Of a stretch of DNA of 64,000 nucleotides, positions 1 to 64,000 are shown in pieces; position 1 is the stretch's first letter, and every line of letters begins with the position of its first letter. A program made the translations under genes and the position numbers. Source of the stretch: Gordonia sp. SL306 (GTDB lineage: Bacteria > Actinomycetota > Actinomycetes > Mycobacteriales > Mycobacteriaceae); contig NZ_CP113063.1 in NCBI RefSeq assembly GCF_026625785.1, positions 1,612,001-1,676,000 of the forward strand, given 5' to 3'. Under the pieces are notes generated by a model that worked only from the letters and a program-made list of their open reading frames with translations, was not told the DNA's origin and searched no databases.

Positions 1-63
1 ATGTTGACCGCGTTGGCCATCAAGGCCTACCAACTCAAGGAGAAGATCAAGCCGAGTCGGTGA
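1..63 (+). CDS. C-terminal end of a gene entering from the left edge (partial)
   Basis: The plus-strand frame is open from the first base and stops with TGA at 61-63. The last residues are basic and lysine-rich (QLKEKIKPSR). A strong hairpin follows 7 bases later, as expected at a gene end. The frame happens to begin with ATG at base 1, but a 20-residue gene is less likely than the tail of a longer one cut by the window edge. The product cannot be identified. Confidence 0.45.
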   Translation: MLTALAIKAYQLKEKIKPSR

Positions 64-70
64 TGACCGG

Positions 71-100
71 AGGGTCTCGGCGTGCTCACGCCGAGACCCT
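71..100. terminator. Perfect hairpin between convergent genes
   Basis: A 14-bp perfect inverted repeat (left arm 71-84, right arm 87-100) lies between a plus-strand gene end at 63 and a minus-strand gene end at 137. The symmetry and position suit a bidirectional terminator. There is no clear T-run, which is common for high-GC actinobacteria. Confidence 0.7.
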
Positions 101-136
101 CGTCGCCACCGCTCGGCACCAGGCGAGCGGGCCTGC

Positions 137-1408
137 CTAGTTCGCGTTCTGATCCGCCTTGGTGAGAATCACGTACTGTGCCGAGATCGCTTGGTGCACA
201 TCCTTTTTGTCCCGCGCACTGTAGTTGCCGACGTAACGCCCCTTCTGCACGTAGCACGCGTACCAGGTACCGGTGTCGAGAGTCTTGCTCTGACACTTGG
301 CGGCGGGCAGCCCGACCGGACTCTCCGCATCGGCCCAGCCCTGACTGCGGCTCGACGTCAGCGAGGTGTCGACGATGGTCTTCGCGCCATCCGGCGTGGA
401 CGCCCGGTACACGGTCGATTTCTCGATGGCATTGGCCGTGGAGCCGACGTCGGTGAGCATGGTGAAGTCGGTCTTGGGATCGCCGCTCATCTGCGCCATC
501 CCACGCGGTCCGTAGACGGCGCGGATGCTGGCGCCGGGCAACGCGGCCTTACCTGTCTTGATCTCGTCGTCGGGATAGGGCAACGCGTAGATCAGGACGT
601 GATTCTGGTCCACGACGGGTGCGCTGCTCCCTGTGATGCCCCTGGCCTTGGCCTCATCCTTCGTCGGCGTGGCGGGGAACTTGTCGATCAGCGCGCTCTG
701 GAGGGCAAGGGCCTTACGGACCGTCGGTTCCAACATGTTCTGCTGCGACGGCGTCGTCTCGAACCACTGATAGAGCACATAGGAGTTGTGCGGGGTGAAG
801 GCCATCATCTGCTTGTTCCCACCGCTGCTCCCCTGCACGACGAGCGTGTCGGGCAGCCCGGGCAACGTCGTCGTGCGCGATTTGTCGCCCGTCGCGGTCG
901 CGTCTGCCATCTGCCGGGCGGCGTCCCTGGCGTCCGCGGGGGTCAGGTAGCGGAGCACCGCGTTGTTGATGGCCCGCTTGGTCCCGGCGCGCAGGCTCTC
1001 GTCCGGAGTCGCGGCCGAGTCGACGAAGCCCATCAGCATCTTCTTGTTCGCGGGCACCTTCGCGGTGTCGGGAGCGAAGACCATGCCGAGGTTGCTCGGC
1101 CCGCCGATCACCATCGTCGGCATGTTCGCATTGGTGAGATCGTCGTCGATCTCGAACGGCACCACCACGAACTGGGCCATCCGCTGCCCCTCCACCTGCA
1201 GGATGTTGTCCTGGGTGGCCTTCCCGAAGGCCGGCCTCGGGGTGGTCGGATAGGCGCCGGTGTCGAGGGCCGCGACGTCGACAGACGGCTCGGACGCCGC
1301 GCCGGACGCGGACACGCTGGTCGCCTCTCCCTGGGTGGTGCACCCTGCGATCGCCGTGATCGCGGCGAGAACCCCCACCCAGCGCACCACCGGCTGCCAA
1401 TTCGTCAT
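137..1408 (-). CDS. Secreted lipoprotein, probably DUF7373-like
   Basis: The 423-residue product starts with a lipoprotein signal: a short N-region, a hydrophobic stretch (VGVLAAITAIAGC) and a lipobox whose cysteine is residue 23. It should be exported and lipid-anchored on the outer face of the membrane. The mature part is mixed alpha/beta with a cysteine pair near the C-terminus (AAKCQSK and WYACYVQ). It resembles the large lipoproteins of Mycobacteriales grouped as DUF7373, but this is from memory and the molecular role is unknown. It is a single gene diverging from the dynamin operon. A purine-rich GAGGGG lies upstream of the ATG. Confidence 0.75.
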   Translation of the reverse strand: MTNWQPVVRWVGVLAAITAIAGCTTQGEATSVSASGAASEPSVDVAALDTGAYPTTPRPAFGKATQDNILQVEGQRMAQFVVVPFEIDDDLTNANMPTMVIGGPSNLGMVFAPDTAKVPANKKMLMGFVDSAATPDESLRAGTKRAINNAVLRYLTPADARDAARQMADATATGDKSRTTTLPGLPDTLVVQGSSGGNKQMMAFTPHNSYVLYQWFETTPSQQNMLEPTVRKALALQSALIDKFPATPTKDEAKARGITGSSAPVVDQNHVLIYALPYPDDEIKTGKAALPGASIRAVYGPRGMAQMSGDPKTDFTMLTDVGSTANAIEKSTVYRASTPDGAKTIVDTSLTSSRSQGWADAESPVGLPAAKCQSKTLDTGTWYACYVQKGRYVGNYSARDKKDVHQAISAQYVILTKADQNAN

Positions 1409-1570
1409 CGTCCGTGTTCCCCTCGTCGTGTTCAGGCGCGCCGGATCTCCGGTGTTCTGGTTGCCGGCCGCTCGATGATCTATACATTTATTCGATGCGG
1501 TGGCGGCCGGAAAGGTTCCCCCCGAAACACGCCTTCACGATTGTGTTGTCAGAGTGCAGGGTAGTGCAGT

Positions 1571-1585
1571 ACTGAGATGATCAGT
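1571..1585. promoter_or_regulatory. Small dyad in the divergent lipoprotein/dynamin promoter region
   Basis: The 248-bp spacer 1409-1656 separates the divergent lipoprotein gene and dynamin operon and should hold both promoters. It contains a 5-bp dyad, ACTGA-n5-TCAGT, about 70 bp upstream of the first dynamin gene, and an AT-rich stretch at 1480-1496. Regulator identity is unknown; short dyads also occur by chance. Confidence 0.3.
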
Positions 1586-1656
1586 GCATTCACAGACTGG
1601 GTACGCTTCGGCTGGGTTTCTGTGTGGTGTGGTGAGAACCGGGGGACATGTCATAA

Positions 1657-3495
1657 ATGGGTGAGACTGCATCGCCGCGGGTCGCTGCGGCGTCTCCAGC
1701 AGCGCCGGCCGATGTCGCCGTCGGGGTGGTGGACGGGGCGGTCAAGGTGCTGCGCGCCTACCAGATGGACGCCCTGGCCGATGTCGCGCTGACCAAACTG
1801 AACCGTGACGACCAGACACGCACCGTGGTGGTCGTCGGGGAGGTTCAACGCGGCAAGAGTTCGCTGGTCAATGCCCTGATCGGGCGACGAGACCTGTGCC
1901 CGGTCGGCGTGGACGTCACGTCCTCGGTGTCGGTCAGCGTCACCCCCGATCCTGATCTCGGTTCCGCCAGCACCGCGGAGCTGTTCTTCGCCTCCGGACC
2001 GCGGCCGGTCGCGGCCGACGAACTCGGCCAGTGGGTCACCACGGCTGGCGCCCAGGTGTGCGACCCGCGGGTCGAGGAGCTCCCCACCGCTGCCGCCGTC
2101 GCGGTGCGCGACGCACGGATGACCGATGTGACCCTGGTGGACACCCCGGGCGTCGGCGGCCTCGACGTCGGGCTGGCGAAGCTGGCCACCCGGTCCGCCC
2201 AGCAGGCGTGCGTGCTCGTGCTGGTCTGCGACGCGTCGAGTCCGCTGACCGCCCCGGAGATGGCGTTCGTCCGCGAGGCGACGGCCACGGTGGACTCGGT
2301 GGTCGTGGTGGTCACCAAGACCGACAAGAACCTCCGCCGGTGGCGGCAGATCGTCGCCGAGAACGAACGAATCCTGGCCGAACAGCTCCACCGGCGGGTC
2401 ACCGTCGTCGGGGTGTCGAGCCTGCTGGCGGTGATGGCGGCCGACATCGCCGACGACGACCAGCGTGATCGGCTGGAGGCCGAGAGCGGGATCGCGACCC
2501 TGCGCATCGAACTCGCCCGCCGGCTCGACGAATCGTCGCGATCGCCACACATCGACGCCGTCCGCACGTGCCTGGAGGGGCTGCGCGTGATCCGCGGCCG
2601 GATCGGCCGCGAGCTCGACGCGGTGCAGGCAGGCGCGACGTCGCTGCCGGACCTGACCGCCGACCGGGACCGGCTCACCGAGCTCCAGGAACAATCCCGC
2701 CAGTGGGAGCAATACCTCGCCCGCGACCTCACTCTGCTGCGCCAGTCCGCGGTCGATGATCTCGAACGCCGCCTCGACGACGTGCGCGACAAGTGGACGA
2801 AGTATGTCAACACTCACGGCATGCAGGTGCTGCGGCGCAGCGAGCAGAAGTTCACCGCCGACATGCAGACCGATCTGCAACGCGCGATGGCCGAGACGCT
2901 GGCGGGGTTCCTCCAGCGATTGCACGACACGATCATCGAGCCCCGCTTCCCCGACGACCCCAGCGTGTGGGAAGAACTCAGCACGCGCATCGTTGCGTCG
3001 ATGCAGGACAAGCGGATCGAGACCCATCAGGTGGGCAGCAAACGTCACGGGCTTCTCGACCCGACGCTGCTGACGATGGGCGTGGTCGGATCGTCCACGC
3101 TCGGTGGACTTCTCGGCCTGTCGGCACTGATGGGCGTCGGTGTGGTGGTCGGAACCGTCTGGGTGGGTATCAATCTGAGCTTCCGTGCGATCCGGACCGG
3201 CAAGGCCAACCTGCTCACCTGGTTGCGCGAGACCATCGCGACCACCAAAGCCGCCACCGGCCGTCTCCTCGACAGTGCAGTGGCGCAGTCCCGCCCGGAG
3301 ATCATCATCCGCTACCGCGAATACCTGCGCGTGAACATCGACGAGTTGCAGAAGACGATCGGCGAGGTGCAGAAGGCGGCGTCGGCCGATGCCGCCGCCC
3401 GCGAGAAGTCGATCCAGCGCTTGACCAGCAACCTGGGGATCGTCGACAAACGCATCACGGCGGCCGAACAGCTCCTCACCGGGGCCGCCCGGTGA
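1657..3495 (+). CDS. Dynamin-like GTPase, IniA-like (first of a pair)
   Basis: The 612-residue protein has the GTPase motifs of bacterial dynamin-like proteins: a P-loop near residues 61-69 (GEVQRGKSS), a G3 motif DTPGVGG near 161 and a G4 TKTD near 220. A long helical middle follows, then a hydrophobic paddle-like segment at about residues 471-510 and a final helical region. Bacterial dynamins bind and remodel membranes. Length, domain order and the partner immediately downstream match IniA (about 640 residues) of the mycobacterial isoniazid-inducible iniBAC operon; orthology is inferred. The ATG is preceded by GGGGGAC. The next gene starts in a GTGA overlap, so the two are probably co-translated. 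Confidence 0.88.
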   Translation: MGETASPRVAAASPAAPADVAVGVVDGAVKVLRAYQMDALADVALTKLNRDDQTRTVVVVGEVQRGKSSLVNALIGRRDLCPVGVDVTSSVSVSVTPDPDLGSASTAELFFASGPRPVAADELGQWVTTAGAQVCDPRVEELPTAAAVAVRDARMTDVTLVDTPGVGGLDVGLAKLATRSAQQACVLVLVCDASSPLTAPEMAFVREATATVDSVVVVVTKTDKNLRRWRQIVAENERILAEQLHRRVTVVGVSSLLAVMAADIADDDQRDRLEAESGIATLRIELARRLDESSRSPHIDAVRTCLEGLRVIRGRIGRELDAVQAGATSLPDLTADRDRLTELQEQSRQWEQYLARDLTLLRQSAVDDLERRLDDVRDKWTKYVNTHGMQVLRRSEQKFTADMQTDLQRAMAETLAGFLQRLHDTIIEPRFPDDPSVWEELSTRIVASMQDKRIETHQVGSKRHGLLDPTLLTMGVVGSSTLGGLLGLSALMGVGVVVGTVWVGINLSFRAIRTGKANLLTWLRETIATTKAATGRLLDSAVAQSRPEIIIRYREYLRVNIDELQKTIGEVQKAASADAAAREKSIQRLTSNLGIVDKRITAAEQLLTGAAR

Positions 3496-4928
3496 ACGCC
3501 CCACGCCCGGGCGCCCGGGTGGACACCGATCCCGTACACGCCACCCTCGACCACGGGCTACACCAATTGGCCTCTCTCGGTGGCGATCTCGCAGCGCACG
3601 CCAACGCGATCGGCACCATCCTGTGGTCTCCGCCGCGGGTCGTGATCGTCGGTCGGCTCAAGGCAGGCAAGTCGACATTGGTGAACGCGTTGATCGGCGC
3701 ACCGGTCGCGGAGACCGCGGCCTTGGAGGCCACCAACGTGGTCACCGTCTACCAGGACGGTTCACCGTCGCGGGCCGAGGTGGTCGGGGTGGACGGCCGG
3801 CGACATCCGGTTGCGGTGCACCGCGACCATGCCATCCGACTTCCGCTGGAAACCCCCAACATCCAGTTCGTGGACAGGTGGTTGCCGTCGGCGGCACTAC
3901 GTCAGCTCACCCTCATCGACACTCCAGGGCTGTCGACGCTGACGGTGGCCAACGACTCGGCCACCCGCCGGGTGATGATCGACGGTTTCGAGCAGACACG
4001 CACCGCCTCGATCGACGCCGACGCCGCCGTCTTCCTGTTCGATGCGGCACCCCGATCCGATGAGATCGACTTCCTCTCGCAGTTGCCGTTCACGCCGCTC
4101 AACATGCTGGGCGTGTTGTCGCGGGCGGACTCCTTCGGAGAGGGCGCGCTGGGCCGGGTCGACCCGTTGTCCCACGCGGCCCGGCACGCCACGAGGATGG
4201 CAGATCGGTTGTCCGACACGGTGAGTGCGGTGGTGCCGATCTCCGGTCTGATGGCCCAGACCAGTCACACCGGGATGCTCACCGAGCAGTTGGCCGGTGC
4301 GCTGGCGCGGCTACAGGGGATGGCACCGCTCGATGTGGTGCGCACCTTCGACAACGACGACGCCGACAGCGTGCTGCCCCTGCCGATGCGGGAGCACCTG
4401 CTCGGACTCCTCGGCGAATACGGCGTGCTCAACGGACGGCAGATCGCCGCGGGCGGAGCCGCCGCCCTCAACGCGTGGTTGACCGAGCGGTCGGGCGTCG
4501 GCGGGTTGCATCGGGCACTGAACGCATCCACCGCCCGGTTCGCGATCCTGCACCGCGCACATCGCATCCTCGCGCGCCTCGACCAGCTCGCGTTCACCCA
4601 CCCGGCCCGCGAACACATCCGGTCGCTGACCATGCAGCTGCGGTCGTCGCCTGCGCTCCACCTGGTATCGGTACTCGAGGATTACCAGCGCATGCTGCGG
4701 ACCGACCCGCAGGCCACGGTCACCGAGGAACTGCACACCATCCTCGTCGCCACGTCCGCGGCGGGACGCGTCGGATTACCCGATCAAGCACCCGCGCATG
4801 CGGTATCCGCCGAAGCGCGACGACGGCTCGCGACGGCGCAGCAACGGTCCCTCGCCACCAGCTCGGCAGCCGAGGACGCTGCCATCGTCACCCTCGTCCG
4901 AACCTACACGCCGCTGACCCACGCGTGA
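3492..4928 (+). CDS. Dynamin-like GTPase, IniC-like (second of a pair)
   Basis: The frame is open further upstream, but the GTG at 3492 overlapping the preceding TGA is the natural start and gives 478 residues. The P-loop GRLKAGKST lies near residues 54-62 and DTPGL near 143; the G4 position reads SRAD near 210 instead of the usual TKxD. There is no long hydrophobic paddle, unlike its partner. This matches IniC (about 490 residues), the second dynamin of the iniBAC operon. A pair with one membrane-inserting and one paddle-less subunit suggests a hetero-oligomeric membrane-remodelling complex. The Hsp70-like gene follows directly. Confidence 0.86.
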   Translation: MNAPRPGARVDTDPVHATLDHGLHQLASLGGDLAAHANAIGTILWSPPRVVIVGRLKAGKSTLVNALIGAPVAETAALEATNVVTVYQDGSPSRAEVVGVDGRRHPVAVHRDHAIRLPLETPNIQFVDRWLPSAALRQLTLIDTPGLSTLTVANDSATRRVMIDGFEQTRTASIDADAAVFLFDAAPRSDEIDFLSQLPFTPLNMLGVLSRADSFGEGALGRVDPLSHAARHATRMADRLSDTVSAVVPISGLMAQTSHTGMLTEQLAGALARLQGMAPLDVVRTFDNDDADSVLPLPMREHLLGLLGEYGVLNGRQIAAGGAAALNAWLTERSGVGGLHRALNASTARFAILHRAHRILARLDQLAFTHPAREHIRSLTMQLRSSPALHLVSVLEDYQRMLRTDPQATVTEELHTILVATSAAGRVGLPDQAPAHAVSAEARRRLATAQQRSLATSSAAEDAAIVTLVRTYTPLTHA

Positions 4929-4969
4929 ACAGCCACCCGAAACCGCAGAGGACACAGGACACTTCGCAC

Positions 4970-6868
4970 ATGTCACCCACCACATGGACCCTGGCCATCG
5001 ACTTCGGAACCTCCAATTCCGCTGCCGCACACTCGGGTGCGACCAGTGGCGGTATCGAGACGCTGTCGCTGACCCACACCAGCAATCTCATGCCGTCGGC
5101 GGTCTACGTCGGCGCACCGGACCGCATCACGGTCGGCGACGCCGCCGTCGACCAGGCCCAACAGAATCCGGCCGGCTTCGTGGCCTCCCCGAAAAGGCTG
5201 ATCGGCGGTGGCCCGATGTGTACCGTCAACGGGTACACCTTCCCGACCTACGTTCTCGTGGCGGCGGTGGTGGGCGCGATCCTGCAGCGGGGCAAAGCCG
5301 CCCACGCCGGCATGCCGCCCGCCCAGGTGGTGATCACGCACCCGGAGGCGTGGGCACAGCAGCAGATCCGCGTTCTGATCGACGGCGCCGCCCAGGCGGG
5401 CATCGACCCGGCACGTATCACCACCATCTCCGAGCCGCGCGCCGCGGCCGCACACTACTCGCGCTCGCACGCGATGCAGCCGGGCGCCCGGATCGCCGTC
5501 TTCGATTTCGGCGGCGGCACACTGGACATCGCCGTCCTGACGGTCACCAGCGAGAATGCCTTCGGGGTGGTGGCCGCCCGCGGCAACAACGGTCTGGGCG
5601 GAAAGAACCTCGACGCCCTCGTCCAGCGTTGGGTGGAGCAGCGGCTCTCCGACCGCGATGAGAATCTGGTCACCTATCTGCGGCGGCAGGCGCCGCTCGA
5701 CGTCGTCCAGAGCCTGCAAGACTCGATCCGACGCGCCAAGGAGCTGCTGTCGGAGGCACCGTCCGCGACCATCACCGTGCCCGCACCCGCCGGTCGGCAG
5801 ACCCTGCAGATCACCCGCGACGAGTTCGACGAGCTGATCACCCCCGCCGTGGACCAGGCGATGCAGTTGACCAGGGCAACGCTGCTCGATGCCGGGATCA
5901 CCCATCCGGAACAACTCACCGCCCTGTATCTGACCGGCGGGTCGTCGCGGATTCCGCTGGTCCAGCAACGGCTCGGCGAGCTCGGCCCCGTTGCCACCCT
6001 CGATGACCCGAAAACAGTTGTCGCCCAAGGTGCGTTGGTGACCGCACTGGCCGAGAACGCACCGATCACCAACGAACGGGCCACCCTCGTCCCCGGAGCC
6101 GGGGATCTCATGCCGTCGTGGCACGGACAGCCGCCCGGCCAACCATCGGGGCGGGCGGCCGGTCCGCGGACACCGCCCGGCGGTCAGCAATACGGTCAAC
6201 CCCCACGTGTGGTGCCCGAGTTCGCCGGACCCGATGTGCCGTCCACCGGCACGGGCCGGCGGTGGGGACGCATCGGCGCGATCGCCGTGGCGGTCGTCGC
6301 CGTCGTCGGCATCGTCGCCGGGACCATCGCACTGATGTCACGTGACGACGGCGGCGCGGACGACCCCGGTCAGTCCGGACAGACCGCTGCGGCTGCGACC
6401 GCGACGGGTGAGACCGGCACCGACGGCGGCATGATCATGACCGACGCGACCCAGTTGATGAGTACTCTGCCCGGTCCGCTGCGCGAGGCCACCACGAACT
6501 GCCGCAAGGTCGGTTTCACCAAGAACGACGCGGTGCGCATGCAATGCAACTTCGCCGAAGACGGCGAACTGGCCGATCTCAAGGGCACCGACACGCTGTC
6601 CTATTTCATGACGTTCGAGGTCGACGAGAGCGAGGCGAAGGCCAAGATCGTCGGTATCCGCAACGGCACCTACAGCCAGGGCAAGGGCACGCTCGTCGAG
6701 GACGCGGACCGGCTCTCGGCCGCGGACATCGACCTCGCCTCGACCGTGTCCACCGACTACAACATCGACTACGCCAGCACCGCCTCGAGCCTCGTCATCA
6801 CGGTGTTCGGCATCGGTTCGGTCGACGAGGGCAAGACGTTCCTGACTCGATCCGGACTGATTTCCTGA
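4970..6868 (+). CDS. Membrane-anchored Hsp70-like protein with an external C-terminal domain
   Basis: The 632-residue protein opens with an actin/Hsp70 ATPase fold: phosphate-1 motif IDFGTSNS near residues 9-16, phosphate-2 motif FDFGGGTLDIAV near 178-189 and adenosine motif TGGSSR near 322. The normal Hsp70 substrate-binding domain is absent. A Pro/Gly/Gln-rich linker leads to one transmembrane helix at about 436-458 and then a roughly 150-residue domain, probably outside the membrane. This is the architecture of a membrane-tethered regulatory or scaffold ATPase rather than a general chaperone. ATG 4970 is chosen because the fold begins right after it; GTG 4925, overlapping the upstream stop as GTGA, is an alternative adding 15 residues. 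Confidence 0.85.
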   Translation: MSPTTWTLAIDFGTSNSAAAHSGATSGGIETLSLTHTSNLMPSAVYVGAPDRITVGDAAVDQAQQNPAGFVASPKRLIGGGPMCTVNGYTFPTYVLVAAVVGAILQRGKAAHAGMPPAQVVITHPEAWAQQQIRVLIDGAAQAGIDPARITTISEPRAAAAHYSRSHAMQPGARIAVFDFGGGTLDIAVLTVTSENAFGVVAARGNNGLGGKNLDALVQRWVEQRLSDRDENLVTYLRRQAPLDVVQSLQDSIRRAKELLSEAPSATITVPAPAGRQTLQITRDEFDELITPAVDQAMQLTRATLLDAGITHPEQLTALYLTGGSSRIPLVQQRLGELGPVATLDDPKTVVAQGALVTALAENAPITNERATLVPGAGDLMPSWHGQPPGQPSGRAAGPRTPPGGQQYGQPPRVVPEFAGPDVPSTGTGRRWGRIGAIAVAVVAVVGIVAGTIALMSRDDGGADDPGQSGQTAAAATATGETGTDGGMIMTDATQLMSTLPGPLREATTNCRKVGFTKNDAVRMQCNFAEDGELADLKGTDTLSYFMTFEVDESEAKAKIVGIRNGTYSQGKGTLVEDADRLSAADIDLASTVSTDYNIDYASTASSLVITVFGIGSVDEGKTFLTRSGLIS

Positions 6869-6956
6869 CGCCGGGAACATTCCCGCCGGGTCGCCGCATC
6901 CAATCCCCGACAACAGCACAACAGCTTCGTTCACCGAACTCAGGAAGGCGGACCCC

Positions 6957-7736
6957 ATGTCCGACAGCACACAGACCAGCACCCCGGACGTCCCCGAGAA
7001 CCCGGTGATCAGCCCCGACGCTCCGTACGATGCCTCCGCGCCGGACAACACGAGCCCCGCGAGCGCCAGTGCCCCGACACCACCGACGACACCGGCGACA
7101 CCGGATACGCACGCCCCCACGGGTGGCGAGGCCGGTGTGAAGTCGGCCGTCGACACCGACGGCGACGGCAACCCGGACGTCGTGCACGCCACCGATGCGT
7201 CCGGTACCGACATCAACGCCTACCTCGACGACCACGGCAACGTGATGCTCGTGGAGGCCGACACCGACGGCAACGGCACCTTCGACACGCTGGTCCACGC
7301 CGGCCAGGACGGGAGCACCATCGTCGAGGTCGACTCGGACGACGACGGGCAGGGCGACACGATCGCCACGCTCGACGCGAACGGACAACTGCGACAGGTC
7401 GACACCCTCGATGACGGACATGTCGTCAGCTCGACGATCGACGTCGACGGCGACGGCACCCCCGATGTGCAACTGGTGGACACCGACCACGACGGCGGAT
7501 TCGACGCGACGATCCTCGACGTCGACAACGACGGCAAGGCCGACACCGTCCTGCGCGACACTGACGGCGACGGGCAGGCCGACGCCATGGGGCACATCAA
7601 CGGCGGCGCAGACGATCCCGCCATGCCCGACGACTCGTCGGCGCCGGACGACGACCCGTCGGTGCCCGACACCGACGCGGGCGACTACGACGATCACGGA
7701 GCACACGACTCGCACGACATCCCCGACGTGATCTGA
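6957..7736 (+). CDS. Acidic DxDxDG-repeat protein
   Basis: The 259-residue, strongly acidic protein has a Pro/Thr/Ala-rich first 55 residues and then repeats of the type DTDGDGNPD, DTDGNGTFD, DSDDDGQGD, DVDGDGTPD and DTDGDGQAD, spaced about 20-30 residues apart. Such loops resemble the calcium-binding loops of EF-hands, dockerins and thrombospondin type-3 repeats, so calcium binding is plausible but untested. No signal peptide or membrane helix is visible. The gene lies 88 bp after the Hsp70-like gene, and the hairpin 45 bp past its stop suggests it ends the transcript. DUF6802-type proteins are a possible relative; I cannot confirm this. Confidence 0.75.
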   Translation: MSDSTQTSTPDVPENPVISPDAPYDASAPDNTSPASASAPTPPTTPATPDTHAPTGGEAGVKSAVDTDGDGNPDVVHATDASGTDINAYLDDHGNVMLVEADTDGNGTFDTLVHAGQDGSTIVEVDSDDDGQGDTIATLDANGQLRQVDTLDDGHVVSSTIDVDGDGTPDVQLVDTDHDGGFDATILDVDNDGKADTVLRDTDGDGQADAMGHINGGADDPAMPDDSSAPDDDPSVPDTDAGDYDDHGAHDSHDIPDVI

Positions 7737-7780
7737 CCACGCACCACCGAGCCCGTTCCCGGGCAGCTCACTCCCCTCAC

Positions 7781-7815
7781 GACGGGGGCGGCGACCTCAT
7801 GTCGCCGCCCCCGTC
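7781..7815 (+). terminator. 15-bp perfect hairpin ending the dynamin/Hsp70 transcript
   Basis: Arms 7781-7795 and 7801-7815 pair perfectly around a 5-base loop. It lies 45 bp after the DxDxDG-repeat gene. An in-frame ATG at 7799 for the next gene falls inside the loop, which argues against that start and for the GTG at 7865. Confidence 0.75.
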
Positions 7816-7864
7816 GGCATTTCACCTCGATCACCGACCCCGTCGGCAGAACGGAAGCGGACCC

Positions 7865-10234
7865 GTGACGAACGTGATGATCCCCGGCAGTGTGTGCGTG
7901 GACGGCGCCCTTCATCCGCTCGGCGCCACGCCGTGTCTCACCGTCGGCCGCCACGTCGACAACGACATCGTGGTCGATCACCCGCTGGTGGCCGACCATC
8001 ACCTGCGCATCGAGTGGCGTGGCCGTGAGTGGTTTCTCGCCGTCGCCGACGCCGGTGCACCGATGTTCGCCGCCGGCGGGCCCGTCACGGAGATGGCGAT
8101 CACCGGTACCGCCCAGGTCCATCTCGGCAGTCCGGGGCGCGGGCCCGTGCTGGTCGTCGCGCTCGCCGGCGACCACCCGGGCGCACACACCACCGGCGGC
8201 CGCCCCCTCGACGGCCCGGGCATCGGGTTCCCGACGCCCGGGCCGCCACCGATGCCACGCTCGCTCCGCGGCGCACCTCATCTGCAGCCCATGCACCAGA
8301 ACCTCGACGGCGGGACCGTGCTCGCACTGCGCGACGGCGTGTGCACCATCGGGCGGACCCCCGGCAACGACCTGGTCGTCGACGACATGCTCGTCTCCCG
8401 CAGGCACGCCCACATCACCACCGACCGCGACGGGATCCGGCTCGTCGATCTCGGCGGCATCAACGGCACCCATGTCAACGGTCACCGTGTCGGCGGCGCA
8501 GTGCTGCACGACGGTGATGTCGTGACCATCGGCAACAGCGACTTCCTGGTGTCCGGACGTGCACTGGTCAGGGGTCACGCGCCCGGCGCCGTCGAGGCCG
8601 GGCTACATGTGCACGGCGTCAGCCTGGTCGTCGACGGCGACAAACACCTACTCCGCGACGTCGAGTTCAGCGCTGCGCCCGGCACGTTGACCGCGGTGAT
8701 CGGTCCGTCGGGAGCAGGCAAATCGACGGTGTCGAAGGTCGCTGCCGGGCTCGGGACCCCGTCCACCGGCTATGTCACCTTCGAGGGCCGCGACGTCCAC
8801 GCCGACTACGACTCGCTGCGAACCCGGATCGGCATGGTCCCGCAGCAAGACGTCCTGCACCACAAGCTCACCCTCCGGCAGGCACTGCGCTACGCCGCGG
8901 AACTGCGACTCCCTCCGGACATCTCCACCACCGACCGTGACGCGGTGATCACCGGAGTGCTCGGCGAACTGCAGTTGCTCGAGCATCTGGACACCCGGGT
9001 CGACAAGTTGTCCGGCGGACAACGCAAGCGAGCGTCGGTGGCGATGGAACTGCTCACCGGTCCGTCGCTGCTGATCCTCGACGAACCGACGTCCGGATTG
9101 GACCCGGCGCTGGACCGGCAGGTGATGGCCACGCTGCGGCGCCTCGCCGACGCCGGCCGTGTGGTCGTCGTGGTCACCCATTCGCTGACCCACCTGTCGA
9201 TGTGCGATCAGGTCCTGCTCCTCGCACCGGGCGGCAAGACCGCGTTCTGCGGCGCTCCCGACCAGGTGGGCGCGGCGATGGGCACCGGCGACTGGGCGGA
9301 GATCTTCGCGTTCGTCGCCGCCCACCCCGACACGGCCCACGAGCAACACCGACGTTCCCGGCCGCCGTCGCCCGCGGTGCGACCACGCAGGCCATCCGGT
9401 CCGTCGATGTCGGCACCACACCGCGATCCGGTGCGGCAGGCCGGCACCATCGCCCGCCGGCAGATCCGCCTGATCCTCGCCGACACCGGATATCTCGTAT
9501 TCCTCGCGGTGATGCCGATCGTGCTCGGGCTGTTGACCCTGGTCATCCCGGGGTCGAGCGGCTTCGCGATCAATCGGGCACCCGACACCGCGGGCGAGTC
9601 CTTGCAGATCCTGGTGATCCTCACCGTCGGGGCCACGTTCATGGGCACCGCGCTGACCGTGCGCGACCTGGTCGCCGAACGCGACATCTACCATCGCGAG
9701 CGCGCCGTCGGACTGCAACCCGGCGCGTACCTGTCGGCGAAGGTCATCGTGTTCGGTGCGGCCGCAGTCGTCCAGACGTCGGTGATGGTCGCGATCACCT
9801 ACGCAGGCAAAGGTGTCCCGGCCGGTGGGGTGCTGGTACCGGCGCCCCTCGAACTCTTCGGTGCCGTCGCCGTACTCGCCTGTGTCAGCGCTCTGGTCGG
9901 GCTGGCCATCTCCGCTTCGGTGCGTTCCGTCGAGCAGACGATGCCGCCGATGGTCATCGCCGTCATCTCACAGCTGGTGTTCTGCGGCGGCCTGTTCCGG
10001 TTGACCACCCCGGGGCTGCAACAACTGTCGTGGTTGTTCCCGTCGTACTGGGGTTACGCGGTGTCGGCGGCGTCGGTGGACCTCAACACGATCGCACCGC
10101 TGGCACCTCAGACCGCCGACGCCCAGTTGTGGGAGCCGTCGATCTCGACCGTCGTGCTCGGGTACAGCGCCCTGCTGTTGACCGCGACGATCCTGATCGG
10201 CGTCACCGCCTCGAGGCTCCGCCTCGGCCGCTGA
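7865..10234 (+). CDS. FHA-FHA-ABC transporter fusion (Rv1747-like)
   Basis: The 789-residue protein has two forkhead-associated domains (first GRHVDNDIVV near residue 29; second GRTPGNDLVV near 163 with SRRH and NGT/N signatures). An ABC ATPase follows, with Walker A GPSGAGKST near 280, signature LSGGQRKR near 382 and Walker B LLILDEPTSGLDP near 402. The end is an ABC-2 type permease of about six helices from residue 535. FHA domains bind phosphothreonine, so export is probably controlled by a Ser/Thr kinase. The layout matches mycobacterial Rv1747, linked to cell-wall lipid export. GTG 7865 has GGAAG upstream; ATG 7799 lies in a terminator loop. The cargo is unknown. Confidence 0.88.
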   Translation: MTNVMIPGSVCVDGALHPLGATPCLTVGRHVDNDIVVDHPLVADHHLRIEWRGREWFLAVADAGAPMFAAGGPVTEMAITGTAQVHLGSPGRGPVLVVALAGDHPGAHTTGGRPLDGPGIGFPTPGPPPMPRSLRGAPHLQPMHQNLDGGTVLALRDGVCTIGRTPGNDLVVDDMLVSRRHAHITTDRDGIRLVDLGGINGTHVNGHRVGGAVLHDGDVVTIGNSDFLVSGRALVRGHAPGAVEAGLHVHGVSLVVDGDKHLLRDVEFSAAPGTLTAVIGPSGAGKSTVSKVAAGLGTPSTGYVTFEGRDVHADYDSLRTRIGMVPQQDVLHHKLTLRQALRYAAELRLPPDISTTDRDAVITGVLGELQLLEHLDTRVDKLSGGQRKRASVAMELLTGPSLLILDEPTSGLDPALDRQVMATLRRLADAGRVVVVVTHSLTHLSMCDQVLLLAPGGKTAFCGAPDQVGAAMGTGDWAEIFAFVAAHPDTAHEQHRRSRPPSPAVRPRRPSGPSMSAPHRDPVRQAGTIARRQIRLILADTGYLVFLAVMPIVLGLLTLVIPGSSGFAINRAPDTAGESLQILVILTVGATFMGTALTVRDLVAERDIYHRERAVGLQPGAYLSAKVIVFGAAAVVQTSVMVAITYAGKGVPAGGVLVPAPLELFGAVAVLACVSALVGLAISASVRSVEQTMPPMVIAVISQLVFCGGLFRLTTPGLQQLSWLFPSYWGYAVSAASVDLNTIAPLAPQTADAQLWEPSISTVVLGYSALLLTATILIGVTASRLRLGR

Positions 10235-10365
10235 CTGTCGTTATGCGACCGTGACCGACGTCGCGATCGCGTTGCACACCGCGCCCGGCAGCGGCAGGTT
10301 GTCCGCATTCGCACCTAGCGTCGAAGCATGGCCTCGACCCGACCCCCACACGCACGGACAGACCG

Positions 10366-11454
10366 ATGAGAGTGCTGGTCACCGGTGCCACCGGATATGT
10401 CGGCTCCCGTCTCGTGTGTGCGCTGGTCGACCGCGGCGACGACGTCGTCGTGACCAGCCGCCGACCGGACTCGCTGCGACGTTTCGGCTGGTACGGCCGC
10501 GTCACGGCGATCGCCATGGACGCCGGCGACAGCGAGTCGGCGCACGATGCGGTCGCGCGCGCCGGCGACATCGATGCGCTCTACTTCCTGGTCCACGGGA
10601 TCGGTCAGCAGGACTTCGACGAAGCCGACACGCGCGCCGCGCACAACGTCGCGGTCGCGGCACGCGCGGCGAACGTGCCCCGGATCGTCTACCTCGGCGG
10701 CTTCGTACCCGACTGTGACCACGACGACCTGTCCAGGCATCTGCGCAGTCGCGCCGAGGTCGGCGCCGCCCTCGACATCCCCGGCGGCCCCGATCTGGTG
10801 TGGCTACGAGCCGCCGTGATCCTCGGCGCCGGGTCCACATCGTTCGAGATCATCCGATACGTGGCCGATCGGCTCGCGGTGATCCCGCAACCGGGCTGGG
10901 TCGACAACGCGATGGACCCGATCTCGGTCCGCGATGTCATCCACTACCTGGTCGAGGTCGTCGACCCGACCTTCCCTGCGGGGGCCTACGACATCGCAGG
11001 CCCCGACGTCGGCGCACGGTACGAGTCGGTTCTGTCGGAGTACATCCGTGCCATCCGGCAGCCCCGTCTGCGACTGCCGGTCCCCTTCGTGAACTCGCAC
11101 CTCGCCGGGCGGGTGACCGGCATGCTGGTCCCGGTACCGAGCTCGTTGACCGCCGATCTCGTGGCCTCGCTCAGCCAGCCGATGACCGCGTCCGAGCACT
11201 CCATCCGCGGCCTGGTACCGGAACCGCCGAACGGACTGATCCCGATGCGGGAGGCCATCGAATCGGCCGTACACACCACCTCACCCCGCTCGGTGTGTGC
11301 GCTCGCGGACCCTCATCACCTCGCCGACACCGACCCGGGATGGGCAGGCGGCGACCTGATGAGGATCCGGCGTGCGGTCTCCGGCGGGATCGGTTCGATC
11401 GTCGGCTTCACGACGCGTCGGGTGCGAGGCGTGGTATCCCTGCTGTCAGGATGA
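10366..11454 (+). CDS. NAD(P)-binding epimerase-like (atypical SDR) protein
   Basis: The 362-residue protein begins with a Rossmann dinucleotide motif, VTGATGYVGSRL, at residues 4-15 followed by a basic pair (SRRP) that suits NADPH. It resembles NAD(P)H-binding proteins of the atypical extended-SDR class, which often act as reductases or regulatory sensors. A full YxxxK catalytic pair is not obvious, so catalysis is uncertain. Its stop overlaps the start of the CPBP protease gene (ATGA), so the two are co-translated. No link to the catabolic genes is evident. Confidence 0.78.
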   Translation: MRVLVTGATGYVGSRLVCALVDRGDDVVVTSRRPDSLRRFGWYGRVTAIAMDAGDSESAHDAVARAGDIDALYFLVHGIGQQDFDEADTRAAHNVAVAARAANVPRIVYLGGFVPDCDHDDLSRHLRSRAEVGAALDIPGGPDLVWLRAAVILGAGSTSFEIIRYVADRLAVIPQPGWVDNAMDPISVRDVIHYLVEVVDPTFPAGAYDIAGPDVGARYESVLSEYIRAIRQPRLRLPVPFVNSHLAGRVTGMLVPVPSSLTADLVASLSQPMTASEHSIRGLVPEPPNGLIPMREAIESAVHTTSPRSVCALADPHHLADTDPGWAGGDLMRIRRAVSGGIGSIVGFTTRRVRGVVSLLSG

Positions 11455-12170
11455 CTCTCACTCTCGACGACCTCAGGCGGCGACTCAGCGCACCGGCACC
11501 GGCCACCCGATTCGACGATCCGGCGACCTTGACCCGCCGACGACGGGTGGTCGCGATCTTCCTAGTGCTGGGCGCCGCGATCCTGGGCGTCTCGCTCTCA
11601 TCCGACCCGGGCGATTCGTCCTTCTATCCGTTGACGATCGCCTTGGCGGCGGTCTGGATCGTCGGCGGGCTGCTCTCCGGGCCGATTCGGCTGGGCCGAT
11701 TCGGCCTTCGTGCCGGATCGGCGACGGGCCGATCGTCGACGATCGGCGCTGCCACCCTCGGCACGGCGGTCGGTCTGCTCGTCGGAGCGGCATTCGTGAT
11801 CGGGGCACTCATCACCCGGGAGATCCCGACCCTCGCCGACCTGGTCACCCAGGTCCTCGACCTCGGTGATCGCGGCAGCATCATCGCTGTCACCGTGATC
11901 ACCCTCGGCAACGGCCTGGCCGAGGAAGTGTTCTTCCGCGGCGGCGTCTACTCGGCCGCACAGAATCACCACCCGGTGCTGGTCTCGACGGTGTTGTACA
12001 CCCTCGCCACCCTCGCCAGTGGCAATCCGATGCTCGGATTCGCCGCGGTCATCCTCGGCGCGGTCTGCGCACTACTACGACGAAGCACCGACGGGGTCTT
12101 GGCACCCATCTGCACGCACGTCGTGTGGGGCGCCGTGGTCCTGTTCTGTCTGCCGCCGATCTTCGGGTGA
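11451..12170 (+). CDS. CPBP-family intramembrane metalloprotease
   Basis: The 239-residue integral membrane protein has six or more hydrophobic segments. It carries the CPBP (Abi, CAAX-protease-like) motif EEVFFRG near residues 155-162 and a later histidine motif THVVWG near 223. In this family the paired glutamates and histidines bind a metal and cleave peptides within the membrane; prokaryotic members act in bacteriocin immunity, envelope stress or protein maturation. The ATG overlaps the upstream stop as ATGA. The substrate is unknown. Confidence 0.83.
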   Translation: MTLTLDDLRRRLSAPAPATRFDDPATLTRRRRVVAIFLVLGAAILGVSLSSDPGDSSFYPLTIALAAVWIVGGLLSGPIRLGRFGLRAGSATGRSSTIGAATLGTAVGLLVGAAFVIGALITREIPTLADLVTQVLDLGDRGSIIAVTVITLGNGLAEEVFFRGGVYSAAQNHHPVLVSTVLYTLATLASGNPMLGFAAVILGAVCALLRRSTDGVLAPICTHVVWGAVVLFCLPPIFG

Positions 12171-12302
12171 GTCCGCGGCCGTGGTACCGACGAAGGGCTG
12201 CCGCCCGACGACCGCGAGCACGGCACCCAGTCCGAACGGACGGTTCGACTCCGGCCCGGCGCGTGTCTCGGGGTCGTCGAGGAGGACGGCCACGCTCACC
12301 GA

Positions 12303-13157
12303 TCAGGCCAGCCACACCGGGACGCCGGTGTCCGCGTGGTCTGGCAGGCGGACCAGTCGAGCCGGGTCCGCCGCAAGATCGTCTGCGGTGAGGTCACCGT
12401 CGCCGAACAGGACGAACGCCACGCCCTCCGCCGACGCGCCATCCCAGAGGCCGGCAGAGCAGGGCGTCGACGACGGCTCGCGGACCAGGATCGAACGGCC
12501 GCGACCCCAGGTCGCGAAGAACCATCCGTCGCCGGCCTCGATGACATCGCCGAGCAGAGCCCGCCCCAGAAGGTCGTGTGCGCGGTCGAGGTCGGACACG
12601 GTCATTCCGACGATCGCCATCTCACGGTCCGGCGTGCCGGCTCGGGGGAAGTCCGCCGGCGCGGTCGAGAACGCCCCTTCGGCGACGATCGTCTCGTCGT
12701 CGGCCCGCACCACCTGGACGAGGGTTCCGATACCCGATGCCTTCGGATGGATGAAGACCTCGGTCCAGATCGGGTCCGTCCGTGAGTCCCCGAAGGTCGC
12801 GAAGCCGCGGCGACGCAGGTCGGCCAGGGTCTCGTCGAGGTCGGGCACCTTGAAGGTGAGGTGATGCGCCGACGGTCCGCGCTGTTCCAGGAACCGGTCC
12901 ATGAAACTGCCCGGCTTGTCGGGCGCGATGAACTCCATCCGGAGGCCGTCACCGTAGACGAGCTGGTACGGGGCGTACTCACCGGCGACTCCACCGTATC
13001 CCCATCGCCCGCCGAGTTCGCCGACGAACCGCGGATAGGCGTCCTCCCAGCGCCGCACACCCACCGCGAGGTGATCGAGGGTCGGCCAGCGCACGTTCGA
13101 GACGTTCCGGTCCACTGCCGTGTCGACGCTGTGCGTCGATCCGGATGTCGAGGGCAT
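12303..13157 (-). CDS. VOC (glyoxalase/dioxygenase fold) family protein
   Basis: The 284-residue protein has two vicinal-oxygen-chelate repeats: DHLAVGV near residue 28 with a metal-ligand region HHLTF near 96, and a second weaker module from about residue 160. It resembles glyoxalase-like or methylmalonyl-CoA epimerase-like proteins found next to CoA-metabolism genes. A definite reaction cannot be assigned. It diverges from the TetR gene at 13329, and the spacer between them holds a dyad that may be that regulator's operator. Confidence 0.75.
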   Translation of the reverse strand: MPSTSGSTHSVDTAVDRNVSNVRWPTLDHLAVGVRRWEDAYPRFVGELGGRWGYGGVAGEYAPYQLVYGDGLRMEFIAPDKPGSFMDRFLEQRGPSAHHLTFKVPDLDETLADLRRRGFATFGDSRTDPIWTEVFIHPKASGIGTLVQVVRADDETIVAEGAFSTAPADFPRAGTPDREMAIVGMTVSDLDRAHDLLGRALLGDVIEAGDGWFFATWGRGRSILVREPSSTPCSAGLWDGASAEGVAFVLFGDGDLTADDLAADPARLVRLPDHADTGVPVWLA

Positions 13158-13196
13158 GGGCTGCTCCTTACTTCCACACGTTCGAGGATCTGCGCG

Positions 13197-13227
13197 AGAC
13201 AGTAGTACAGTTTCTGCATAACTGTCT
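13197..13227. promoter_or_regulatory. Nested dyad between the VOC and TetR genes
   Basis: An inner dyad ACAGTT-n7-AACTGT occupies 13207-13225; outer arms AGACAGT (13197-13203) and ACTGTCT (13221-13227) form a second, overlapping dyad. It lies between divergent genes, one of which encodes a TetR repressor, so autoregulation is likely. The half-site differs from the island-wide TACTGT motif. Confidence 0.5.
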
Positions 13228-13328
13228 AGTGTGGACAGGTGGCACCGGTGGCGGTCGGGAACTCCGCCCTAGACTGGCCTGGCGATGGCCGACTGCCACT
13301 CGAGGCAACAGCGACGAGGAGGATCGGC

Positions 13329-13997
13329 GTGACGACCGGATTTGAGGATCTCTGGCCCGCACCGGGCCGAGGCGTGACGCCGACACGGACGACGGAGGCC
13401 GACAAGGCGACCGAGGATCGGCTCCTCGAGGCCACCGACCGACTGGTACGGCAGGTCGGGGTACGACGGCTCAGCATGTCCGAGGTGGCCCGCGCCGCCG
13501 GCGTGGCCCGGGGCACGCTGTACCGGTACTACGAGTCCCGCGACGTCCTCCTGGAGGCGCTGCGACGCCGGACCACCGAATGGTTCTTCGAAGAGGTCAC
13601 CGAGGCCCTCACACCGCTACCGACCCTGTCCGAACAGGTGGGCGCGTTCAGCGAGATCATCGCGCGGACGATCAACCCGCCGCGGGATCAGACGGCACAT
13701 CGTGCCCGGAGCGGAACCAACCCGGCCGCGATGATCCACATCCTGGGGACACATGGCACCGAGGCCGTGGAGCGAACCGCATCGTTCATCCTGCCCTACG
13801 TCGAGTCGGCACGTGAACGCTGTGAGATCCCGGTGGACACCGACGTCACCGGAGCGAGCGCATGGCTGGCACGAATCCTGCTGTCGTTCACGATCTTCCA
13901 GGTTTCGTCGAACCCCGACGACGACGGGCAGCCGGTGAGCGAGCTGATCGTCCGCTATGCCGTCGAGGGCCTGGCCGGATCACGCGGCGGCCGGTGA
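13329..13997 (+). CDS. TetR/AcrR-family transcriptional regulator
   Basis: The protein of 222 residues has an N-terminal helix-turn-helix (MSEVARAAGVARGTLYRYY, about residues 50-68) and a variable helical ligand domain. An upstream in-frame ATG exists at 13239, but the GTG at 13329 has a near-perfect AGGAGGA just before it and is preferred. Its stop overlaps the CoA-transferase start (GTGA), so it heads a short operon with the CoA-transferase and the YtcJ-like hydrolase. It probably senses a CoA-ester or free acid in that pathway; the ligand is unknown. Confidence 0.85.
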   Translation: MTTGFEDLWPAPGRGVTPTRTTEADKATEDRLLEATDRLVRQVGVRRLSMSEVARAAGVARGTLYRYYESRDVLLEALRRRTTEWFFEEVTEALTPLPTLSEQVGAFSEIIARTINPPRDQTAHRARSGTNPAAMIHILGTHGTEAVERTASFILPYVESARERCEIPVDTDVTGASAWLARILLSFTIFQVSSNPDDDGQPVSELIVRYAVEGLAGSRGGR

Positions 13998-15307
13998 CCA
14001 CCAGCCATCTCATGCCGTCGGCCGTCGTCTCCCGATGGCTGGACAACTGGTGGCCGAACAGGTCTCGCAACGCCGTAGCCACCCCCGACCACTCGGTTCC
14101 CGGCTGTGCGGTCCTGCAGTGGGCGGGCAGCGGCGGCATGGAACTCACCGGCGTCTCGACGGCACCCCCGCTCATCTCGCCCGCCGCCGCGTACGGGGTG
14201 CTCGACGCCGCCGTGGGTGAGCTCGGCCGCCTGACGGGCCTCGTCGGCGACGCCGTCCACCTCGAGCCCGGTGCCGTGATCGGCGCCCGGGCCGCCCTGC
14301 GTGGGCTGCGCCGGAACGGCCAGATCTCCGCGGGCGGTATGACCAGGCTGATCCGCGCGGCCGAGCGGTGGATCGCGATATCCCTCTGTCGCCCAGATGA
14401 TGTGGCGTCGGTGCCGGCCATCGTCGGCGACCGGGGAACCGACGACCCATGGCGGGATCTCGCAGATTTCGCCGCCCGAACCCCCGCGTCCGATGTCGTC
14501 GACCAGGCGCAACTGCTGGGTGTTGCGGCCGCGGAACTCGGAGGTGCTGCAGATGCGGCTAGCGCCCTCCCGTTCCAGGTCACCGACATTGCGTCCCGGA
14601 CAGATGCTCTCGCCGTGCGTGGGGCGACGGTGGTCGATCTGTCGTCCCTCTGGGCCGGCCCGCTGTGTGGCGGGATCCTGAGCCGCGCCGGCGCCCGGGT
14701 CATCAAGGTCGAGAGCACGGGGCGCCCCGACGGCGCCCGCATCGGCGACCCGGAGTTCTTCGAGTGGTTGCACCGCGGACAGGAGTTCCGCGCCGTCGAC
14801 TTCACCTCCGACGAGGGCCGGAATCAATTGGCGCACCTCATCGATGCTGCCGATATCGTCATCGAGGCCTCCCGTCCGCGTGCGCTCGAGCGGCTCGGTC
14901 TGTCGCCCGACCGCCTGGCACACCGACCCGGGAAGATCTGGGTCGGCATCACCGGGGGCGGTCGATCGAGGCCCATTCAGGTGAACTTCGGTGACGACGC
15001 CGCGGTCGGCGGTGGCCTCGTCGGCTGGAGTGGCGACCAACCGGCGTTCTGCGCAGATGCCATCGCAGATCCGCTGTCGGGGATCACCGCGGCACTCGCG
15101 ACGACCGCAGCCGTGGAAGCGGGCGGCGGCGTCCTGATCGATCTGTCGATGGTCGACACCGTCGCCTCGTTCACCGCCGCCGAACTCGCCTGCCCGGGAG
15201 ACCATGTCGTCCGCGACGACGGCGGTGGCGGATGGGCGGTCGAGTGTTCGCACGAGCGGCGCCACAGTCCCGTCCGGGGTCCAACGGCATCGGGTCTCCC
15301 ATGCTGA
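13994..15307 (+). CDS. CoA-transferase, CaiB/BaiF (class III) family
   Basis: The 437-residue protein has the class III CoA-transferase nucleotide-binding signature (VVDLSSLWAGPLCGGIL, then GARVIKVES) only at about residue 215, after an N-terminal half that looks like a degenerate copy of the fold. This long layout is seen in actinobacterial CaiB-like proteins. Class III enzymes move CoA between carboxylic acids through an aspartyl anhydride; the nucleophile is not clear here. It starts in a GTGA overlap with the TetR gene and its stop overlaps the amidohydrolase start by 7 bases, so the three are translationally coupled. Confidence 0.78.
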   Translation: MTTSHLMPSAVVSRWLDNWWPNRSRNAVATPDHSVPGCAVLQWAGSGGMELTGVSTAPPLISPAAAYGVLDAAVGELGRLTGLVGDAVHLEPGAVIGARAALRGLRRNGQISAGGMTRLIRAAERWIAISLCRPDDVASVPAIVGDRGTDDPWRDLADFAARTPASDVVDQAQLLGVAAAELGGAADAASALPFQVTDIASRTDALAVRGATVVDLSSLWAGPLCGGILSRAGARVIKVESTGRPDGARIGDPEFFEWLHRGQEFRAVDFTSDEGRNQLAHLIDAADIVIEASRPRALERLGLSPDRLAHRPGKIWVGITGGGRSRPIQVNFGDDAAVGGGLVGWSGDQPAFCADAIADPLSGITAALATTAAVEAGGGVLIDLSMVDTVASFTAAELACPGDHVVRDDGGGGWAVECSHERRHSPVRGPTASGLPC

Positions 15308-16713
15308 TCCGCAACGCTCGCACCCTCGAGCGGGCGTTCGTCGACGTCCGCTGCGACGACGGACTGATCTCCGAGATCGGCTCGCACCTACGCCCCCGCG
15401 CGGGCGAGCGTGACATCGACGCCTCGGGCTGCTGGGTGATGCCGGGCCTGCACGACCACCATCTCCATCTTCGCTCCCTCGCCGCCACCGCGGGCTCCAT
15501 CCGCGTGGGACCACCGGACGCGCATTCCGAGGACGACCTCCGCGCCTTGCTGCAGACCGCGGATCTGGCCGCGCCCCCCGGAGAGTGGTTGCGCGCCTAC
15601 GGCTATCACGAATCCGTAGCCGGCCCACTCACACGCGGAGTCCTCGACACCACGGTGACCGACCGTCCGGTCCGGGTGCAACACCGCTCCGGCGCCCTGT
15701 GGATGCTGAACAGTGCGGCCTGCCGGGAAGTGGGAGTCGATACGTGCACCCTCCCCGGCGTGGAGCGTGATACCGCGGGCGATGCCACCGGCCGCCTGTG
15801 GCGGATGGATTCGTGGTTGGGCGACAGGTTGGGCGATACCGCGCCGTCGTCCCCGCCCGACCTCGCGCCCATGAGCCGGCGTGCCGCCGCACGCGGTGTC
15901 ACCGGGTTCACCGAGGCCACTCCCGACCTCTCGCAGTCGTCGGTCGACGCCCTCGCGGCGGCGGTGCACGACGGCGAGATCGTGCAGCGCGTCCACTGCA
16001 TGAGCACCCCGGACATCCGCACACCTGCGGATCGGACACCGGGCAGGCGAACCTCGTTCACCCTCGGGCCGACCAAGATCCTCCTCGACGACCACCGGCT
16101 GCCGACACTTCCCGAACTCACCGAGGCCATCAGTGAGATCCACCGTTCCGGCAAGCCGGTGGCCGTCCATTGCGTCACCCGTCTACAACTCATCGTCACG
16201 ATGACCGCACTCGATGACGCCGGGGTGGTGCCCGGCGACCGGATCGAGCACGGCGCCATCATCCCCGCGGAATGCTTCGGCTGGCTGCGCGATCACCGGA
16301 TTCTTGTCATCACCCAACCGAACTTCCCGTTCGAGAGGGCCGAGCAGTATCGCGTCGAGGTCGATGCCGGCGAGCAAGCCGATCTCTGGCGACTGGGGAG
16401 CCTGCTGGCAGCCGGGATCCACGTCGCCGCCGGAACGGACGCCCCGTTCGGCGACTCGGACCCGTGGACAGCGATCCACGCGGCCACGATCGACCATTCC
16501 GGCCGCGACCCCCTCGAAACCGTCTCTCCCGCCACGGCGCTCGGCTTGTTCTGGGGCACACCAGAACAGCCCACGGTTCCCCGCGCCATCGAGCCCGGCG
16601 CAGTCGCCGACCTGGCCGTCGTCCGCGGTGCACCGGAGGACGTCCGTCGCGACCCGACGTCCGTCCAGGTGGTCGCCACCGTCGTCGGCGGCGTCCCGGT
16701 TCATCTGAGTTGA
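15301..16713 (+). CDS. YtcJ-like amidohydrolase (amidohydrolase family 3)
   Basis: The 470-residue protein shows amidohydrolase-superfamily metal motifs: HDHHLHLR near residue 51, AVHCVT, RIEHGAI and the aspartate motif AAGTDAPFGDSDPW. YtcJ-type enzymes hydrolyse amide or ester bonds in the cytoplasm. ATG 15301 is used because longer in-frame starts lie inside the CoA-transferase gene. Position after a CoA-transferase suggests it acts on a catabolic intermediate, but no substrate can be proposed. Confidence 0.82.
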   Translation: MLIRNARTLERAFVDVRCDDGLISEIGSHLRPRAGERDIDASGCWVMPGLHDHHLHLRSLAATAGSIRVGPPDAHSEDDLRALLQTADLAAPPGEWLRAYGYHESVAGPLTRGVLDTTVTDRPVRVQHRSGALWMLNSAACREVGVDTCTLPGVERDTAGDATGRLWRMDSWLGDRLGDTAPSSPPDLAPMSRRAAARGVTGFTEATPDLSQSSVDALAAAVHDGEIVQRVHCMSTPDIRTPADRTPGRRTSFTLGPTKILLDDHRLPTLPELTEAISEIHRSGKPVAVHCVTRLQLIVTMTALDDAGVVPGDRIEHGAIIPAECFGWLRDHRILVITQPNFPFERAEQYRVEVDAGEQADLWRLGSLLAAGIHVAAGTDAPFGDSDPWTAIHAATIDHSGRDPLETVSPATALGLFWGTPEQPTVPRAIEPGAVADLAVVRGAPEDVRRDPTSVQVVATVVGGVPVHLS

Positions 16714-16736
16714 CCCGGAACGTGATCCCACCGTCA

Positions 16737-16757
16737 TTACAGTAACTATTTCAGTAT
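16737..16757. promoter_or_regulatory. Island operator 1: TTACAGT-n7-TCAGTAT
   Basis: This 21-bp dyad lies 40 bp before the acyl-CoA synthetase start at 16797. It has the half-site and 7-bp spacing shared by sites across the island. Confidence 0.55.
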
Positions 16758-16796
16758 CATCGTCGGAGAAGACGGCTCACCGACGAGAGGACGAAC

Positions 16797-18308
16797 GTGG
16801 AGCACCAGGGAACGGTGGCGGAGTCCACTGCCGGCGACTTCGCCGACGAGTTGTCCGCACATCTCGCCCGTTACGGAGACCGTCCGTTCATCGAGTTCGA
16901 GCGGCGCTGGTATTCCGGCGACGAGGTCACCCAGGTCATCGATGCGGTCACCCGCCTGCTCGACGACAACGCCGTCCCGTCGACCGCACCGATCGGCCTG
17001 GTGGCGCGCAACCGTCCTCCGCATGCGGCCGCAGCACTCGGCCTGATCGCGGCCCGACGACCGGTCGCGATGATCTACTCGTACCAGTCCGTGCAGTCGA
17101 TCGCCCGCGACATCGTCACCCTGGCCCCCGCCGTGGTGATCGCCGATCGCCAGGACTGGACGGAGACCACGCTCGCCGCGGCGCGTGGGGCAGGGTGCGG
17201 AGCGATCGCGTTGTCGCTGCGGCCGTTGTCCGTCGAACTGCTGGTCCGGCCGGCGGCCGCACACCTCGACACCGACTCCGAGACCTCGGAAACCCCAGGT
17301 CTGCACATACTCTCGAGTGGCACCACCGGGCCACCGAAGCGGCTTCCGTTGCGTACCGACGTCCTGAGCCACACCGTCGCCAGCATGACGATGGGCATGA
17401 CCGGGTGCTACGACGACCCACCGGAACTCGTGTACTGGCCGTTCGGCAGCGTCGGGGTGTGCCAGTTGCTGGCCGCGCCGTTTCTCGACAAGCGGATGGT
17501 CCTGCTGGAGAAGTTCACCGTCGACGACTGGGTACGCGCGATCAAGACCTATCGGATCCGACGCGCCGGTGTACAGCCAGCCCTGCTGCGCATGCTCCTC
17601 GACGCCGACGTACCGAAAGAGGATCTTGCGTCCATCGAGTATCTGCCGGGAGGTTCGGGTCCCCTGGAACCCGAACTCCGAGATTCGTTCGAGTCGAAGT
17701 ACGGCATTCCGCTCATGTGGGCTTACGGGGCAACCGAGTTCGCGGGTTCAGTGTGCGCCTGGACACCGGATGACCACCGTCGCCACGGTGCGGACAAAAC
17801 TCGTAGCGTTGGTCGCCCGTTGCCCGGTGTCCACGTCCGGGTCGTCGATCCGGAAACCGGCGTCGAGGTGGCCACCGGCGAGGTGGGCCACCTGGAGGGA
17901 CGAGTCGACGTGATCGGCCCGGACTGGATCCGCACGACGGATCTCGCGTCGATCGACGCCGACGGATTCGTGTACCTACACGGCCGCGGGGACGGTGCCA
18001 TCAACCGCGGCGGCTTCAAGATCCTCCCGGAAACTGTTCGTGCAGTGCTGATCCGGCACCCTGCGGTCCTCGACGTCTCGGTCGTCGGCGTGCCAGACGA
18101 CCGTCTGGGTCAGGTTCCGTTCGCCGCTGTCGAGTTGCGCCGCGGCAGTGCCACTCCGTCCGAGGACGAGCTGAAAGATCTCGTCCGCGAATCGCTGCCG
18201 AGTCACCATGTCCCTGTCGAGATCGCGGTCGTCGACGAGCTGCCACGCAACGCCGCCTGGAAGGTCACCGTGCGAGATGTCGCCGCGCTCTACCCGATCG
18301 ATCGGTGA
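16797..18308 (+). CDS. Acyl-CoA synthetase (AMP-binding, FadD-like) A
   Basis: The 503-residue member of the ANL adenylating superfamily carries the phosphate-loop motif SSGTTGPPKR near residue 173, the AMP-site motif YGATEFAG, and the hinge/DxxxxxxxGxxxxxGR region TTDLASIDADGFVYLHGRGD. It should activate a carboxylic acid with ATP and CoA. The late catalytic lysine lies in NAAWKVTVRD. The start is GTG with GAGAGGA upstream. The gene is convergent with an acyl-CoA dehydrogenase gene ending only 10 bp away. It is less similar to the two long synthetases at 19.5 and 50.2 kb than they are to each other. Confidence 0.87.
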   Translation: MEHQGTVAESTAGDFADELSAHLARYGDRPFIEFERRWYSGDEVTQVIDAVTRLLDDNAVPSTAPIGLVARNRPPHAAAALGLIAARRPVAMIYSYQSVQSIARDIVTLAPAVVIADRQDWTETTLAAARGAGCGAIALSLRPLSVELLVRPAAAHLDTDSETSETPGLHILSSGTTGPPKRLPLRTDVLSHTVASMTMGMTGCYDDPPELVYWPFGSVGVCQLLAAPFLDKRMVLLEKFTVDDWVRAIKTYRIRRAGVQPALLRMLLDADVPKEDLASIEYLPGGSGPLEPELRDSFESKYGIPLMWAYGATEFAGSVCAWTPDDHRRHGADKTRSVGRPLPGVHVRVVDPETGVEVATGEVGHLEGRVDVIGPDWIRTTDLASIDADGFVYLHGRGDGAINRGGFKILPETVRAVLIRHPAVLDVSVVGVPDDRLGQVPFAAVELRRGSATPSEDELKDLVRESLPSHHVPVEIAVVDELPRNAAWKVTVRDVAALYPIDR

Positions 18309-18318
18309 CGCCGCCGCG

Positions 18319-19509
18319 TCACTTCGTGGGTGCCACGTAGGTCGGCCTGCCCAATCCGAGGATGTGCTGCGCGATCATGTTCCGGAACACGTCGATGGTG
18401 CCGCCGTAGATCCCGAGGAGCGGAGCCCACCGGAAGAGATACTCCGGCCCTTCCTCCCCCTCGGCCGATGCGCCAGGGGCGTTCGCCTGCAGGGCCGCCC
18501 GCCCGCCGAGGATGTCCATGAGTTCCGGCGCGACGTCGCGCATGGACTGTGCGATCGCCACCCGTCCGAACAGGCTGGGCGTGGCGAGCGCGGCCTCGAT
18601 CCGAGAGTGCGCGCGCCCCAAGCGATACGCGACGGATTCCTCGTCGACCGCGCGCCGCCCGTCGGGTCCCGGCCGTGCGGTTATCGCGGTGGCCAGATCT
18701 GCCGAGATCGCCATCGACATACCGAAATTGCTCATCGTCGTGATGTCGGAGAGACCCACGTCGGCCCTATCGGTGGCGCCGTGCTCGGCGGCGAGCGGAC
18801 CGCTCAGTACCGCCCACCCGTCGTCGACGTCGCCGAGCCGGTAGCGGTCGGGCATCCGTACGTCGGCGTAGTAGGTGATCGTGGTGCTGTCCCCGTCGAC
18901 GGTCCGAAGCTGTTGCACCTCGATCCCTTCCGTCTCCACCGGCACGAGGAACATGGTCAGGTTGCGATGGCGCTTGCCCGCCGGGTCGGTGTTGGTCAGC
19001 AGGAACACGTATTGGCAGACATTCGCGCCGGAGGTGAACATCTTCTGCCCGTTGATGACCCAGTCATCGCCGTCTCGGACCGCGCGGGTCTTGCAGGTGG
19101 CGATGTCGGAGCCGCCTTCGGGTTCGGTGTAGCCCATGGCAAAGAGCACCTCACCGCGGAACACACGCATCAGGACCTCGTCGAGCAACTCGGGCGACGC
19201 ATACTGCCGGACCGCTTGCAGGATCATCAGGGTGGCCCCCCACCGTTCGAGGGGCAGCCCGAGTCGGCGGCGCTCCAGATCCCAGATGCGCTTGCGCACT
19301 GCGGTGAGCCCGCCCGCCTCGGCAGGCTTCGCCTCGGCCTCGAGCCAGCCGTCGACACCCATCGCCCGGTGGAGTTCGACGATGACGCCGTCGCTGGTCG
19401 CGCGTTCGGCGCGCAGCATCTCCTCGGTCACGGTGTCGGCAAGGAACGCACGCGCGCGCTTCTGGAACGCACGATCATCGTCGGCGAGTTCCACTCGGGC
19501 GAAGTCCAT
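18319..19509 (-). CDS. Acyl-CoA dehydrogenase A (FadE-like)
   Basis: The 396-residue flavoprotein carries the acyl-CoA dehydrogenase motif GYTEPEGGSDIATCKT near residue 125 and a C-terminal NMIAQHILGLGRP region. It should desaturate an acyl-CoA at the alpha-beta position with FAD, passing electrons to ETF. The ATG at 19509 is chosen because homology begins at MDFARVEL and AAAGGGA lies upstream. It sits 17 bp downstream of an acyl-CoA synthetase on the same strand, a natural activation-dehydrogenation pair. It closely resembles the dehydrogenase at 43.5 kb. Confidence 0.87.
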   Translation of the reverse strand: MDFARVELADDDRAFQKRARAFLADTVTEEMLRAERATSDGVIVELHRAMGVDGWLEAEAKPAEAGGLTAVRKRIWDLERRRLGLPLERWGATLMILQAVRQYASPELLDEVLMRVFRGEVLFAMGYTEPEGGSDIATCKTRAVRDGDDWVINGQKMFTSGANVCQYVFLLTNTDPAGKRHRNLTMFLVPVETEGIEVQQLRTVDGDSTTITYYADVRMPDRYRLGDVDDGWAVLSGPLAAEHGATDRADVGLSDITTMSNFGMSMAISADLATAITARPGPDGRRAVDEESVAYRLGRAHSRIEAALATPSLFGRVAIAQSMRDVAPELMDILGGRAALQANAPGASAEGEEGPEYLFRWAPLLGIYGGTIDVFRNMIAQHILGLGRPTYVAPTK

Positions 19510-19526
19510 TCGGGTGATCCCTTTCC

Positions 19527-21155
19527 CTACGCGACGGTCATGGTGTCGGCACGGGACGCCGCCACGATCGACTTCGCCCATCGATAATCGGCCTTGCCGT
19601 TGGCCAGTCGCTCGACCTTGTCGACCAGGACGATCTTCTTCGGCACCTTGAACCTCGACAGATGCAATGCGGTGAAGGCACGCAGTTCCTCGACGGTCAG
19701 TTCGCCGCCCGGATCGAGCGCCACCACCGCAACGACCTCGGTGCCCCACCGTGAACTCGGCCGTCCCACCACGAGGGCGTCGACGACCGCCGGATGTCCT
19801 CGGAGGATCTCCTCGACCTCCTCGACGAAGATCTTCTCACCGCCACTGTTGATGACGAGCGAATCACGACCATGGAGCCGGATCGATCCGTCGGCCTCGA
19901 GGTGGGCGCGGTCCCCGGGAATCGACACCCGAACACCGTCGATCTCGGGAAAGGTGCGCAGGGTCGCGTCCTGGTCCTCGAAGTAGCCGAGGGGCACCCG
20001 TCCGGTGCGCGCTATCCACCCGAGCTCCCCGTCACCGACTTCGAGGAATCGCGTGCGGTCGTCGGAGACCACCCGCCCGCTGGGATGCATGACGAACGTC
20101 TCGGCGGGCGAGTCCGTCATGGTGGGGCTCGTCGCCATCCCGCCCGTCTCCGACGACCCGAAAGTATCCAGGATCACGATGTGCGGCAACAACTCCAACA
20201 GGTCGGATTTGTGGCGTGGGTTGATCGCCGCACCACCGCTGCCGATACCGATCAGGCTCGACAGATCGTACGACCGGGTACGCAGCTCGGCGACGAGCGG
20301 GCCGGCATACGCATCCCCGACGATCGTGAGGATCCGCGCCTTCTCGCGTTCGGCCGTCTCGAGTACCGACCGGGCGTCGAACCGTCCCCGATTGTCGTAG
20401 ATGACCGCCGTACGACCGGCGACGACCGCACTGAGCGCCGTCGAGATGCCGGCCGCGTGCATGAGGGGCGACACGGCGAAGAAGGGCTCGCCGGTCTCCG
20501 GGACGAATTCCACGACTGCTTCGGCGGATTCGTGCTCCATACCGGTCATCGTGGAGATGTAGGCGTCGGCCTGCCGCCACAGCACTCCTTTGGGAAGTCC
20601 GGTGGTGCCACCCGTGCACACCATCATCAGGTCGTCGGGTGACGGGGTCACCGGTTGCGCGGTCGCACCGATCTCGAGCGCATCGTCCAGGGAGACCGAA
20701 CCGGGGATCGCCGAACCGTCGGCGTCCTCGATCGCCACCAGGACATCCACGCCCGCAGGCAGTGTCGCCTCGGCGATGAGATGGGCAAGTGAACGATGGA
20801 AGATCACACCCGACGGCCGCACATGTTCGAGCAGTGCCTTGATCTCCCGAGGGGAATAGTGGTGGTTGATGTTGACCGGGATGACCCGTCCGCGGAGGCA
20901 GGCGACGAAGACATCGACGTAGAGGTCGTTGTGCATGATCAGCGCCACCCGATCCTGGCCACACTCCCAGCGGTCCAGATCGTCGCGATGGGTGTGTGCA
21001 CCCAGGCCGCGCGACGCCAGATACCGCGCGAGGTCGGTGGTTCGCCGGGCCGATTCGGCGTACGTGGTGCGGCGGGTGCCGCAGATCGTCATCTCGCGAT
21101 CCGGGACTGCTCCCGTGACAGCGTCGAGGATCTCGCCGACGGTCCATTCCTTCAC
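19527..21155 (-). CDS. Acyl-CoA synthetase (FadD-like) B
   Basis: The 542-residue ANL-family ligase has the motif MMVCTGGTTGLPKGVLW near residue 175, the AMP motif FGSSETGG, the hinge region LHGRDSLVINSGGEKIFVEE and the catalytic lysine in GKADYRWAK. The GTG at 21155 is preferred because GGGAGG lies 6 bases upstream; an upstream in-frame ATG would swallow the operator at 21178-21198. It leads a two-gene operon with the acyl-CoA dehydrogenase. It is clearly paralogous to the synthetase at 50.2 kb (same HRDDLDRWECGQD / ERSALAGHEVGQD insertion region). Confidence 0.88.
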   Translation of the reverse strand: MKEWTVGEILDAVTGAVPDREMTICGTRRTTYAESARRTTDLARYLASRGLGAHTHRDDLDRWECGQDRVALIMHNDLYVDVFVACLRGRVIPVNINHHYSPREIKALLEHVRPSGVIFHRSLAHLIAEATLPAGVDVLVAIEDADGSAIPGSVSLDDALEIGATAQPVTPSPDDLMMVCTGGTTGLPKGVLWRQADAYISTMTGMEHESAEAVVEFVPETGEPFFAVSPLMHAAGISTALSAVVAGRTAVIYDNRGRFDARSVLETAEREKARILTIVGDAYAGPLVAELRTRSYDLSSLIGIGSGGAAINPRHKSDLLELLPHIVILDTFGSSETGGMATSPTMTDSPAETFVMHPSGRVVSDDRTRFLEVGDGELGWIARTGRVPLGYFEDQDATLRTFPEIDGVRVSIPGDRAHLEADGSIRLHGRDSLVINSGGEKIFVEEVEEILRGHPAVVDALVVGRPSSRWGTEVVAVVALDPGGELTVEELRAFTALHLSRFKVPKKIVLVDKVERLANGKADYRWAKSIVAASRADTMTVA

Positions 21156-21177
21156 CGCTGCCTCCCGAGAAAGCACC

Positions 21178-21198
21178 TTACTGTCGCAACAACAGTAA
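21178..21198. promoter_or_regulatory. Island operator 2: TTACTGT-n7-ACAGTAA
   Basis: A perfect 7-bp dyad with 7-bp spacer lies 23 bp upstream of the GTG start of the synthetase/dehydrogenase operon. It matches the dyad at 30968-30988 in both arms and spacing. Confidence 0.7.
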
Positions 21199-21298
21199 TA
21201 GTTACAACACCACCGTTGTCCCAACGTACAAGCTGCCCACGACGGATACAAGACCTGCTGTGCTATCGCCGACGAGAGCCGATCTCGGAGGTGACGGA

Positions 21299-21901
21299 CT
21301 ATCTGCGAGCGCCCATCCCGTGGATCACTGCCGTGAGAAACTCGACCATCTCGGCCTCGTCGATCGCGACTGTCTGCGTCCGGACGGTGTACCAAGAGCG
21401 GTCGAGCAGTCCGAATGCAGCGCTGCCGACAACCTCCGGCGAGTGGTCGGGCGGCGGGCCGATCGCCTGCCCGAGAATCCACGCGAGGCGCGTCTGCATC
21501 CGGGTGTTGCCGCGGCGGAACTCGTCGTCATCGGGGGCCGAATGTGTCGCCGACATGGCGAACGCGCCGTGGCGATCCAGGTAGCCGAAGTACGCCCGCA
21601 CGAATGCACGCACGTCCGACACCCGATCCGGCTCGTCGAACGAATCCCACGAGGCCAACACGCTTCGGAGGTCGCGGTAAGCCCGCTCGCCGAGAAGGCC
21701 GAACACCTCACGCTTGTCCTTGAAGTAGGTGTAGAAGCCCGCTCGCGAGATGCCACATGATGCGGCGATGGCGTTCACGGTCGTTCCCGCATAGCCCCGC
21801 TCGAGAAACTGCCGGCGAGTCGCTTCCAGGATCGCGGCGCGCGTTCGCTCGGCCCGACCATGCTGCGGCCGAGTGGTTTCCACGTCGTCGAGGGTGCTCA
21901 T
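21299..21901 (-). CDS. TetR/AcrR-family transcriptional regulator
   Basis: The 200-residue protein has a typical TetR N-terminus: AERTRAAILEATRRQFLERG, then the recognition region ISRAGFYTYFKDKREVFGLL near residues 51-70. The C-terminal domain is helical. It lies between the synthetase operon on the same strand and a divergent amidohydrolase gene, and is a candidate regulator of the island-wide operators; two 12-bp direct repeats stand upstream of it. The ligand is unknown. Confidence 0.86.
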   Translation of the reverse strand: MSTLDDVETTRPQHGRAERTRAAILEATRRQFLERGYAGTTVNAIAASCGISRAGFYTYFKDKREVFGLLGERAYRDLRSVLASWDSFDEPDRVSDVRAFVRAYFGYLDRHGAFAMSATHSAPDDDEFRRGNTRMQTRLAWILGQAIGPPPDHSPEVVGSAAFGLLDRSWYTVRTQTVAIDEAEMVEFLTAVIHGMGARR

Positions 21902-21964
21902 CGCCCCAACATAGCTGACACCATCGTCAAATTCGGGTCATCTCAGGTCAGACCGCAGAGATAT

Positions 21965-21988
21965 CTACTGTTGTCACTACTGTTGACA
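21965..21988. promoter_or_regulatory. Tandem 12-bp direct repeats containing CTACTGTTG
   Basis: Two head-to-tail copies (21965-21976 and 21977-21988) differ at one base. They lie between the TetR gene (-) and the amidohydrolase gene (+) and contain the CTACTGT half-site. The direct-repeat layout differs from the dyads elsewhere and could bind the regulator on one face. Confidence 0.5.
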
Positions 21989-22057
21989 CTCTCGTCAGAC
22001 AGTGCAAGGCTCGGTCTCAGCTCAGGTGCGAGCCCGTCACCGCGAAGGAGTAGACGC

Positions 22058-23284
22058 ATGCCCCAGCCCGACGCCCCCGTCTTCGACGCCGACTCTCACA
22101 TGTACGAGACGGCGGAGGCGCTCACCAAGTACTTGCCGGAGCAGTACCGGCAAGCGGTGCAGTACGTCCAGATCGGGCGCCACACCCGTCTCGCGATCAA
22201 CGGAACGATCACCGACTTCATCCCGAACCCGACCTTCGATCGCGTTGCCGCGCCCGGCGCCCACGAGAAGTTCTTCGCAGGCGAGAACGCGGAGGGTCTG
22301 ACGCTGCGTGAGATGCAGGGGAAAGCGATCGAGGCGCCTGCCGCGACCCGCAATCCGGCGGACCGGGTCGTAGAACTCGATCGGCAAGGAGTGCGGGAGT
22401 GCCTCAACTACCCCACGCTCGCCAGCCTGGTCGAGCATTCCGCTGCCGACGATCCCGAACTGACGCTGGCGATCATCCACGCACTCAACCAGTGGATGCT
22501 CGAGCACTGGACGTATGCCTATCAGGATCGGGTGTTCTCGACGCCGATCATCAATTGCGCCGAGGTCGATGGCGCCCGGCGCGAACTCGAGTACATCCTC
22601 GACAACGGCGCAAAGGTCGCGCTCATCAAGCCTGCACCGGTCAAGGGCCTGCACGGGTGGCGATCGCCCGCCCTCCCCGAGTTCGACCCGTTCTGGCGGG
22701 ACGTCGAGGCCTCCGGCCTCCCGATCGTGTTGCACGCCAGCCAGCCCCCGCTCGATGAGTACGTCAACAAGTGGGAGCCACCGAACACCAAGAACTTCAT
22801 GGCCATGAGCTCGTTCCGCTGGCTGGCTCTCGGCCATCGCGAGATCTCCGACATGATCGGCAGTCTCATCTGCCACGGCACACTGACCCGCTTCCCCGAC
22901 CTGCGCATCGCCAGTGTCGAGAACGGGAGTTCGTGGATTCATCCGCTCTTCCACGATCTGACAGACCTCACCCGCAAGATGCCCCAGAACTTCCCGGAAG
23001 ATCCGCTCGACGTCTTCCGTCGCAACATCTGGGTCAGCCCGTTCTGGGAGGGATCGGTCGCAGACGTGGTGGAGACGGTCGGGTGGGACAAGGTGATGTT
23101 CGGATCGGACTACCCGCACCCCGAGGGACTGCCCGAGCCGAAGGGCTTCTGGAAGTACGCCGAAGGCATGGACGACCGACGAACCTGGGACTTCATGGGC
23201 GACAACGCACGTCGCTTCATGGGGCTGCCGATCGCGAATCCCGACCCGGATGCTGCCCACCCACCGGAGTTCGCGACGGCCTGA
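22058..23284 (+). CDS. Amidohydrolase-2 family metal-dependent hydrolase A
   Basis: The 408-residue TIM-barrel protein carries metal-site signatures: DADSHMYE near residue 9, a histidine in VLHAS, a glutamate in SVENGSSW, and MFGSDYPHPEG near 348. It belongs with ACMSD-like hydrolases/decarboxylases, which use Zn for hydrolysis or non-oxidative decarboxylation. ATG 22058 has GAAGGAG eight bases upstream. It is similar in size and motifs to the proteins at 27.3 and 46.7 kb, suggesting family expansion inside one pathway. A hydrolytic C-C cleavage or decarboxylation role is inferred. Confidence 0.83.
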   Translation: MPQPDAPVFDADSHMYETAEALTKYLPEQYRQAVQYVQIGRHTRLAINGTITDFIPNPTFDRVAAPGAHEKFFAGENAEGLTLREMQGKAIEAPAATRNPADRVVELDRQGVRECLNYPTLASLVEHSAADDPELTLAIIHALNQWMLEHWTYAYQDRVFSTPIINCAEVDGARRELEYILDNGAKVALIKPAPVKGLHGWRSPALPEFDPFWRDVEASGLPIVLHASQPPLDEYVNKWEPPNTKNFMAMSSFRWLALGHREISDMIGSLICHGTLTRFPDLRIASVENGSSWIHPLFHDLTDLTRKMPQNFPEDPLDVFRRNIWVSPFWEGSVADVVETVGWDKVMFGSDYPHPEGLPEPKGFWKYAEGMDDRRTWDFMGDNARRFMGLPIANPDPDAAHPPEFATA

Positions 23285-23321
23285 CTCACCCGCCTCCCCG
23301 GCTCCCCGCGTCCCCGGCTCC

Positions 23322-23406
23322 CGCCGATCGTGCACAGATCCCCGCCGATCGTGCGCAGATCCTCGCCGATCGTGCACACAGGCCGCCTCGTGCGCACGGT
23401 CGGCGG
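23322..23406. repeat. Intergenic GCCGATCGTGCACA repeats with terminal hairpin
   Basis: Three tandem copies of a roughly 20-bp unit (starting near 23323, 23344 and 23364) are followed by an inverted copy at 23390-23405. The last direct copy and the inverted copy can form a stem of about 15 of 16 pairs around an 11-base loop, which could terminate the amidohydrolase transcript. The same core occurs at 55.8 kb and beyond the IS at 24.7 kb. Confidence 0.65.
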
Positions 23407-23420
23407 GCGGCCTCAAGGGA

Positions 23421-24673
23421 TCGTCGCAACACCCTGAGTGAAGGGAGTTGTGATGGGGCGGTTGAAGCGTGGGCAGTCGATGCCGGCGTTGCCGGTGTGG
23501 GAGTTCTGGCAGGGGCGGGCGGGTGGGATGAGCACGGCGGCCGCGGCGCGACACGCGGGGATCTCGGTGCGGTTGGGGCATAAGTTGATGGCCAAGCATG
23601 GTGGGGTGATTCCTACTGTGAGCAGGCCGGCCGCGTGTGATGAGCATGGGTCGGGGCCGCAGTCGCGGTATCTGTCGGCTGATGAGCGTGACCTGATTGC
23701 GAATAAGAACGCTGTGGGACTTTCGGTGCGCCAGATCGCGCGTGATCTGGCGCGGGCTCCGTCGACGATCAGCCGCGAGTTACGGCGGAATCGGCCGCAG
23801 CATCGCACCTACGCCGCGGGCTATGCCCAGCGGCGAGCGCAGCATCGGCGGGCCAGACCTAAGCTGCGCAAGCTCGAGTCCAACGATGTGCTGCGCGCCT
23901 ATGTCTGGGACAAGCTCAGTGGCCTCGAGCATTGGTCCCCGGCACAGATCAGTGCTCGGCTGGTAACGGAGTTCGCGGATGATGTGAGGATGCGCATCAG
24001 TCCTGAGGCGATCTATCGAACGTTGTTCGTTTTTCCTCGCGGTGAGATGAAACAGCAGGTCACAGCATCATTGAGGTCGGGGCGTAGCGTGCGTAAGCCG
24101 CGGACGGCCCGGACGGGGTCGACCATCGTGCCGCGGGAGTTGCTGATCGCCAACCGCCCGGCCGCGGTCGAGGATCGGGCGGTTCCTGGCGATTGGGAAG
24201 GTGATTGCATTCTGGGCCGCGAGGGGCACTCGCAGATCGGCACCCTGGTCGAGCGCACTACCCGATTCACGATCCTGCTCCACCTGCCCACGACTCGGAC
24301 CGGGCAGGACCTGCGCACCGCACTGGCCATCGGGATCGGTGATCTACCCGCCCATCTGCGGCGGTCGATCACCTGGGATCAGGGGTCAGAGATGCGTGGC
24401 GTACACACCAACATCGCGGTCGATCACAATCTGCAAGTGTGGTTCTGTGACCCGCACTCGCCGTGGCAGCGTGGCACCAACGAGAACACCAACGGCCTTC
24501 TCCGGCAGTACTTCCCGAAAGGGACCGACCTGTCCGTCCACAGCAGCGACCACCTCAACCAGATCGCGACCGCACTCAACAACCGGCCACGCGCAGCCCT
24601 GGGATTTCGCACCCCAGCCGAAGCCTTCACCGACCTGCTAGCCTCCCACCACCAGCCATAGGTGTTGCGACGA
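23421..24673 (+). mobile_element. IS30-family insertion sequence, apparently intact
   Basis: A 1.25-kb element is bounded by perfect 13-bp inverted repeats (TCGTCGCAACACC at 23421-23433 and its complement at 24661-24673). It carries one full-length transposase gene whose stop touches the right repeat. No clear target duplication is visible, as expected where the family duplicates only 2-3 bp. Both flanks contain pieces of the GTGCGCACGGTCGGCGG repeat, so it sits within or beside that repeat. Confidence 0.8.
23453..24661 (+). CDS. IS30-family transposase
   Basis: The 402-residue protein has a helix-turn-helix (LSVRQIARDLARAPSTISRE, near residues 86-105) followed by a DDE integrase core: DWEGDCI, TWDQGSE and the late glutamate in RGTNENTNGLL. 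This spacing and the DWEGD/DQGxE signatures are typical of IS30. The frame is uninterrupted, so the element may be active. ATG 23453 has GAAGGGAG upstream; GTG 23438 or 23450 are alternatives. Its codon use is less GC-biased at third positions than that of the neighbours, consistent with recent arrival. Confidence 0.88.
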   Translation: MGRLKRGQSMPALPVWEFWQGRAGGMSTAAAARHAGISVRLGHKLMAKHGGVIPTVSRPAACDEHGSGPQSRYLSADERDLIANKNAVGLSVRQIARDLARAPSTISRELRRNRPQHRTYAAGYAQRRAQHRRARPKLRKLESNDVLRAYVWDKLSGLEHWSPAQISARLVTEFADDVRMRISPEAIYRTLFVFPRGEMKQQVTASLRSGRSVRKPRTARTGSTIVPRELLIANRPAAVEDRAVPGDWEGDCILGREGHSQIGTLVERTTRFTILLHLPTTRTGQDLRTALAIGIGDLPAHLRRSITWDQGSEMRGVHTNIAVDHNLQVWFCDPHSPWQRGTNENTNGLLRQYFPKGTDLSVHSSDHLNQIATALNNRPRAALGFRTPAEAFTDLLASHHQP

Positions 24674-24724
24674 CCGCTGGAATCCGCCGCGGAATTCTGT
24701 GCACGGTCGGCGGTCGTGCCGGCG

Positions 24725-24937
24725 CTATGTCGTCCGTATGGGCTCGGTTGCGTAGACCTCACTGATGATCTCGTCGAGGACGCCCTCCCCGTCATGGGCC
24801 GCGTCGACCTGTGCACGCCAGACGTGTAATTGCCTCCGCCGGACCTTGACCTCCGGCATCGTCAGCTTGGAGTGGGACGCGGAGCTGAGACTGCTGAGGT
24901 GCGAGTCGATCTCCTTGAGCGCTTCGTTCTTGGTCAT
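24725..24937 (-). CDS. Small hypothetical protein following a TetR gene
   Basis: The 70-residue protein is hydrophilic with no signal peptide or membrane helix. It starts four bases after the TetR stop on the same strand, so it is probably translationally coupled. The start MTKNEALKEIDSHLSSL and the even charge distribution suggest a small helical protein. No family is recognised. Confidence 0.5.
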   Translation of the reverse strand: MTKNEALKEIDSHLSSLSSASHSKLTMPEVKVRRRQLHVWRAQVDAAHDGEGVLDEIISEVYATEPIRTT

Positions 24938-24941
24938 GTCA

Positions 24942-25562
24942 TCAATCCTTCCCGATGACGCGCCGGTCGCGCCAGGGCTGTTTCACAGTATGTTTCGACA
25001 ATCCGACGTCGTTGCGGACGCCCGACAGAATCCACCGGATTGTCAGCGGTAGGTTGCGCGCCATGCTCTCGGCCTCGGCGGCGTTCTCCGCCGACGGGGC
25101 AGGATCGTGCAGAGCCCGCACCTCGACAATCGTGTGGTTGACCGTCACGTTCACCAACGCGCGGCAGCACTCCGCTGCCAAGTGGTCCGGAATACCGGCA
25201 CTCCGAGCAACTTTCACCAGATCGCCGACGAACTCGGTGATCACGCGGCGGTCGTCGAAACTCATCAGTTCGGTCAGATACGGATGCGCGCGCAATGTCT
25301 CACGCAGTGTCAGACACCAGCTCACCGCGGTCGACTCCCACTCACCGGTATCGCGGAACTCGAGCCGGAGGTTCGCGAAATGCCTCGCGACCAGAGCCCG
25401 TATCAACGCCTCTCGATTCCCCACCTGCTGATAAAGGGTGCGCGTCGAGATCTTGAGGTCCCCGGCCAGACGTCGTGCGCTCAGCGCATCGACGCCTTCG
25501 TCATCGAGCAACGCCAACGCCCGGTCGAGGATGTCATCGACCGGGATCAGTGGCCTGGCCAT
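24942..25562 (-). CDS. TetR-family transcriptional regulator (TetR_C-like)
   Basis: The 206-residue protein has an N-terminal HTH in the style of tetracycline-type regulators: LDDEGVDALSARRLAGDL, then KISTRTLYQQVGNREALIRA at residues 34-53. The frame is open far upstream, but MARPLIPVDD is the expected N-terminus. It diverges from the carboxyltransferase gene at 25711; the spacer has a dyad AGTGT-n7-ACACT that is probably its own operator. It may control the carboxyltransferase and itself. Confidence 0.82.
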   Translation of the reverse strand: MARPLIPVDDILDRALALLDDEGVDALSARRLAGDLKISTRTLYQQVGNREALIRALVARHFANLRLEFRDTGEWESTAVSWCLTLRETLRAHPYLTELMSFDDRRVITEFVGDLVKVARSAGIPDHLAAECCRALVNVTVNHTIVEVRALHDPAPSAENAAEAESMARNLPLTIRWILSGVRNDVGLSKHTVKQPWRDRRVIGKD

Positions 25563-25670
25563 GCGGTTCCGTCGTCGACTGGACTTGCCGTGGAAAACAA
25601 TTCGTCCTCCTTTCCACGCCGCGGCGAACTGCCACACCTTGTGGCCCATGCGCGGCTCTGATAAGAAAAC

Positions 25671-25687
25671 AGTGTATTTATAACACT
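25671..25687. promoter_or_regulatory. Dyad AGTGT-n7-ACACT before the carboxyltransferase gene
   Basis: It lies in an AT-rich stretch between the divergent TetR and carboxyltransferase genes, 24 bp from the carboxyltransferase start. The spacing equals that of the island operators but the half-site is different. Confidence 0.5.
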
Positions 25688-25710
25688 CCGAGCCACGGGA
25701 GGGCAGCCAG

Positions 25711-27207
25711 GTGACGTACGCGGACAGCTGGACCGACACACTCGACGATCTGGAACGGCGACGGCAGACGTCGTTGGGGATGGGTGGTCCCGAGCGTCTC
25801 GCCAAGCACCACGCCAAGGGCAAGCTCGATGCGCGAGCGCGTATCGAGTATCTCCTCGACCCCGGCAGTTTCCAGGAATTCGGGACTCTCGTCGGTGGTG
25901 ACATCGCCGCGGATGCCATCGTCACCGGAACCGGCGAGATCGACGGACGACCGGTCCTGGTCGGCGCCGAGGACTTCACCACCATCGCCGGCACGATCGC
26001 GCCGGGCAGCAACTCCAAGCGATACCGACTGGCTGAGTTGGCCTTACGCACCAAGGTGCCGATGATCATCCTGCTCGAGGGCGCGGGCTTCCGCCCCACC
26101 GGCGACCATTACGGACGGACACCGACCGACCTGCTCGCGCAGGCACGCTGCTCCGGCAAGGTGCCCTTGATCTCGGCGGTCCTTGGACCATCGGCGGGCC
26201 ACGGCGCACTCGTCTCACCTGTCTGCGACTTCTCGGTGATGAGCCCATCCGGCGCCATCTTCACCGCAGGCCCGCCGGTGGTGAAGCAGTCCACCGGCGA
26301 GGACATCTCGAAAGAAGACCTCGGCGGCCCCGACGTCGCGCTGGCGAGCGGGGTCGTCCACAACGTGACCGACGACGACGAGTCCGCGCTCGACGCCATC
26401 CGGCGCTACCTGTCGTACTTCCCGTCCAGCGCCTGGTCGTATCCGCCGTCGCTCCCCGTCGACGACTCGGGTGAGCCGCGCGAGACGCCCGAGCTGCTCG
26501 ACATCATCTCCCGTGACAACAAATACATCTACGACGCCCGCGACGTGCTCGACGTGGTCTTCGACCGACCGGACTGGTTCGAGGTGCAACCGGAGTTCGG
26601 TCCGGCGATCATCTGCGCCCTCGCCCATCTGGGCGGACACCCCGTGGCCGTGGTCGCCAACCAACCGCTGGTGCTGGCCGGTTCGATCGATGCCGACGCC
26701 GCCGACAAGGCCGCGCATTTCATCACCGTGGCCGACTCCTTCCACCTGCCGCTGATCTTCCTCACCGACAATCCCGGAATGCTCCCGGGCAGTGATTCCG
26801 AGCAGAGCGGCGTCCTGCGGAGCGGGGCGCGGATGTTCGCCGCGCAGACCACCGCCACCACTCTCAAGCTGCATGTGACGCTTCGCAAGGCATTCGGCTT
26901 CGGGTCGATGGTCATGTCGCTGTTGGGCTTCGACGATCAGGTCGCGACCTTCGCCTACCCCGGAGCGACGATGGGCGCGATGGGCGCGGCCGCGATGGGC
27001 CAGGCGACGAAAGCGGGTGAGGACTTCGCCACGGTGTTGCGCGACATGGAACTCGCGGCGTCCTACAGCTCGGCCGAGCACATGGGATTCGACGAGATGA
27101 TCGATCCCCGCGAGACACGCAACAAACTCCTCACCGCGCTGCGACGCGGCCTCTACGCGCGTCAGGCCGCGCCCGAACCGGTCAGCCGCACCGCCATCAC
27201 CCCTTGA
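25711..27207 (+). CDS. Acyl-CoA carboxylase beta (carboxyltransferase) subunit
   Basis: The 498-residue protein has both carboxyltransferase halves: an N-terminal acyl-CoA domain (AKHHAKGKLDARARIEYLLD near residue 32) and a C-terminal carboxybiotin domain (GGHPVAVVANQP and the GFGSMVMS region). It resembles propionyl- or methylcrotonyl-CoA carboxylase beta subunits and should carboxylate an acyl- or enoyl-CoA. No biotin carboxylase/carrier alpha subunit is present here, so it must borrow one. GTG 25711 has GGGAGGG upstream. It could serve branched or isoprenoid-type beta-oxidation, but the substrate is not determinable. Confidence 0.82.
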   Translation: MTYADSWTDTLDDLERRRQTSLGMGGPERLAKHHAKGKLDARARIEYLLDPGSFQEFGTLVGGDIAADAIVTGTGEIDGRPVLVGAEDFTTIAGTIAPGSNSKRYRLAELALRTKVPMIILLEGAGFRPTGDHYGRTPTDLLAQARCSGKVPLISAVLGPSAGHGALVSPVCDFSVMSPSGAIFTAGPPVVKQSTGEDISKEDLGGPDVALASGVVHNVTDDDESALDAIRRYLSYFPSSAWSYPPSLPVDDSGEPRETPELLDIISRDNKYIYDARDVLDVVFDRPDWFEVQPEFGPAIICALAHLGGHPVAVVANQPLVLAGSIDADAADKAAHFITVADSFHLPLIFLTDNPGMLPGSDSEQSGVLRSGARMFAAQTTATTLKLHVTLRKAFGFGSMVMSLLGFDDQVATFAYPGATMGAMGAAAMGQATKAGEDFATVLRDMELAASYSSAEHMGFDEMIDPRETRNKLLTALRRGLYARQAAPEPVSRTAITP

Positions 27208-27274
27208 GCTCGGTGGACGCGTCCACCCCCCCCCCGAGCTCGACCTTTCCCGCCCAAGTGGCTACCGATGACGT

Positions 27275-27295
27275 CTATGGTAAGACATACTGTAG
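27275..27295. promoter_or_regulatory. Island operator 3: CTATGGT-n7-ACTGTAG
   Basis: A degenerate copy of the island dyad, 23 bp upstream of the amidohydrolase start at 27318. It resembles the complement of the P450 site. Confidence 0.4.
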
Positions 27296-27317
27296 ACGCC
27301 TCAGAAAGGAGTCCGAC

Positions 27318-28622
27318 GTGGACAAGAACGACATGATCCTGATCAGCGTCGACGACCACATCATCGAGCCGCCGGATATGTTCAAAGATCATCTGCCGGC
27401 GAAGTATGCTGCCGACGCGCCGCGGTTGGTCCACATGGACAACGGCGCCGACATGTGGAAGTTTCGCGACCGCATCATCCCGAACGTGGCGCTCAACGCC
27501 GTGGCCGGGCGACCGAAAGAGGAGTACGGCCTCGAACCCGAAGGCCTCGACGAGATCCGACCGGGCTGCTACAACGTCGACGAGCGCGTCAAGGACATGA
27601 ACGCGGGCGGTGTCCTCGCCCAGATGAACTTCCCCTCGTTCCCCGGATTCGCCGCACGACTGTTCGCGACCGAGGACTCGGATTTCTCTCTCGCACTGGT
27701 GCAGGCCTACAACGACTGGCACATCGACGAGTGGTGCGGCGCATATCCCGGACGTTTCATCCCCATGGCGCTGCCGGTGATCTGGGACGCAGAGCTCTGC
27801 GCGCAAGAGGTGCGGCGTGTGGCGAAGAAGGGCGTGCACTCACTCACGTTCACCGAGAATCCGGCCGCGCTGGGTTACCCGAGCTTCCACGACGACTACT
27901 GGGCGCCGCTGTGGAAGGCCCTGGTGGACACCGACACCGTTCTCTCGGTGCACATCGGCTCGTCAGGCCGACTGTCCATCCCGGCGACGGACTCGCCTCC
28001 GGATGTGATGATCACGCTCCAGCCGATGAACATCGTCTCGGCCGCCGCGGACCTGCTGTGGTCGAAGCCGGTGAAGGAGTACAAGGATCTCAAGATCGCC
28101 CTCTCCGAAGGCGGCACCGGCTGGATCCCCTACTTCCTCGAACGCGTGGACCGCACCTTCGAGATGCATGCCACCTGGACGTTGCAGGACTTCGGGGGCA
28201 AGCTGCCGAGTGAGGTGTTCCGCGATCACTTCCTCACCTGCTTCATCAGCGACCCGCTCGGCGTGAAGCTGCGCCACAAGATCGGCATCGACAACATCTC
28301 CTGGGAGATGGACTATCCCCACAGCGACTCGATGTGGCCCGGCGCCCCAGAGGAACTCGGCGGGGTGTTCGACGAGGAGCAGGTTCCCGACGACGAGATC
28401 AACAAGATGACTCACCTCAACGCGATGGACTGGTACTCCTTCGATCCGTTCAAGCACGTGCCCAAGCAGCAGGCCACGGTTGGCGCCCTGCGAGCCTCGT
28501 CGGCCGATCACGACGTGACCATCCGGGCGCTCAGCAAGCACGAATCGAATCCGGAGCAGAAGCTCGCTGCCTGGGAACAGCAGATCAAGGCCGCGACCGG
28601 CCACTCGCGCGCCAAGAAATGA
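27318..28622 (+). CDS. Amidohydrolase-2 family metal-dependent hydrolase B
   Basis: The 434-residue TIM-barrel hydrolase has SVDDHIIEPPDMF near residue 9, HIGSSG near 213, ALSEGGTGWIPYF near 257 and the C-terminal WEMDYPHSDSMWP near 332. The DxH form of the first metal motif and the long C-terminal tail are typical of actinobacterial members beside fadD/fadE genes. GTG 27318 is preferred because AGAAAGGAG lies just upstream. Its reaction is unknown; related enzymes are hydrolases or decarboxylases. Confidence 0.82.
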   Translation: MDKNDMILISVDDHIIEPPDMFKDHLPAKYAADAPRLVHMDNGADMWKFRDRIIPNVALNAVAGRPKEEYGLEPEGLDEIRPGCYNVDERVKDMNAGGVLAQMNFPSFPGFAARLFATEDSDFSLALVQAYNDWHIDEWCGAYPGRFIPMALPVIWDAELCAQEVRRVAKKGVHSLTFTENPAALGYPSFHDDYWAPLWKALVDTDTVLSVHIGSSGRLSIPATDSPPDVMITLQPMNIVSAAADLLWSKPVKEYKDLKIALSEGGTGWIPYFLERVDRTFEMHATWTLQDFGGKLPSEVFRDHFLTCFISDPLGVKLRHKIGIDNISWEMDYPHSDSMWPGAPEELGGVFDEEQVPDDEINKMTHLNAMDWYSFDPFKHVPKQQATVGALRASSADHDVTIRALSKHESNPEQKLAAWEQQIKAATGHSRAKK

Positions 28623-28657
28623 TGTCCTGACGCACGAGCACACCACCGCCGCAATCG

Positions 28658-28695
28658 GATGCGGTCGGACCGGGGATCACCGGACCGGCCGCATC
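28658..28695 (+). terminator. Imperfect hairpin after amidohydrolase B
   Basis: Arms 28658-28673 and 28680-28695 pair with two mismatches around a 6-base loop, about 36 bp after the stop, followed by a short T-rich TGTTGT. A terminator is likely. Confidence 0.5.
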
Positions 28696-28706
28696 TGTTG
28701 TCTGGC

Positions 28707-28922
28707 ATGACAATCGGCACGACCGGCACCTACCGAGTGAAGGAACCGCACACGAGGTCGTCCGACCGCATTCTTCCCCTGGTGCTACCCGAGACCGAGT
28801 TCTACTGGACGTCGGGCAAGGACGGCCACCTCCGAGTCCAGGAGTGTCTCTCCTGCGACAGTCTGATCCACCCGCCGAAGCCCATCTGCCCGCAATGCCG
28901 ATCCGGCAAAACTCGCGACCTG
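28707..28922 (+). pseudogene. Truncated zinc-ribbon/OB-fold (DUF35, ChsH2-like) gene
   Basis: The frame from ATG 28707 encodes the first 70 or so residues of a DUF35-type protein: the LPLVLPETEFYWTSGKDGHL helix and a four-cysteine zinc ribbon (CLSC, then CPQC). The OB-fold half is missing. After about 28920 the frame runs through sequence that is antisense to the LLM gene and has no OB-fold character. DUF35 proteins normally partner thiolase-like proteins, as with the intact pair at 51.9-53.5 kb. A deletion that also removed other DNA between the two genes is the simplest explanation. Confidence 0.7.
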
Positions 28923-29855
28923 CTAGGCGGGTTCCGGGAGTTCCGCCGACCGCAGATCCGTGATGATTCGCGACTCAGCCTCTACCGACAGGTTCGTGGG
29001 CAGCGCGGGTACCGCACGGTCGATCACGCCGGCGCACCGATCCCGGATCCCGCCGGCGACCTGGTCGACCGGCGCCACGACCGCGAAGGTCGCCAGGATC
29101 TCGTCGGTGATCAGCTCCCCCATCGTCTCCCATTCGCCGCGCAGCGACAGATCATGGAGTTCCGTTTGCAGGTCTCCCCATCCGTGCAGTTCGAGCACCT
29201 TCCGGTAGGCCGGTGTCGATCCGTAGAAGGCGATCTGACGGCGCGTGGCCACCGCCGCCTCGCGCAAGTCCTCCTCCGTCTCGCCGGTCACCACGAAGAC
29301 CGGTGAGGTCAACTGGAACCCGGCTCGCGCGCGACCGGATCTGTCGATGCCGCGCTGAACCATCGGCGATGTCACCTCTTCCAGGAAACGCCTGGTGGTG
29401 AAAGGGTGGGTCAGCAGACCGTCGGCGACCTCACCGCACATCTCGGTCATCTTCTCGCCAACCGCAGCCAGGAACACCTTGGGTGCCGGGTATTCGGTGG
29501 GCTCCGGCGTGAACATCGGTGACATGATCTTATGGGTGTAGAACCGGCCGTCGAACCGCAGCTTGGTGCTGTTCTGCCACGCCGACCAGATGGCGTGCAG
29601 CGCATCGACGAATTCGCGCATGCGTTCGGCGGGCTCACTCCACGGCATCCCGAAACGCTTTTCGATGTGCGGTTTGATCTGGGTACCCAGGCCGAGGTTG
29701 AACCGCCCCTGCGAGAAATCCTGGAGGTCCCAGGCCAAGCTCGCCACGGACATCGGGTTCCGCGCGAACGCGACCGCGATGTTGGTCCCCAGCTCGATCC
29801 GCGAGGTGTGTTCCGCGGCGAGGGTCAGGGCCAGGAACGGATCGTGATTGGTCTC
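28923..29855 (-). pseudogene. 5'-truncated LLM-class F420-dependent oxidoreductase
   Basis: The first methionine of the frame (29753) gives 276 residues starting at SVASLAWDLQDFSQGRFNLG, but recognisable family sequence continues upstream without a start codon (ETNHDPFLALTLAAEHTSRI, back to 29855). About 35-40 N-terminal residues, the first beta-strand of the TIM barrel, are missing and replaced by three short repeats. The family uses coenzyme F420 to oxidise or reduce small molecules. Loss of the first strand makes activity doubtful. Its 3' end abuts the truncated DUF35 gene. Confidence 0.65.
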
Positions 29856-29865
29856 GCCCCTGTCT

Positions 29866-29903
29866 GCGTCATCCCTGTTCGCGTCATCCCCTCTGCGTCA
29901 TCC
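29866..29903. repeat. Three short tandem repeats (GCGTCATCC core)
   Basis: The core occurs at 29866-29874, 29881-29889 and 29895-29903, with periods of 15 and 14 bp. The array replaces the missing 5' end of the LLM gene and overlaps the stop of the alcohol dehydrogenase gene, so it looks like a rearrangement scar. Confidence 0.6.
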
Positions 29904-30935
29904 TTCTCCTCCCGGCTTCAGCAGGATCTTGCAATGGTCTCCGGGCGCACGGAGATCCGTGAACGAACGTGCAGCGTCCTCCAGCGGGCGTACCGCGGTG
30001 ACGAAGGGAGCAACGTCGACGGTCCCATCGGCGATCCACTCGAGGGCTCGTGTGAACTCGTCGGGCCGATAGGCGAACACGAATCTCAGCGACAGCTCCT
30101 TCACGTTCGCGATCACGGGTGTGATCGTGTCGGGTTCGGTACACACACCCACCACCACGATCCGCGTGTGCGCATGGACCGAGTTCATCACCTCGGCGAG
30201 GATGCCGGGCAGGCCCACACATTCGAAGACGACGGTCTGGGCGCGTCGGTCCGTCTCCAGCAGAGGCGACGAGGGCAACTCCTGCCCGGCGAGTTCGGCC
30301 CACCGACGATAGGGAGAATCCTGCCCGGGATCGACCACCACGTCGGCGCCGATCCGCTCGGCCAGTCTGCGTCGACTCGGCGAGAAGTCGGCCGCGACCA
30401 CCGGCCCGTGTCCGGCGGCCTTCAGCGCGGCGATCACCGCCAATCCGACCGGGCCGCACCCGATGACGAGCGCGACGTCGTCGGTGTGCATCTGTGCCTC
30501 GGCGACCGCATGCGCACCCACGGCGAGCGGCTCCGCGAGGGCCGCGTGGTCGGCGACCACCGCTTCGGGCACCGGGAGCAGACGCCTGTCCTGCAACACC
30601 ATCTGCTCCGCGAGTCCACCGGACGCGAGGGGCGACAGCCCGATCAGTTGCGGCCCGTCGGCGGTGTCGAGATAGGGAACGGAGGTGACGACCGAACCGA
30701 CAGGGAATCGCCCCCGACCCCCCGGACCGTTGTCGAGGACGCGGCCGACGAACTCGTGGCCGAGGACGATCGGCGGTACCAGATCCGGCATCTCGGCCTG
30801 CGACGACACCAGATGCAGGTCCGATCCGCAGATCCCGCAGGCGAGCGGCGCGACCAGAACCTGCCCTGGACCGGGCACTGGATCGTCGACCACTTCGACC
30901 CCGACCATGCCACCCCGGGCGACAACTGCGCGCAC
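29898..30935 (-). CDS. Zinc-type medium-chain alcohol dehydrogenase
   Basis: The 345-residue MDR protein has the catalytic-zinc motif CGICGSDLHL, GHEFVGRV and the NAD-binding GCGPVGLAVIAAL. The four-cysteine structural zinc loop is absent. It should oxidise an alcohol to a ketone or aldehyde. GTG 30935 has GGGGAGGAG upstream; the longer frame to 31025 would run through the operator at 30968-30988. It diverges from the Rieske oxygenase gene, and both can be governed by that operator. Oxidation of an alcohol made by the oxygenase is a reasonable guess. Confidence 0.85.
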   Translation of the reverse strand: MRAVVARGGMVGVEVVDDPVPGPGQVLVAPLACGICGSDLHLVSSQAEMPDLVPPIVLGHEFVGRVLDNGPGGRGRFPVGSVVTSVPYLDTADGPQLIGLSPLASGGLAEQMVLQDRRLLPVPEAVVADHAALAEPLAVGAHAVAEAQMHTDDVALVIGCGPVGLAVIAALKAAGHGPVVAADFSPSRRRLAERIGADVVVDPGQDSPYRRWAELAGQELPSSPLLETDRRAQTVVFECVGLPGILAEVMNSVHAHTRIVVVGVCTEPDTITPVIANVKELSLRFVFAYRPDEFTRALEWIADGTVDVAPFVTAVRPLEDAARSFTDLRAPGDHCKILLKPGGEG

Positions 30936-30967
30936 GGCAAACTCCTCCCCGATGTCGGTACGATGTA

Positions 30968-30988
30968 TTACTGTAACGTCAACAGTAA
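30968..30988. promoter_or_regulatory. Island operator 4: TTACTGT-n7-ACAGTAA
   Basis: A perfect dyad that extends to 8 bp per arm (30967-30989). It lies between the divergent alcohol dehydrogenase and Rieske oxygenase genes and has the same half-sites as the site at 21178. Confidence 0.7.
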
Positions 30989-31048
30989 TCACTGCGATGG
31001 CAGCCCGCGTCACATTGGCGGACACACAGTGAGCGAGTGGAGGCGACG

Positions 31049-32062
31049 ATGGAGGTTCCGTTCACCTGGAAGGTCACCGGGTGGTTCGTGATCGGCTGGT
31101 CACCGGAGTTCCCCGCGGGAGAGACGAAACCGCTGCACTACTTCGGGGAAGACCTCGTCGCGTACCGCGACGACTCGGGTGAGCTCCACGTGATGACCGG
31201 CCACTGCAAGCACCTCGGCGCTCATCTCGGACACGGCGGCAAGGTGGTCGGCGACTGCGTCGAGTGTCCGTTCCACGGCTGGCGGTGGGGCCCCGACGGC
31301 TCCAACCGCTACATCCCGTACGAGCCCGACCGGCCCAACAAGGTCCTGAAGCTCCAGGTCTATCCGGTCCGCGAGCAGTACGGCATCGTCTTCATGTGGT
31401 ACCAGCCCGAAGGTAAACCACCGCAGTGGGACCTACCCGACATCTTCGCCAAGTTCCCAGAGATCACGGCCGGACCTGAGGAGTACTACCGGATCTATCC
31501 CGAGTTCTCGCGTCGTGCCGAGCGAGAGCCGGTGCACCCGCAGATCGTCGCGGAGAACGGGCCGGACAGTTCACACTTCCGCTATGTGCACGGCGCGAGC
31601 GTCACCCCGGTGTGCCTGGAATGGGAGGCCGTCGACAACGAGTGGCGCTTCCTCACGGGCTGGCCGGACGCGGACAGCGATGATCCCGACAAGATGTCGT
31701 TGCGCATCCACAGCCACTTCTCGGGGCTCGGCTACGCGATGAGCGCCTTCGAGGGCGCTCAGAATCACCGGCTCATCTTCGCGTGCACCCCCGTCGACGA
31801 CGGCCACTCGGATCTCTTCTATTCGATCTGGTGGCCGAAGCGTGGCGACGACGAGTCCGACATCCCGCCCGAGGACGTCCAGCGGAAGGTCGAGAACCGT
31901 TTCCTCGTGACCGTCTTCGAGGATCTCGGGATCTGGCGCTACCAGAAGTACGTGGAGCGGCCGCCACTCGCGCGCATCGACGCGAAACCGTACATGGCGA
32001 TGCGGCGGTGGGCGACCCAGTTTTACGACGTGCCACCGGTCGACACGCACGCGAGCGTATGA
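31049..32062 (+). CDS. Rieske non-haem iron oxygenase, KshA-like
   Basis: The 337-residue protein has a Rieske [2Fe-2S] site with C53-x-H55 and C73-x2-H76, then a catalytic domain with the mononuclear-iron motif NGPDSSHFRYVH near residue 172. This architecture matches the oxygenase component KshA of 3-ketosteroid 9-alpha-hydroxylase and its wider family. It should hydroxylate a ring or aliphatic carbon with O2. No reductase is encoded nearby, so electrons come from elsewhere. ATG 31049 has GGAGG upstream. It overlaps the cysteine-hydrolase-fold gene (ATGA). A steroid substrate cannot be assumed: no other steroid-ring genes are here. Confidence 0.87.
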   Translation: MEVPFTWKVTGWFVIGWSPEFPAGETKPLHYFGEDLVAYRDDSGELHVMTGHCKHLGAHLGHGGKVVGDCVECPFHGWRWGPDGSNRYIPYEPDRPNKVLKLQVYPVREQYGIVFMWYQPEGKPPQWDLPDIFAKFPEITAGPEEYYRIYPEFSRRAEREPVHPQIVAENGPDSSHFRYVHGASVTPVCLEWEAVDNEWRFLTGWPDADSDDPDKMSLRIHSHFSGLGYAMSAFEGAQNHRLIFACTPVDDGHSDLFYSIWWPKRGDDESDIPPEDVQRKVENRFLVTVFEDLGIWRYQKYVERPPLARIDAKPYMAMRRWATQFYDVPPVDTHASV

Positions 32063-32679
32063 GCGCGACGCTGGCGGAACTCGTCGACCCACGCCATACC
32101 GCGATCGTCACCCAGGAATGCCAGGGTGCGGTCGTCGGTCCGGATGCCGGTCTGAAGGCCCTGGCCGACGAGGCGCGCCGCGAGGCGCTGCCCAACATCG
32201 GCAGGCTCCTCAAGGTGGCCCGCGATGTCGACGTGCCCGTCGTGCACTGCCTGGTCGCCAGACGCGGCGACGGGCTCGGCTCCAACCACAACGCCAAGCT
32301 GTTCGAGGTCGGCCGCAGCCAGGTGTCGATCGCACCGGGCAGCCCGGGAGCCTCCTTGGTGCCCGAACTCGGACCGGAGCCATCCGATGTGGTCCTCACG
32401 CGTCTCCACGGCCTCGGCCCGATGGGCGGCACCGACCTCGACGCAGTGCTGCGCAATCTGGGGATCACGACCATCGTCGCCGTCGGCGTCTCACTGAACG
32501 TCGCGATCCCGAACCTCGTGATGGACGCGGTCAACGCGTCGTATCGGGTCGTGCTCCCGCGCGACGCGGTTGCCGGCGTGCCGCCCGAATATGGTGAAGC
32601 CATGATCCGCAACACCTTACGGATGTTGTGCACAGTAACGACCACGGATGAGTTGTCGTCGGCCTGGGGTCGGCCGTGA
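32059..32679 (+). CDS. Isochorismatase-fold protein with altered catalytic residues
   Basis: The 206-residue protein has the alpha/beta fold of cysteine hydrolases (TQECQGAVV at the first strand, VPVVHCL, GGTDLDAVLRNLG, VAVGVSLNVAI). The positions expected for the triad differ: the first-strand aspartate region reads TQE, the lysine position reads TRLHG, and the usual nucleophile segment (TxxCV) reads SLNVAI without cysteine. It may be a divergent enzyme or a non-catalytic partner. It overlaps the Rieske gene by ATGA and the following broken thioesterase by GTGA, so it belongs to that operon. Confidence 0.75.
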   Translation: MSATLAELVDPRHTAIVTQECQGAVVGPDAGLKALADEARREALPNIGRLLKVARDVDVPVVHCLVARRGDGLGSNHNAKLFEVGRSQVSIAPGSPGASLVPELGPEPSDVVLTRLHGLGPMGGTDLDAVLRNLGITTIVAVGVSLNVAIPNLVMDAVNASYRVVLPRDAVAGVPPEYGEAMIRNTLRMLCTVTTTDELSSAWGRP

Positions 32680-33180
32680 GGGTCGACGACGTCCTGGCGA
32701 CCACTGACCCGGACCCGTCCCGCGCTTTCGTCTTGCCGGACTCCGTGCCGGCAACGCCTGCGATCACCCGGTTCGTCGCGGCGATGCGCAGGATGCAGGA
32801 CCTCGCCCGCGCCGCCCAAGCCGACGACACCGCACGGGATCTCGCCGCCGAGCAGATCGAGGCCGACGTCCGAGACTCTCGAACCGCATCTCGTGCCACC
32901 CGGAGGTTACGGACATCTGGGACGGCATCGGCTACCCGGTCGGTCTCGTGATGGACGATCAGACCGTGGTCGCAGGGGAACGTCCGCTGAGTCGAACCGC
33001 CTTCCTCCACGTCGACCACCGAGGCGTCACTCCCATCCATCGACCGCTCGAGGCACGCGGACGCGTCTCGCGTCTGGACGGACGGAAGGCCTTCGTCGAG
33101 GCCGAGATGATCGACGAGACGGGACCATACTCTCCCGGGCGAACGACCTGATGATTCTCCTGCTCCCCCACCAGCCGTAG
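32676..33180 (+). pseudogene. Frameshifted hotdog-fold thioesterase
   Basis: Homology to PaaI-type hotdog proteins runs through the whole interval but changes frame three times. It starts in a GTGA overlap with the previous gene, shifts near 32872 (LEPHLVPPGGY), again near 32910 (VTDIWDGIGYPVGLVMDDQ), and again near 33115, ending with TILSRANDLMILLLPHQP at TAG 33180. The longest uninterrupted part has RTAFLHVDHRGVTPIHRPLE. A working gene would hydrolyse an acyl-CoA at the end of the Rieske operon. Three independent lesions argue for real decay rather than one sequencing error. Confidence 0.7.
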
Positions 33181-33222
33181 ACACGGGTGGCTCTGGCTGC
33201 CGCGTGGAGTTAGGTTGGCGCG

Positions 33223-33705
33223 ATGGCGAAGTCTCTGGGGCAGCGGGGGTACGAGCAGGTCCTGACGGCAGTCTGGACGCCCCACGCCGGTGTCGAGGTG
33301 CCGGGGATCGACCTCCCTGCAGAGTGGGAAGTGGCACTACATCGGGTCGGTCACGACCTGCGCGCCCGCCAATACGCCGGCCGGATCGAACGCATCGACT
33401 GGATCGGCGAGTACGACGACCACAGCGGCTATGTGGCCGTGCTGAGTTCGGTCACGAGCGAGGGGCAACCCGCCCAAGGACTGGGCACCTGCGAAGCGGC
33501 GCCGCTCGACAGCACCGAGAACGAGATTGCCCGATACCTGGCAAATGTCGTCCAGGATGAGGTGGCCCGGGCTCACGTCGCCTGGCCGTGGGCAGACGGC
33601 GGCGGATTCTGCACGCCGCGGCTCGCCGACGGCGAAGCGGACTGGGTCGACGGGCGCGGCGAGAGTCTCGGTCAGATCGGCCGTTTGGGCGATACTGCGA
33701 GATGA
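33223..33705 (+). CDS. Hypothetical protein
   Basis: The 160-residue protein is soluble and slightly acidic with no signal or membrane segment. It contains a WIGEYDDHSGYVAVLSS segment and several tryptophans. No family is recognised. It stands alone between the broken thioesterase and the HNH gene, with 42 bp upstream, and could be a small accessory gene. High third-position GC supports real coding. Confidence 0.5.
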   Translation: MAKSLGQRGYEQVLTAVWTPHAGVEVPGIDLPAEWEVALHRVGHDLRARQYAGRIERIDWIGEYDDHSGYVAVLSSVTSEGQPAQGLGTCEAAPLDSTENEIARYLANVVQDEVARAHVAWPWADGGGFCTPRLADGEADWVDGRGESLGQIGRLGDTAR

Positions 33706-33777
33706 ACAATGGGCTCCCGAAGTTCTTCAGATCGCTCTCGAAACGGGCTTGCGCAGCGGCAGACCATGCATTAGACT

Positions 33778-33793
33778 TCGAACATACGTTCGA
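33778..33793. promoter_or_regulatory. SOS box (LexA site) upstream of the HNH gene
   Basis: The palindrome TCGAACATACGTTCGA matches the actinobacterial LexA consensus GAAC-n4-GTTC with perfect symmetry. It lies 27 bp upstream of the DUF222/HNH start codon, so the gene should be induced by DNA damage, as reported for some mycobacterial 13E12 genes. Confidence 0.8.
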
Positions 33794-33820
33794 TTCGATG
33801 CTTCCGGGGGGTGCAGCGCG

Positions 33821-35401
33821 ATGGCGTACGACGTGGAATCCGCTGTGACTGCGCGCTACCGTCAGCTGCACGAGTTACTGGACGAGATCGACCAACTCGA
33901 GACCACCGCCGCAACCGACACCGAAATCGTCGCTGCCGCAGAGTCTCACGAACGCGCCGCTCGGCGGATGAGCTGGATCGGACACCGTCGGGTGTTGGAC
34001 GTCTCCGACCGTGACGCACACCGCAAGTCCGGCTACCGGTCGCTGGCCGATTTCATGTCCTACCGGCTGCGCATCAGCGATCCCCGGCGCCGGATGAAGC
34101 AGATGGAGGCGGTGGGCCGGATGTATTCGATCGTCGGCGAACTCCTGCCACCGCGCTGCCCGAACACCGCGCAAGCACTGGCCGAGGGCGCCATCGGTCC
34201 CGCTCACGTCCAGGCAGTCCTGGAGACACTCGACCGCATTCCCGCGGCTATACCCGTCGACGAGAAGGACGCGGCCGAGGCCATGTTCGCCGATCTGGCC
34301 CGCGAACACACTCCGGGCGAACTCACCGACCTGGGCGCGCGTCTGCTCGCTCACCTGGACCCGAACGGCACCCTCACCGACGACCGCGACCGCAAGAGGC
34401 AGCGCGGATTGAGCCTCGGCAAGCAGGACGCCCAGTCCATGAGCAAACTCCGCGGCAGCCTCGACCCCACAACCCGCGCCATGTTCGACGTCGTACTCGC
34501 GGCCTGGGCGGAACCGGGAATGAACAACCCCGACGACGACCGATCGCCTGCCGGGATGAAGGACAGTGCCGACCCGACAACGCTCAAAGAAGCTGCCCAG
34601 CGCGACAACAGGACACCAGCGCAACGCAACCACGATGCACTCAAGGCCCTGCTCGAGACAGCTCTGGACGGCGGGGCCCTCGGCACCAGCCACCGCGGCC
34701 TGCCACCGCACCTGATCGTCAAGATCACCGAATCCGAACTCCGCGACCTCGCAGGCGTCGGACACACCGCCACCGGTGCCCGTTTGCCGATCAGCGACGT
34801 CGTCGAGCTGGCGGCCCGCGCCCAAATGCATCTGGCCGTGTTCGCCGACCACACCGCACAATCGCTCTACCTCGGCACCGCCAAGAGATTCGCCAACCAG
34901 GCACAGCGATTCATGCTCTTCGCCCAGCCCGGCGGGAGCGGCTGCTCGTGCCCCAGCTGCAGCCAACCGTTCACACAGGTGGAAATCCATCACGCCGAAC
35001 GAGATTGGGCCGACGGCGGACACACCGACATCAACCAACTCGCACCGGCATGCCCCCGGCACAACCGAATGGTCGGCCCCAAACCCGGGCAATGGACCAC
35101 CCGCATCATCCGAGAAGGGCCCGACGCCGGACAGGCCGAATGGACACTCAACACCGACGGCACCGGCCCACCTCCACCTGCGCGCGTCAATCGCGTGCAC
35201 AACATCGGCGAACTCTTCCATCGTTACGTACGCGAAGAGGCGATGCCCCCTGCCCACAGCTCGGTCGAGCCGAGCACACCGCCGGTTCGCGACAACCGGT
35301 CGATCGCCGAGCACCGCCTCGGCCGGCTACTCGCCCGCGGATGCCCCCAACGAGCCCGGGTCGACATCAGTCACTGGCCGGCAACGCTTTCGACTCCTTG
35401 A
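33821..35401 (+). CDS. DUF222/HNH endonuclease (13E12-type) protein
   Basis: The 526-residue protein has an N-terminal DUF222 domain (MSWIGHRRVLDVSDRDAHRK near residues 50-69) and a C-terminal HNH nuclease: two CxxC-type cysteines (CSCPSC), the catalytic pair in EIHHAERDWADGG, and CPRHNR near 420. Members form a large repetitive family (REP13E12 in mycobacteria) and are thought to be mobile or damage-related nucleases. ATG 33821 has a GGGGGG run upstream. A LexA box controls it. It is flanked by unrelated genes, consistent with insertion as a unit. Confidence 0.87.
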   Translation: MAYDVESAVTARYRQLHELLDEIDQLETTAATDTEIVAAAESHERAARRMSWIGHRRVLDVSDRDAHRKSGYRSLADFMSYRLRISDPRRRMKQMEAVGRMYSIVGELLPPRCPNTAQALAEGAIGPAHVQAVLETLDRIPAAIPVDEKDAAEAMFADLAREHTPGELTDLGARLLAHLDPNGTLTDDRDRKRQRGLSLGKQDAQSMSKLRGSLDPTTRAMFDVVLAAWAEPGMNNPDDDRSPAGMKDSADPTTLKEAAQRDNRTPAQRNHDALKALLETALDGGALGTSHRGLPPHLIVKITESELRDLAGVGHTATGARLPISDVVELAARAQMHLAVFADHTAQSLYLGTAKRFANQAQRFMLFAQPGGSGCSCPSCSQPFTQVEIHHAERDWADGGHTDINQLAPACPRHNRMVGPKPGQWTTRIIREGPDAGQAEWTLNTDGTGPPPPARVNRVHNIGELFHRYVREEAMPPAHSSVEPSTPPVRDNRSIAEHRLGRLLARGCPQRARVDISHWPATLSTP

Positions 35402-35669
35402 ACACGAGAGCCGCATCGCCCACCGACAATGCACCGGCACCCGCCTTCGTCACCAGGACCTCGGCACCTCCCTCGTCGACGTAACGCTTGCCGAGCACCG
35501 TTCCGCCCGCGAACCGATCATCGAGAGAGACACCATCAGCCGTCGGAGCACCCACTTCCACCATCGCGACCCCGCCGCACCGTAGATCGTCCAGCGAATC
35601 CGCCGGGCTGATCACGACGACCTGGGTGTCGCACACCTGGCTCGCCATCCGACTACCACTCTTGATCAT
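35367..35669 (-). CDS. Small hypothetical protein, last gene of the ligase operon
   Basis: The 100-residue protein starts at ATG 35669 with AAAGGAG upstream, 14 bp after the AMP-ligase stop. It has a SQVCDTQVVVISP segment and a small cysteine pair (VCDT, LRCGG). Its 3' end overlaps the convergent HNH gene by 35 bases. No family is recognised, but the tight spacing implies a role with the synthetase, perhaps as a small accessory protein. Confidence 0.6.
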   Translation of the reverse strand: MIKSGSRMASQVCDTQVVVISPADSLDDLRCGGVAMVEVGAPTADGVSLDDRFAGGTVLGKRYVDEGGAEVLVTKAGAGALSVGDAALVFKESKALPASD

Positions 35670-35683
35670 CACCTGCTCCTTTG

Positions 35684-37213
35684 CTATTCGGCCCGCACCG
35701 GGCGAAGTTCCGCAACCAGAACGCGCCGCAGAAGTTTCCCTGTCGGAGTGGTCGGCAGATCGTCGCGGAACACCACTCGATCAGGCGTCCGGGAGCCACG
35801 CAGTCGATCGCGGACAAAAGCCCGCAGCTCTTCGGGATCCGGATCGGCGCCGGCCCTCGGCACCACGACGGCGACCATCGCCTGACCCCACTCGACGTCG
35901 TCCACACCGATCACGGCCACCGACCGGACCTGCGGGTGCTCCACCAGCACATCCTCCACTTCGGCCGGCGCGATGTTCTCCCCACCACGGATGATCGTGT
36001 CGTCGGAACGGCCGCCGATGTACAGGTAGCCATCCGCATCGAAGCTCGCGACGTCCTTCGTCGGAAACCATCCGTCTCCGTCCAGCACGGACCCGATGTC
36101 GGAGTACTTCCCGGATACCTGCGGGCCCCGGATGAACAGCTCACCGGTCTCGCCGACGGGCACCACGTCTCCGGACTCATCGCGGATCTGCAGTTCGACC
36201 CCGGGCACCGGACGCCCCACCGATCCCAGCCGCCGTGCGATGGCCGGTTCGTCGGTTCCGAGGGCGTCTCGATGATCATCCGGTGTGAGAACCGTTATGG
36301 TGGAACTGGTTTCGGTCAGGCCGTAGGCATTCACGAGACCGACGTGCGGCAGCAGTTCCAGTGTCCGGCGCACCAACGGCAGCGGGACCTTGGCCCCGCC
36401 ATACGCGAGGTTGCGCAGAGAAGGCAGCTTGGCCTCCTCGGCCTCGATGACGGCGACGATCCGGTCGAGCATCGTCGGGACCACGGTCGCCGTCGTGATG
36501 CGCTCCTCTTCCACCAGCCGCACCCATGCGCCCGGCTCGAATTGGCGCTGATAGACCATCCGGCGTCCCGCGAAGAGGTTGGTGAGCGCCGCACCCACGC
36601 CCGCTATGTGATAGGGCGGAACACAGATCAACACCGCGTCGCCAGGGTCCGCCGAAGCGAAATCGACTGTGCCCATGACATAGTTGGTCAGATTCCCGTG
36701 GGTGAGCTCGACAGCCTTCGGGCGAGACGTCGTCCCCGAGGTGAACAGCACCACCGCCACCGTCTCGGGATCTATGGCAACGCCGCCGCGGTAGCCATCG
36801 AACTCGGGCAGTGGATCTTCGAGTGGCGGCGTCTCGGTCGACGCCAGGAAGTCGGCGGAATCGACGGTGTGTATGCCTGCACCCTCGACCACACCGACGT
36901 ACTCGGAGTCCGCGATCACCATCGGATCGGGCAACCTTCCGATGAGCTCGCGCAACGCCGATTCGCCGAGGCGGTAGTTCAGCGGCGTGAACGCGAGACC
37001 GGCGCGCGCCGAGGCAAAGATCAGGAGTGGCAACAGAACCCCACCGGTTCCGACATACACGACGTGCCCCGCCCCGGTAGCGGCAATCCGGTCCGCACCT
37101 CGGGCACTCATACGGTCGATGTCGGCCACAGTCACCCGCACGTCGTCTGATGCGATGGCGATCCGTTCCGGGTCGGTCGAGACCGCCATTTCCAGCAGCA
37201 AAGGAATACTCAT
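35684..37213 (-). CDS. Acyl-CoA synthetase (FadD-like) C
   Basis: The 509-residue ANL ligase has VVLFTSGTTSRPKAVELTH near residue 155, AMP motif NAYGLTETSST, hinge region GGRSDDTIIRGGENIAPAE near 415 and a catalytic lysine in TPTGKLLRR near 495. It should convert a carboxylate to its CoA ester. The preceding gene on this strand encodes an aldehyde dehydrogenase ending 4 bp before, so aldehyde-to-acid-to-CoA steps follow in order. It lacks the insertion shared by synthetases B and D. Confidence 0.88.
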   Translation of the reverse strand: MSIPLLLEMAVSTDPERIAIASDDVRVTVADIDRMSARGADRIAATGAGHVVYVGTGGVLLPLLIFASARAGLAFTPLNYRLGESALRELIGRLPDPMVIADSEYVGVVEGAGIHTVDSADFLASTETPPLEDPLPEFDGYRGGVAIDPETVAVVLFTSGTTSRPKAVELTHGNLTNYVMGTVDFASADPGDAVLICVPPYHIAGVGAALTNLFAGRRMVYQRQFEPGAWVRLVEEERITTATVVPTMLDRIVAVIEAEEAKLPSLRNLAYGGAKVPLPLVRRTLELLPHVGLVNAYGLTETSSTITVLTPDDHRDALGTDEPAIARRLGSVGRPVPGVELQIRDESGDVVPVGETGELFIRGPQVSGKYSDIGSVLDGDGWFPTKDVASFDADGYLYIGGRSDDTIIRGGENIAPAEVEDVLVEHPQVRSVAVIGVDDVEWGQAMVAVVVPRAGADPDPEELRAFVRDRLRGSRTPDRVVFRDDLPTTPTGKLLRRVLVAELRPVRAE

Positions 37214-37217
37214 GAGG

Positions 37218-38759
37218 TCACCTCAGGTCGGATGTGGTTGGTACCGAAGCGGACACGAGCCGACCGTCACCACCGAGTCTGCGCCGCGTGCGGCGGCGCG
37301 CGCTCCGGATCGTGATGGCGGCGATCGCCCGCGCTGCGCGGCTGAACGGCTGGACCGCGCTGGACGTGGTCACACTGAACGGAAGATCCGAGCCGACGAC
37401 GGTGCGGCGGTGACTGAACGTGTCGAACCCCGCCTTGCCATGGTAGGCCCCCATCCCACTGTTGCCCACACCGCCGAAAGGCGCTGCCGCAGGCAACATA
37501 TGCAGACCGAACTCGTTGCGCGCGACTCCGCCACTGCGCGTGTACCGCAGGTACTCCCGGAAATCGGCCCGGTCGGGACCGAACCAGTACGTGACCAGCG
37601 GCGACGGCCGGGCATTGACGTGGTCGACGACTTCGGAGAGCTGATCGTACGGCTTGACCACGAGTACCGGGCCGAAGATCTCCTCGTGCGCGATCCTCAT
37701 CCGATCGTCGACGTCGCGCACGATGGTCGGCGGGATCTTCCGCGATTCCGGATCGGGCAGATCCTCACCCTGCGGGACAACGGTTTCGACACGTGCGCCA
37801 TGTAGACGCGCATCCTCGATCAACCCGATCACGCGATCGAAATTCGCCTGGTTCACACTCGCCGGATACTCGGGGTCATCGACCACCGACGGAAATGCCG
37901 CGGCCAGCGTGTCCTTCGCGTGTGTGACAAAGGCATCGATCTGGCCCTTCGGGACGAACACGTAGTCCGGACAGACACAGACCTGTCCGCCGTTCACCAT
38001 TCGTCCCAACGCTATCCGTGACGCTGACCGTCTGATGTCCGCATCAGGCGCGACGACGACGGGGTTCTTGCCGCCCAACTCGAGGGTGACCGGGACCAGA
38101 TTGTCCGACGCGGCGCGTTGCACGAGCTTGCCGATGCCCGGTGAACCGGTGAATAAGAGATGATCGAACGGCAGCGTGGAGAAATCGGCCGCCGCCGTCG
38201 CATCCCCGGTCACCACGGCGAGCTCGGCGGGGTCGAAATACTGTGCGGCCAAGGTCTTCATCAATTCCGCGGTCGCGGCGGTGACCTCCGACATCTTGAT
38301 CATCACCCGATTGCCGGCGGCGAACGCCGCGACCGCAGGCACGATCACCAGCTGCACCGGGAAGTTCCACGGTCCGATGATGCCGACCACACCGAGCGGG
38401 CTCGGCACGACCTCTGCCCGGATCCCCAATGCCCGACCGACACGCAGGAGCTTGCTCTCCCGCATCCACTTCGGGATGTTCGATCGGGTGTGTTCGATCT
38501 GCGCGATGCAACCGACGATCTCGGTCGACACGGTGCCGAGCCTCGACTTACTGCCGAAATCCTGCACCAGCGCGTCGACGAGGGCATCGGCGTTGTCGAC
38601 CATGAGGGACACCAGCCGATCGATGCGATTGCGCCGCGTGGCAGCATCCGGTGGGCCGTCGGCGAGGAAGGCCCGACGCTGCACCTCCATCAGCGCGAGC
38701 ATCTCGTCTCGGTGCGAGACCGACGCAGTGGTGTCCGCGATTCCGTCGAGGGCGCTCAT
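37218..38759 (-). CDS. Aldehyde dehydrogenase A (coniferyl-aldehyde type)
   Basis: The 513-residue protein has the ALDH fold: SPLGVVGIIGPWNFPVQL, the glutamate in LELGGKNPVVV and the catalytic cysteine in NGGQVCVCPDYVF. The motif set and C-terminal hydrophobic/basic extension match coniferyl-aldehyde-dehydrogenase-like and fatty-aldehyde enzymes; the tail may attach it to the membrane. ATG 38759 has GAGGGG upstream. It lies between the frameshifted dehydrogenase gene and the synthetase in a six-gene minus-strand run. Confidence 0.87.
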   Translation of the reverse strand: MSALDGIADTTASVSHRDEMLALMEVQRRAFLADGPPDAATRRNRIDRLVSLMVDNADALVDALVQDFGSKSRLGTVSTEIVGCIAQIEHTRSNIPKWMRESKLLRVGRALGIRAEVVPSPLGVVGIIGPWNFPVQLVIVPAVAAFAAGNRVMIKMSEVTAATAELMKTLAAQYFDPAELAVVTGDATAAADFSTLPFDHLLFTGSPGIGKLVQRAASDNLVPVTLELGGKNPVVVAPDADIRRSASRIALGRMVNGGQVCVCPDYVFVPKGQIDAFVTHAKDTLAAAFPSVVDDPEYPASVNQANFDRVIGLIEDARLHGARVETVVPQGEDLPDPESRKIPPTIVRDVDDRMRIAHEEIFGPVLVVKPYDQLSEVVDHVNARPSPLVTYWFGPDRADFREYLRYTRSGGVARNEFGLHMLPAAAPFGGVGNSGMGAYHGKAGFDTFSHRRTVVGSDLPFSVTTSSAVQPFSRAARAIAAITIRSARRRTRRRLGGDGRLVSASVPTTSDLR

Positions 38760-38769
38760 CGCTCGCCCC

Positions 38770-39589
38770 TCACGACAGTTCGATCGGTCCGGCGTCCACG
38801 ACCGACCGCAGCCAGCCCAGATCGACACCGGCATCCTCGGCCGCCATCACGCACGCCGCGACATCCTTCCGGAGGAAGGGTGAGGCGACCTTGGTGAAGG
38901 TCCCGACGTCGCCCAACAGCTGGACCGACGCGAGGGCATGACTCTTCCCACTGGAGACCGCGACCGCCGACAACAGCTGTTCGCCGCCGACTCCCAGCCG
39001 CTCGCCGAGCTCCACCGCGGCGGCCACGAGTTGGGCATTCGCGGCGAACAGCATGTTGTTGACGAGCTTCAGGTTGAGGGCGCTGCCCAGTCCACCTGTT
39101 CGGAGGATCGGATCCGCGTACGCCGCCAGCACCACCCCGGCCCGCTCCACGGCGGCCTCGTCACCGCCGAGGAGAACGGTGAGTTTGCCTGGCCTCGATG
39201 TCGGTGGCCGCCCCGCTGACCGGTCCGTCGATGATCGCCGGTCCGTCGGGGAACTCGGCGACGAGCTTCTCCAAGGTGCTGACGTTGCCGGTGGTGTGCG
39301 AGACCACCACACTCCCGGCTTTCGCGTTGGACATGAATCCATCTGGGCCACCGCCCAGATCGGCCAACTGAGCGTCCGAAAACAGGCAGACGATCAGGAG
39401 GTCGGACCGGGCCGCGACATCGGCGACCGAGTCCGCGAGCCGCGCCCCAGCCTCCGACAGTCGTTCCCGCACCTCGTCACGTCGTGCGTAGAGCACCACG
39501 TCGTGTCCGGCGCCAAGCAACCGGCGAACCATCGGCTCGCCCATCTGACCCGCACCGATGAAACCGATGATCTCTGGCACCGACGTCAC
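38770..39589 (-). pseudogene. Frameshifted 3-hydroxyisobutyrate dehydrogenase-like gene
   Basis: The 5' part encodes a Rossmann motif, GFIGAGQMGEPMVRRLL, at residues 9-25 and continues to IDGPVSGAATDIEA. One extra base at or near 39190 then throws the frame. Homology resumes in the next frame at GKLTVLLGGDEAA and runs to the C-terminus, including the catalytic-lysine region ALNLKLVNNML. Removing one base restores a single beta-hydroxyacid dehydrogenase of about 272 residues. It is either recently inactivated or a sequencing error. The operon context is 3-hydroxyacyl or hydroxyacid oxidation. Confidence 0.78.
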
Positions 39590-39634
39590 CTCACCTTCCG
39601 CTGAACCGTGTCCCGACCGTTGTCCACCGACCGC

Positions 39635-40483
39635 TCATCCCTTCCAGGGCACCGACTTCACGTACCCGCCTGCGTCGATCCGCAGCTGGGTGCCGGTGAT
39701 GAAGCGGGCGGAGTCGCTGGCCAGGAAGACCACCGCCTCCGAGACGTCCTTGGGTTCGATGTAGGGCACCCGCATGGCCTGCATCGCCGGGAAGGCGACC
39801 TCGGCCTCCTCGCGAGTCGGATGTTCGAGGTCCGGCCGGAAGACCTTGTACATGCCCTCGTTGTGCAGCATGTCCGTGTTCACGTTCGTCGGATGCACCG
39901 CGTTGATCCGAATGTTCTTCTTGGCCAACTGCACAGCGAGATCGTTGACGTACCGCGCCACCATCTGCTTGGCGAGACTGTAGGCGGACCCGCCCGGCCC
40001 CTGATTGGTCGCGCTGCCGAGCTGCGCCGCCAACGAACCGGTCGCGATGATCGACGCACCCTCACCGAGGTGCGGCAGACTGCCCTGCACCACATTGAAG
40101 ACGCCCGCGAGGTCGGTGTCGATGGTGTCCGACCAGGATTGCAGGGTCTGTCCCTTGCCCATCGGGCAGATGCCGGCGTTCGCGACCACGATGTCGAGTC
40201 GTCCGAGCTGGTTCACGCCGTCGGCGATCGCATTCCACACCGCACTGCGCTCACGCACGTCGGCGACGACGGAATGCACACGGACACCCTCCTTCTCGAC
40301 GAACCGGACGGTCTCCTCGAGATCCTCCGGCCGCGCAAGTGGATAGGTGTTGCCCTCGAGGTCCGCGCACAGGTCGAGCGCGACGATGTCGGCGCCCTCC
40401 TGCGCAAGACTGACCGCGTGCGATCGTCCCTGTCCGCGGGCTGCGCCCGAGACGAGCGCCACCTTGTTGTCGAGTTTTCCCAT
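39635..40483 (-). CDS. Mycofactocin-type SDR oxidoreductase
   Basis: The 282-residue SDR has the cofactor motif SGAARGQGRSHAV and the YSLAKQ active site (YxxxK). The long insertion after the second strand (LEGNTYPLARPEDLEETV) is characteristic of mycofactocin-coupled SDRs, whose NAD is bound tightly and recycled by the redox peptide mycofactocin. It should oxidise an alcohol. ATG 40483 is chosen because the family starts at MGKL and GAAAGG lies upstream. The mycofactocin biosynthetic genes are not in this window. Confidence 0.85.
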   Translation of the reverse strand: MGKLDNKVALVSGAARGQGRSHAVSLAQEGADIVALDLCADLEGNTYPLARPEDLEETVRFVEKEGVRVHSVVADVRERSAVWNAIADGVNQLGRLDIVVANAGICPMGKGQTLQSWSDTIDTDLAGVFNVVQGSLPHLGEGASIIATGSLAAQLGSATNQGPGGSAYSLAKQMVARYVNDLAVQLAKKNIRINAVHPTNVNTDMLHNEGMYKVFRPDLEHPTREEAEVAFPAMQAMRVPYIEPKDVSEAVVFLASDSARFITGTQLRIDAGGYVKSVPWKG

Positions 40484-40535
40484 GTTCTGGTGCCTTTCTG
40501 TGGTCACCGGCGAGTTCAGGCTGTGCGAATGACGA

Positions 40536-42080
40536 TCACGACTTGCTCCGCGGCAGCCGATAGCCGATGGTTTTCGTCTCCAGATACTGCGAGAAGCCTT
40601 CGAGGCCGCACTGTCGGCCCACCCCGCTGTTCTTGTAGCCCCCGAAAGGTGCGTCGGCGCCGTAGAACATCCCGCCGTTGACGCCGAGCGAGCCGGTCCG
40701 GATGCGTCGCGCGACGGCCATCCCGCGCTCGTTGCCGGCGGAGAGGATCGCGCCGGCGAGCCCGAACGCGCTGTCGTTCGCGATCCGCACCGCGTCGTCG
40801 TCGTCGGAGAACGGCATGATCACGACGACCGGACCGAAGATCTCCTGTTGTGCGATGGCGGCGGAGTTGTCGACGCCGGTGATGACGGTCGGCGCCACGA
40901 AATGCCCGTCGCGGAGATGATCTGCGAGACCTGGGTATTCGCCGCCACCGGTGTGGAATTCGGCGCCGTCGGCCCGGGCCTGGTCAAGGGCACCGAGCAC
41001 CCGCTGCTTCTGTGCGGCACTGATCACGGGCCCGACAAAGGTATCCGCCAGAGCCGGATCTCCGACCGGGATCATCTGATAGGCCGCGGTGACGTTGGCG
41101 ACGACCTCGTCAAACAGCGATTGATGCACCAACAGACGACTGTTGACCGCGCAGGCCTGTCCCGCGTGCGAGCACGCGCCCACGGCCCCCATGGTGACCT
41201 TGGACGGATCCGCGTCGTCGAGCACGATCATCGCGGACTTGCCGCCGAGTTCCAGAAAGCTCCGCTTCATCGTGGCTGCGCCCTCTCGCATGAGATGGCG
41301 GCCGACGGCGGTCGAACCGGTGAACGAGACGAGATCGACACGTGGATCGCTCGCGAGCAATCCGGCGACCTCGTTGTCGGGAGTGGTCACCACGTTGACG
41401 ACGCCGGCCGGGAAGTCGGTCTTCTCCGCGATCAGGCGTCCGAGTCGCGCTGCGCTCCAGGGCGTATTCGGATCGGGCTTGAGGACCACGGTGTTGCCTG
41501 CCGCCAACGCAGGCCCGAGTTTGTTGAGGATGACCTCGATCGGATAGTTCGACGGAGTGATGGCCGCGACCACCCCCGCCGGTTCCTTGACCACGGTTCG
41601 CACGTTGCGCGCACCGAACAGCCCGCCGCCGTCGAGGGTGCGCTCCCACTCGAAAACATCGATGAGCGACGCCGGATAGCGCAACGAGTCGGCCAGCGGC
41701 CATTCGAGTTGGGCGTCGGAGGTGGACATCAGCGGGCAGCCGACCTCGGCGACGAGTTCTTCCCGCAGCTCTTCCTTCTCCGATTCGATAGCCGCCTGCA
41801 GCTGGTCGAGACAGCGCTTCCGGAGCGGCCGGTTGGTCGACCAATCGGTCTCGTCGAACGCCCGCCGCGCCGCCCCGATGGCCCGGTTCATGTCCTCGGC
41901 CCCCGCGGCGGCGGCCACTCCCAGCACCAACCCGGTTGCCGGACTGAGATTCTCGAAGGTCACCTCACCGGCGGCCGGGACCAGGGCGCCGTCGATGAGC
42001 AACCTCGATTCCGCTCGCGCGCCGGCACGGCGTCCGAGCTCCAGACTCGGTGCCTCGGTACTCTCCACGACTTCGCTCAC
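40536..42080 (-). CDS. Aldehyde dehydrogenase B
   Basis: The 514-residue ALDH has VAAITPSNYPIEVIL, the glutamate in FLELGGKSAMIV, the catalytic cysteine in HAGQACAVNSRLL, and EIFGPVVVI. It should oxidise an aldehyde to the acid using NAD(P). The GTG start has AGGAGGACC upstream. It opens the minus-strand run (ALDH, SDR, dehydrogenase, ALDH, synthetase, small protein) and diverges from a CoA-transferase gene across a shared operator. Confidence 0.88.
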   Translation of the reverse strand: MSEVVESTEAPSLELGRRAGARAESRLLIDGALVPAAGEVTFENLSPATGLVLGVAAAAGAEDMNRAIGAARRAFDETDWSTNRPLRKRCLDQLQAAIESEKEELREELVAEVGCPLMSTSDAQLEWPLADSLRYPASLIDVFEWERTLDGGGLFGARNVRTVVKEPAGVVAAITPSNYPIEVILNKLGPALAAGNTVVLKPDPNTPWSAARLGRLIAEKTDFPAGVVNVVTTPDNEVAGLLASDPRVDLVSFTGSTAVGRHLMREGAATMKRSFLELGGKSAMIVLDDADPSKVTMGAVGACSHAGQACAVNSRLLVHQSLFDEVVANVTAAYQMIPVGDPALADTFVGPVISAAQKQRVLGALDQARADGAEFHTGGGEYPGLADHLRDGHFVAPTVITGVDNSAAIAQQEIFGPVVVIMPFSDDDDAVRIANDSAFGLAGAILSAGNERGMAVARRIRTGSLGVNGGMFYGADAPFGGYKNSGVGRQCGLEGFSQYLETKTIGYRLPRSKS

Positions 42081-42130
42081 ACGGTCCTCCTGATCTGATC
42101 ACCGTCGCTCCGCCCACCCGACCGGATGAC

Positions 42131-42151
42131 TAACTGTAATTCTTACAGTAA
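42131..42151. promoter_or_regulatory. Island operator 5: TAACTGT-n7-ACAGTAA
   Basis: One mismatch from the perfect dyad. It lies between the divergent aldehyde dehydrogenase (-) and CoA-transferase (+) genes, about 50-60 bp from each start. Confidence 0.65.
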
Positions 42152-42194
42152 TATCTCTCAATGCTGTAGTGCCAAATCTTTGGAGGGAACGCGG

Positions 42195-43415
42195 ATGTCC
42201 GATCTGCTCAACGGTGTGGTGGTCGTGGAACTGGCGTCGTGGACGTATGTGCCCAGCGCGGGGGTGATTCTCCGCGATTGGGGGGCCGACGTGATCAAGA
42301 TCGAGGACACGAAAGGCGGCGATCCCTGCCGCTACCTGACGGTCGGCGGACTCGACCCCGCGGATTCACGTGTCAAGGCCAACTTCATGATGGAGATCGG
42401 CAACCACGGCAAACGCAGCATCGCGATGGACATCAAGACCGACGAGGGCATCGAGATCTTCGGCAAACTCATCGCGAAGGCCGATGTGTTCCTGACCAAT
42501 TGGCTGCCGGGTCAACTCGACCGCGCGGGCCTGTCGATCGAGAAGATCCGTTCGTTCAACCCGAACGTCGTCATCGCGCGTGGCAGCGGGCAGGGCCCGC
42601 TCGGGCCCGACCGCAACAAGGGCGGATTCGACGGTTCCTCCTACACCGCCCGCGCAGGCGTGGCGAACGCACTGTCTCCGGAGAACGCCGAGTTCCCGTT
42701 TGCGCAGGGACCTGCCTTCGGCGACCTCCAGGGCGGGAGCACGCTTGCGGGCGGGATCGCCGCGGCGCTCTTCGCACGAGAGCGCACAGGCCGCACCGCG
42801 GTGGTCGACGGGTCGCTGCTCGCCCAGGGCATGTGGGCGGTCGCCCCGGACATCTCGGCGGCCGACTTTCACGGCATCGAGCGCATCCCACCGTATGCAT
42901 TCGGCGACGCCCCGAATCCGGTGGTGAACCGCTACAAGACCCGCGACGGCCGGTGGGTGCAGCTGCTGTTCCTCCAGGCTGACCGGTACTGGAAGGGATT
43001 CTGCGAGCGCATCGGCCGGCCCGAACTCGGTGTCGACGAACGGTTCACGCCGCTGGCGAATCTGACGCGCAACAAGGACGAGGCGACCAAGATCCTCCGC
43101 GAGATCTTCGCCGAACGCGACCTCGAAGAGTGGCAGAAGATCCTCGTCGACGAGCCCGGGGTGTGGGAGGCCATCCAGACCCCGGAAGAGGTGCTCGACG
43201 ACCGGCAGGCGGTCGCCAACGGCTACCTGATGAGCGTGCCCGACGCCGACGGAAACGTCTTCCGGACCGTCGGTGCACCCATCCAGTTCGACGAGACGCC
43301 ACCGGCACCCGGCCGCTCCCCCGAGCACGGCGAGCACACCGAGGAGATCCTTCAGGAACTCGGCATGACCTGGGACGACATCATCGCCGCCAAGGTCTCG
43401 GGAGCGGTTCTCTGA
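42195..43415 (+). CDS. CoA-transferase, CaiB/BaiF (class III) family
   Basis: The 406-residue protein has the complete class III layout: VVVVELASWTYVPSAGVIL at residues 8-26, GADVIKIED, and the likely nucleophile Asp146 in GGFDGSSY. Such enzymes exchange CoA between acids through aspartyl-anhydride intermediates. ATG 42195 has GGAGGGAAC upstream. It is monocistronic and ends at a hairpin facing the dehydrogenase operon. It would let the cell activate the substrate acid without ATP. Confidence 0.88.
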   Translation: MSDLLNGVVVVELASWTYVPSAGVILRDWGADVIKIEDTKGGDPCRYLTVGGLDPADSRVKANFMMEIGNHGKRSIAMDIKTDEGIEIFGKLIAKADVFLTNWLPGQLDRAGLSIEKIRSFNPNVVIARGSGQGPLGPDRNKGGFDGSSYTARAGVANALSPENAEFPFAQGPAFGDLQGGSTLAGGIAAALFARERTGRTAVVDGSLLAQGMWAVAPDISAADFHGIERIPPYAFGDAPNPVVNRYKTRDGRWVQLLFLQADRYWKGFCERIGRPELGVDERFTPLANLTRNKDEATKILREIFAERDLEEWQKILVDEPGVWEAIQTPEEVLDDRQAVANGYLMSVPDADGNVFRTVGAPIQFDETPPAPGRSPEHGEHTEEILQELGMTWDDIIAAKVSGAVL

Positions 43416-43429
43416 GCGGATAGGTCACG

Positions 43430-43485
43430 CACGCAGAACTCCCATATCCACGGAATGCATTGCGTGTAAGTGGGAGTTCTGCGTG
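43430..43485. terminator. 15-bp hairpin between convergent genes
   Basis: Arms 43430-43444 and 43471-43485 pair perfectly around a 26-base loop. The hairpin lies between the plus-strand CoA-transferase stop and the minus-strand dehydrogenase stop and could act in both directions. Confidence 0.6.
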
Positions 43486-43494
43486 TGCGATCAG

Positions 43495-44688
43495 CTACTC
43501 GGTCTTGGCCCGGGTCTGCGCGTAGCTCGGACGGCCCAGGCCCAGAGCGTGTTGGGCGATCATGTTACGGAACACCTCCAGGGTGCCGCCGTAGATCCCG
43601 CACAATGGGGCCCATCGGAACAGATACTCGCTCGCCCCGTCGTCGGCCGCTCCGGCGGTCTCGATCGGCAGCGCTGCTGCGGGCCCGAGGATGTCCATCA
43701 ATTCTGGAGCGACGTCCCGCATCGCCTGCGCGATCGCCACCCGCCCGTACATGTTGGGCGTGCTCAACGACGCCTCGACACGGGCGACATTGCGCCCGAG
43801 ACGATACGACACCGAGCCGTCGTCGATCCGGCGTCGCCCGGTGGCGTCAGGTGTCGACACCTTCGCAGCCACCTTGTCGACCGTGGTCGCCATGTACGAA
43901 CCTTGGTGCTGGAGGATCGAAACGTCCTCCAGACCGTCGGAATTCGCCTCTGACACACCGTGTTCGGTGTCCAGCGGCCCGCGCAGAACGGTCCATCCCT
44001 CGTTGACCTCACCCAGCCGGTACTTGTCCGAGATGCGGACGTCGCTGTAGTAGACGATGTTGGTGCGGTCGCCGTCGACCGTCCACAGCGGCTGGATCTC
44101 GATCCCCGGCGTGTCCAGCGGGACGAGGAACATGGTGAGGCTCTTGTGCTTCTTCGCCTCCGGATCGGTGTTGGTGATCAGAAAGGTGTACTGGCAGTTG
44201 TGGGCGCCCGTGGTGAACATCTTGGAGCCGTTGACGACCCAGTCGTCGCCGTCGCGGACCGCGCGTGTCTTGCACGTGGCGATGTCCGAGCCGCCATCTG
44301 GCTCGGTGTAGCCCAGGCAGAGGCGCACATGGCCGCTGAAGACCTTCGACAGCACCTCGTCTCGGATCTCCGGAGAGGCGAAGTTCTCGACCGACCGCGC
44401 GACGATCGACGTGGTCCCCCAGGTCACCCAGGGCACATGGACACGACGCTTCTCGAGCTCCCAGAGCCGCCGCCGGACGCGGTCGAAGCCGCCCTGCTCC
44501 TCGGTGCGGTACTCGCGTTCGAGGTATCCGGCCGCCCCCATCGCCAGGTGGACCGCCTCGTCGAAGTTGTCACCGGTCTCCCGATCGCGCCGGCGCACGT
44601 CGTCGGTGACGTGCGTGGCGAGGAACTCTCTGATCTCATCCAGAAAGCCCTGCTCGTCGGCGGTGAGCTCGACTCGTGAGAAATCCAT
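43495..44688 (-). CDS. Acyl-CoA dehydrogenase B, first of a pair
   Basis: The 397-residue flavoprotein carries GYTEPDGGSDIATCKT near residue 120 and NMIAQHALGLGRP near the end. It closely resembles dehydrogenase A at 18.3 kb. It lies 10 bp after a second, shorter dehydrogenase-fold gene; paired subunits that form heterotetramers are known for actinobacterial steroid side-chain enzymes (ChsE1-ChsE2 type), and this arrangement suggests the same. ATG 44688 has GGGGGAG upstream. It is the last gene of the ECH-amidohydrolase operon. Confidence 0.87.
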   Translation of the reverse strand: MDFSRVELTADEQGFLDEIREFLATHVTDDVRRRDRETGDNFDEAVHLAMGAAGYLEREYRTEEQGGFDRVRRRLWELEKRRVHVPWVTWGTTSIVARSVENFASPEIRDEVLSKVFSGHVRLCLGYTEPDGGSDIATCKTRAVRDGDDWVVNGSKMFTTGAHNCQYTFLITNTDPEAKKHKSLTMFLVPLDTPGIEIQPLWTVDGDRTNIVYYSDVRISDKYRLGEVNEGWTVLRGPLDTEHGVSEANSDGLEDVSILQHQGSYMATTVDKVAAKVSTPDATGRRRIDDGSVSYRLGRNVARVEASLSTPNMYGRVAIAQAMRDVAPELMDILGPAAALPIETAGAADDGASEYLFRWAPLCGIYGGTLEVFRNMIAQHALGLGRPSYAQTRAKTE

Positions 44689-44698
44689 GCGCTCCCCC

Positions 44699-45784
44699 TC
44701 AGACCGTGGCCGGCTCGGCTGCCGGGGCAGCGACATCGGTTCGACGCGCGACGGTTTCGGCGACGTGCTTGGCCGTCGCGCCCGGATCGCCGCCGGCGAG
44801 CGGCCATCCCCGTGCGCGCACGAGATACGACGTCGCCGCCGCTTCCGTGGAAACGCCGAGACCACCTTGCACATGCACAGCCATGGTCGCCGCCTTCGAC
44901 GCCTCTTCGGACATGAAGACGAACGCGGCACCCGGCAGCTCCGGTCGGACGTCCGGCTCGACGTCGAGGTACCAGGCCGCCTTGCGCGCCAGGGCGCGGC
45001 CGCCCTCGACGGTGATCGCCATGTTGGCGAGCGGATGCGAGATACCCTGCAGCGACGAGATCGGGACGCCGTAGGTGTACCGGTTCGTCGCGAACTCCGC
45101 GGCGATCCGCATCGTCTGCTCGACCAACCCGACCAATGCCGAGGCGGTGAGCAGGCGCCACTCATCCAGTGCCCGCTGATATTCCGCGACCGCAGTCGGG
45201 CCGCTCGCGAGGGTGACGCGAGCCGAGACGGCTGCCGGGTCGATCCACGCCATGGGCAGGCGACCGAGGTTGTCGACCTTCGGGGGCTTGACGTCAGAGG
45301 TCAGCAGGACGATGTCGTCCCCCTCCCGAACGACGATCTGGTCCGCGACGGAACCGGTCGGGATCAGGCGCGCTCCGCGTGACTCGCCGAGTTGTGCATC
45401 GAGCCCGATGATCTGGGCACCGGAGACGATCTTCTCGGAGTTCGGGTTGTCGGCGCCGAGGGCACCTAGTCGCGCCAGAAGCCTTGCGGCGCTGACATGA
45501 TCGATCCAGGGAACGGGTGCCAGCCAACGACCGATCTCTTCGGAGACGAGGGTGAGGTCGACCAGCGTCGCACCGTCTCCGCCGACCGTCTCCGGCAACG
45601 CCATCGTGGTCGCACCGGTGCCGCACAGCCGTTCCCACAACGGGCGGTCGATGCCCTCGGACTCGGCGGCCCGGACGACGTCGATGGTCGAGTAGGTCTG
45701 GAAGAACTTTGCGTACGCGGTCTGCAGATCCGCCTGGTCGGCCGAGAGGCTGTAGTCCTCCCTGCGCAATTCGTAACGGTCCAT
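44699..45784 (-). CDS. Acyl-CoA dehydrogenase C, second of a pair
   Basis: The 361-residue acyl-CoA dehydrogenase-fold protein is shorter and more divergent, with PETVGGDGATLVD near residue 66 and the C-terminal VQGGLGVSTEAAATSYL. It lacks the GYTEP motif of its neighbour, as expected for the partner subunit of a heteromeric enzyme. The start has AGGAGC upstream and lies 1 bp after the amidohydrolase stop. Confidence 0.83.
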   Translation of the reverse strand: MDRYELRREDYSLSADQADLQTAYAKFFQTYSTIDVVRAAESEGIDRPLWERLCGTGATTMALPETVGGDGATLVDLTLVSEEIGRWLAPVPWIDHVSAARLLARLGALGADNPNSEKIVSGAQIIGLDAQLGESRGARLIPTGSVADQIVVREGDDIVLLTSDVKPPKVDNLGRLPMAWIDPAAVSARVTLASGPTAVAEYQRALDEWRLLTASALVGLVEQTMRIAAEFATNRYTYGVPISSLQGISHPLANMAITVEGGRALARKAAWYLDVEPDVRPELPGAAFVFMSEEASKAATMAVHVQGGLGVSTEAAATSYLVRARGWPLAGGDPGATAKHVAETVARRTDVAAPAAEPATV

Positions 45785-45785
45785 C

Positions 45786-46625
45786 TCACTGCTCCTGTTC
45801 ATGTGGGCCGAAGAAGAATTCCTGGGCGTTGTCGTGGAGGTATTTGTCGAGGACGTCGGACGGCAGGTCGAGCGCCTCGGCCTCAGGGACGACGCGGCGC
45901 TGTGCCAAGACGGGCCAGTCCGAGCCGAAGATGACCTTGCCGGTCCCGCGGGTACGCATGTAATGGAGCAAACTCTCCGGCAGTCGCTTCGGCGACCACG
46001 CCGAGGTCATCAACCGAAGGTTCGGGTATTTGATCAGCAATCGGATTGCGACGTCCCACCACGGGTCGGCACCGTGGATCATGCAGAGAAGCAATTCCGG
46101 GAACCTCACACAGACCCGATCCAGATGGATGGGGTTCTGCACCTCACCGGGAATCGGTGGTCCCGGGATGCCCGTGTTGACACACAACGGGAGCCCGAGT
46201 TCCGCGCACTTGGCGTAGAGCGGATAGTAGACCGCGTCACTCGGCGGATACTGTCCGTCACCCCAGAAGCTCGGCCCCACAGCGGCATAGGACACCGGGA
46301 GATCGCGGACCATCGCACTCAGATCCCGCAACGACGAGACCGGGCGCAGCAGGTTCGCGCCGCCCATTGCGAGGGAGAACCGGTCCGGACGGGCCTCGAC
46401 GAACTTCCGGGCGGTGACCGACGGCTTGGCCAGGTTGTCCATCAAGATCGCCTTGCGAACCCCCTGCTCGTCCATCTCGTCGAGGAGTTCGGACATGTCG
46501 ACGGCTTCGAACATCGACGTGGCGCCCTTGAAGTAATTGTCCCGCACCGCCAGCATCCAACCGGGTTGCTGTTCGGTCTCACCGAAGTGGACGTTGACGA
46601 GACAGTCGATCACATTGCGTGGCAT
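45786..46625 (-). CDS. Amidohydrolase-2 family metal-dependent hydrolase C
   Basis: The 279-residue protein is shorter than its relatives. The first metal motif is replaced by CLVNVHFG, but CVNTGIPG, CMIHGADPWW and the C-terminal IFGSDWPV remain. It belongs to the ACMSD/amidohydrolase-2 group, which hydrolyses or decarboxylates ring-cleavage products. It is next to, and probably co-transcribed with, the longer relative at 46659, so the two may form a pair or act on successive intermediates. Confidence 0.8.
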   Translation of the reverse strand: MPRNVIDCLVNVHFGETEQQPGWMLAVRDNYFKGATSMFEAVDMSELLDEMDEQGVRKAILMDNLAKPSVTARKFVEARPDRFSLAMGGANLLRPVSSLRDLSAMVRDLPVSYAAVGPSFWGDGQYPPSDAVYYPLYAKCAELGLPLCVNTGIPGPPIPGEVQNPIHLDRVCVRFPELLLCMIHGADPWWDVAIRLLIKYPNLRLMTSAWSPKRLPESLLHYMRTRGTGKVIFGSDWPVLAQRRVVPEAEALDLPSDVLDKYLHDNAQEFFFGPHEQEQ

Positions 46626-46658
46626 GGCACTCCGATTCTTCGCAATCCGGCCGGCATC

Positions 46659-47864
46659 TCAGGGGATGGAGGGAACCGACACTCCCAGCAGGTCGAGAGC
46701 GTTTCCGCGCATGACCTTTCGGATCTCGTCATCACTGCTGAGTCCGGCGAGGTCTTGGACGTAGGAGGTCGGGTCCTCGAGCCCTTCACCGTGGGGCCAG
46801 TCCGACCCGAACAGGATGCGATCGGTGCCGATCGTGTTCGCGAGGTGCTTGACATCCTCCTCGTAGTACGGCGCGATCCAGACGTGCTCTTTGAGTTCAT
46901 CGACCGGGTTGTCGGCGAACGACTTCGGATACTGGTTGGCGAGCTTGTGCAGTCGCTTGATCAGACGATGCACCCATTCGGCCCCGTTCTCGATGCTCGC
47001 GACCCGTAGTTTCGGATGCCGCACGAAGACTCCGTGCACGATCAGCGAGGCGATCGTGTCATGAATCGCACGGTCGTCGACGACGACCTTGTCGAACGGA
47101 TCGGTGGTGCCGAAGCCCTCGAAGTTCTCCTTGCCACCCCACATCGCCGCGATACCCAGATAGCCACTGTCACCGAGATGGAACGCGACGGGTACGTTCG
47201 CCTCGGCGAGTCGCGCCCACACCGGATCGTGGCTGGGATGACCGAGCGACCTCGGCTTGGGGCTGCCGGGCACCGGCGCCGGACGCATGTGGACCAGCTT
47301 GGCTCCCCGTTCGATGACGAACTCGACCTCGGCGAGCGCTGCCTCCGGATCGGCGAGCGAGATCATCGGAGCTGTGTAGATCTTGTGGTCCGGGCGGTCG
47401 AAACCCCAGTCCTCGTCGAGCCAGAGGTTGAAGGCATGCAGAGATGCCATGGTCGCCGGGATGTCCTTCTTGAGCGCTTCTTCGACACCGCACCCGAACG
47501 TCGGGAACATGAAGATCGATTCGAGTTCCTGGTTCTCGAGCACCTTGATGCGCGCATCCCGGTTCTGATATTCCGGGCGCAATCCGAGCTCTTCGACCTT
47601 CATCAGCGACGCGGGATCCACCCCCTCCGGAATCTGCCCGCGGAACATCAGATCGAGGCAGCCCGGCTCGATGATGGGATCGAACGTCGGATTGGGGATG
47701 AATCGGTTGACCTTCTCCCCCATGACCGCGACGGTGTGTTTGCCGTCCTGCAGCATCCGCACACCTCGCCGCCGGAACTCCTTCGGGAGATGCCGCGTGA
47801 ACGCATCGAGTGGCTCGTAGTAGTGATTGTCGACGTCGATCGACAGGTATCCGAGTTCATTCAT
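46659..47864 (-). CDS. Amidohydrolase-2 family metal-dependent hydrolase D
   Basis: The 401-residue TIM-barrel hydrolase shows SIDVDNHYYEP near residue 8, FHLGDSG near 208, SIENGAEWVH near 290 and LFGSDWPHGEG near 352. It is close in layout to hydrolase A at 22.1 kb. ATG 47864 has GGAGGAC upstream. It follows the enoyl-CoA hydratase by 71 bp. Sharing an operon with the hydratase and two dehydrogenases suggests it acts on a CoA ester or on a ring-opened acid. Confidence 0.83.
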   Translation of the reverse strand: MNELGYLSIDVDNHYYEPLDAFTRHLPKEFRRRGVRMLQDGKHTVAVMGEKVNRFIPNPTFDPIIEPGCLDLMFRGQIPEGVDPASLMKVEELGLRPEYQNRDARIKVLENQELESIFMFPTFGCGVEEALKKDIPATMASLHAFNLWLDEDWGFDRPDHKIYTAPMISLADPEAALAEVEFVIERGAKLVHMRPAPVPGSPKPRSLGHPSHDPVWARLAEANVPVAFHLGDSGYLGIAAMWGGKENFEGFGTTDPFDKVVVDDRAIHDTIASLIVHGVFVRHPKLRVASIENGAEWVHRLIKRLHKLANQYPKSFADNPVDELKEHVWIAPYYEEDVKHLANTIGTDRILFGSDWPHGEGLEDPTSYVQDLAGLSSDDEIRKVMRGNALDLLGVSVPSIP

Positions 47865-47935
47865 GGTGTCCTCCGGTTTGCGAATCGTTCGCGGACGATG
47901 TGTTGTGTGTGTTCGACCCCGCTGCCGCGCGCGTG

Positions 47936-48775
47936 TCACGGCAGCGGGGGAAACCGTGGGGTTCGTTTCTCGAGGAACGCGGTGATCCCTTCGATCACGT
48001 CTGGCCGCGTCAATGACTGCGCCATCGCGGACTCGGCGCGCGTCATCGCCTCGTCGACATCACCGTCCGCGTCCGCGAGGAGCTGTTTCTTGATCTGGTC
48101 GAGTGAGACCGGCGAGCACTGCGTCGCGATCTCCTCCGCATACGCCACCGCATGCGACAGCAGATCATCCGCAGGCAGCACCGCGGTGACCAGGCCCAGA
48201 TCGCGGGCCTCGTCGGCGAGGAAGGTCCGACCACTCAGCAGCAACTCTCGTGCCACCGCCGGGCCGGCCACCCGCGGCAGAATCCAGGAGATCCCGTGCT
48301 CGGCGATGAGACCACGGCGCGCAAACGGAGCGGCGAACTTCGCGCCGGACGCCGCGAACCGGACGTCGCACATGAGCGCGTGGGTCAGGCCGATACCGAC
48401 GCAGGCCCCGTTGATCGCCGCGATCACCGGCTTGCGCAGAGCCATCAGGAACTGCGCAGGCCGTTCCCCCACGGTGGCACCGACATCCACGGACTCGGCG
48501 TCGGCCAGTGAACCAACCTGCTCGACCGTTCCCATGTGGGCGCCTGCGCAGAACGCCCGGCCCCTCCCGGTGATCACGATGACCCGTACGGCGGGATCGG
48601 CTTCCGCATTGTCGATGTGCGCGTACAGCTCCTGCGCGATGTCGGCCGCCCACGCGTTGAGACGGTCCGGCCGATTGAGCGTGAGAACGGCGACGCCACC
48701 CTCGGTCACCTCGGCGAGAACCGCGGGTTCACCGACCGTCCCGGCCTGCCGGTCACTGTCCTCGGCGACACTCAC
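47936..48775 (-). CDS. Enoyl-CoA hydratase/isomerase family protein A
   Basis: The 279-residue crotonase-fold protein has the oxyanion-hole segments AFCAGAHMG near residue 74 and NGACVGIGLTHAL near 120. It should hydrate or isomerise an enoyl-CoA. The start is GTG 48775, whose own Shine-Dalgarno is weak; a 12-codon leader frame with a strong SD ends in a GTGA overlap with it. It heads the five-gene operon running to 43495. Confidence 0.84.
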   Translation of the reverse strand: MSVAEDSDRQAGTVGEPAVLAEVTEGGVAVLTLNRPDRLNAWAADIAQELYAHIDNAEADPAVRVIVITGRGRAFCAGAHMGTVEQVGSLADAESVDVGATVGERPAQFLMALRKPVIAAINGACVGIGLTHALMCDVRFAASGAKFAAPFARRGLIAEHGISWILPRVAGPAVARELLLSGRTFLADEARDLGLVTAVLPADDLLSHAVAYAEEIATQCSPVSLDQIKKQLLADADGDVDEAMTRAESAMAQSLTRPDVIEGITAFLEKRTPRFPPLP

Positions 48776-48810
48776 CGGACCGTCCGTCCGGACGGCGCAA
48801 TCGAGTCCAT
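48772..48810 (-). CDS. Possible 12-residue leader peptide before the hydratase
   Basis: An ATG at 48810, preceded by AGGAGGAGACACCC, opens a 12-codon frame (MDSIAPSGRTVR) whose TGA overlaps the GTG start of the hydratase. This fits translational coupling from a leader. Alternatively it is the true old start displaced by a 1-base shift near the N-terminus. Confidence 0.35.
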   Translation of the reverse strand: MDSIAPSGRTVR

Positions 48811-48851
48811 TCGGGTGTCTCCTCCTGCACCGACACTGTACTTGAACATGC

Positions 48852-48872
48852 CTACTGTATACCTATCGGTAG
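48852..48872. promoter_or_regulatory. Island operator 6: CTACTGT-n7-TCGGTAG
   Basis: A dyad upstream of the hydratase-amidohydrolase-dehydrogenase operon, 77 bp from the GTG start. The outer bases CTA/TAG are symmetric. Confidence 0.5.
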
Positions 48873-48935
48873 AGGGTTCCGCAAGGCGCCCAGAGCCTCC
48901 GCGGTGACATGATGGACCACCTCGATTCGCCGGAT

Positions 48936-48956
48936 TTACTGTACCGTTTACCGTAA
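48936..48956. promoter_or_regulatory. Island operator 7: TTACTGT-n7-ACCGTAA
   Basis: One mismatch from the perfect dyad. It lies between the divergent hydratase operon and the TetR gene at 49079; two sites in this spacer suggest the regulator controls its own promoter. Confidence 0.6.
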
Positions 48957-49078
48957 CCTCAACCAAGATCCGGTCGGGCGCGCCGTTGCCGGTGCACCGG
49001 CAACTCGGATCGAGCTCGAATCCGGTTGGATTCCCAGCTGACGCCGCGACGATGCGGCAGATCACGGAAGGTGGCGGC

Positions 49079-49807
49079 ATGGCGAGGCAGACGACGCCCA
49101 AGCGGCGGCGACGCGAACGCGGTTCCATCGATCCCGACGACATCGTCGCGGGCGCCTTCGAGCTCGCCGACGAGGTGTCGATCGACAATCTGAGCATGCC
49201 GATGCTCGGCAAACATCTCGGGGTCGGCGTCACCAGTATCTACTGGTATTTCCGCAAGAAGGACGACCTCCTCAACGCGATGACCGACCGGGCCCTGCGT
49301 GAGTACCTGCTCGCGGTCCCCCTGCCGAAGTCCGAGGACTGGCGTGAATCACTCACGCAGTACGCGCGCACGATGCGGAAAGCCTTCCTCAGCAACCCGA
49401 TTCTCGTGGACCTCATCCTGATCCGGGCGACGCTGGGCCCGCGGTATTCCGAACTCGGGGCCAAACACATCGAGGGCCTGGTCGCCCGCCTGGTCGACGC
49501 CGGACTCACGTTCGACGACGGCTTCGACACCTTCTCCGCCCTGCAGTTGCACCTGCACGGCTCGATCGTGCTGACCCGCCTGCACGAGAAGAGCAAGGCG
49601 AGCGACCCCGAGGCCCGCACGTACTACGAAGATCTCGCCATCTCGCCGGAGTCGACGCCGATCCTCGCCCAGGCCGCCGCCCACGGGCACACCGGCGGCG
49701 CCCCGGACGATCGGAACTTCGAGTTCGGCCTTCGCTGCATCCTCGACCACGCCGAGAGGTTGATCGACTCACGCAACGCCGCGGCGACGCCACGCGGTGC
49801 CGCATGA
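49079..49807 (+). CDS. TetR-family regulator, candidate master regulator of the island
   Basis: The 242-residue protein starts with a very basic tail (RQTTPKRRRRERGS) and has an HTH of the LGVGVTSIYWYFRKKDDLLN type near residues 43-62. It diverges from the long catabolic operon and has two copies of the island dyad in its promoter spacer, which makes it the best candidate for binding them. ATG 49079 has GGAAGG upstream; an in-frame ATG at 49052 is an alternative. The ligand is unknown; an acyl-CoA intermediate is likely. Confidence 0.83.
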   Translation: MARQTTPKRRRRERGSIDPDDIVAGAFELADEVSIDNLSMPMLGKHLGVGVTSIYWYFRKKDDLLNAMTDRALREYLLAVPLPKSEDWRESLTQYARTMRKAFLSNPILVDLILIRATLGPRYSELGAKHIEGLVARLVDAGLTFDDGFDTFSALQLHLHGSIVLTRLHEKSKASDPEARTYYEDLAISPESTPILAQAAAHGHTGGAPDDRNFEFGLRCILDHAERLIDSRNAAATPRGAA

Positions 49808-49887
49808 TCATCGTGCCCCGCCCCTGACAGGCCGGCTGGTCCGAGCCCCAGAGCACACATCCGTCGTAGCGAATCCCTGGAGCCATC

Positions 49888-50136
49888 TTGTCCGTTCTGG
49901 TCGATCAGCAGGGCGCCGTCCGCACGGTCACGGTGAACCGCCCCGAACAGCACAATGCACTCGATGCCGAGACGATTGCGGCGGACGCCCCACTCGCGGT
50001 GCAGTTCACCAAACGACACATGTACGCCGCCGTCGACCACGATGCCGATCTCCGGAACCGGATGCGCGAGGGCCTCCCCGAGATCCTCGATGAGTCGGCG
50101 AGACCACACCGCCGGGTCGCCGGCAATCGGCGGTAG
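49888..50136 (+). pseudogene. Internally deleted enoyl-CoA hydratase
   Basis: The 82-codon frame joins the first 30 residues of a crotonase (LVDQQGAVRTVTVNRPEQHN) directly to its last 50 (APLAVQFTKRHMYAAVDHDA, then LRNRMREGLPEILD). The central 170-190 residues, including both oxyanion-hole segments, are missing in frame, so the product cannot be active. The start would be TTG 49888 with CTGGAG upstream. Confidence 0.75.
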
Positions 50137-50151
50137 GGACTATCGCAAGCC

Positions 50152-50172
50152 TTTCCGTATTGCTTACAGTCA
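50152..50172. promoter_or_regulatory. Island operator 8: TTTCCGT-n7-ACAGTCA
   Basis: A degenerate dyad 52 bp upstream of the synthetase/DUF35/thiolase operon, with the same spacing as the other sites. Confidence 0.4.
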
Positions 50173-50223
50173 CTATGACCACCGCCTGCGTGCAGCCGAC
50201 CACGACGACCCCAGGAGCAGAAC

Positions 50224-51900
50224 GTGTCCGAGTCCGCGACCAACACAACCACCCGCGAGTTCACCGTTCCCGAGGTAGCCGACGCGGTCGCCGCGGCGAT
50301 CCCCGACCGTGAGCTCATCGCATTCCGCTCGCGCCGCCTCACCACGAGCCAGATCGCGGAGCGGTCCAAGCGTCTTGCGTCGTACCTGCACTCCCAGGGC
50401 CTCGGCGCGCACACCGAGAGGTCGGCACTGGCCGGCCACGAGGTGGGACAGGACCTGCTGGGCATCTACGCCTACAACGGAAACGAGTACGTCGAGACGA
50501 TGCTCGGAGCATTCCGCGCACGCGTCGCGCCGTTCAACGTGAACTACCGCTACGTGAAGAACGAACTCCACTACCTGCTCACGGATTCGGGCGCGACCGC
50601 CCTGGTCTATAACGCCGCGTTCGCTCCTCAGCTCGCGGAGGTGCTCCCGGGGTTGCCGAACCTGCGGGTGCTGATCCAGATCGCGGACGACTCCGGCAAC
50701 GAACTTCTCGAGGGCGCAGTCGATTACGAAGATGTCATCGCGACCAACTCTGCCGATCCGATCCCGGTCACCCCCTCCCCCGACGACCTGTACGTGCTCT
50801 ACACCGGCGGTACCACGGGTATGCCGAAGGGCGTGCTGTGGCGTCAGAACGACATCTACATGGCGGGTGGCGGCGGGCGTGACGTCTACAGCGGCGCACT
50901 CACCACCTCTCTCGACCAGGTGACCGAACGGGTCACCGCGGGAGAGGGATTGAAGGTCTTCGTCCTGCCGCCACTCATCCACGGCGCCGCACAGTGGGCC
51001 ATCATGACCGCACTGACCTCAGGGCAGACGGTGCTGCTGTCCCCGGTCGTCGAACGCCTCGATGCCGAGGCCGTGGCCGAGACCATCGAAGCCGAGAAGC
51101 CGATGGTCCTGATGATGGTGGGCGATGCGATCGCTCGTCCCCTGATCACGGCCTTCGAGCGCGGCGAACGGGACATCTCCTCGATCGCCGTGCTCGCCAA
51201 CGGCGGCGCCGTGTTGTCACCGACGATCAAAGAGCGTCTGCTGGCAGTGCTGCCCAACGCGATCATCCTCGACGGCGTCGGATCGTCCGAGACGGGAACA
51301 CAGATGACGCACGTCTCCAGCGCCGGTGCCGTGTCGACCGGCATCTTCAACCCGGGCTCCAACACGTGCGTCCTGACCGAGGACATCGACGCGATCGCGG
51401 AGCCGGGCCACGAGGGTCTCGGCTGGCTGGCCCAGCGTGGTTTCGTCCCGCTCGGCTACAAGGGAGATGCGGCCAAGACGGCGAAGACGTTCCCCGTCGT
51501 GAACGGCGAGCGATTCTCGCTGCCCGGGGACCGCGCACAGCTTCTCGACGACGGCACGATCCATTTGCTCGGCCGAGACTCCGTGACGATCAACTCAGGT
51601 GGCGAGAAGATCTTCGTCGAGGAGGTCGAGATGGCCATCGCCACGCATCCCGCCGTCGGCGATGTGCTCGTCGCCGGTCGGCCGAGCGACAAGTGGGGGG
51701 AGGCCGTGGTCGCGATCGTGGAACTGGTGGACGGCGCGGACGCATCGGGCGACGAGCTCATCGAGCATGCCGCACAGTCGATCGCGCGGTACAAACTCCC
51801 GAAGACGGTCCTGTTCCGGCCGGCCATCCAGCGGAGTCCGGTGGGCAAGGCCGACTACCGCTGGGCACGCGAGCAGGCAGCAGGCGTCGGCACGGACTGA
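50224..51900 (+). CDS. Acyl-CoA synthetase (FadD-like) D
   Basis: The 558-residue ANL ligase has VLYTGGTTGMPKGVLWRQND near residue 194, AMP motif VGSSETGTQ near 357, hinge region LLGRDSVTINSGGEKIFVEE near 450 and catalytic lysine in VGKADYRWAR. It is the closest paralogue of synthetase B at 19.5 kb. GTG 50224 has AGGAGC upstream. It heads an operon with a DUF35 zinc-ribbon protein and a thiolase-fold protein, a set seen in actinobacterial side-chain degradation. Confidence 0.89.
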   Translation: MSESATNTTTREFTVPEVADAVAAAIPDRELIAFRSRRLTTSQIAERSKRLASYLHSQGLGAHTERSALAGHEVGQDLLGIYAYNGNEYVETMLGAFRARVAPFNVNYRYVKNELHYLLTDSGATALVYNAAFAPQLAEVLPGLPNLRVLIQIADDSGNELLEGAVDYEDVIATNSADPIPVTPSPDDLYVLYTGGTTGMPKGVLWRQNDIYMAGGGGRDVYSGALTTSLDQVTERVTAGEGLKVFVLPPLIHGAAQWAIMTALTSGQTVLLSPVVERLDAEAVAETIEAEKPMVLMMVGDAIARPLITAFERGERDISSIAVLANGGAVLSPTIKERLLAVLPNAIILDGVGSSETGTQMTHVSSAGAVSTGIFNPGSNTCVLTEDIDAIAEPGHEGLGWLAQRGFVPLGYKGDAAKTAKTFPVVNGERFSLPGDRAQLLDDGTIHLLGRDSVTINSGGEKIFVEEVEMAIATHPAVGDVLVAGRPSDKWGEAVVAIVELVDGADASGDELIEHAAQSIARYKLPKTVLFRPAIQRSPVGKADYRWAREQAAGVGTD

Positions 51901-51939
51901 GTGGCCATGGAATCAATCACCCGATGTGAGGAACGACAG

Positions 51940-52356
51940 ATGCAACGAATGATCGCACCAGAGATATCGACATGGCCCGAGGCGGATCCTCATCTGCTCG
52001 GCAGTGCCTGCGATGACTGCGGCGCAACCGTTTTCCCGGTGCAAGAGCTCTGCCCGCGGTGCAGCGGCGCGTCCATGCGCGAGACCGAACTGCCCCGTCG
52101 AGGAACCCTGATCGCCTGGACCACCCAGGGATTCCTGCCCGGCGCACCCTACCTCGGCGACGAGACTCCGAAGACCTTCGAGCCCTTCGGAGTCGGGCTC
52201 GTCCAATTGGGAGACGTGATCCGGGTCGAGAGCCGACTCACCGAGAACAACCCCACCGCACTCGAATTCGGCATGGATGTCGAACTCACGATGGTGCCCC
52301 TCGGCACTGACGACGAGGGCACAGAGGTCCTCACCTTCGCCTTCCAACCCGTCTGA
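51940..52356 (+). CDS. Zinc-ribbon OB-fold (DUF35, ChsH2-like) protein
   Basis: The 138-residue protein has a rubredoxin-like zinc ribbon (CDDCG near residue 25, CPRCS near 39) followed by an OB-fold. Such proteins form complexes with thiolase-like or hydratase-like partners, as in Ltp2-ChsH2 aldolases. It lies 17 bp upstream of the thiolase-fold gene, its likely partner. ATG 51940 has GAGGAA upstream. It is the intact counterpart of the truncated copy at 28.7 kb. Confidence 0.85.
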   Translation: MQRMIAPEISTWPEADPHLLGSACDDCGATVFPVQELCPRCSGASMRETELPRRGTLIAWTTQGFLPGAPYLGDETPKTFEPFGVGLVQLGDVIRVESRLTENNPTALEFGMDVELTMVPLGTDDEGTEVLTFAFQPV

Positions 52357-52373
52357 CCGACAGGAGTTCTCTC

Positions 52374-53519
52374 ATGAATGACGTAGCCATCATCGGTGTG
52401 GGAATCCACCCCTTCGGCCGGTTCGAGGGCAAGACTGCGATGCAGATGGGTACCGATGCCATCCGTGCCGCGCTCGCCGACGCCGGTCTCGAGTGGAAAG
52501 ACATCCAGTTCGCCGTCGGCGGCAGCTGGGAGGTCGCGAACCCGGACGCCATCGTCAGCCTGATGGGATTGACCGGCATACCGTTCACCAACGTGTTCAA
52601 TGCCTGCGCGACGGGCGCCAGCGCTACCGAGGCCTGCGCCGACGCGATCCGATTGGGCAAGCACGACATCGGCATCGCGATCGGGCTCGACAAGCATCCC
52701 CGTGGCGCCTTCACCGTCGACCCGACCCTGGTCGGCATGCCCAAATGGTACGGCGAGAACGGCCAGTACCTGACGACCAAGTTCTTCGGCATGAAGGCGA
52801 ATCGCTACCTGCACGACCACGACATCTCACCGGAGACCCTGGCCAAGGTGGCGGCCAAGAACTATCGCAACGGTGCACTGAACCCCAATGCGTTCCGCCG
52901 CAAGCCTGTTCCGGAGGAGGACATCCTCAACGCACCGATGCTCAACTATCCGCTGACCCAGTACATGTTCTGCGCCCCGGACGAGGGTGCGGCAGCGGTG
53001 ATCATGTGTCGCGCGGACATCGCCCATCGGTTCACCTCGAAGCCCGTATACGTGCGTGCTGTGGAGGTGCGGACGCGAACATACGGCGCGTACGAGGTCA
53101 ACACCACCTTCGCGCCCGTGGAGGAGGTCGCGTCCCCTTCGGTGTTCGCGTCGCGGGCCGCATTCGAGTCGGCCGGCATCTCGCCGGGTGAGGTCGACGT
53201 GATCCAGCTCCAGGACACCGACGCCGGCGCCGAGGTCATCCACATGGCCGAGGCAGGGTTCTGCGCCGATGGTGACCAGGAGAAGCTGATCGCCGACGGT
53301 GCCACCGAGATCGGCGGAACCATGCCGGTCAACACCGACGGCGGGCTGATCGCGAACGGCGAGCCCATCGGCGCATCGGGTCTGCGACAGCTCCACGAGC
53401 TCGTCCTCCAGCTCCGCGGTACCGCGGGTGATCGCCAGGTGGCCGGGACGCCGAAGGCCGGCTTCGCCCTGCTGTACGGCGCGCCGGGCACCGCCGGGGC
53501 GACCGTGGTCACCACCTGA
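52374..53519 (+). CDS. Thiolase-fold protein (lipid-transfer/SCP2-thiolase type)
   Basis: The 381-residue thiolase-fold protein has a nucleophile-type cysteine at residue 78 (NACATGAS) but reads NGEPIGASG where thiolases have a GHPxGxxG histidine. Proteins of this group with a DUF35 partner can be aldolases (Ltp2 type) or thiolases with altered chemistry. It probably releases a short acyl-CoA or aldehyde at the end of a beta-oxidation round. It ends at a hairpin facing the P450 gene. Confidence 0.83.
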   Translation: MNDVAIIGVGIHPFGRFEGKTAMQMGTDAIRAALADAGLEWKDIQFAVGGSWEVANPDAIVSLMGLTGIPFTNVFNACATGASATEACADAIRLGKHDIGIAIGLDKHPRGAFTVDPTLVGMPKWYGENGQYLTTKFFGMKANRYLHDHDISPETLAKVAAKNYRNGALNPNAFRRKPVPEEDILNAPMLNYPLTQYMFCAPDEGAAAVIMCRADIAHRFTSKPVYVRAVEVRTRTYGAYEVNTTFAPVEEVASPSVFASRAAFESAGISPGEVDVIQLQDTDAGAEVIHMAEAGFCADGDQEKLIADGATEIGGTMPVNTDGGLIANGEPIGASGLRQLHELVLQLRGTAGDRQVAGTPKAGFALLYGAPGTAGATVVTT

Positions 53520-53526
53520 ACCACCA

Positions 53527-53579
53527 CCGATCTCGTAGTAGCAACCGGCGTGAGACGCGGGTTTCTACTACGAAATCGG
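53527..53579. terminator. 20-bp imperfect hairpin between convergent genes
   Basis: Arms 53527-53546 and 53560-53579 pair with two mismatches around a 13-base loop. It lies between the thiolase-fold stop (53519) and the P450 stop (53587) and probably terminates both. Confidence 0.6.
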
Positions 53580-53586
53580 CTGCGCG

Positions 53587-54789
53587 CTAAAGAATCTTGA
53601 CCGGGACATGGTCGTAGCCCGCGACATTCTGCATGCTCACCCGCGTGCAGTTGTCGATATCGACCTCGAACTCCGGCATGAAATCGAGTATCCGCTCGAG
53701 GGCGATGGCGCTCTCCATACGCGCCAGGGCCGCACCGAGGCAGCTGTGGATGCCGAGACCGAATGCGAGGTTCTGCGCTTCGGACCGGTCACGATCGATG
53801 TCGAAGGTGTCGGCGTCGGTGAACGCGTCCGGGTCCCGGTTGGCCGAACCGAGCATCAGGAACACCGGTTTCCCGGCCGGGATCGTCACCCCGTGCAGGG
53901 TGACCTCCTTCATGGAGTACCGCACGTTGTATTGGTTCGGAGACTCGAAACGAAGCAACTCCTCGACGGCGTCGGGAATCTTGGTGCGGTCTTCCTGCAG
54001 CTTCTTCCACTGATCGGGAAACCGCGAGAACGTGACCGGTGCACCACCGATCAGCTTGGCCACGGTCTCGGCGCCTGCGCCGCCGAGCAGCGATGCGAAC
54101 ATGGCGATCTCCATGTTGCTCAATGTCGGCGGTTCGTCGTCGTCCCGTTCGATCTGGGCCCGGGTCAGCTTGGTGATCATGTCGTCGCGCGGATTCTTGC
54201 GGCGATCGGAGGCGAGGCCGTAATAGAACCTCGCCAGTTCGACGACGGCGTCGAACCCGACCTCGGACATCTCCATCTGCCCGACCTCCCGCTGTAGGAG
54301 GTCGTCGGTCCACAGACGTACCTGGGTTCGGGAATCCTCCGGCACGCCGAGCATTCGAGAGATGATCTCGATCGGGAACAACGCCGAGAAGTCGTGCACC
54401 ATGTCGAAGCCGTCCGGATCCACCGCGGCGAGAAAGCGATCGATCTGCTCCGCGGCCATGTCCTTCAGCTCCGCGATCGCCCGCGGTGTGAACACCTTGC
54501 TGACCAGTCGCCGCATGTGACGGTGTTCCGGAGGATCGAGCACGATGATCGACTTGTGGGGCGGGATCTTCCCCTCCCGGACCGTCGCGAGGTCGATGCC
54601 GCGCGCCGACGAGTACGTCTCGAAGTCCCGATAAGCGGGAGCCACGTCCTCATGCCTGCTCAGCGCGTAGAAGTCGTACTCCTCGCTGTAGTAGACAGGC
54701 GCCTCTTCACGCATCCGGCGATAGATGTCATATGGACCATCGAAGAACTCCCGCGAGAAGGGGTCGAAGACAAGCTTCGTGTCGGTCAC
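53587..54789 (-). CDS. Cytochrome P450
   Basis: The 400-residue soluble P450 has an I-helix AGAETVAK near residue 238, the K-helix ExxR in EELLR near 280, and the haem loop FGLGIHSCLGAALAR with ligand Cys350. The in-frame ATG at 54828 is possible, but GTG 54789 has AGGAGG five bases upstream and is preferred. It should hydroxylate a hydrocarbon or terpenoid-like carbon; no ferredoxin or reductase lies nearby. It is monocistronic and diverges from an SDR, with island-type dyads upstream of both. Confidence 0.9.
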   Translation of the reverse strand: MTDTKLVFDPFSREFFDGPYDIYRRMREEAPVYYSEEYDFYALSRHEDVAPAYRDFETYSSARGIDLATVREGKIPPHKSIIVLDPPEHRHMRRLVSKVFTPRAIAELKDMAAEQIDRFLAAVDPDGFDMVHDFSALFPIEIISRMLGVPEDSRTQVRLWTDDLLQREVGQMEMSEVGFDAVVELARFYYGLASDRRKNPRDDMITKLTRAQIERDDDEPPTLSNMEIAMFASLLGGAGAETVAKLIGGAPVTFSRFPDQWKKLQEDRTKIPDAVEELLRFESPNQYNVRYSMKEVTLHGVTIPAGKPVFLMLGSANRDPDAFTDADTFDIDRDRSEAQNLAFGLGIHSCLGAALARMESAIALERILDFMPEFEVDIDNCTRVSMQNVAGYDHVPVKIL

Positions 54790-54833
54790 TGCATCCTCCT
54801 GTACGGCATGGTCCCTCGCGATGGTCACCCGAG

Positions 54834-54854
54834 ATACTGTAAGCCATACTATAG
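54834..54854. promoter_or_regulatory. Island operator 9: ATACTGT-n7-ACTATAG
   Basis: A degenerate dyad 45 bp before the P450 start (minus strand). Its complement resembles the site before amidohydrolase B. Confidence 0.4.
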
Positions 54855-54891
54855 AGCATTCAAAGTACTTGCCGAAATACCGCTCAACCTC

Positions 54892-54912
54892 CTACAGTCG
54901 TATTTACAGTAA
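54892..54912. promoter_or_regulatory. Island operator 10: CTACAGT-n7-ACAGTAA
   Basis: A dyad 44 bp before the SDR start at 54956, 37 bp from the P450 operator. Two sites in one 166-bp spacer suggest separate control of the two divergent genes. Confidence 0.5.
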
Positions 54913-54955
54913 AGCATCCGCCGTCGGCGGGTCGGTCCGCGAGCAACGGAGAATC

Positions 54956-55741
54956 ATGGGATCCGAACAACGCAAGATCGTCGTCGTCGGTGCCGGGTCG
55001 GGCATCGGAGCCGCCACCGCGGCTCATTTCCACGGTCGTGGCGATCATGTGCTGGCGGTCGACATCAAGCCCAACGACACACCTGCGGCCGAACACCGCG
55101 AAGTGGATCTGCGTGATGGCGCCGCGGTCACCGCTCTCCTGGGGTCGATGGGATCGGGCTGGGACCTGTTGGCTCACGTGGCAGGTGTCCCCGGGACCGC
55201 TCCGGACAGCGATGTGCTGCGAATCAACTATCTCGGTGCCCGCCGCATGATCGAGGGCATGCTCCCGCTGTTGAACCCCGGTGGCGCGATCGTCGCGGTC
55301 GCGTCCACGGCCGGCATGGGATGGACGCAACGCACGGAGCTTCTGGAAGGACTGCTCGAGGCCGATGACGCGGACGGGGTCGACGGGTGGCTCGCCGCGC
55401 AGGAGCCCGGCTACCCGGCGTACAACACGTCGAAAGAAGCCTTGCTGATCTACGCCAAGCGCGTGTCCGGCCCGGCGTTGGCCGAGTACGGGGTGCGCGT
55501 GAACACGGTGAGCCCCGGTCCGGTCGAGACCCCGATCCTCACCGACTTCGAGGAATCGATGGGCAAGGACACGCTCGAGATGGTCCGCGCGACCGTCGGA
55601 CGCCACGGCAACGTCGACGACATCGTCCCGGCGATCGACTTTCTCGGCTCCCCTGACGCGCGCTGGGTGAACGGACAGAATCTCGAGGTGGACGGCGGCT
55701 TCATCGCCTCGATGATCGCCGGAGCCCCGATCCAGCTCTGA
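54956..55741 (+). CDS. SDR, 3-alpha-hydroxysteroid-dehydrogenase-like
   Basis: The 261-residue SDR has the cofactor motif VVGAGSGIGAATA at residues 10-22, a catalytic YNTSKEA near 163 and the late NTVSPGPVETPIL. The short N-terminal strands and the insertion after the active-site serine (STAGMGWTQRTE) resemble 3-alpha-hydroxysteroid dehydrogenase/carbonyl reductases. It should oxidise a secondary alcohol, plausibly that made by the P450. ATG 54956 has ACGGAGAA upstream. Confidence 0.84.
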   Translation: MGSEQRKIVVVGAGSGIGAATAAHFHGRGDHVLAVDIKPNDTPAAEHREVDLRDGAAVTALLGSMGSGWDLLAHVAGVPGTAPDSDVLRINYLGARRMIEGMLPLLNPGGAIVAVASTAGMGWTQRTELLEGLLEADDADGVDGWLAAQEPGYPAYNTSKEALLIYAKRVSGPALAEYGVRVNTVSPGPVETPILTDFEESMGKDTLEMVRATVGRHGNVDDIVPAIDFLGSPDARWVNGQNLEVDGGFIASMIAGAPIQL

Positions 55742-55775
55742 GTCGATCCAGCCCTGGGGCACAGATCCGCCCGTC

Positions 55776-55955
55776 GCCGATCGTGCGCAGTTCTTCGTCC
55801 ATCGTGCCCACTTTCGCGCCGATCGTGCGCAGTTCTTCGTCCATCGTGCGCACATTGCCGTCGATCGGGCAGAGGACAGCGTGCCCACGAGCGTCGAGCG
55901 CCCATTCGGCGGGAATCTGTACCCGATCGGCGCGAAAGTGCGCACGATCGGCGGG
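55776..55955. repeat. Intergenic GCCGATCGTGCGCA repeat cluster
   Basis: Two 32-bp direct copies (55776-55807 and 55818-55849, period 42) are followed by an inverted copy at 55924-55955. The segment around 55802-55823 pairs with the inverted copy over about 22 bases with one mismatch. It fills most of the 233-bp space between convergent SDR genes and shares its core with the repeats at 23.3 kb. No gene is seen here. Confidence 0.65.
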
Positions 55956-55974
55956 TATTCGGTTGCCGTCGGCG

Positions 55975-56769
55975 TCAGGTGAAGTCGGTGCCGCCGTCGA
56001 CGTTGATGTTCGCGCCGGTCATGTAGGAATTCCGGCGGGAGGCCAGGAACGCCACCACCGGCCCGATCTCCTCGGGCAGGCCGACACGAGGCAGATGCGC
56101 CGGATGGCCGAAATGCTCGGTGATCGCCGACATCAGGGCATAAGGGTCCGTGGTGTCGACGCCCACCGACCGCGCCCAGGCGATCAGCGAGTCGGACGCG
56201 ACGCTGCCGGGTGAGACGACGTTCACCAAGATCTCGTCCGGCGCGAGTTGCAGCGACAGATTCTTCGAGATGCTCGTCACCATCGACTTCGCCGCGGTGT
56301 ACGCGACCAACGACACCGTCTGTCGCTGTGTGGAACTGGCGGAGAAGTTGACGACTCTGGCCCACTCCGCCTTCCGCAGCAGCGGTAGCGCGCTACGCAC
56401 GCAGTGGACGATGCCGAGCACGCCGTCGTCGAAAGCCACCCGCCATTGTTCGTCGGAGAGATCCTCGACGGTCCCCCGGACGTTGGGACCGACAGCATTC
56501 ACCAATACGTTGAGCTCACCCCAGCGGGCATCGAGATCCGCGAACACCTGCGTCACCGCAGCATCGTCGCGCACGTCGACCACCAGTCCGACGGCGTCGG
56601 GACTGCCCCGCTGTCCCAGCTCGACGACTGTCTCGTCCAGATCCTGTTGCGTGCGTGCGAGTATCGCCACCCGGGCGCCCTCGTCGGCAAAGCACCGAGC
56701 GGCGGCCCGGCCCATGCCGCGACCGCCGCCCGCCACCACCACCGCGGCGCCTCCCAATCCCAGATCCAT
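55975..56769 (-). CDS. SDR-family oxidoreductase
   Basis: The 264-residue classical SDR has VVAGGGRGMGRAAA near residue 10, active-site SASSTQ with YTAAKS near 156, and the family's SPGS motif. It should act on a 3-hydroxyacyl or cyclic alcohol. It is the last gene of the thiolase-ECH-SDR-SDR operon, 20 bp after the previous SDR. Confidence 0.85.
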   Translation of the reverse strand: MDLGLGGAAVVVAGGGRGMGRAAARCFADEGARVAILARTQQDLDETVVELGQRGSPDAVGLVVDVRDDAAVTQVFADLDARWGELNVLVNAVGPNVRGTVEDLSDEQWRVAFDDGVLGIVHCVRSALPLLRKAEWARVVNFSASSTQRQTVSLVAYTAAKSMVTSISKNLSLQLAPDEILVNVVSPGSVASDSLIAWARSVGVDTTDPYALMSAITEHFGHPAHLPRVGLPEEIGPVVAFLASRRNSYMTGANINVDGGTDFT

Positions 56770-56789
56770 GTGTCTCCCGGCCCGGGTGC

Positions 56790-57560
56790 CTAACGCATCT
56801 GGAAACGCTGCGCGCCGTCGATGCGGACCACCTCACCGTTGATGTAGGTGTTCTCCAGGAGATACTGTGCGAGACCGGCGTACTCCTCCGGCGTACCGAG
56901 ACGCTTGGGGAACGGGATGCTGGTCGCGAACTTGTCCAGCGCCTCGTCGCCGAGCAGTTCCAGCAGCGGAGTCCGCATGGTGCCGGGCGCGATGCTGTTG
57001 AGACGGATGGCGACCGAACTGAGATCCCTTGCACCGGTGAGGGTCAGCGAGATGACGCCTCCCTTGGCCGCGGAATATGCCGACTGTCCCATCTGACCCT
57101 CGAAGCCGGCGATCGAGCTCGTCATCACGATCGCGCCGCGCTCGCCGTTGGCCTTCTTCTCCTGTGTCGCCAGTTTGGCCGCGGTGAGACGGAGGACGTT
57201 GTATGTGCCAGTCAGATACAGCGAGATGGTGTCGGTGAATCCCTTGCTGCTGTGCGGACTCCCGTCACGATTGACGATTTTCTCCAGCACACCGATTCCA
57301 CCGTGGGCGATGACGGCGTACCGCAGGGTGCCGAGTTCGTCGGCCTTGGCAAGAGCGGCGTTGACCGAGTCGTCGTCGAGGACGTCGGTATGGACGTAGA
57401 GAGCCTTGTTGCCCAGTTCGTCTGCCAGCTTCTGCGCCGGCTCATCGTTGACGTCGGCGATGACGACCACCGCGCCTTCGGCGTGCAGCTTCCGGACGGT
57501 TGCGGCTCCCAGGCCTCCGGCGCCACCGGTGACCAGGACCACCTCACCTTCGAATGCCAT
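56790..57560 (-). CDS. SDR, type-II 3-hydroxyacyl-CoA dehydrogenase-like
   Basis: The 256-residue SDR has VVLVTGGAGGLGAATV at residues 7-22, YSAAKGG at the active site and NSIAPGTMRTPLLE. This set, with the APGTxxTPLL motif, matches HSD10-type 3-hydroxyacyl-CoA dehydrogenases, which would carry out the third step of beta-oxidation. ATG 57560 has AGGAGAACGC upstream. It lies between the enoyl-CoA hydratase and the second SDR. Confidence 0.86.
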   Translation of the reverse strand: MAFEGEVVLVTGGAGGLGAATVRKLHAEGAVVVIADVNDEPAQKLADELGNKALYVHTDVLDDDSVNAALAKADELGTLRYAVIAHGGIGVLEKIVNRDGSPHSSKGFTDTISLYLTGTYNVLRLTAAKLATQEKKANGERGAIVMTSSIAGFEGQMGQSAYSAAKGGVISLTLTGARDLSSVAIRLNSIAPGTMRTPLLELLGDEALDKFATSIPFPKRLGTPEEYAGLAQYLLENTYINGEVVRIDGAQRFQMR

Positions 57561-57616
57561 GCGTTCTCCTCAGAATCTGTTGTGATGACAGTGCTTACGC
57601 GACTGCGAGGTCGGTG

Positions 57617-58378
57617 TCAGGACCCGGTCCAGTTCGGCTTGCGCCTCTCCGCGAAGGCGATCGAGCCCTCCTGGGCGTCCTTGCTGGCGAAGACCGGCAC
57701 GATGGTCTCGATGAGCTTCTGCCACTTCTCGTCTTCGCTCCAGCTGCGCGACTTCGCGATCACCTCTTTGGTCGCGGCGATCGCCAACGGGCCGTTCTCG
57801 GTGATGCGCTCGGCGAGGGCGATCGCCTCGTCGAGAGCGCTGCCATCCTCGGCGAGAACGTTGATCAGGCCGTACCGCTCCCCCTGCTCAGCGGTGAAGC
57901 TGTCGCCGGTCAGCGCCAACTCGAGGGCCTTCTGATACGGAATCCGTTCGGGCAGACGGAACAGACCGCCTGCGCCGGCGACCAGACCCCGCTTGACCTC
58001 CGGGATACCGAACTTGGCCGACCGCGCCGCGACGATGAGATCGGTCGCCAACACGATCTCGGTTCCGCCGGCCAGGGCATAACCCTCGACCGCGGCGATG
58101 ATCGGTTTGGCGGGCGGCCGTTCGGTGAAACCCATGCCCCGGCCCTCGATGGCGACGATCTCGCCGGCGGCGAAGGCCTTCAGATCCATTCCGGCGCTGA
58201 AGTTCCCTCCTGCACCGGTGATAATGGCCACCGACAGGCTCGGGTCCTCGTCCAACTCGTCGACGGCGTCGGAGATGCCCTGACTGGTGGCACGGTTGAC
58301 GGCGTTGCGCGCCTCCGGTCGATTGATCGTGATGATCAGGATACGACCGCGACGTTCCAGCAATACCTCGTCGGACAT
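57617..58378 (-). CDS. Enoyl-CoA hydratase/isomerase family protein B
   Basis: The 253-residue crotonase has GGNFSAGMDLKAF near residue 60 and EGYALAGGTEIVLATDL near 97. It should hydrate an alpha,beta-unsaturated acyl-CoA. ATG 58378 has GGGGGAG upstream. With the thiolase before it and the HSD10-like SDR after it, the operon holds a complete hydration-oxidation-thiolysis set. Confidence 0.87.
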   Translation of the reverse strand: MSDEVLLERRGRILIITINRPEARNAVNRATSQGISDAVDELDEDPSLSVAIITGAGGNFSAGMDLKAFAAGEIVAIEGRGMGFTERPPAKPIIAAVEGYALAGGTEIVLATDLIVAARSAKFGIPEVKRGLVAGAGGLFRLPERIPYQKALELALTGDSFTAEQGERYGLINVLAEDGSALDEAIALAERITENGPLAIAATKEVIAKSRSWSEDEKWQKLIETIVPVFASKDAQEGSIAFAERRKPNWTGS

Positions 58379-58388
58379 CGTCTCCCCC

Positions 58389-59576
58389 TCAGCCCTCGAC
58401 CTCGACGACGACCGCGCCGCCCTGACCGCCGCCGGCACACATCGCCGCGACGCCGATTCCGCCACCGCGGCGCTTGAGTTCGTAGAGCAACGTGGTCACC
58501 ATCCGCGCGCCGGATGCGGCGATCGGATGACCCAGGCTGCAACCACTTCCGGAGAAGTTGACCAACTCCTCGTCGATCCCGTGTTCACGGCATGCTGCGA
58601 TGGGCACCGACGCGAACGCCTCGTTGATCTCCCACAACGCGACGTCGGAGACCTTCAGTCCGGCACGCTCGAGCGCCGGTCCGATCACCTTCACAGCGCC
58701 GAGTCCGCAATCGCGGGGTGGCACACCGACCGAGGCCCACGCACGAACCGATGCCATCACGTCGAGGCCGTGTGCCGACGCGTACTCGTCGTCGACGACG
58801 GTGACCGCGGCGGCCGCGTCGTTCATGCCACTGCTGTTCCCGGCTGTGATCGAGAATCCCTCGATCTCGGGATGCAGCACCGGAAGTGACGCGAGCTTCT
58901 CCATCGACGTGCCCCGGCGCGGGAACTCGTCGACGGCGAAGTCGACCATCGAGCCATCCGGGAGCTGCACCTTCAGCGGCAGGATCTCGTCGACGAACCT
59001 CCCCTCGTCGATCGCGGCGATGGCACGCTCATGCGAACGGACCGCCCACGCATCCATCTCCTCGCGCGTGATGCCGACCTTCTTCGCCGTGTTCCACCCG
59101 ACGGTGATGGCCATGTCCAACGTGGGCGCATCGGGCGTCTCGGGGTGGCTCGGCGGAATCCAGGGCTCGGTGAAGGTCATCTCCTCGCCGGGCGCCGGTA
59201 CGCGCCATTTCATCAGCGGACCGGTCGACAACGACTGCACGCCGCCGGCGACCACCACCTTCTCCATTCCGGAGCCGACCTGGGCGGCCGCGTTCCCGAT
59301 GGCGGTCAGGCTGCCGGCGCAGTGCCGACTCACCGCTTGCCCCGGCACATCGTCCATGCCGTTCGCGGCGGCGGCGTAGCGCGCCATGTCGCCTCCGCCG
59401 TAATTGGTCTCGGCGAAGATGATGTCGTTCACCTCGGAGGATTCGATGCCGGATCGACGGATGACCTCCGGCAGGATCGCCGTGGCGAGTTGTTCGGTCG
59501 GGGTGTTGACGAGCGTCCCCTTGAAGGAACGCCCGATCGCCGTACGTGCGGCGCCGACGATGACGGGTTTTGACAT
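58389..59576 (-). CDS. Thiolase (acetyl-CoA acyltransferase)
   Basis: The 395-residue thiolase has all three catalytic elements: nucleophile Cys86 (SRHCAGSL), CSLGHPIAASG with the histidine, and the second cysteine in AMCAGGGQGGA. It should cleave a 3-ketoacyl-CoA with CoA. It heads the four-gene minus-strand operon and has the island dyad 80 bp upstream. Confidence 0.9.
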   Translation of the reverse strand: MSKPVIVGAARTAIGRSFKGTLVNTPTEQLATAILPEVIRRSGIESSEVNDIIFAETNYGGGDMARYAAAANGMDDVPGQAVSRHCAGSLTAIGNAAAQVGSGMEKVVVAGGVQSLSTGPLMKWRVPAPGEEMTFTEPWIPPSHPETPDAPTLDMAITVGWNTAKKVGITREEMDAWAVRSHERAIAAIDEGRFVDEILPLKVQLPDGSMVDFAVDEFPRRGTSMEKLASLPVLHPEIEGFSITAGNSSGMNDAAAAVTVVDDEYASAHGLDVMASVRAWASVGVPPRDCGLGAVKVIGPALERAGLKVSDVALWEINEAFASVPIAACREHGIDEELVNFSGSGCSLGHPIAASGARMVTTLLYELKRRGGGIGVAAMCAGGGQGGAVVVEVEG

Positions 59577-59655
59577 CAGATCTCGACCTCGGGTGGACGG
59601 GCTGTATTCACAGCGTGGTGGACATCGTGCATCGGTTCACGGCAGACCATATCAT

Positions 59656-59676
59656 CTACCGTATGGGCAACAGTAT
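59656..59676. promoter_or_regulatory. Island operator 11: CTACCGT-n7-ACAGTAT
   Basis: It shares both half-sites and spacing with the site at 61601. It lies upstream of the thiolase operon on the minus strand. Confidence 0.55.
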
Positions 59677-59717
59677 AGGTTTCCGATCGTACCGGTCGAA
59701 CCCTCGGGGCCCGACCG

Positions 59718-60626
59718 TCAGGACGGATCGGGCTCCGGTACATGGAAATGCTCGTCGCGGAGCCGGAAGGCCTCCTTGGTGCCGTGTTCGGCACGGGTCT
59801 TGACGAAATTGAACTCACCGGGCGAGAACTGCAGGTTGGTCCCGAAGGCGTGGAACAGATAACTCGCCACCTCCTCGCCCTGATACGCCTGACTCTGCTC
59901 GACGAGCCGGAACGCCTCCTTGGCGATCACGACGCCGTCGGCAGGCATCTTGGCCGCCTTCTCGGCCCAGTACCGCGCGCGGGCGGTCACGTCGGCCGGA
60001 TCACAGGTCTCGGTGAACACACCGAGATGCTCGACGGCAGCGGCGTCGACGATGTCGCCGGTCAGCAGCAGACGGCGCGCCAGGACCGGACCCAGTCGAT
60101 GGAAGAACATGTGCAGACTGCCGAGCGCCGGCCCGAGGAACCGGGTGGCCGGCATGCCGACCCGGGTGTCGCGGGCGATCACCGAGATGTCGGTCATCAA
60201 CGCCATCTCGAATCCGCCGCCGAGCGCAAACCCACTGATCTCGCCGACGGTGACCTTCGGGAACCCCAGGAACTCGTGATAGAAGTCGAATGTCTTGCGG
60301 TCCACGATCAATCGCCGCCGCTGACTCGGCCTGCTCTTGGCCGGGCGACTCGCTCCCTCGGCAGACCCGTTACCTTCGCTGCCATACCAGCCGTAGGCGT
60401 TGTTCATGTTGGCCCCGGTGCTGAAGACACCGTCGGCACCGCGCAGCAGCACGACGGTGATGTCGTCATCGTCGACGACCACATCGAGGCACCGGGCGAC
60501 CTCGTCGCGCATCGCCTTGTCGTAGGAATTGCGCTGCCCTGGATTGTTGAACGTGATGGTCGCGATCCGGCTGTCCTTGTCGAGATCGAACAACACCCGG
60601 TCGTCGGCGCCCTTGGCGTCGGCCAT
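59718..60626 (-). CDS. Enoyl-CoA hydratase/isomerase family protein C
   Basis: The 302-residue crotonase-fold protein has GVFSTGANMNNAY near residue 65 and ISGFALGGGFEMALMTD near 135. A charged loop with RPAKSRPSQRRR interrupts the region between them. The long C-terminal helix region suggests a subfamily distinct from the other hydratases here. ATG 60626 has AAAGGAA upstream. It probably follows the thioesterase gene at 61.5 kb on the same transcript. Confidence 0.84.
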   Translation of the reverse strand: MADAKGADDRVLFDLDKDSRIATITFNNPGQRNSYDKAMRDEVARCLDVVVDDDDITVVLLRGADGVFSTGANMNNAYGWYGSEGNGSAEGASRPAKSRPSQRRRLIVDRKTFDFYHEFLGFPKVTVGEISGFALGGGFEMALMTDISVIARDTRVGMPATRFLGPALGSLHMFFHRLGPVLARRLLLTGDIVDAAAVEHLGVFTETCDPADVTARARYWAEKAAKMPADGVVIAKEAFRLVEQSQAYQGEEVASYLFHAFGTNLQFSPGEFNFVKTRAEHGTKEAFRLRDEHFHVPEPDPS

Positions 60627-60642
60627 GGTGATTCCTTTCTGG

Positions 60643-60823
60643 TCAGGCTGTCTGAAAGATATCGGCAAGGCCCAGTTCGTCGAGGATGCGTTCGTTGTGG
60701 GCTTCGAGGTCGGGGATCAGACCCAGCGCCACCTCCCACGCCGAACTCGGCGCGGGCGGCAGCATGGTGGGCGGCACACCGACGGGCGAGTCGACCTCGC
60801 GGCGTCGGAGGACGCCTCGACCG
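60643..60823 (-). pseudogene. C-terminal remnant of a CaiB/BaiF CoA-transferase
   Basis: Between the hydratase and the thioesterase, one frame reads SPVGVPPTMLPPAPSSAWE, then IPDLEAHNERILDELGL, ending at 60643. That is the typical end of class III CoA-transferases (EHNExILxELGL). No body of the protein is present. A short frame MTVEASSDAARS begins in an ATGA overlap with the thioesterase stop in another frame and may be the original N-terminus. An internal deletion with a frame change explains both. Confidence 0.55.
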
Positions 60824-61522
60824 TCATCGATCGTCCCCTCGCCGCCTGCCGAAAGCGCGGGCGGCGAGCTGTTCCGTCGACATGGCCACCGAGTCGAGTT
60901 CGCCGGTACAGAGAACCTGGCCGTCGCGGACGAGCCGGCCTGCCGATCGCAGTCCGCGGTCGGTGACCTCGCGGGTGATGTCGAAATCCAGATCGGTGAG
61001 CAGGGGTGTCGGCCGCCGATAGGTGATGGTGAGCGAGCGGGTCTTGCCTGCACTTCCCAGCGCACAGTTGTGGTGCTGGATGACGCAGTCGAAGAACGAG
61101 GCGATGACGCCCCCGTGCACGAGGCCGGGCGGTCCCTCGTAGACGACCGGAAAGGTCACGGTGCCGCGAGCGGATTCGGACTCGATCCGCTCGAACCGGT
61201 ACTCGGGGAAGTTCGGGTTGAACGAGCCGGGATCAAACGCATGGTCGAGGTAGACGCGCTGCTCGGCCGTCTGCTCGGGCCCGAACCGCGGCCGGGGATC
61301 CCGCGGCGCGGCCAGGGTCAGTTCGTCCTCCCACGATGCGAGCTGTCCGATCATCGCGTCGACCGTCGGATGCTCGTGCTCCAACGACATGAGCAGGCCC
61401 GCCAGGCGCCGCAACGCCGCCGACGCCTCGCGGGTCTGCGCGAGCGGCTCCTCGCCGAACCGGAGCGCCGTGGGACGGTCGTCGATGATCCCCGCTGCCG
61501 GCGAGTGCTCGTCCTGCGCCAT
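60824..61522 (-). CDS. Hotdog-fold thioesterase (PaaI-like)
   Basis: The 232-residue protein has a roughly 100-residue helical N-terminal part and a hotdog domain with YEGPPGLVHGGVIASFFDCV near residue 128, the conserved HGG segment of PaaI/THEM-type thioesterases. It should hydrolyse a CoA ester and free CoA when intermediates pile up. ATG 61522 has GGAGAAAGAGGG upstream. It diverges from the hydratase gene at 61635 across an island operator. Confidence 0.83.
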   Translation of the reverse strand: MAQDEHSPAAGIIDDRPTALRFGEEPLAQTREASAALRRLAGLLMSLEHEHPTVDAMIGQLASWEDELTLAAPRDPRPRFGPEQTAEQRVYLDHAFDPGSFNPNFPEYRFERIESESARGTVTFPVVYEGPPGLVHGGVIASFFDCVIQHHNCALGSAGKTRSLTITYRRPTPLLTDLDFDITREVTDRGLRSAGRLVRDGQVLCTGELDSVAMSTEQLAARAFGRRRGDDR

Positions 61523-61600
61523 GTGCCCTCTTTCTCCGGCGGTACCGGTTCCGCCGGTCGCCATTCCTTGCTAACTTGGGTGAAACATTAACGGTATTGC

Positions 61601-61621
61601 CTACCGTATAGGTAACAGTAT
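61601..61621. promoter_or_regulatory. Island operator 12: CTACCGT-n7-ACAGTAT
   Basis: It lies between the divergent thioesterase (-) and hydratase (+) genes, with identical half-sites to 59656. A related half-site, TAACGGTAT, precedes it. Confidence 0.55.
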
Positions 61622-61634
61622 CCCCGCGGAAGGT

Positions 61635-62465
61635 GTGGTTTCAACGGTGACCGGAAACGGCGGTTCAACAGGGCAAACAGGCGACGTCGGCGTCACCAGG
61701 GACGGGAAGATCCTGCGCCTGTGCCTGGACCGTCCGGCCGCACGCAACGCGTTGACGCCGACGATGGTCGAGACGATGGTCCGGGAGCTGACCGCAGCCG
61801 CGAGCAACGACTCGTTGCGCGCCGTGCACATCAGCGGGAGCGGCTCGGACTTCTGCGGCGGCGCGGATTGGGTGGCCACCAACTCCGGCGATCGTCAGCG
61901 TCCGCGCACCGGGGATCTCACCCGCCGCATCCCGCAGACCGCGCATCGCATCATCGAACTGGTCCACGACATCCAACTGCCGGTCGTGTGCTCGGTCCGC
62001 GGCTGGGCCGTCGGACTCGGGTGCAACCTGGCCCTCGCCGCGGACTTCACCGTGGCCGCCGACGACGCGGTGTTCTGGGAGCCGTTCATCGCGCGCGGCT
62101 TCAGTCCGGACTCGGGTTCGACGTGGCTGCTCCCCCGACTGGTCGGACTCGCACGGGCGCGGAAGATGCTCCTGCTCGGCGACAAGGTCAGTGGTACCGA
62201 CGCAGAGAACTGGGGGCTCATCCACAGCGCTGTCGCGCCGGACGAGCTCGACGGAGCCGCCGACACACTGGTCCGACGCCTCGCCGACGGGCCGACGGTC
62301 GCACTCGGTCTCGCCAAACAGGGCATCAACCACCAGCGCGGCACGATCGGCGAGGCCATGAACTCCGAGCTGAGCTATGTCGAACTCTCCTGCCGTACAG
62401 GTGATTTCAAAGAGGGACTGGCCGCCTTCCGAGAACGCAGACCACCCGGCTTCCGAGGACGCTGA
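61635..62465 (+). CDS. Enoyl-CoA hydratase/isomerase family protein D
   Basis: The 276-residue crotonase has GSDFCGGADWVAT near residue 74 and RGWAVGLGCNLALAADF near 120, with WEPFIARGFSPDSGS at the active site. The start could be GTG 61635 or GTG 61647, both behind GGAAGG with imperfect spacing. It is the first of at least three plus-strand hydratase genes running to the right edge. Confidence 0.84.
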   Translation: MVSTVTGNGGSTGQTGDVGVTRDGKILRLCLDRPAARNALTPTMVETMVRELTAAASNDSLRAVHISGSGSDFCGGADWVATNSGDRQRPRTGDLTRRIPQTAHRIIELVHDIQLPVVCSVRGWAVGLGCNLALAADFTVAADDAVFWEPFIARGFSPDSGSTWLLPRLVGLARARKMLLLGDKVSGTDAENWGLIHSAVAPDELDGAADTLVRRLADGPTVALGLAKQGINHQRGTIGEAMNSELSYVELSCRTGDFKEGLAAFRERRPPGFRGR

Positions 62466-62538
62466 GCCCTGACCGCCAGTCATCAGCCCATCGCCGTCGC
62501 GACGTCGAGCGCCGGCCCCACGACGAAGGGAAGCACGA

Positions 62539-63342
62539 ATGTCGTTCGACACCATCAAATACGAGGTCGACGGCCACACCGCGATCGTCACCCTCAATCG
62601 ACCCGACGCACTCAACGCACTGAGTCCGCACATGATCTCCGAACTGCGGTCGGCCTATGCCGAGGCCGAGAACGACGATCAGGTCTGGACGCTCATCGTG
62701 ACCGGCAGCGGTCGCGCGTTCTGCACCGGCGCCGACGTCAAGGAGATCCCCGGCGACGGCAAGGTCCTCAACGAACGTCCGTATCTGTCGACGTATGAGC
62801 AGTGGGAGGCACCCCAGGAGGGCACTCCACCCTTCCGCACGATGGCCAAGCCGATCATCGTGGCGATCAACGGGATCTGCTGCGGCGCGGGATTGGACTG
62901 GGTCACCACCGGCGACATCGTCATCGCGTCCGACAAGGCGACCTTCTTCGACCCCCACGTCAGCATCGGGCTCGTGGCGGGACGCGAGGTGGTGCGTCTC
63001 GCGAGGGTGCTGCCCCGCTCGGTGGCGCTACGGATGGCCCTGATGGGCAAGCACGAGCGGATGGATGCCGAGCGTGCGCTCGACCTGGGGATGATCAGCG
63101 AGGTCGTCGAGCACGAGCAACTCGTCGAGCGCGCCCGCGCGATCGCCGACATCGTCAATTCCAATGCGCCGCTGGCTGTTCGCGGAACGCGCATGGCCAT
63201 CCTCAAGGGCCTCGACCTCCCGCTGCACGAGGCGGAGATGCTGGCCGAGTCCTTCCGCGAACGAGTCACGCGGACCGAGGATGCCCTCGAAGGCCCCCGT
63301 GCCTTTGTGGAGAAGCGTGCACCGGAATGGCAGTGCCGATGA
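62539..63342 (+). CDS. Enoyl-CoA hydratase/isomerase family protein E
   Basis: The 267-residue crotonase has GRAFCTGADVKEI near residue 57 and NGICCGAGLDWVTTGD near 112. It should add water to, or isomerise, an enoyl-CoA. A GAAGGGAAGC lies before the ATG. It overlaps the next hydratase by ATGA; two adjacent, translationally coupled hydratases suggest a heteromeric enzyme or successive steps. Confidence 0.86.
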   Translation: MSFDTIKYEVDGHTAIVTLNRPDALNALSPHMISELRSAYAEAENDDQVWTLIVTGSGRAFCTGADVKEIPGDGKVLNERPYLSTYEQWEAPQEGTPPFRTMAKPIIVAINGICCGAGLDWVTTGDIVIASDKATFFDPHVSIGLVAGREVVRLARVLPRSVALRMALMGKHERMDAERALDLGMISEVVEHEQLVERARAIADIVNSNAPLAVRGTRMAILKGLDLPLHEAEMLAESFRERVTRTEDALEGPRAFVEKRAPEWQCR

Positions 63343-64000
63343 GCGTGGGATCGCCCGACGGAGGCGGGTTCGAGACCATTCTGCTCGAGGTCGACGCGGA
63401 CGACCATGTCGCCACGATCACGCTGAATCGTCCCGAGCAGCTGAACACGTTCAATCGGACGATGTGCCAGGAACTGCAACGTGCCTGGCACACGGTCAAA
63501 TTCGATGATCGGGTGCACGCCGTGGTCCTCCGGGCCGCCGGGGATCGGGCCTTCAGCGCGGGCCTCGACGTCAAGTCGTCCTACGGCCAGCCGGACAACA
63601 TCTGGAACCACGAGGATCCGGGCGAACTGCTCAGCCCGAAGTGGCAGAAGATGTGGAAGCCGGTCGTCTGCGCGGTCCAGGGTCTCTGCACCGCCGGTGC
63701 GCTGTACTTCGTCAACGAGTCGGATGTGGTCATCTGCTCCACGTCGGCGACGTTCTTCGACTCTCATGTGACCGCGGGACTGGTGTCGGCCCTCGAGCCC
63801 GTTGGACTGATGCGACGGGTCGGACTCGGCGAGACGCTGCGAATGGCCCTGATGGGCAACGACGAACGCGTCGGACCCGACACCGCGCTGCGCATCGGTC
63901 TGGTCTCCGAGATCACCGACCCGGCGGAACTCTGGGACCGGGCGCACGAGATCGCGGCGTCCATCGCCGCCAAACCGCCCACCGCCACCCAGGGGACGGT
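63339..64000 (+). CDS. Enoyl-CoA hydratase/isomerase family protein F (cut by right edge)
   Basis: The frame opens at ATG 63339, overlapping the preceding stop, and runs open to the window end (220 codons). Visible motifs are RAFSAGLDVKSSYG near residue 70 and QGLCTAGALYFVNESD near 112. It is closer in layout to hydratase E than to the others (both have ATFFD and LRMALMG). The C-terminus lies outside the window. Confidence 0.83.
   Translation, partial: MSVGSPDGGGFETILLEVDADDHVATITLNRPEQLNTFNRTMCQELQRAWHTVKFDDRVHAVVLRAAGDRAFSAGLDVKSSYGQPDNIWNHEDPGELLSPKWQKMWKPVVCAVQGLCTAGALYFVNESDVVICSTSATFFDSHVTAGLVSALEPVGLMRRVGLGETLRMALMGNDERVGPDTALRIGLVSEITDPAELWDRAHEIAASIAAKPPTATQGT

Follow-up and report, generated by a model that had tools for sequence, protein, structure and literature searches.

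What would a bacterium do with two dynamin-like GTPases encoded beside an Hsp70 that lacks a domain for binding substrate, and do such genes belong together at all? The question is raised by the chromosome of Gordonia sp. SL306, from which we analysed a window of 64,000 nucleotides (the whole stretch; contig NZ_CP113063.1, positions 1,612,001 to 1,676,000). Here the gene order is dyn1, dyn2, a transmembrane Hsp70 (Hsp70TM), a DxDxDG protein and an FHA-FHA-ABC exporter (Table 1). An earlier sequence-only reading of this DNA had described the same five-gene array, which gene calls and family matches show to be real. It had also taken the two dynamins to be coupled, and the GTG start of dyn2 does overlap the stop codon of dyn1 (GTGA).

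Table 1. Features of the locus; coordinates are those of the window.
Feature	Coordinates	Strand	Description
DUF7373 lipoprotein	137..1408	-	423 aa; divergent from dyn1, within the inserted block; Pfam DUF7373 3e-46, DUF7373_C 3e-25
dyn1	1657..3495	+	Dynamin-like GTPase, 612 aa; Dynamin_N 1e-16, IniA (PDB 6j72) 4e-14
dyn2	3492..4928	+	Second dynamin-like GTPase, 478 aa, GTG start; Dynamin_N 2e-9, IniA 7e-5
Hsp70TM	4970..6868	+	632 aa, beginning after a gap of 41 bp; ATPase domain joined by a Pro-rich linker to one TM helix and an outside domain
Outside domain of Hsp70TM	6416..6865	+	Last 150 residues; two conserved cysteines (invariant C29 and C44 in the alignment)
Acidic DxDxDG repeat protein	6957..7736	+	259 aa, 22% Asp, 88-bp gap after Hsp70TM
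Hairpin	7780..7816		Perfect 16-bp stem with 5-base loop; separates the repeat protein gene from the exporter gene
FHA-FHA-ABC exporter, Rv1747 type	7865..10234 (longest ORF from 7799)	+	Two FHA stretches, ABC_tran and ABC2_membrane in one chain

The five genes had been proposed as one unit, with loss of synteny in relatives named beforehand as refuting. The neighbourhood-conservation check found no such loss, the genes being syntenic across many genera. Among 121 genomes of the family, 37 carry both dynamin and Hsp70 and one carries Hsp70 alone, while none has the dynamin alone and 83 have neither. The distance trees of dynamin and Hsp70 agree with each other (r 0.82-0.94) and agree poorly with that of DnaK (0.35-0.45). 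At least 32 plasmid records from Gordonia, Rhodococcus and Prescottella hold both genes, and an empty site in Gordonia tangerina shows that the window copy was inserted, in a block no longer than 11.7 kb. Synteny, co-occurrence, co-inheritance, plasmid carriage and the empty site, together with a gene order conserved among copies, lead us to treat the genes as one unit. Chance adjacency of unrelated genes might be read from the variable distances to the FHA-ABC gene and the hairpin in between, yet we give it practically no weight, as the co-occurrence and tree data, the plasmids and the empty site already refute it for the core genes. The composition of the unit differs from that first proposed, since the FHA-ABC gene occurs in the Gordonia version only and three members had been missed: the DUF7373 lipoprotein, which lies in the window and recurs alongside the module, and two genes that the insert includes just left of the window, one for an ECF sigma factor and one for an acidic partner. 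The core of the module is thus the sigma factor, the lipoprotein, the two dynamins, the Hsp70 and the repeat protein, and the exporter is an add-on of the Gordonia version.

The chromosomal insert is circularly permuted, and no convincing direct repeats were found at its ends when the flanks were searched. A search for sigma-70 consensus promoters returned none, a result uninformative for an ECF promoter. Prescottella equi plasmids are among the matches. A viral origin of the cassette was considered and rejected, with a single weak match. The plasmid records, many of them typed mobilizable, and the permuted insert would suit a service to the plasmid itself: the module would reshape the envelope so that large actinobacterial plasmids can conjugate or be stably maintained, and the copies in chromosomes would be leftovers. 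We consider this quite unlikely, because three Gordonia genomes retain intact chromosomal genes at the same site, the conserved block contains no transfer gene, and the Gulosibacter copy is chromosomal.

The DxDxDG protein has the loops claimed for it, seven of them, a number never reached in 20,000 residue shuffles (mean 0.39) and hence beyond chance. It shows no hydrophobic segment, visible export signal or double-glycine leader. DUF6802 matches it at 0.0089, below the cut-off, and matches neighbour proteins in relatives at 1e-20. The structural model, made without ions, is of beta type with moderate confidence (pLDDT 69), and Foldseek returned beta-sheet proteins such as TarM and OspA (E about 1e-4 to 1e-3, low TM-scores), which on the model amounts to a likeness of shape only. 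Between this gene and the exporter the region 7737-7830 folds at -48 kcal/mol. No T-run terminator was found around the hairpin, which is a possible terminator without a T run, and transcription may well break there. Since ATG 7799 falls inside the hairpin and GTG 7865 is the likelier start, the exporter is perhaps a separate transcript.

The exporter clusters with other cassette copies in a clade of its own (support 1.0), is confined to 13 loci of the Gordonia version, and is preceded by the repeat protein gene in most of these. Of the two phosphothreonine-reading domains claimed for it, both FHA stretches are present, but only the second looks competent. Read by eye, FHA-2 retains the binding residues (GR, SRRH, NG), whereas in FHA-1 Ala replaces the Ser and the Asn is missing. 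The FHA-FHA-ABC-permease layout is that of Rv1747, which works with the kinase PknF; the cassette version differs in its degenerate-looking FHA-1, in sitting within a dynamin cassette and in having no adjoining kinase gene, none being found among the window genes at 137-13157 or the cassette genes. Its place behind the repeat protein, and the C39-type peptidases recurrent in the Rhodococcus version, could mean that the exporter, a C39 peptidase or both process the acidic protein and carry it to the surface, with the dynamins acting on that route. Such a role seems very unlikely to us: most versions of the module have no FHA-ABC gene, the protein has no double-glycine leader, and the usual cargo of ABCG-type half-exporters is lipids or small molecules.

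The motifs of dyn1 are a P-loop at 61, DTPG at 162 and TKTD at 220, with a paddle-like hydrophobic stretch near residue 480. Its protein also matches the LeoBC and LeoA profiles (5e-15 and 5e-13), which match dyn2 weakly and which any dynamin may score against. These matches might point to an Eleos-like defence system, with Hsp70TM and its variable outside domains sensing phage entry at the membrane and triggering the dynamins. The patchy, mobile and plasmid-borne distribution would fit, as would the restriction and toxin-antitoxin genes near some plasmid copies. The profile scores, however, reflect general dynamin likeness, the gene content differs from that of Eleos, and the cassette has its own ECF sigma factor and no effector or nuclease. 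The Gulosibacter copy moreover lies within a stable housekeeping region. Defence is for these reasons an unlikely role.

A known relative is iniBAC, the drug-response operon of tuberculosis bacteria, with the dynamins IniA and IniC, IniB and the regulator IniR; IniA and IniC are implicated in the drug tolerance of these bacteria and, in work cited through PMC10903876, in their release of vesicles. The sequence-only reading had offered this operon as the dynamin precedent, and the similarity of both GTPases to IniA supports it. Both systems have two adjacent dynamin-like GTPases of this kind, an acidic or low-complexity partner and an envelope theme. The module dynamins are nevertheless a lineage of their own, sharing 25-34% identity with the IniA-like genes that lie elsewhere in the genome. 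Such paralogues, often near dnaK, are found in about 25 of the 37 module-bearing genomes, as assigned by score and position rather than from a rooted tree. The module is therefore not an extended iniBAC, and its dynamins are, on this evidence, paralogues and not orthologues of IniA/IniC. It is also mobile, and has a transmembrane Hsp70, a DUF7373 lipoprotein and an ECF sigma factor in place of IniR. No IniB gene stands upstream of dyn1, where the divergent lipoprotein gene follows with no gene between. No IniR homologue stands beside the module apart from one distant, bridging locus (L048), in which Hsp70TM and the dynamins lie beside an IniR homologue. A 340-aa gene of L048 was considered as IniB and rejected, having no Pfam or NCBIfam match.

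The layout of the Hsp70 is as the earlier reading described it, with an ATPase domain, no substrate-binding domain, a single TM helix and an outside domain. The HSP70 family match (4e-37) is confined to residues 9-359, DnaK structures match only as far as residue 357-359, and all family and structure matches stop near residue 360, so that the C-terminal substrate-binding domain is absent. The nucleotide motifs of the ATPase domain are conserved, as is the one-TM topology, with the hydrophobic helix at about 431-449 and some 180 residues beyond it. The outside domain is modelled by AlphaFold with a pLDDT of 93.7. Foldseek gave no match below 0.001 and VIA-align gave weak matches to LpqN, Apa, MTC28 and the PknH sensor domain (Z 6-7, maximum 7.3); we therefore assign it no named fold. 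The outside domains are exchangeable, DUF7373 and RCC1 being among them. The Hsp70-DUF7373 fusions, from two genomes of one genus, tie the lipoprotein to the Hsp70. A common origin of the Hsp70 outside domain and DUF7373 was rejected, as profile comparison was empty (probability 0.2%), and the link between them is one of gene fusion only.

What we observed is which genes are present, how their domains are laid out, that they are conserved as a unit and mobile, and that lipoprotein and Hsp70 can be fused; from this we infer how the module would work. Our leading reading, held at slightly less than even confidence, is of a mobile bacterial-dynamin module that regulates itself and serves the envelope, a relative of iniBAC but a separate system, in which Hsp70TM relays an outside signal to the dynamin pair; membrane repair or envelope stress is the role we favour. 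The neighbouring ECF sigma factor would turn the gene set on. The DUF7373 lipoprotein, together with the Hsp70TM outside domain, would receive an envelope signal beyond the plasma membrane, and the single TM helix would pass this signal to the cytoplasmic ATPase domain, whose ATP cycle would serve as a clamp or switch. Lacking a substrate-binding domain, Hsp70TM would not be a folding chaperone; it would place, load or dismantle the heterotypic dynamin pair on the cytoplasmic side of the plasma membrane, and the pair would then cut or reshape that membrane, in repair or in vesicle shedding. The acidic protein, with its predicted Ca2+ loops, may be a cytosolic scaffold or a Ca2+-responsive partner, and in Gordonia alone a phosphothreonine-reading exporter would be added.

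The conserved one-TM topology, outside cysteines and exchangeable outside domains speak for the sensor layout. For the dynamin part we count the IniA similarity, the cutting of membranes by IniA in vitro (PMC6715688) and the pairing of bacterial dynamins (PMC6104087). An Hsp70-dynamin link is suggested by L048, by a DnaJ-like domain in the dynamin beside Nostoc BDLP1 (PMC6104087) and by a dnaK-like gene next to iniR in M. smegmatis (PMC5760070). The envelope theme draws on the lipoprotein, an MspA porin gene near two plasmid copies and the induction of iniBAC on loss of Rv1747/pknF in M. tuberculosis (PMC3908365). Against the envelope reading, many plasmid copies and patchy presence also fit plasmid service or defence, the fold matches of the outside domain are weak, the fusions come from one genus, and the cassette genes include no J-protein or GrpE gene. 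A bolder version, which we hold to be possible but doubtful, is a transmembrane receptor-motor: the Hsp70 ATPase without substrate-binding domain, sensing the envelope through exchangeable outside domains (its own, DUF7373 or an RCC1 propeller), would drive the dynamin pair, the cytosolic Ca2+-loop protein would detect Ca2+ influx at wounds, and the whole would be a plasmid-spread machine for membrane repair or vesiculation.

As a widespread sister module it names partners for dynamins (the membrane-spanning Hsp70, the lipoprotein, the acidic repeat protein and the sigma factor), so that the control of bacterial dynamins becomes testable in environmental Gordonia. It also suggests that the Hsp70 motor can be put to work outside protein folding. 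In the open-access literature searched, we found no paper describing the cassette as a unit, nor DUF7373, DUF6802 or a dynamin-Hsp70 pair as a named system. Side-by-side dynamins are known from Campylobacter DLP1/2, Streptomyces DynA/B and Nostoc BDLP. PMC6104087 describes none of these together with a membrane-spanning Hsp70, a DUF7373 or DxDxDG protein, or an ECF sigma factor. The DO-GTPase/GAP1 systems of actinobacteria share with the cassette GTPases, often paired, and an Hsp70 lacking the peptide-binding domain (PMC7159879). DO-GTPases, which carry zinc ribbons, make up a TRAFAC family of their own and are accompanied by GAP1, FNIII and GrpE proteins (PMC7159879). The cassette proteins scanned gave no GrpE or FNIII family match (no model for GAP1 itself is known to us), and the cassette GTPases are instead dynamins, matching Dynamin_N and IniA.

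The five genes that the sequence-only reading had placed in this order, two dynamin-like GTPases (dyn1 and dyn2), a membrane-anchored Hsp70 (Hsp70TM), a DxDxDG repeat protein and an exporter, were recovered by open reading frames and family searches. The stop of dyn1 overlaps the start of dyn2, and the Hsp70 gene follows after 41 bp, with an 88-bp gap before the repeat gene. Each GTPase has IniA as a match in the PDB, and a P-loop, a DTPG motif and a G4-like motif are present in each. Hsp70TM does lack a substrate-binding domain, as proposed, with family and structure matches stopping near residue 360. Beyond this point the chain has a linker rich in proline, a single TM helix and some 180 residues outside; relatives share this layout and preserve the ATP-binding motifs and a pair of outside cysteines. 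The repeat protein (22% Asp) contains seven loops, a count unmatched by any residue shuffle, and the exporter joins a permease and an ABC domain to the expected two FHA domains. Upstream of the exporter is a perfect hairpin of 16 bp, and the exporter's listed ATG falls within it.

To describe co-occurrence we used 121 genomes of the family and presence thresholds of at least 198 bits for dyn1 and E 4e-56 or better for Hsp70, each with a natural gap beneath it in the score list. Both proteins occur in 37 genomes, Hsp70 only in one and the dynamin only in none (Fisher p 2e-30, disregarding phylogeny of the genomes). The genes lie within 15 kb in 32 of the 37; of the other five, four are fragmented assemblies and one has the genes on separate contigs. 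Distribution is patchy inside genera, some version occurring in 27 of 59 Gordonia species. Across 18 loci the distance matrices of dyn1, dyn2 and Hsp70 correlate mutually at r 0.82–0.94 but only at 0.35–0.45 with DnaK of their own genomes (partial correlations given DnaK, 0.79–0.93), so that, judged from these distances, the three were co-inherited largely independently of the host genome. Of 33 plasmid records that match dyn1, from Gordonia, Rhodococcus and Prescottella, at least 32 are also among the Hsp70 matches listed, and the annotation of these genes goes no further than “dynamin family protein”, “GTPase” or “Hsp70 family protein”. Co-occurrence, spacing, agreeing distances and plasmid carriage thus bear out the genes as a conserved unit in relatives.

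An MspA-family porin lies close to the module on two Gordonia plasmids. In one 101,696 bp contig (G044:C11; L062, L096) dyn1 is divided between both ends, which makes it a probable circular plasmid of some 102 kb. It is possible that the module is a plasmid service, and possible too that it is a defence system.

In Gordonia tangerina (G090) a rhodanese gene directly adjoins the SDR gene found at window position 10366, while the window's genome has a block of up to 11.7 kb between the two; the cassette is thus an insert. After the sigma factor the block runs lipoprotein, dyn1, dyn2, Hsp70TM, repeat protein and exporter, and it occupies the identical site in two more Gordonia species (L204, L205). 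At the remaining loci of this genus the exporter or Hsp70 comes first and the acidic protein and the sigma factor follow, and the chromosomal order is therefore a circular permutation, as if the block had integrated from a circle.

Features located in this analysis
Feature	Location	Remark
Acidic 139-aa protein	genome 1,610,847–1,611,266	left of window, first gene of block
ECF sigma factor	genome 1,611,286–1,611,840	left of window, in block
Hsp70 ATPase domain, TM and DUF7373 in a single chain	L045:8158–10644; L223:7675–10158	two genes in window, fused here
MspA-family porin	L075:16396–17052; L076:15990–16649	
Second Hsp70TM copy	L111:6527–8893	Rhodococcus sp. SMB37
Distant Hsp70 relative	L222:9054–10823	Gordonia
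Five Hsp70-like genes	L219 (G335:C1:4131000–4150900)	one Gordonia genome
Dop locus of window's genome	L099 (G000:C1:5002000–5018000)	

The ECF sigma factor, acidic partner and DUF7373 lipoprotein recur as neighbours of the module, as does a C39-type peptidase in its Rhodococcus version. In two genomes of one genus DUF7373 itself forms the outside part of Hsp70, which ties the lipoprotein to Hsp70. For the outside domain in the window the structure prediction is of high confidence (pLDDT 93.7). Its best structural matches (Z 6–7), among them LpqN, Apa, MTC28 and the PknH sensor domain, are too weak to establish a common fold. The predictions that follow most directly are that the outside domain would bind the lipoprotein and the ATPase domain the dynamins. 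IniA cuts membranes in vitro (PMC6715688), pairing is demonstrated for other bacterial dynamins (PMC6104087), and vesicle release reportedly requires IniA and IniC (as cited in PMC10903876).

Outside domains vary: the second Hsp70TM copy in Rhodococcus sp. SMB37 carries an RCC1-like beta-propeller there. The distant Gordonia relative, whose gene adjoins dynamins, contains a stretch of biotin/lipoyl type and ends in two TM helices. The five clustered Hsp70-like genes lie within about 30 kb, with a dynamin pair nearby in the opposite direction.

About 25 of the 37 module genomes hold a second dynamin, 25–34% identical and often near the true dnaK, which is the position of iniBAC in M. tuberculosis; judged by score and position, the module is therefore best read as a system paralogous to iniBAC. 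At a bridging locus (L048), Hsp70TM and the two dynamins are accompanied by an IniR homologue (191 bits, under the family cut-off). In M. smegmatis a dnaK-like gene adjoins iniR (PMC5760070), so a loose Hsp70 link is already on record, and looser Hsp70–dynamin neighbourhoods reach Gulosibacter, Nakamurella and Micromonosporaceae.

The exporter's place in the locus stands, within Gordonia. Cassette copies of FHA-ABC form a separate clade (support 1.0) and occur in 13 Gordonia module loci, with none in four other Gordonia module loci or the plasmids examined, which makes the exporter a genuine member, though one confined to this genus. In chromosomal relatives FHA-ABC adjoins Dop; the window's genome has none there, its sole copy being the cassette's, as if this had replaced it. 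Deletion of Rv1747 or pknF in M. tuberculosis raises iniBAC expression (PMC3908365), which independently connects exporters of this type with dynamins.
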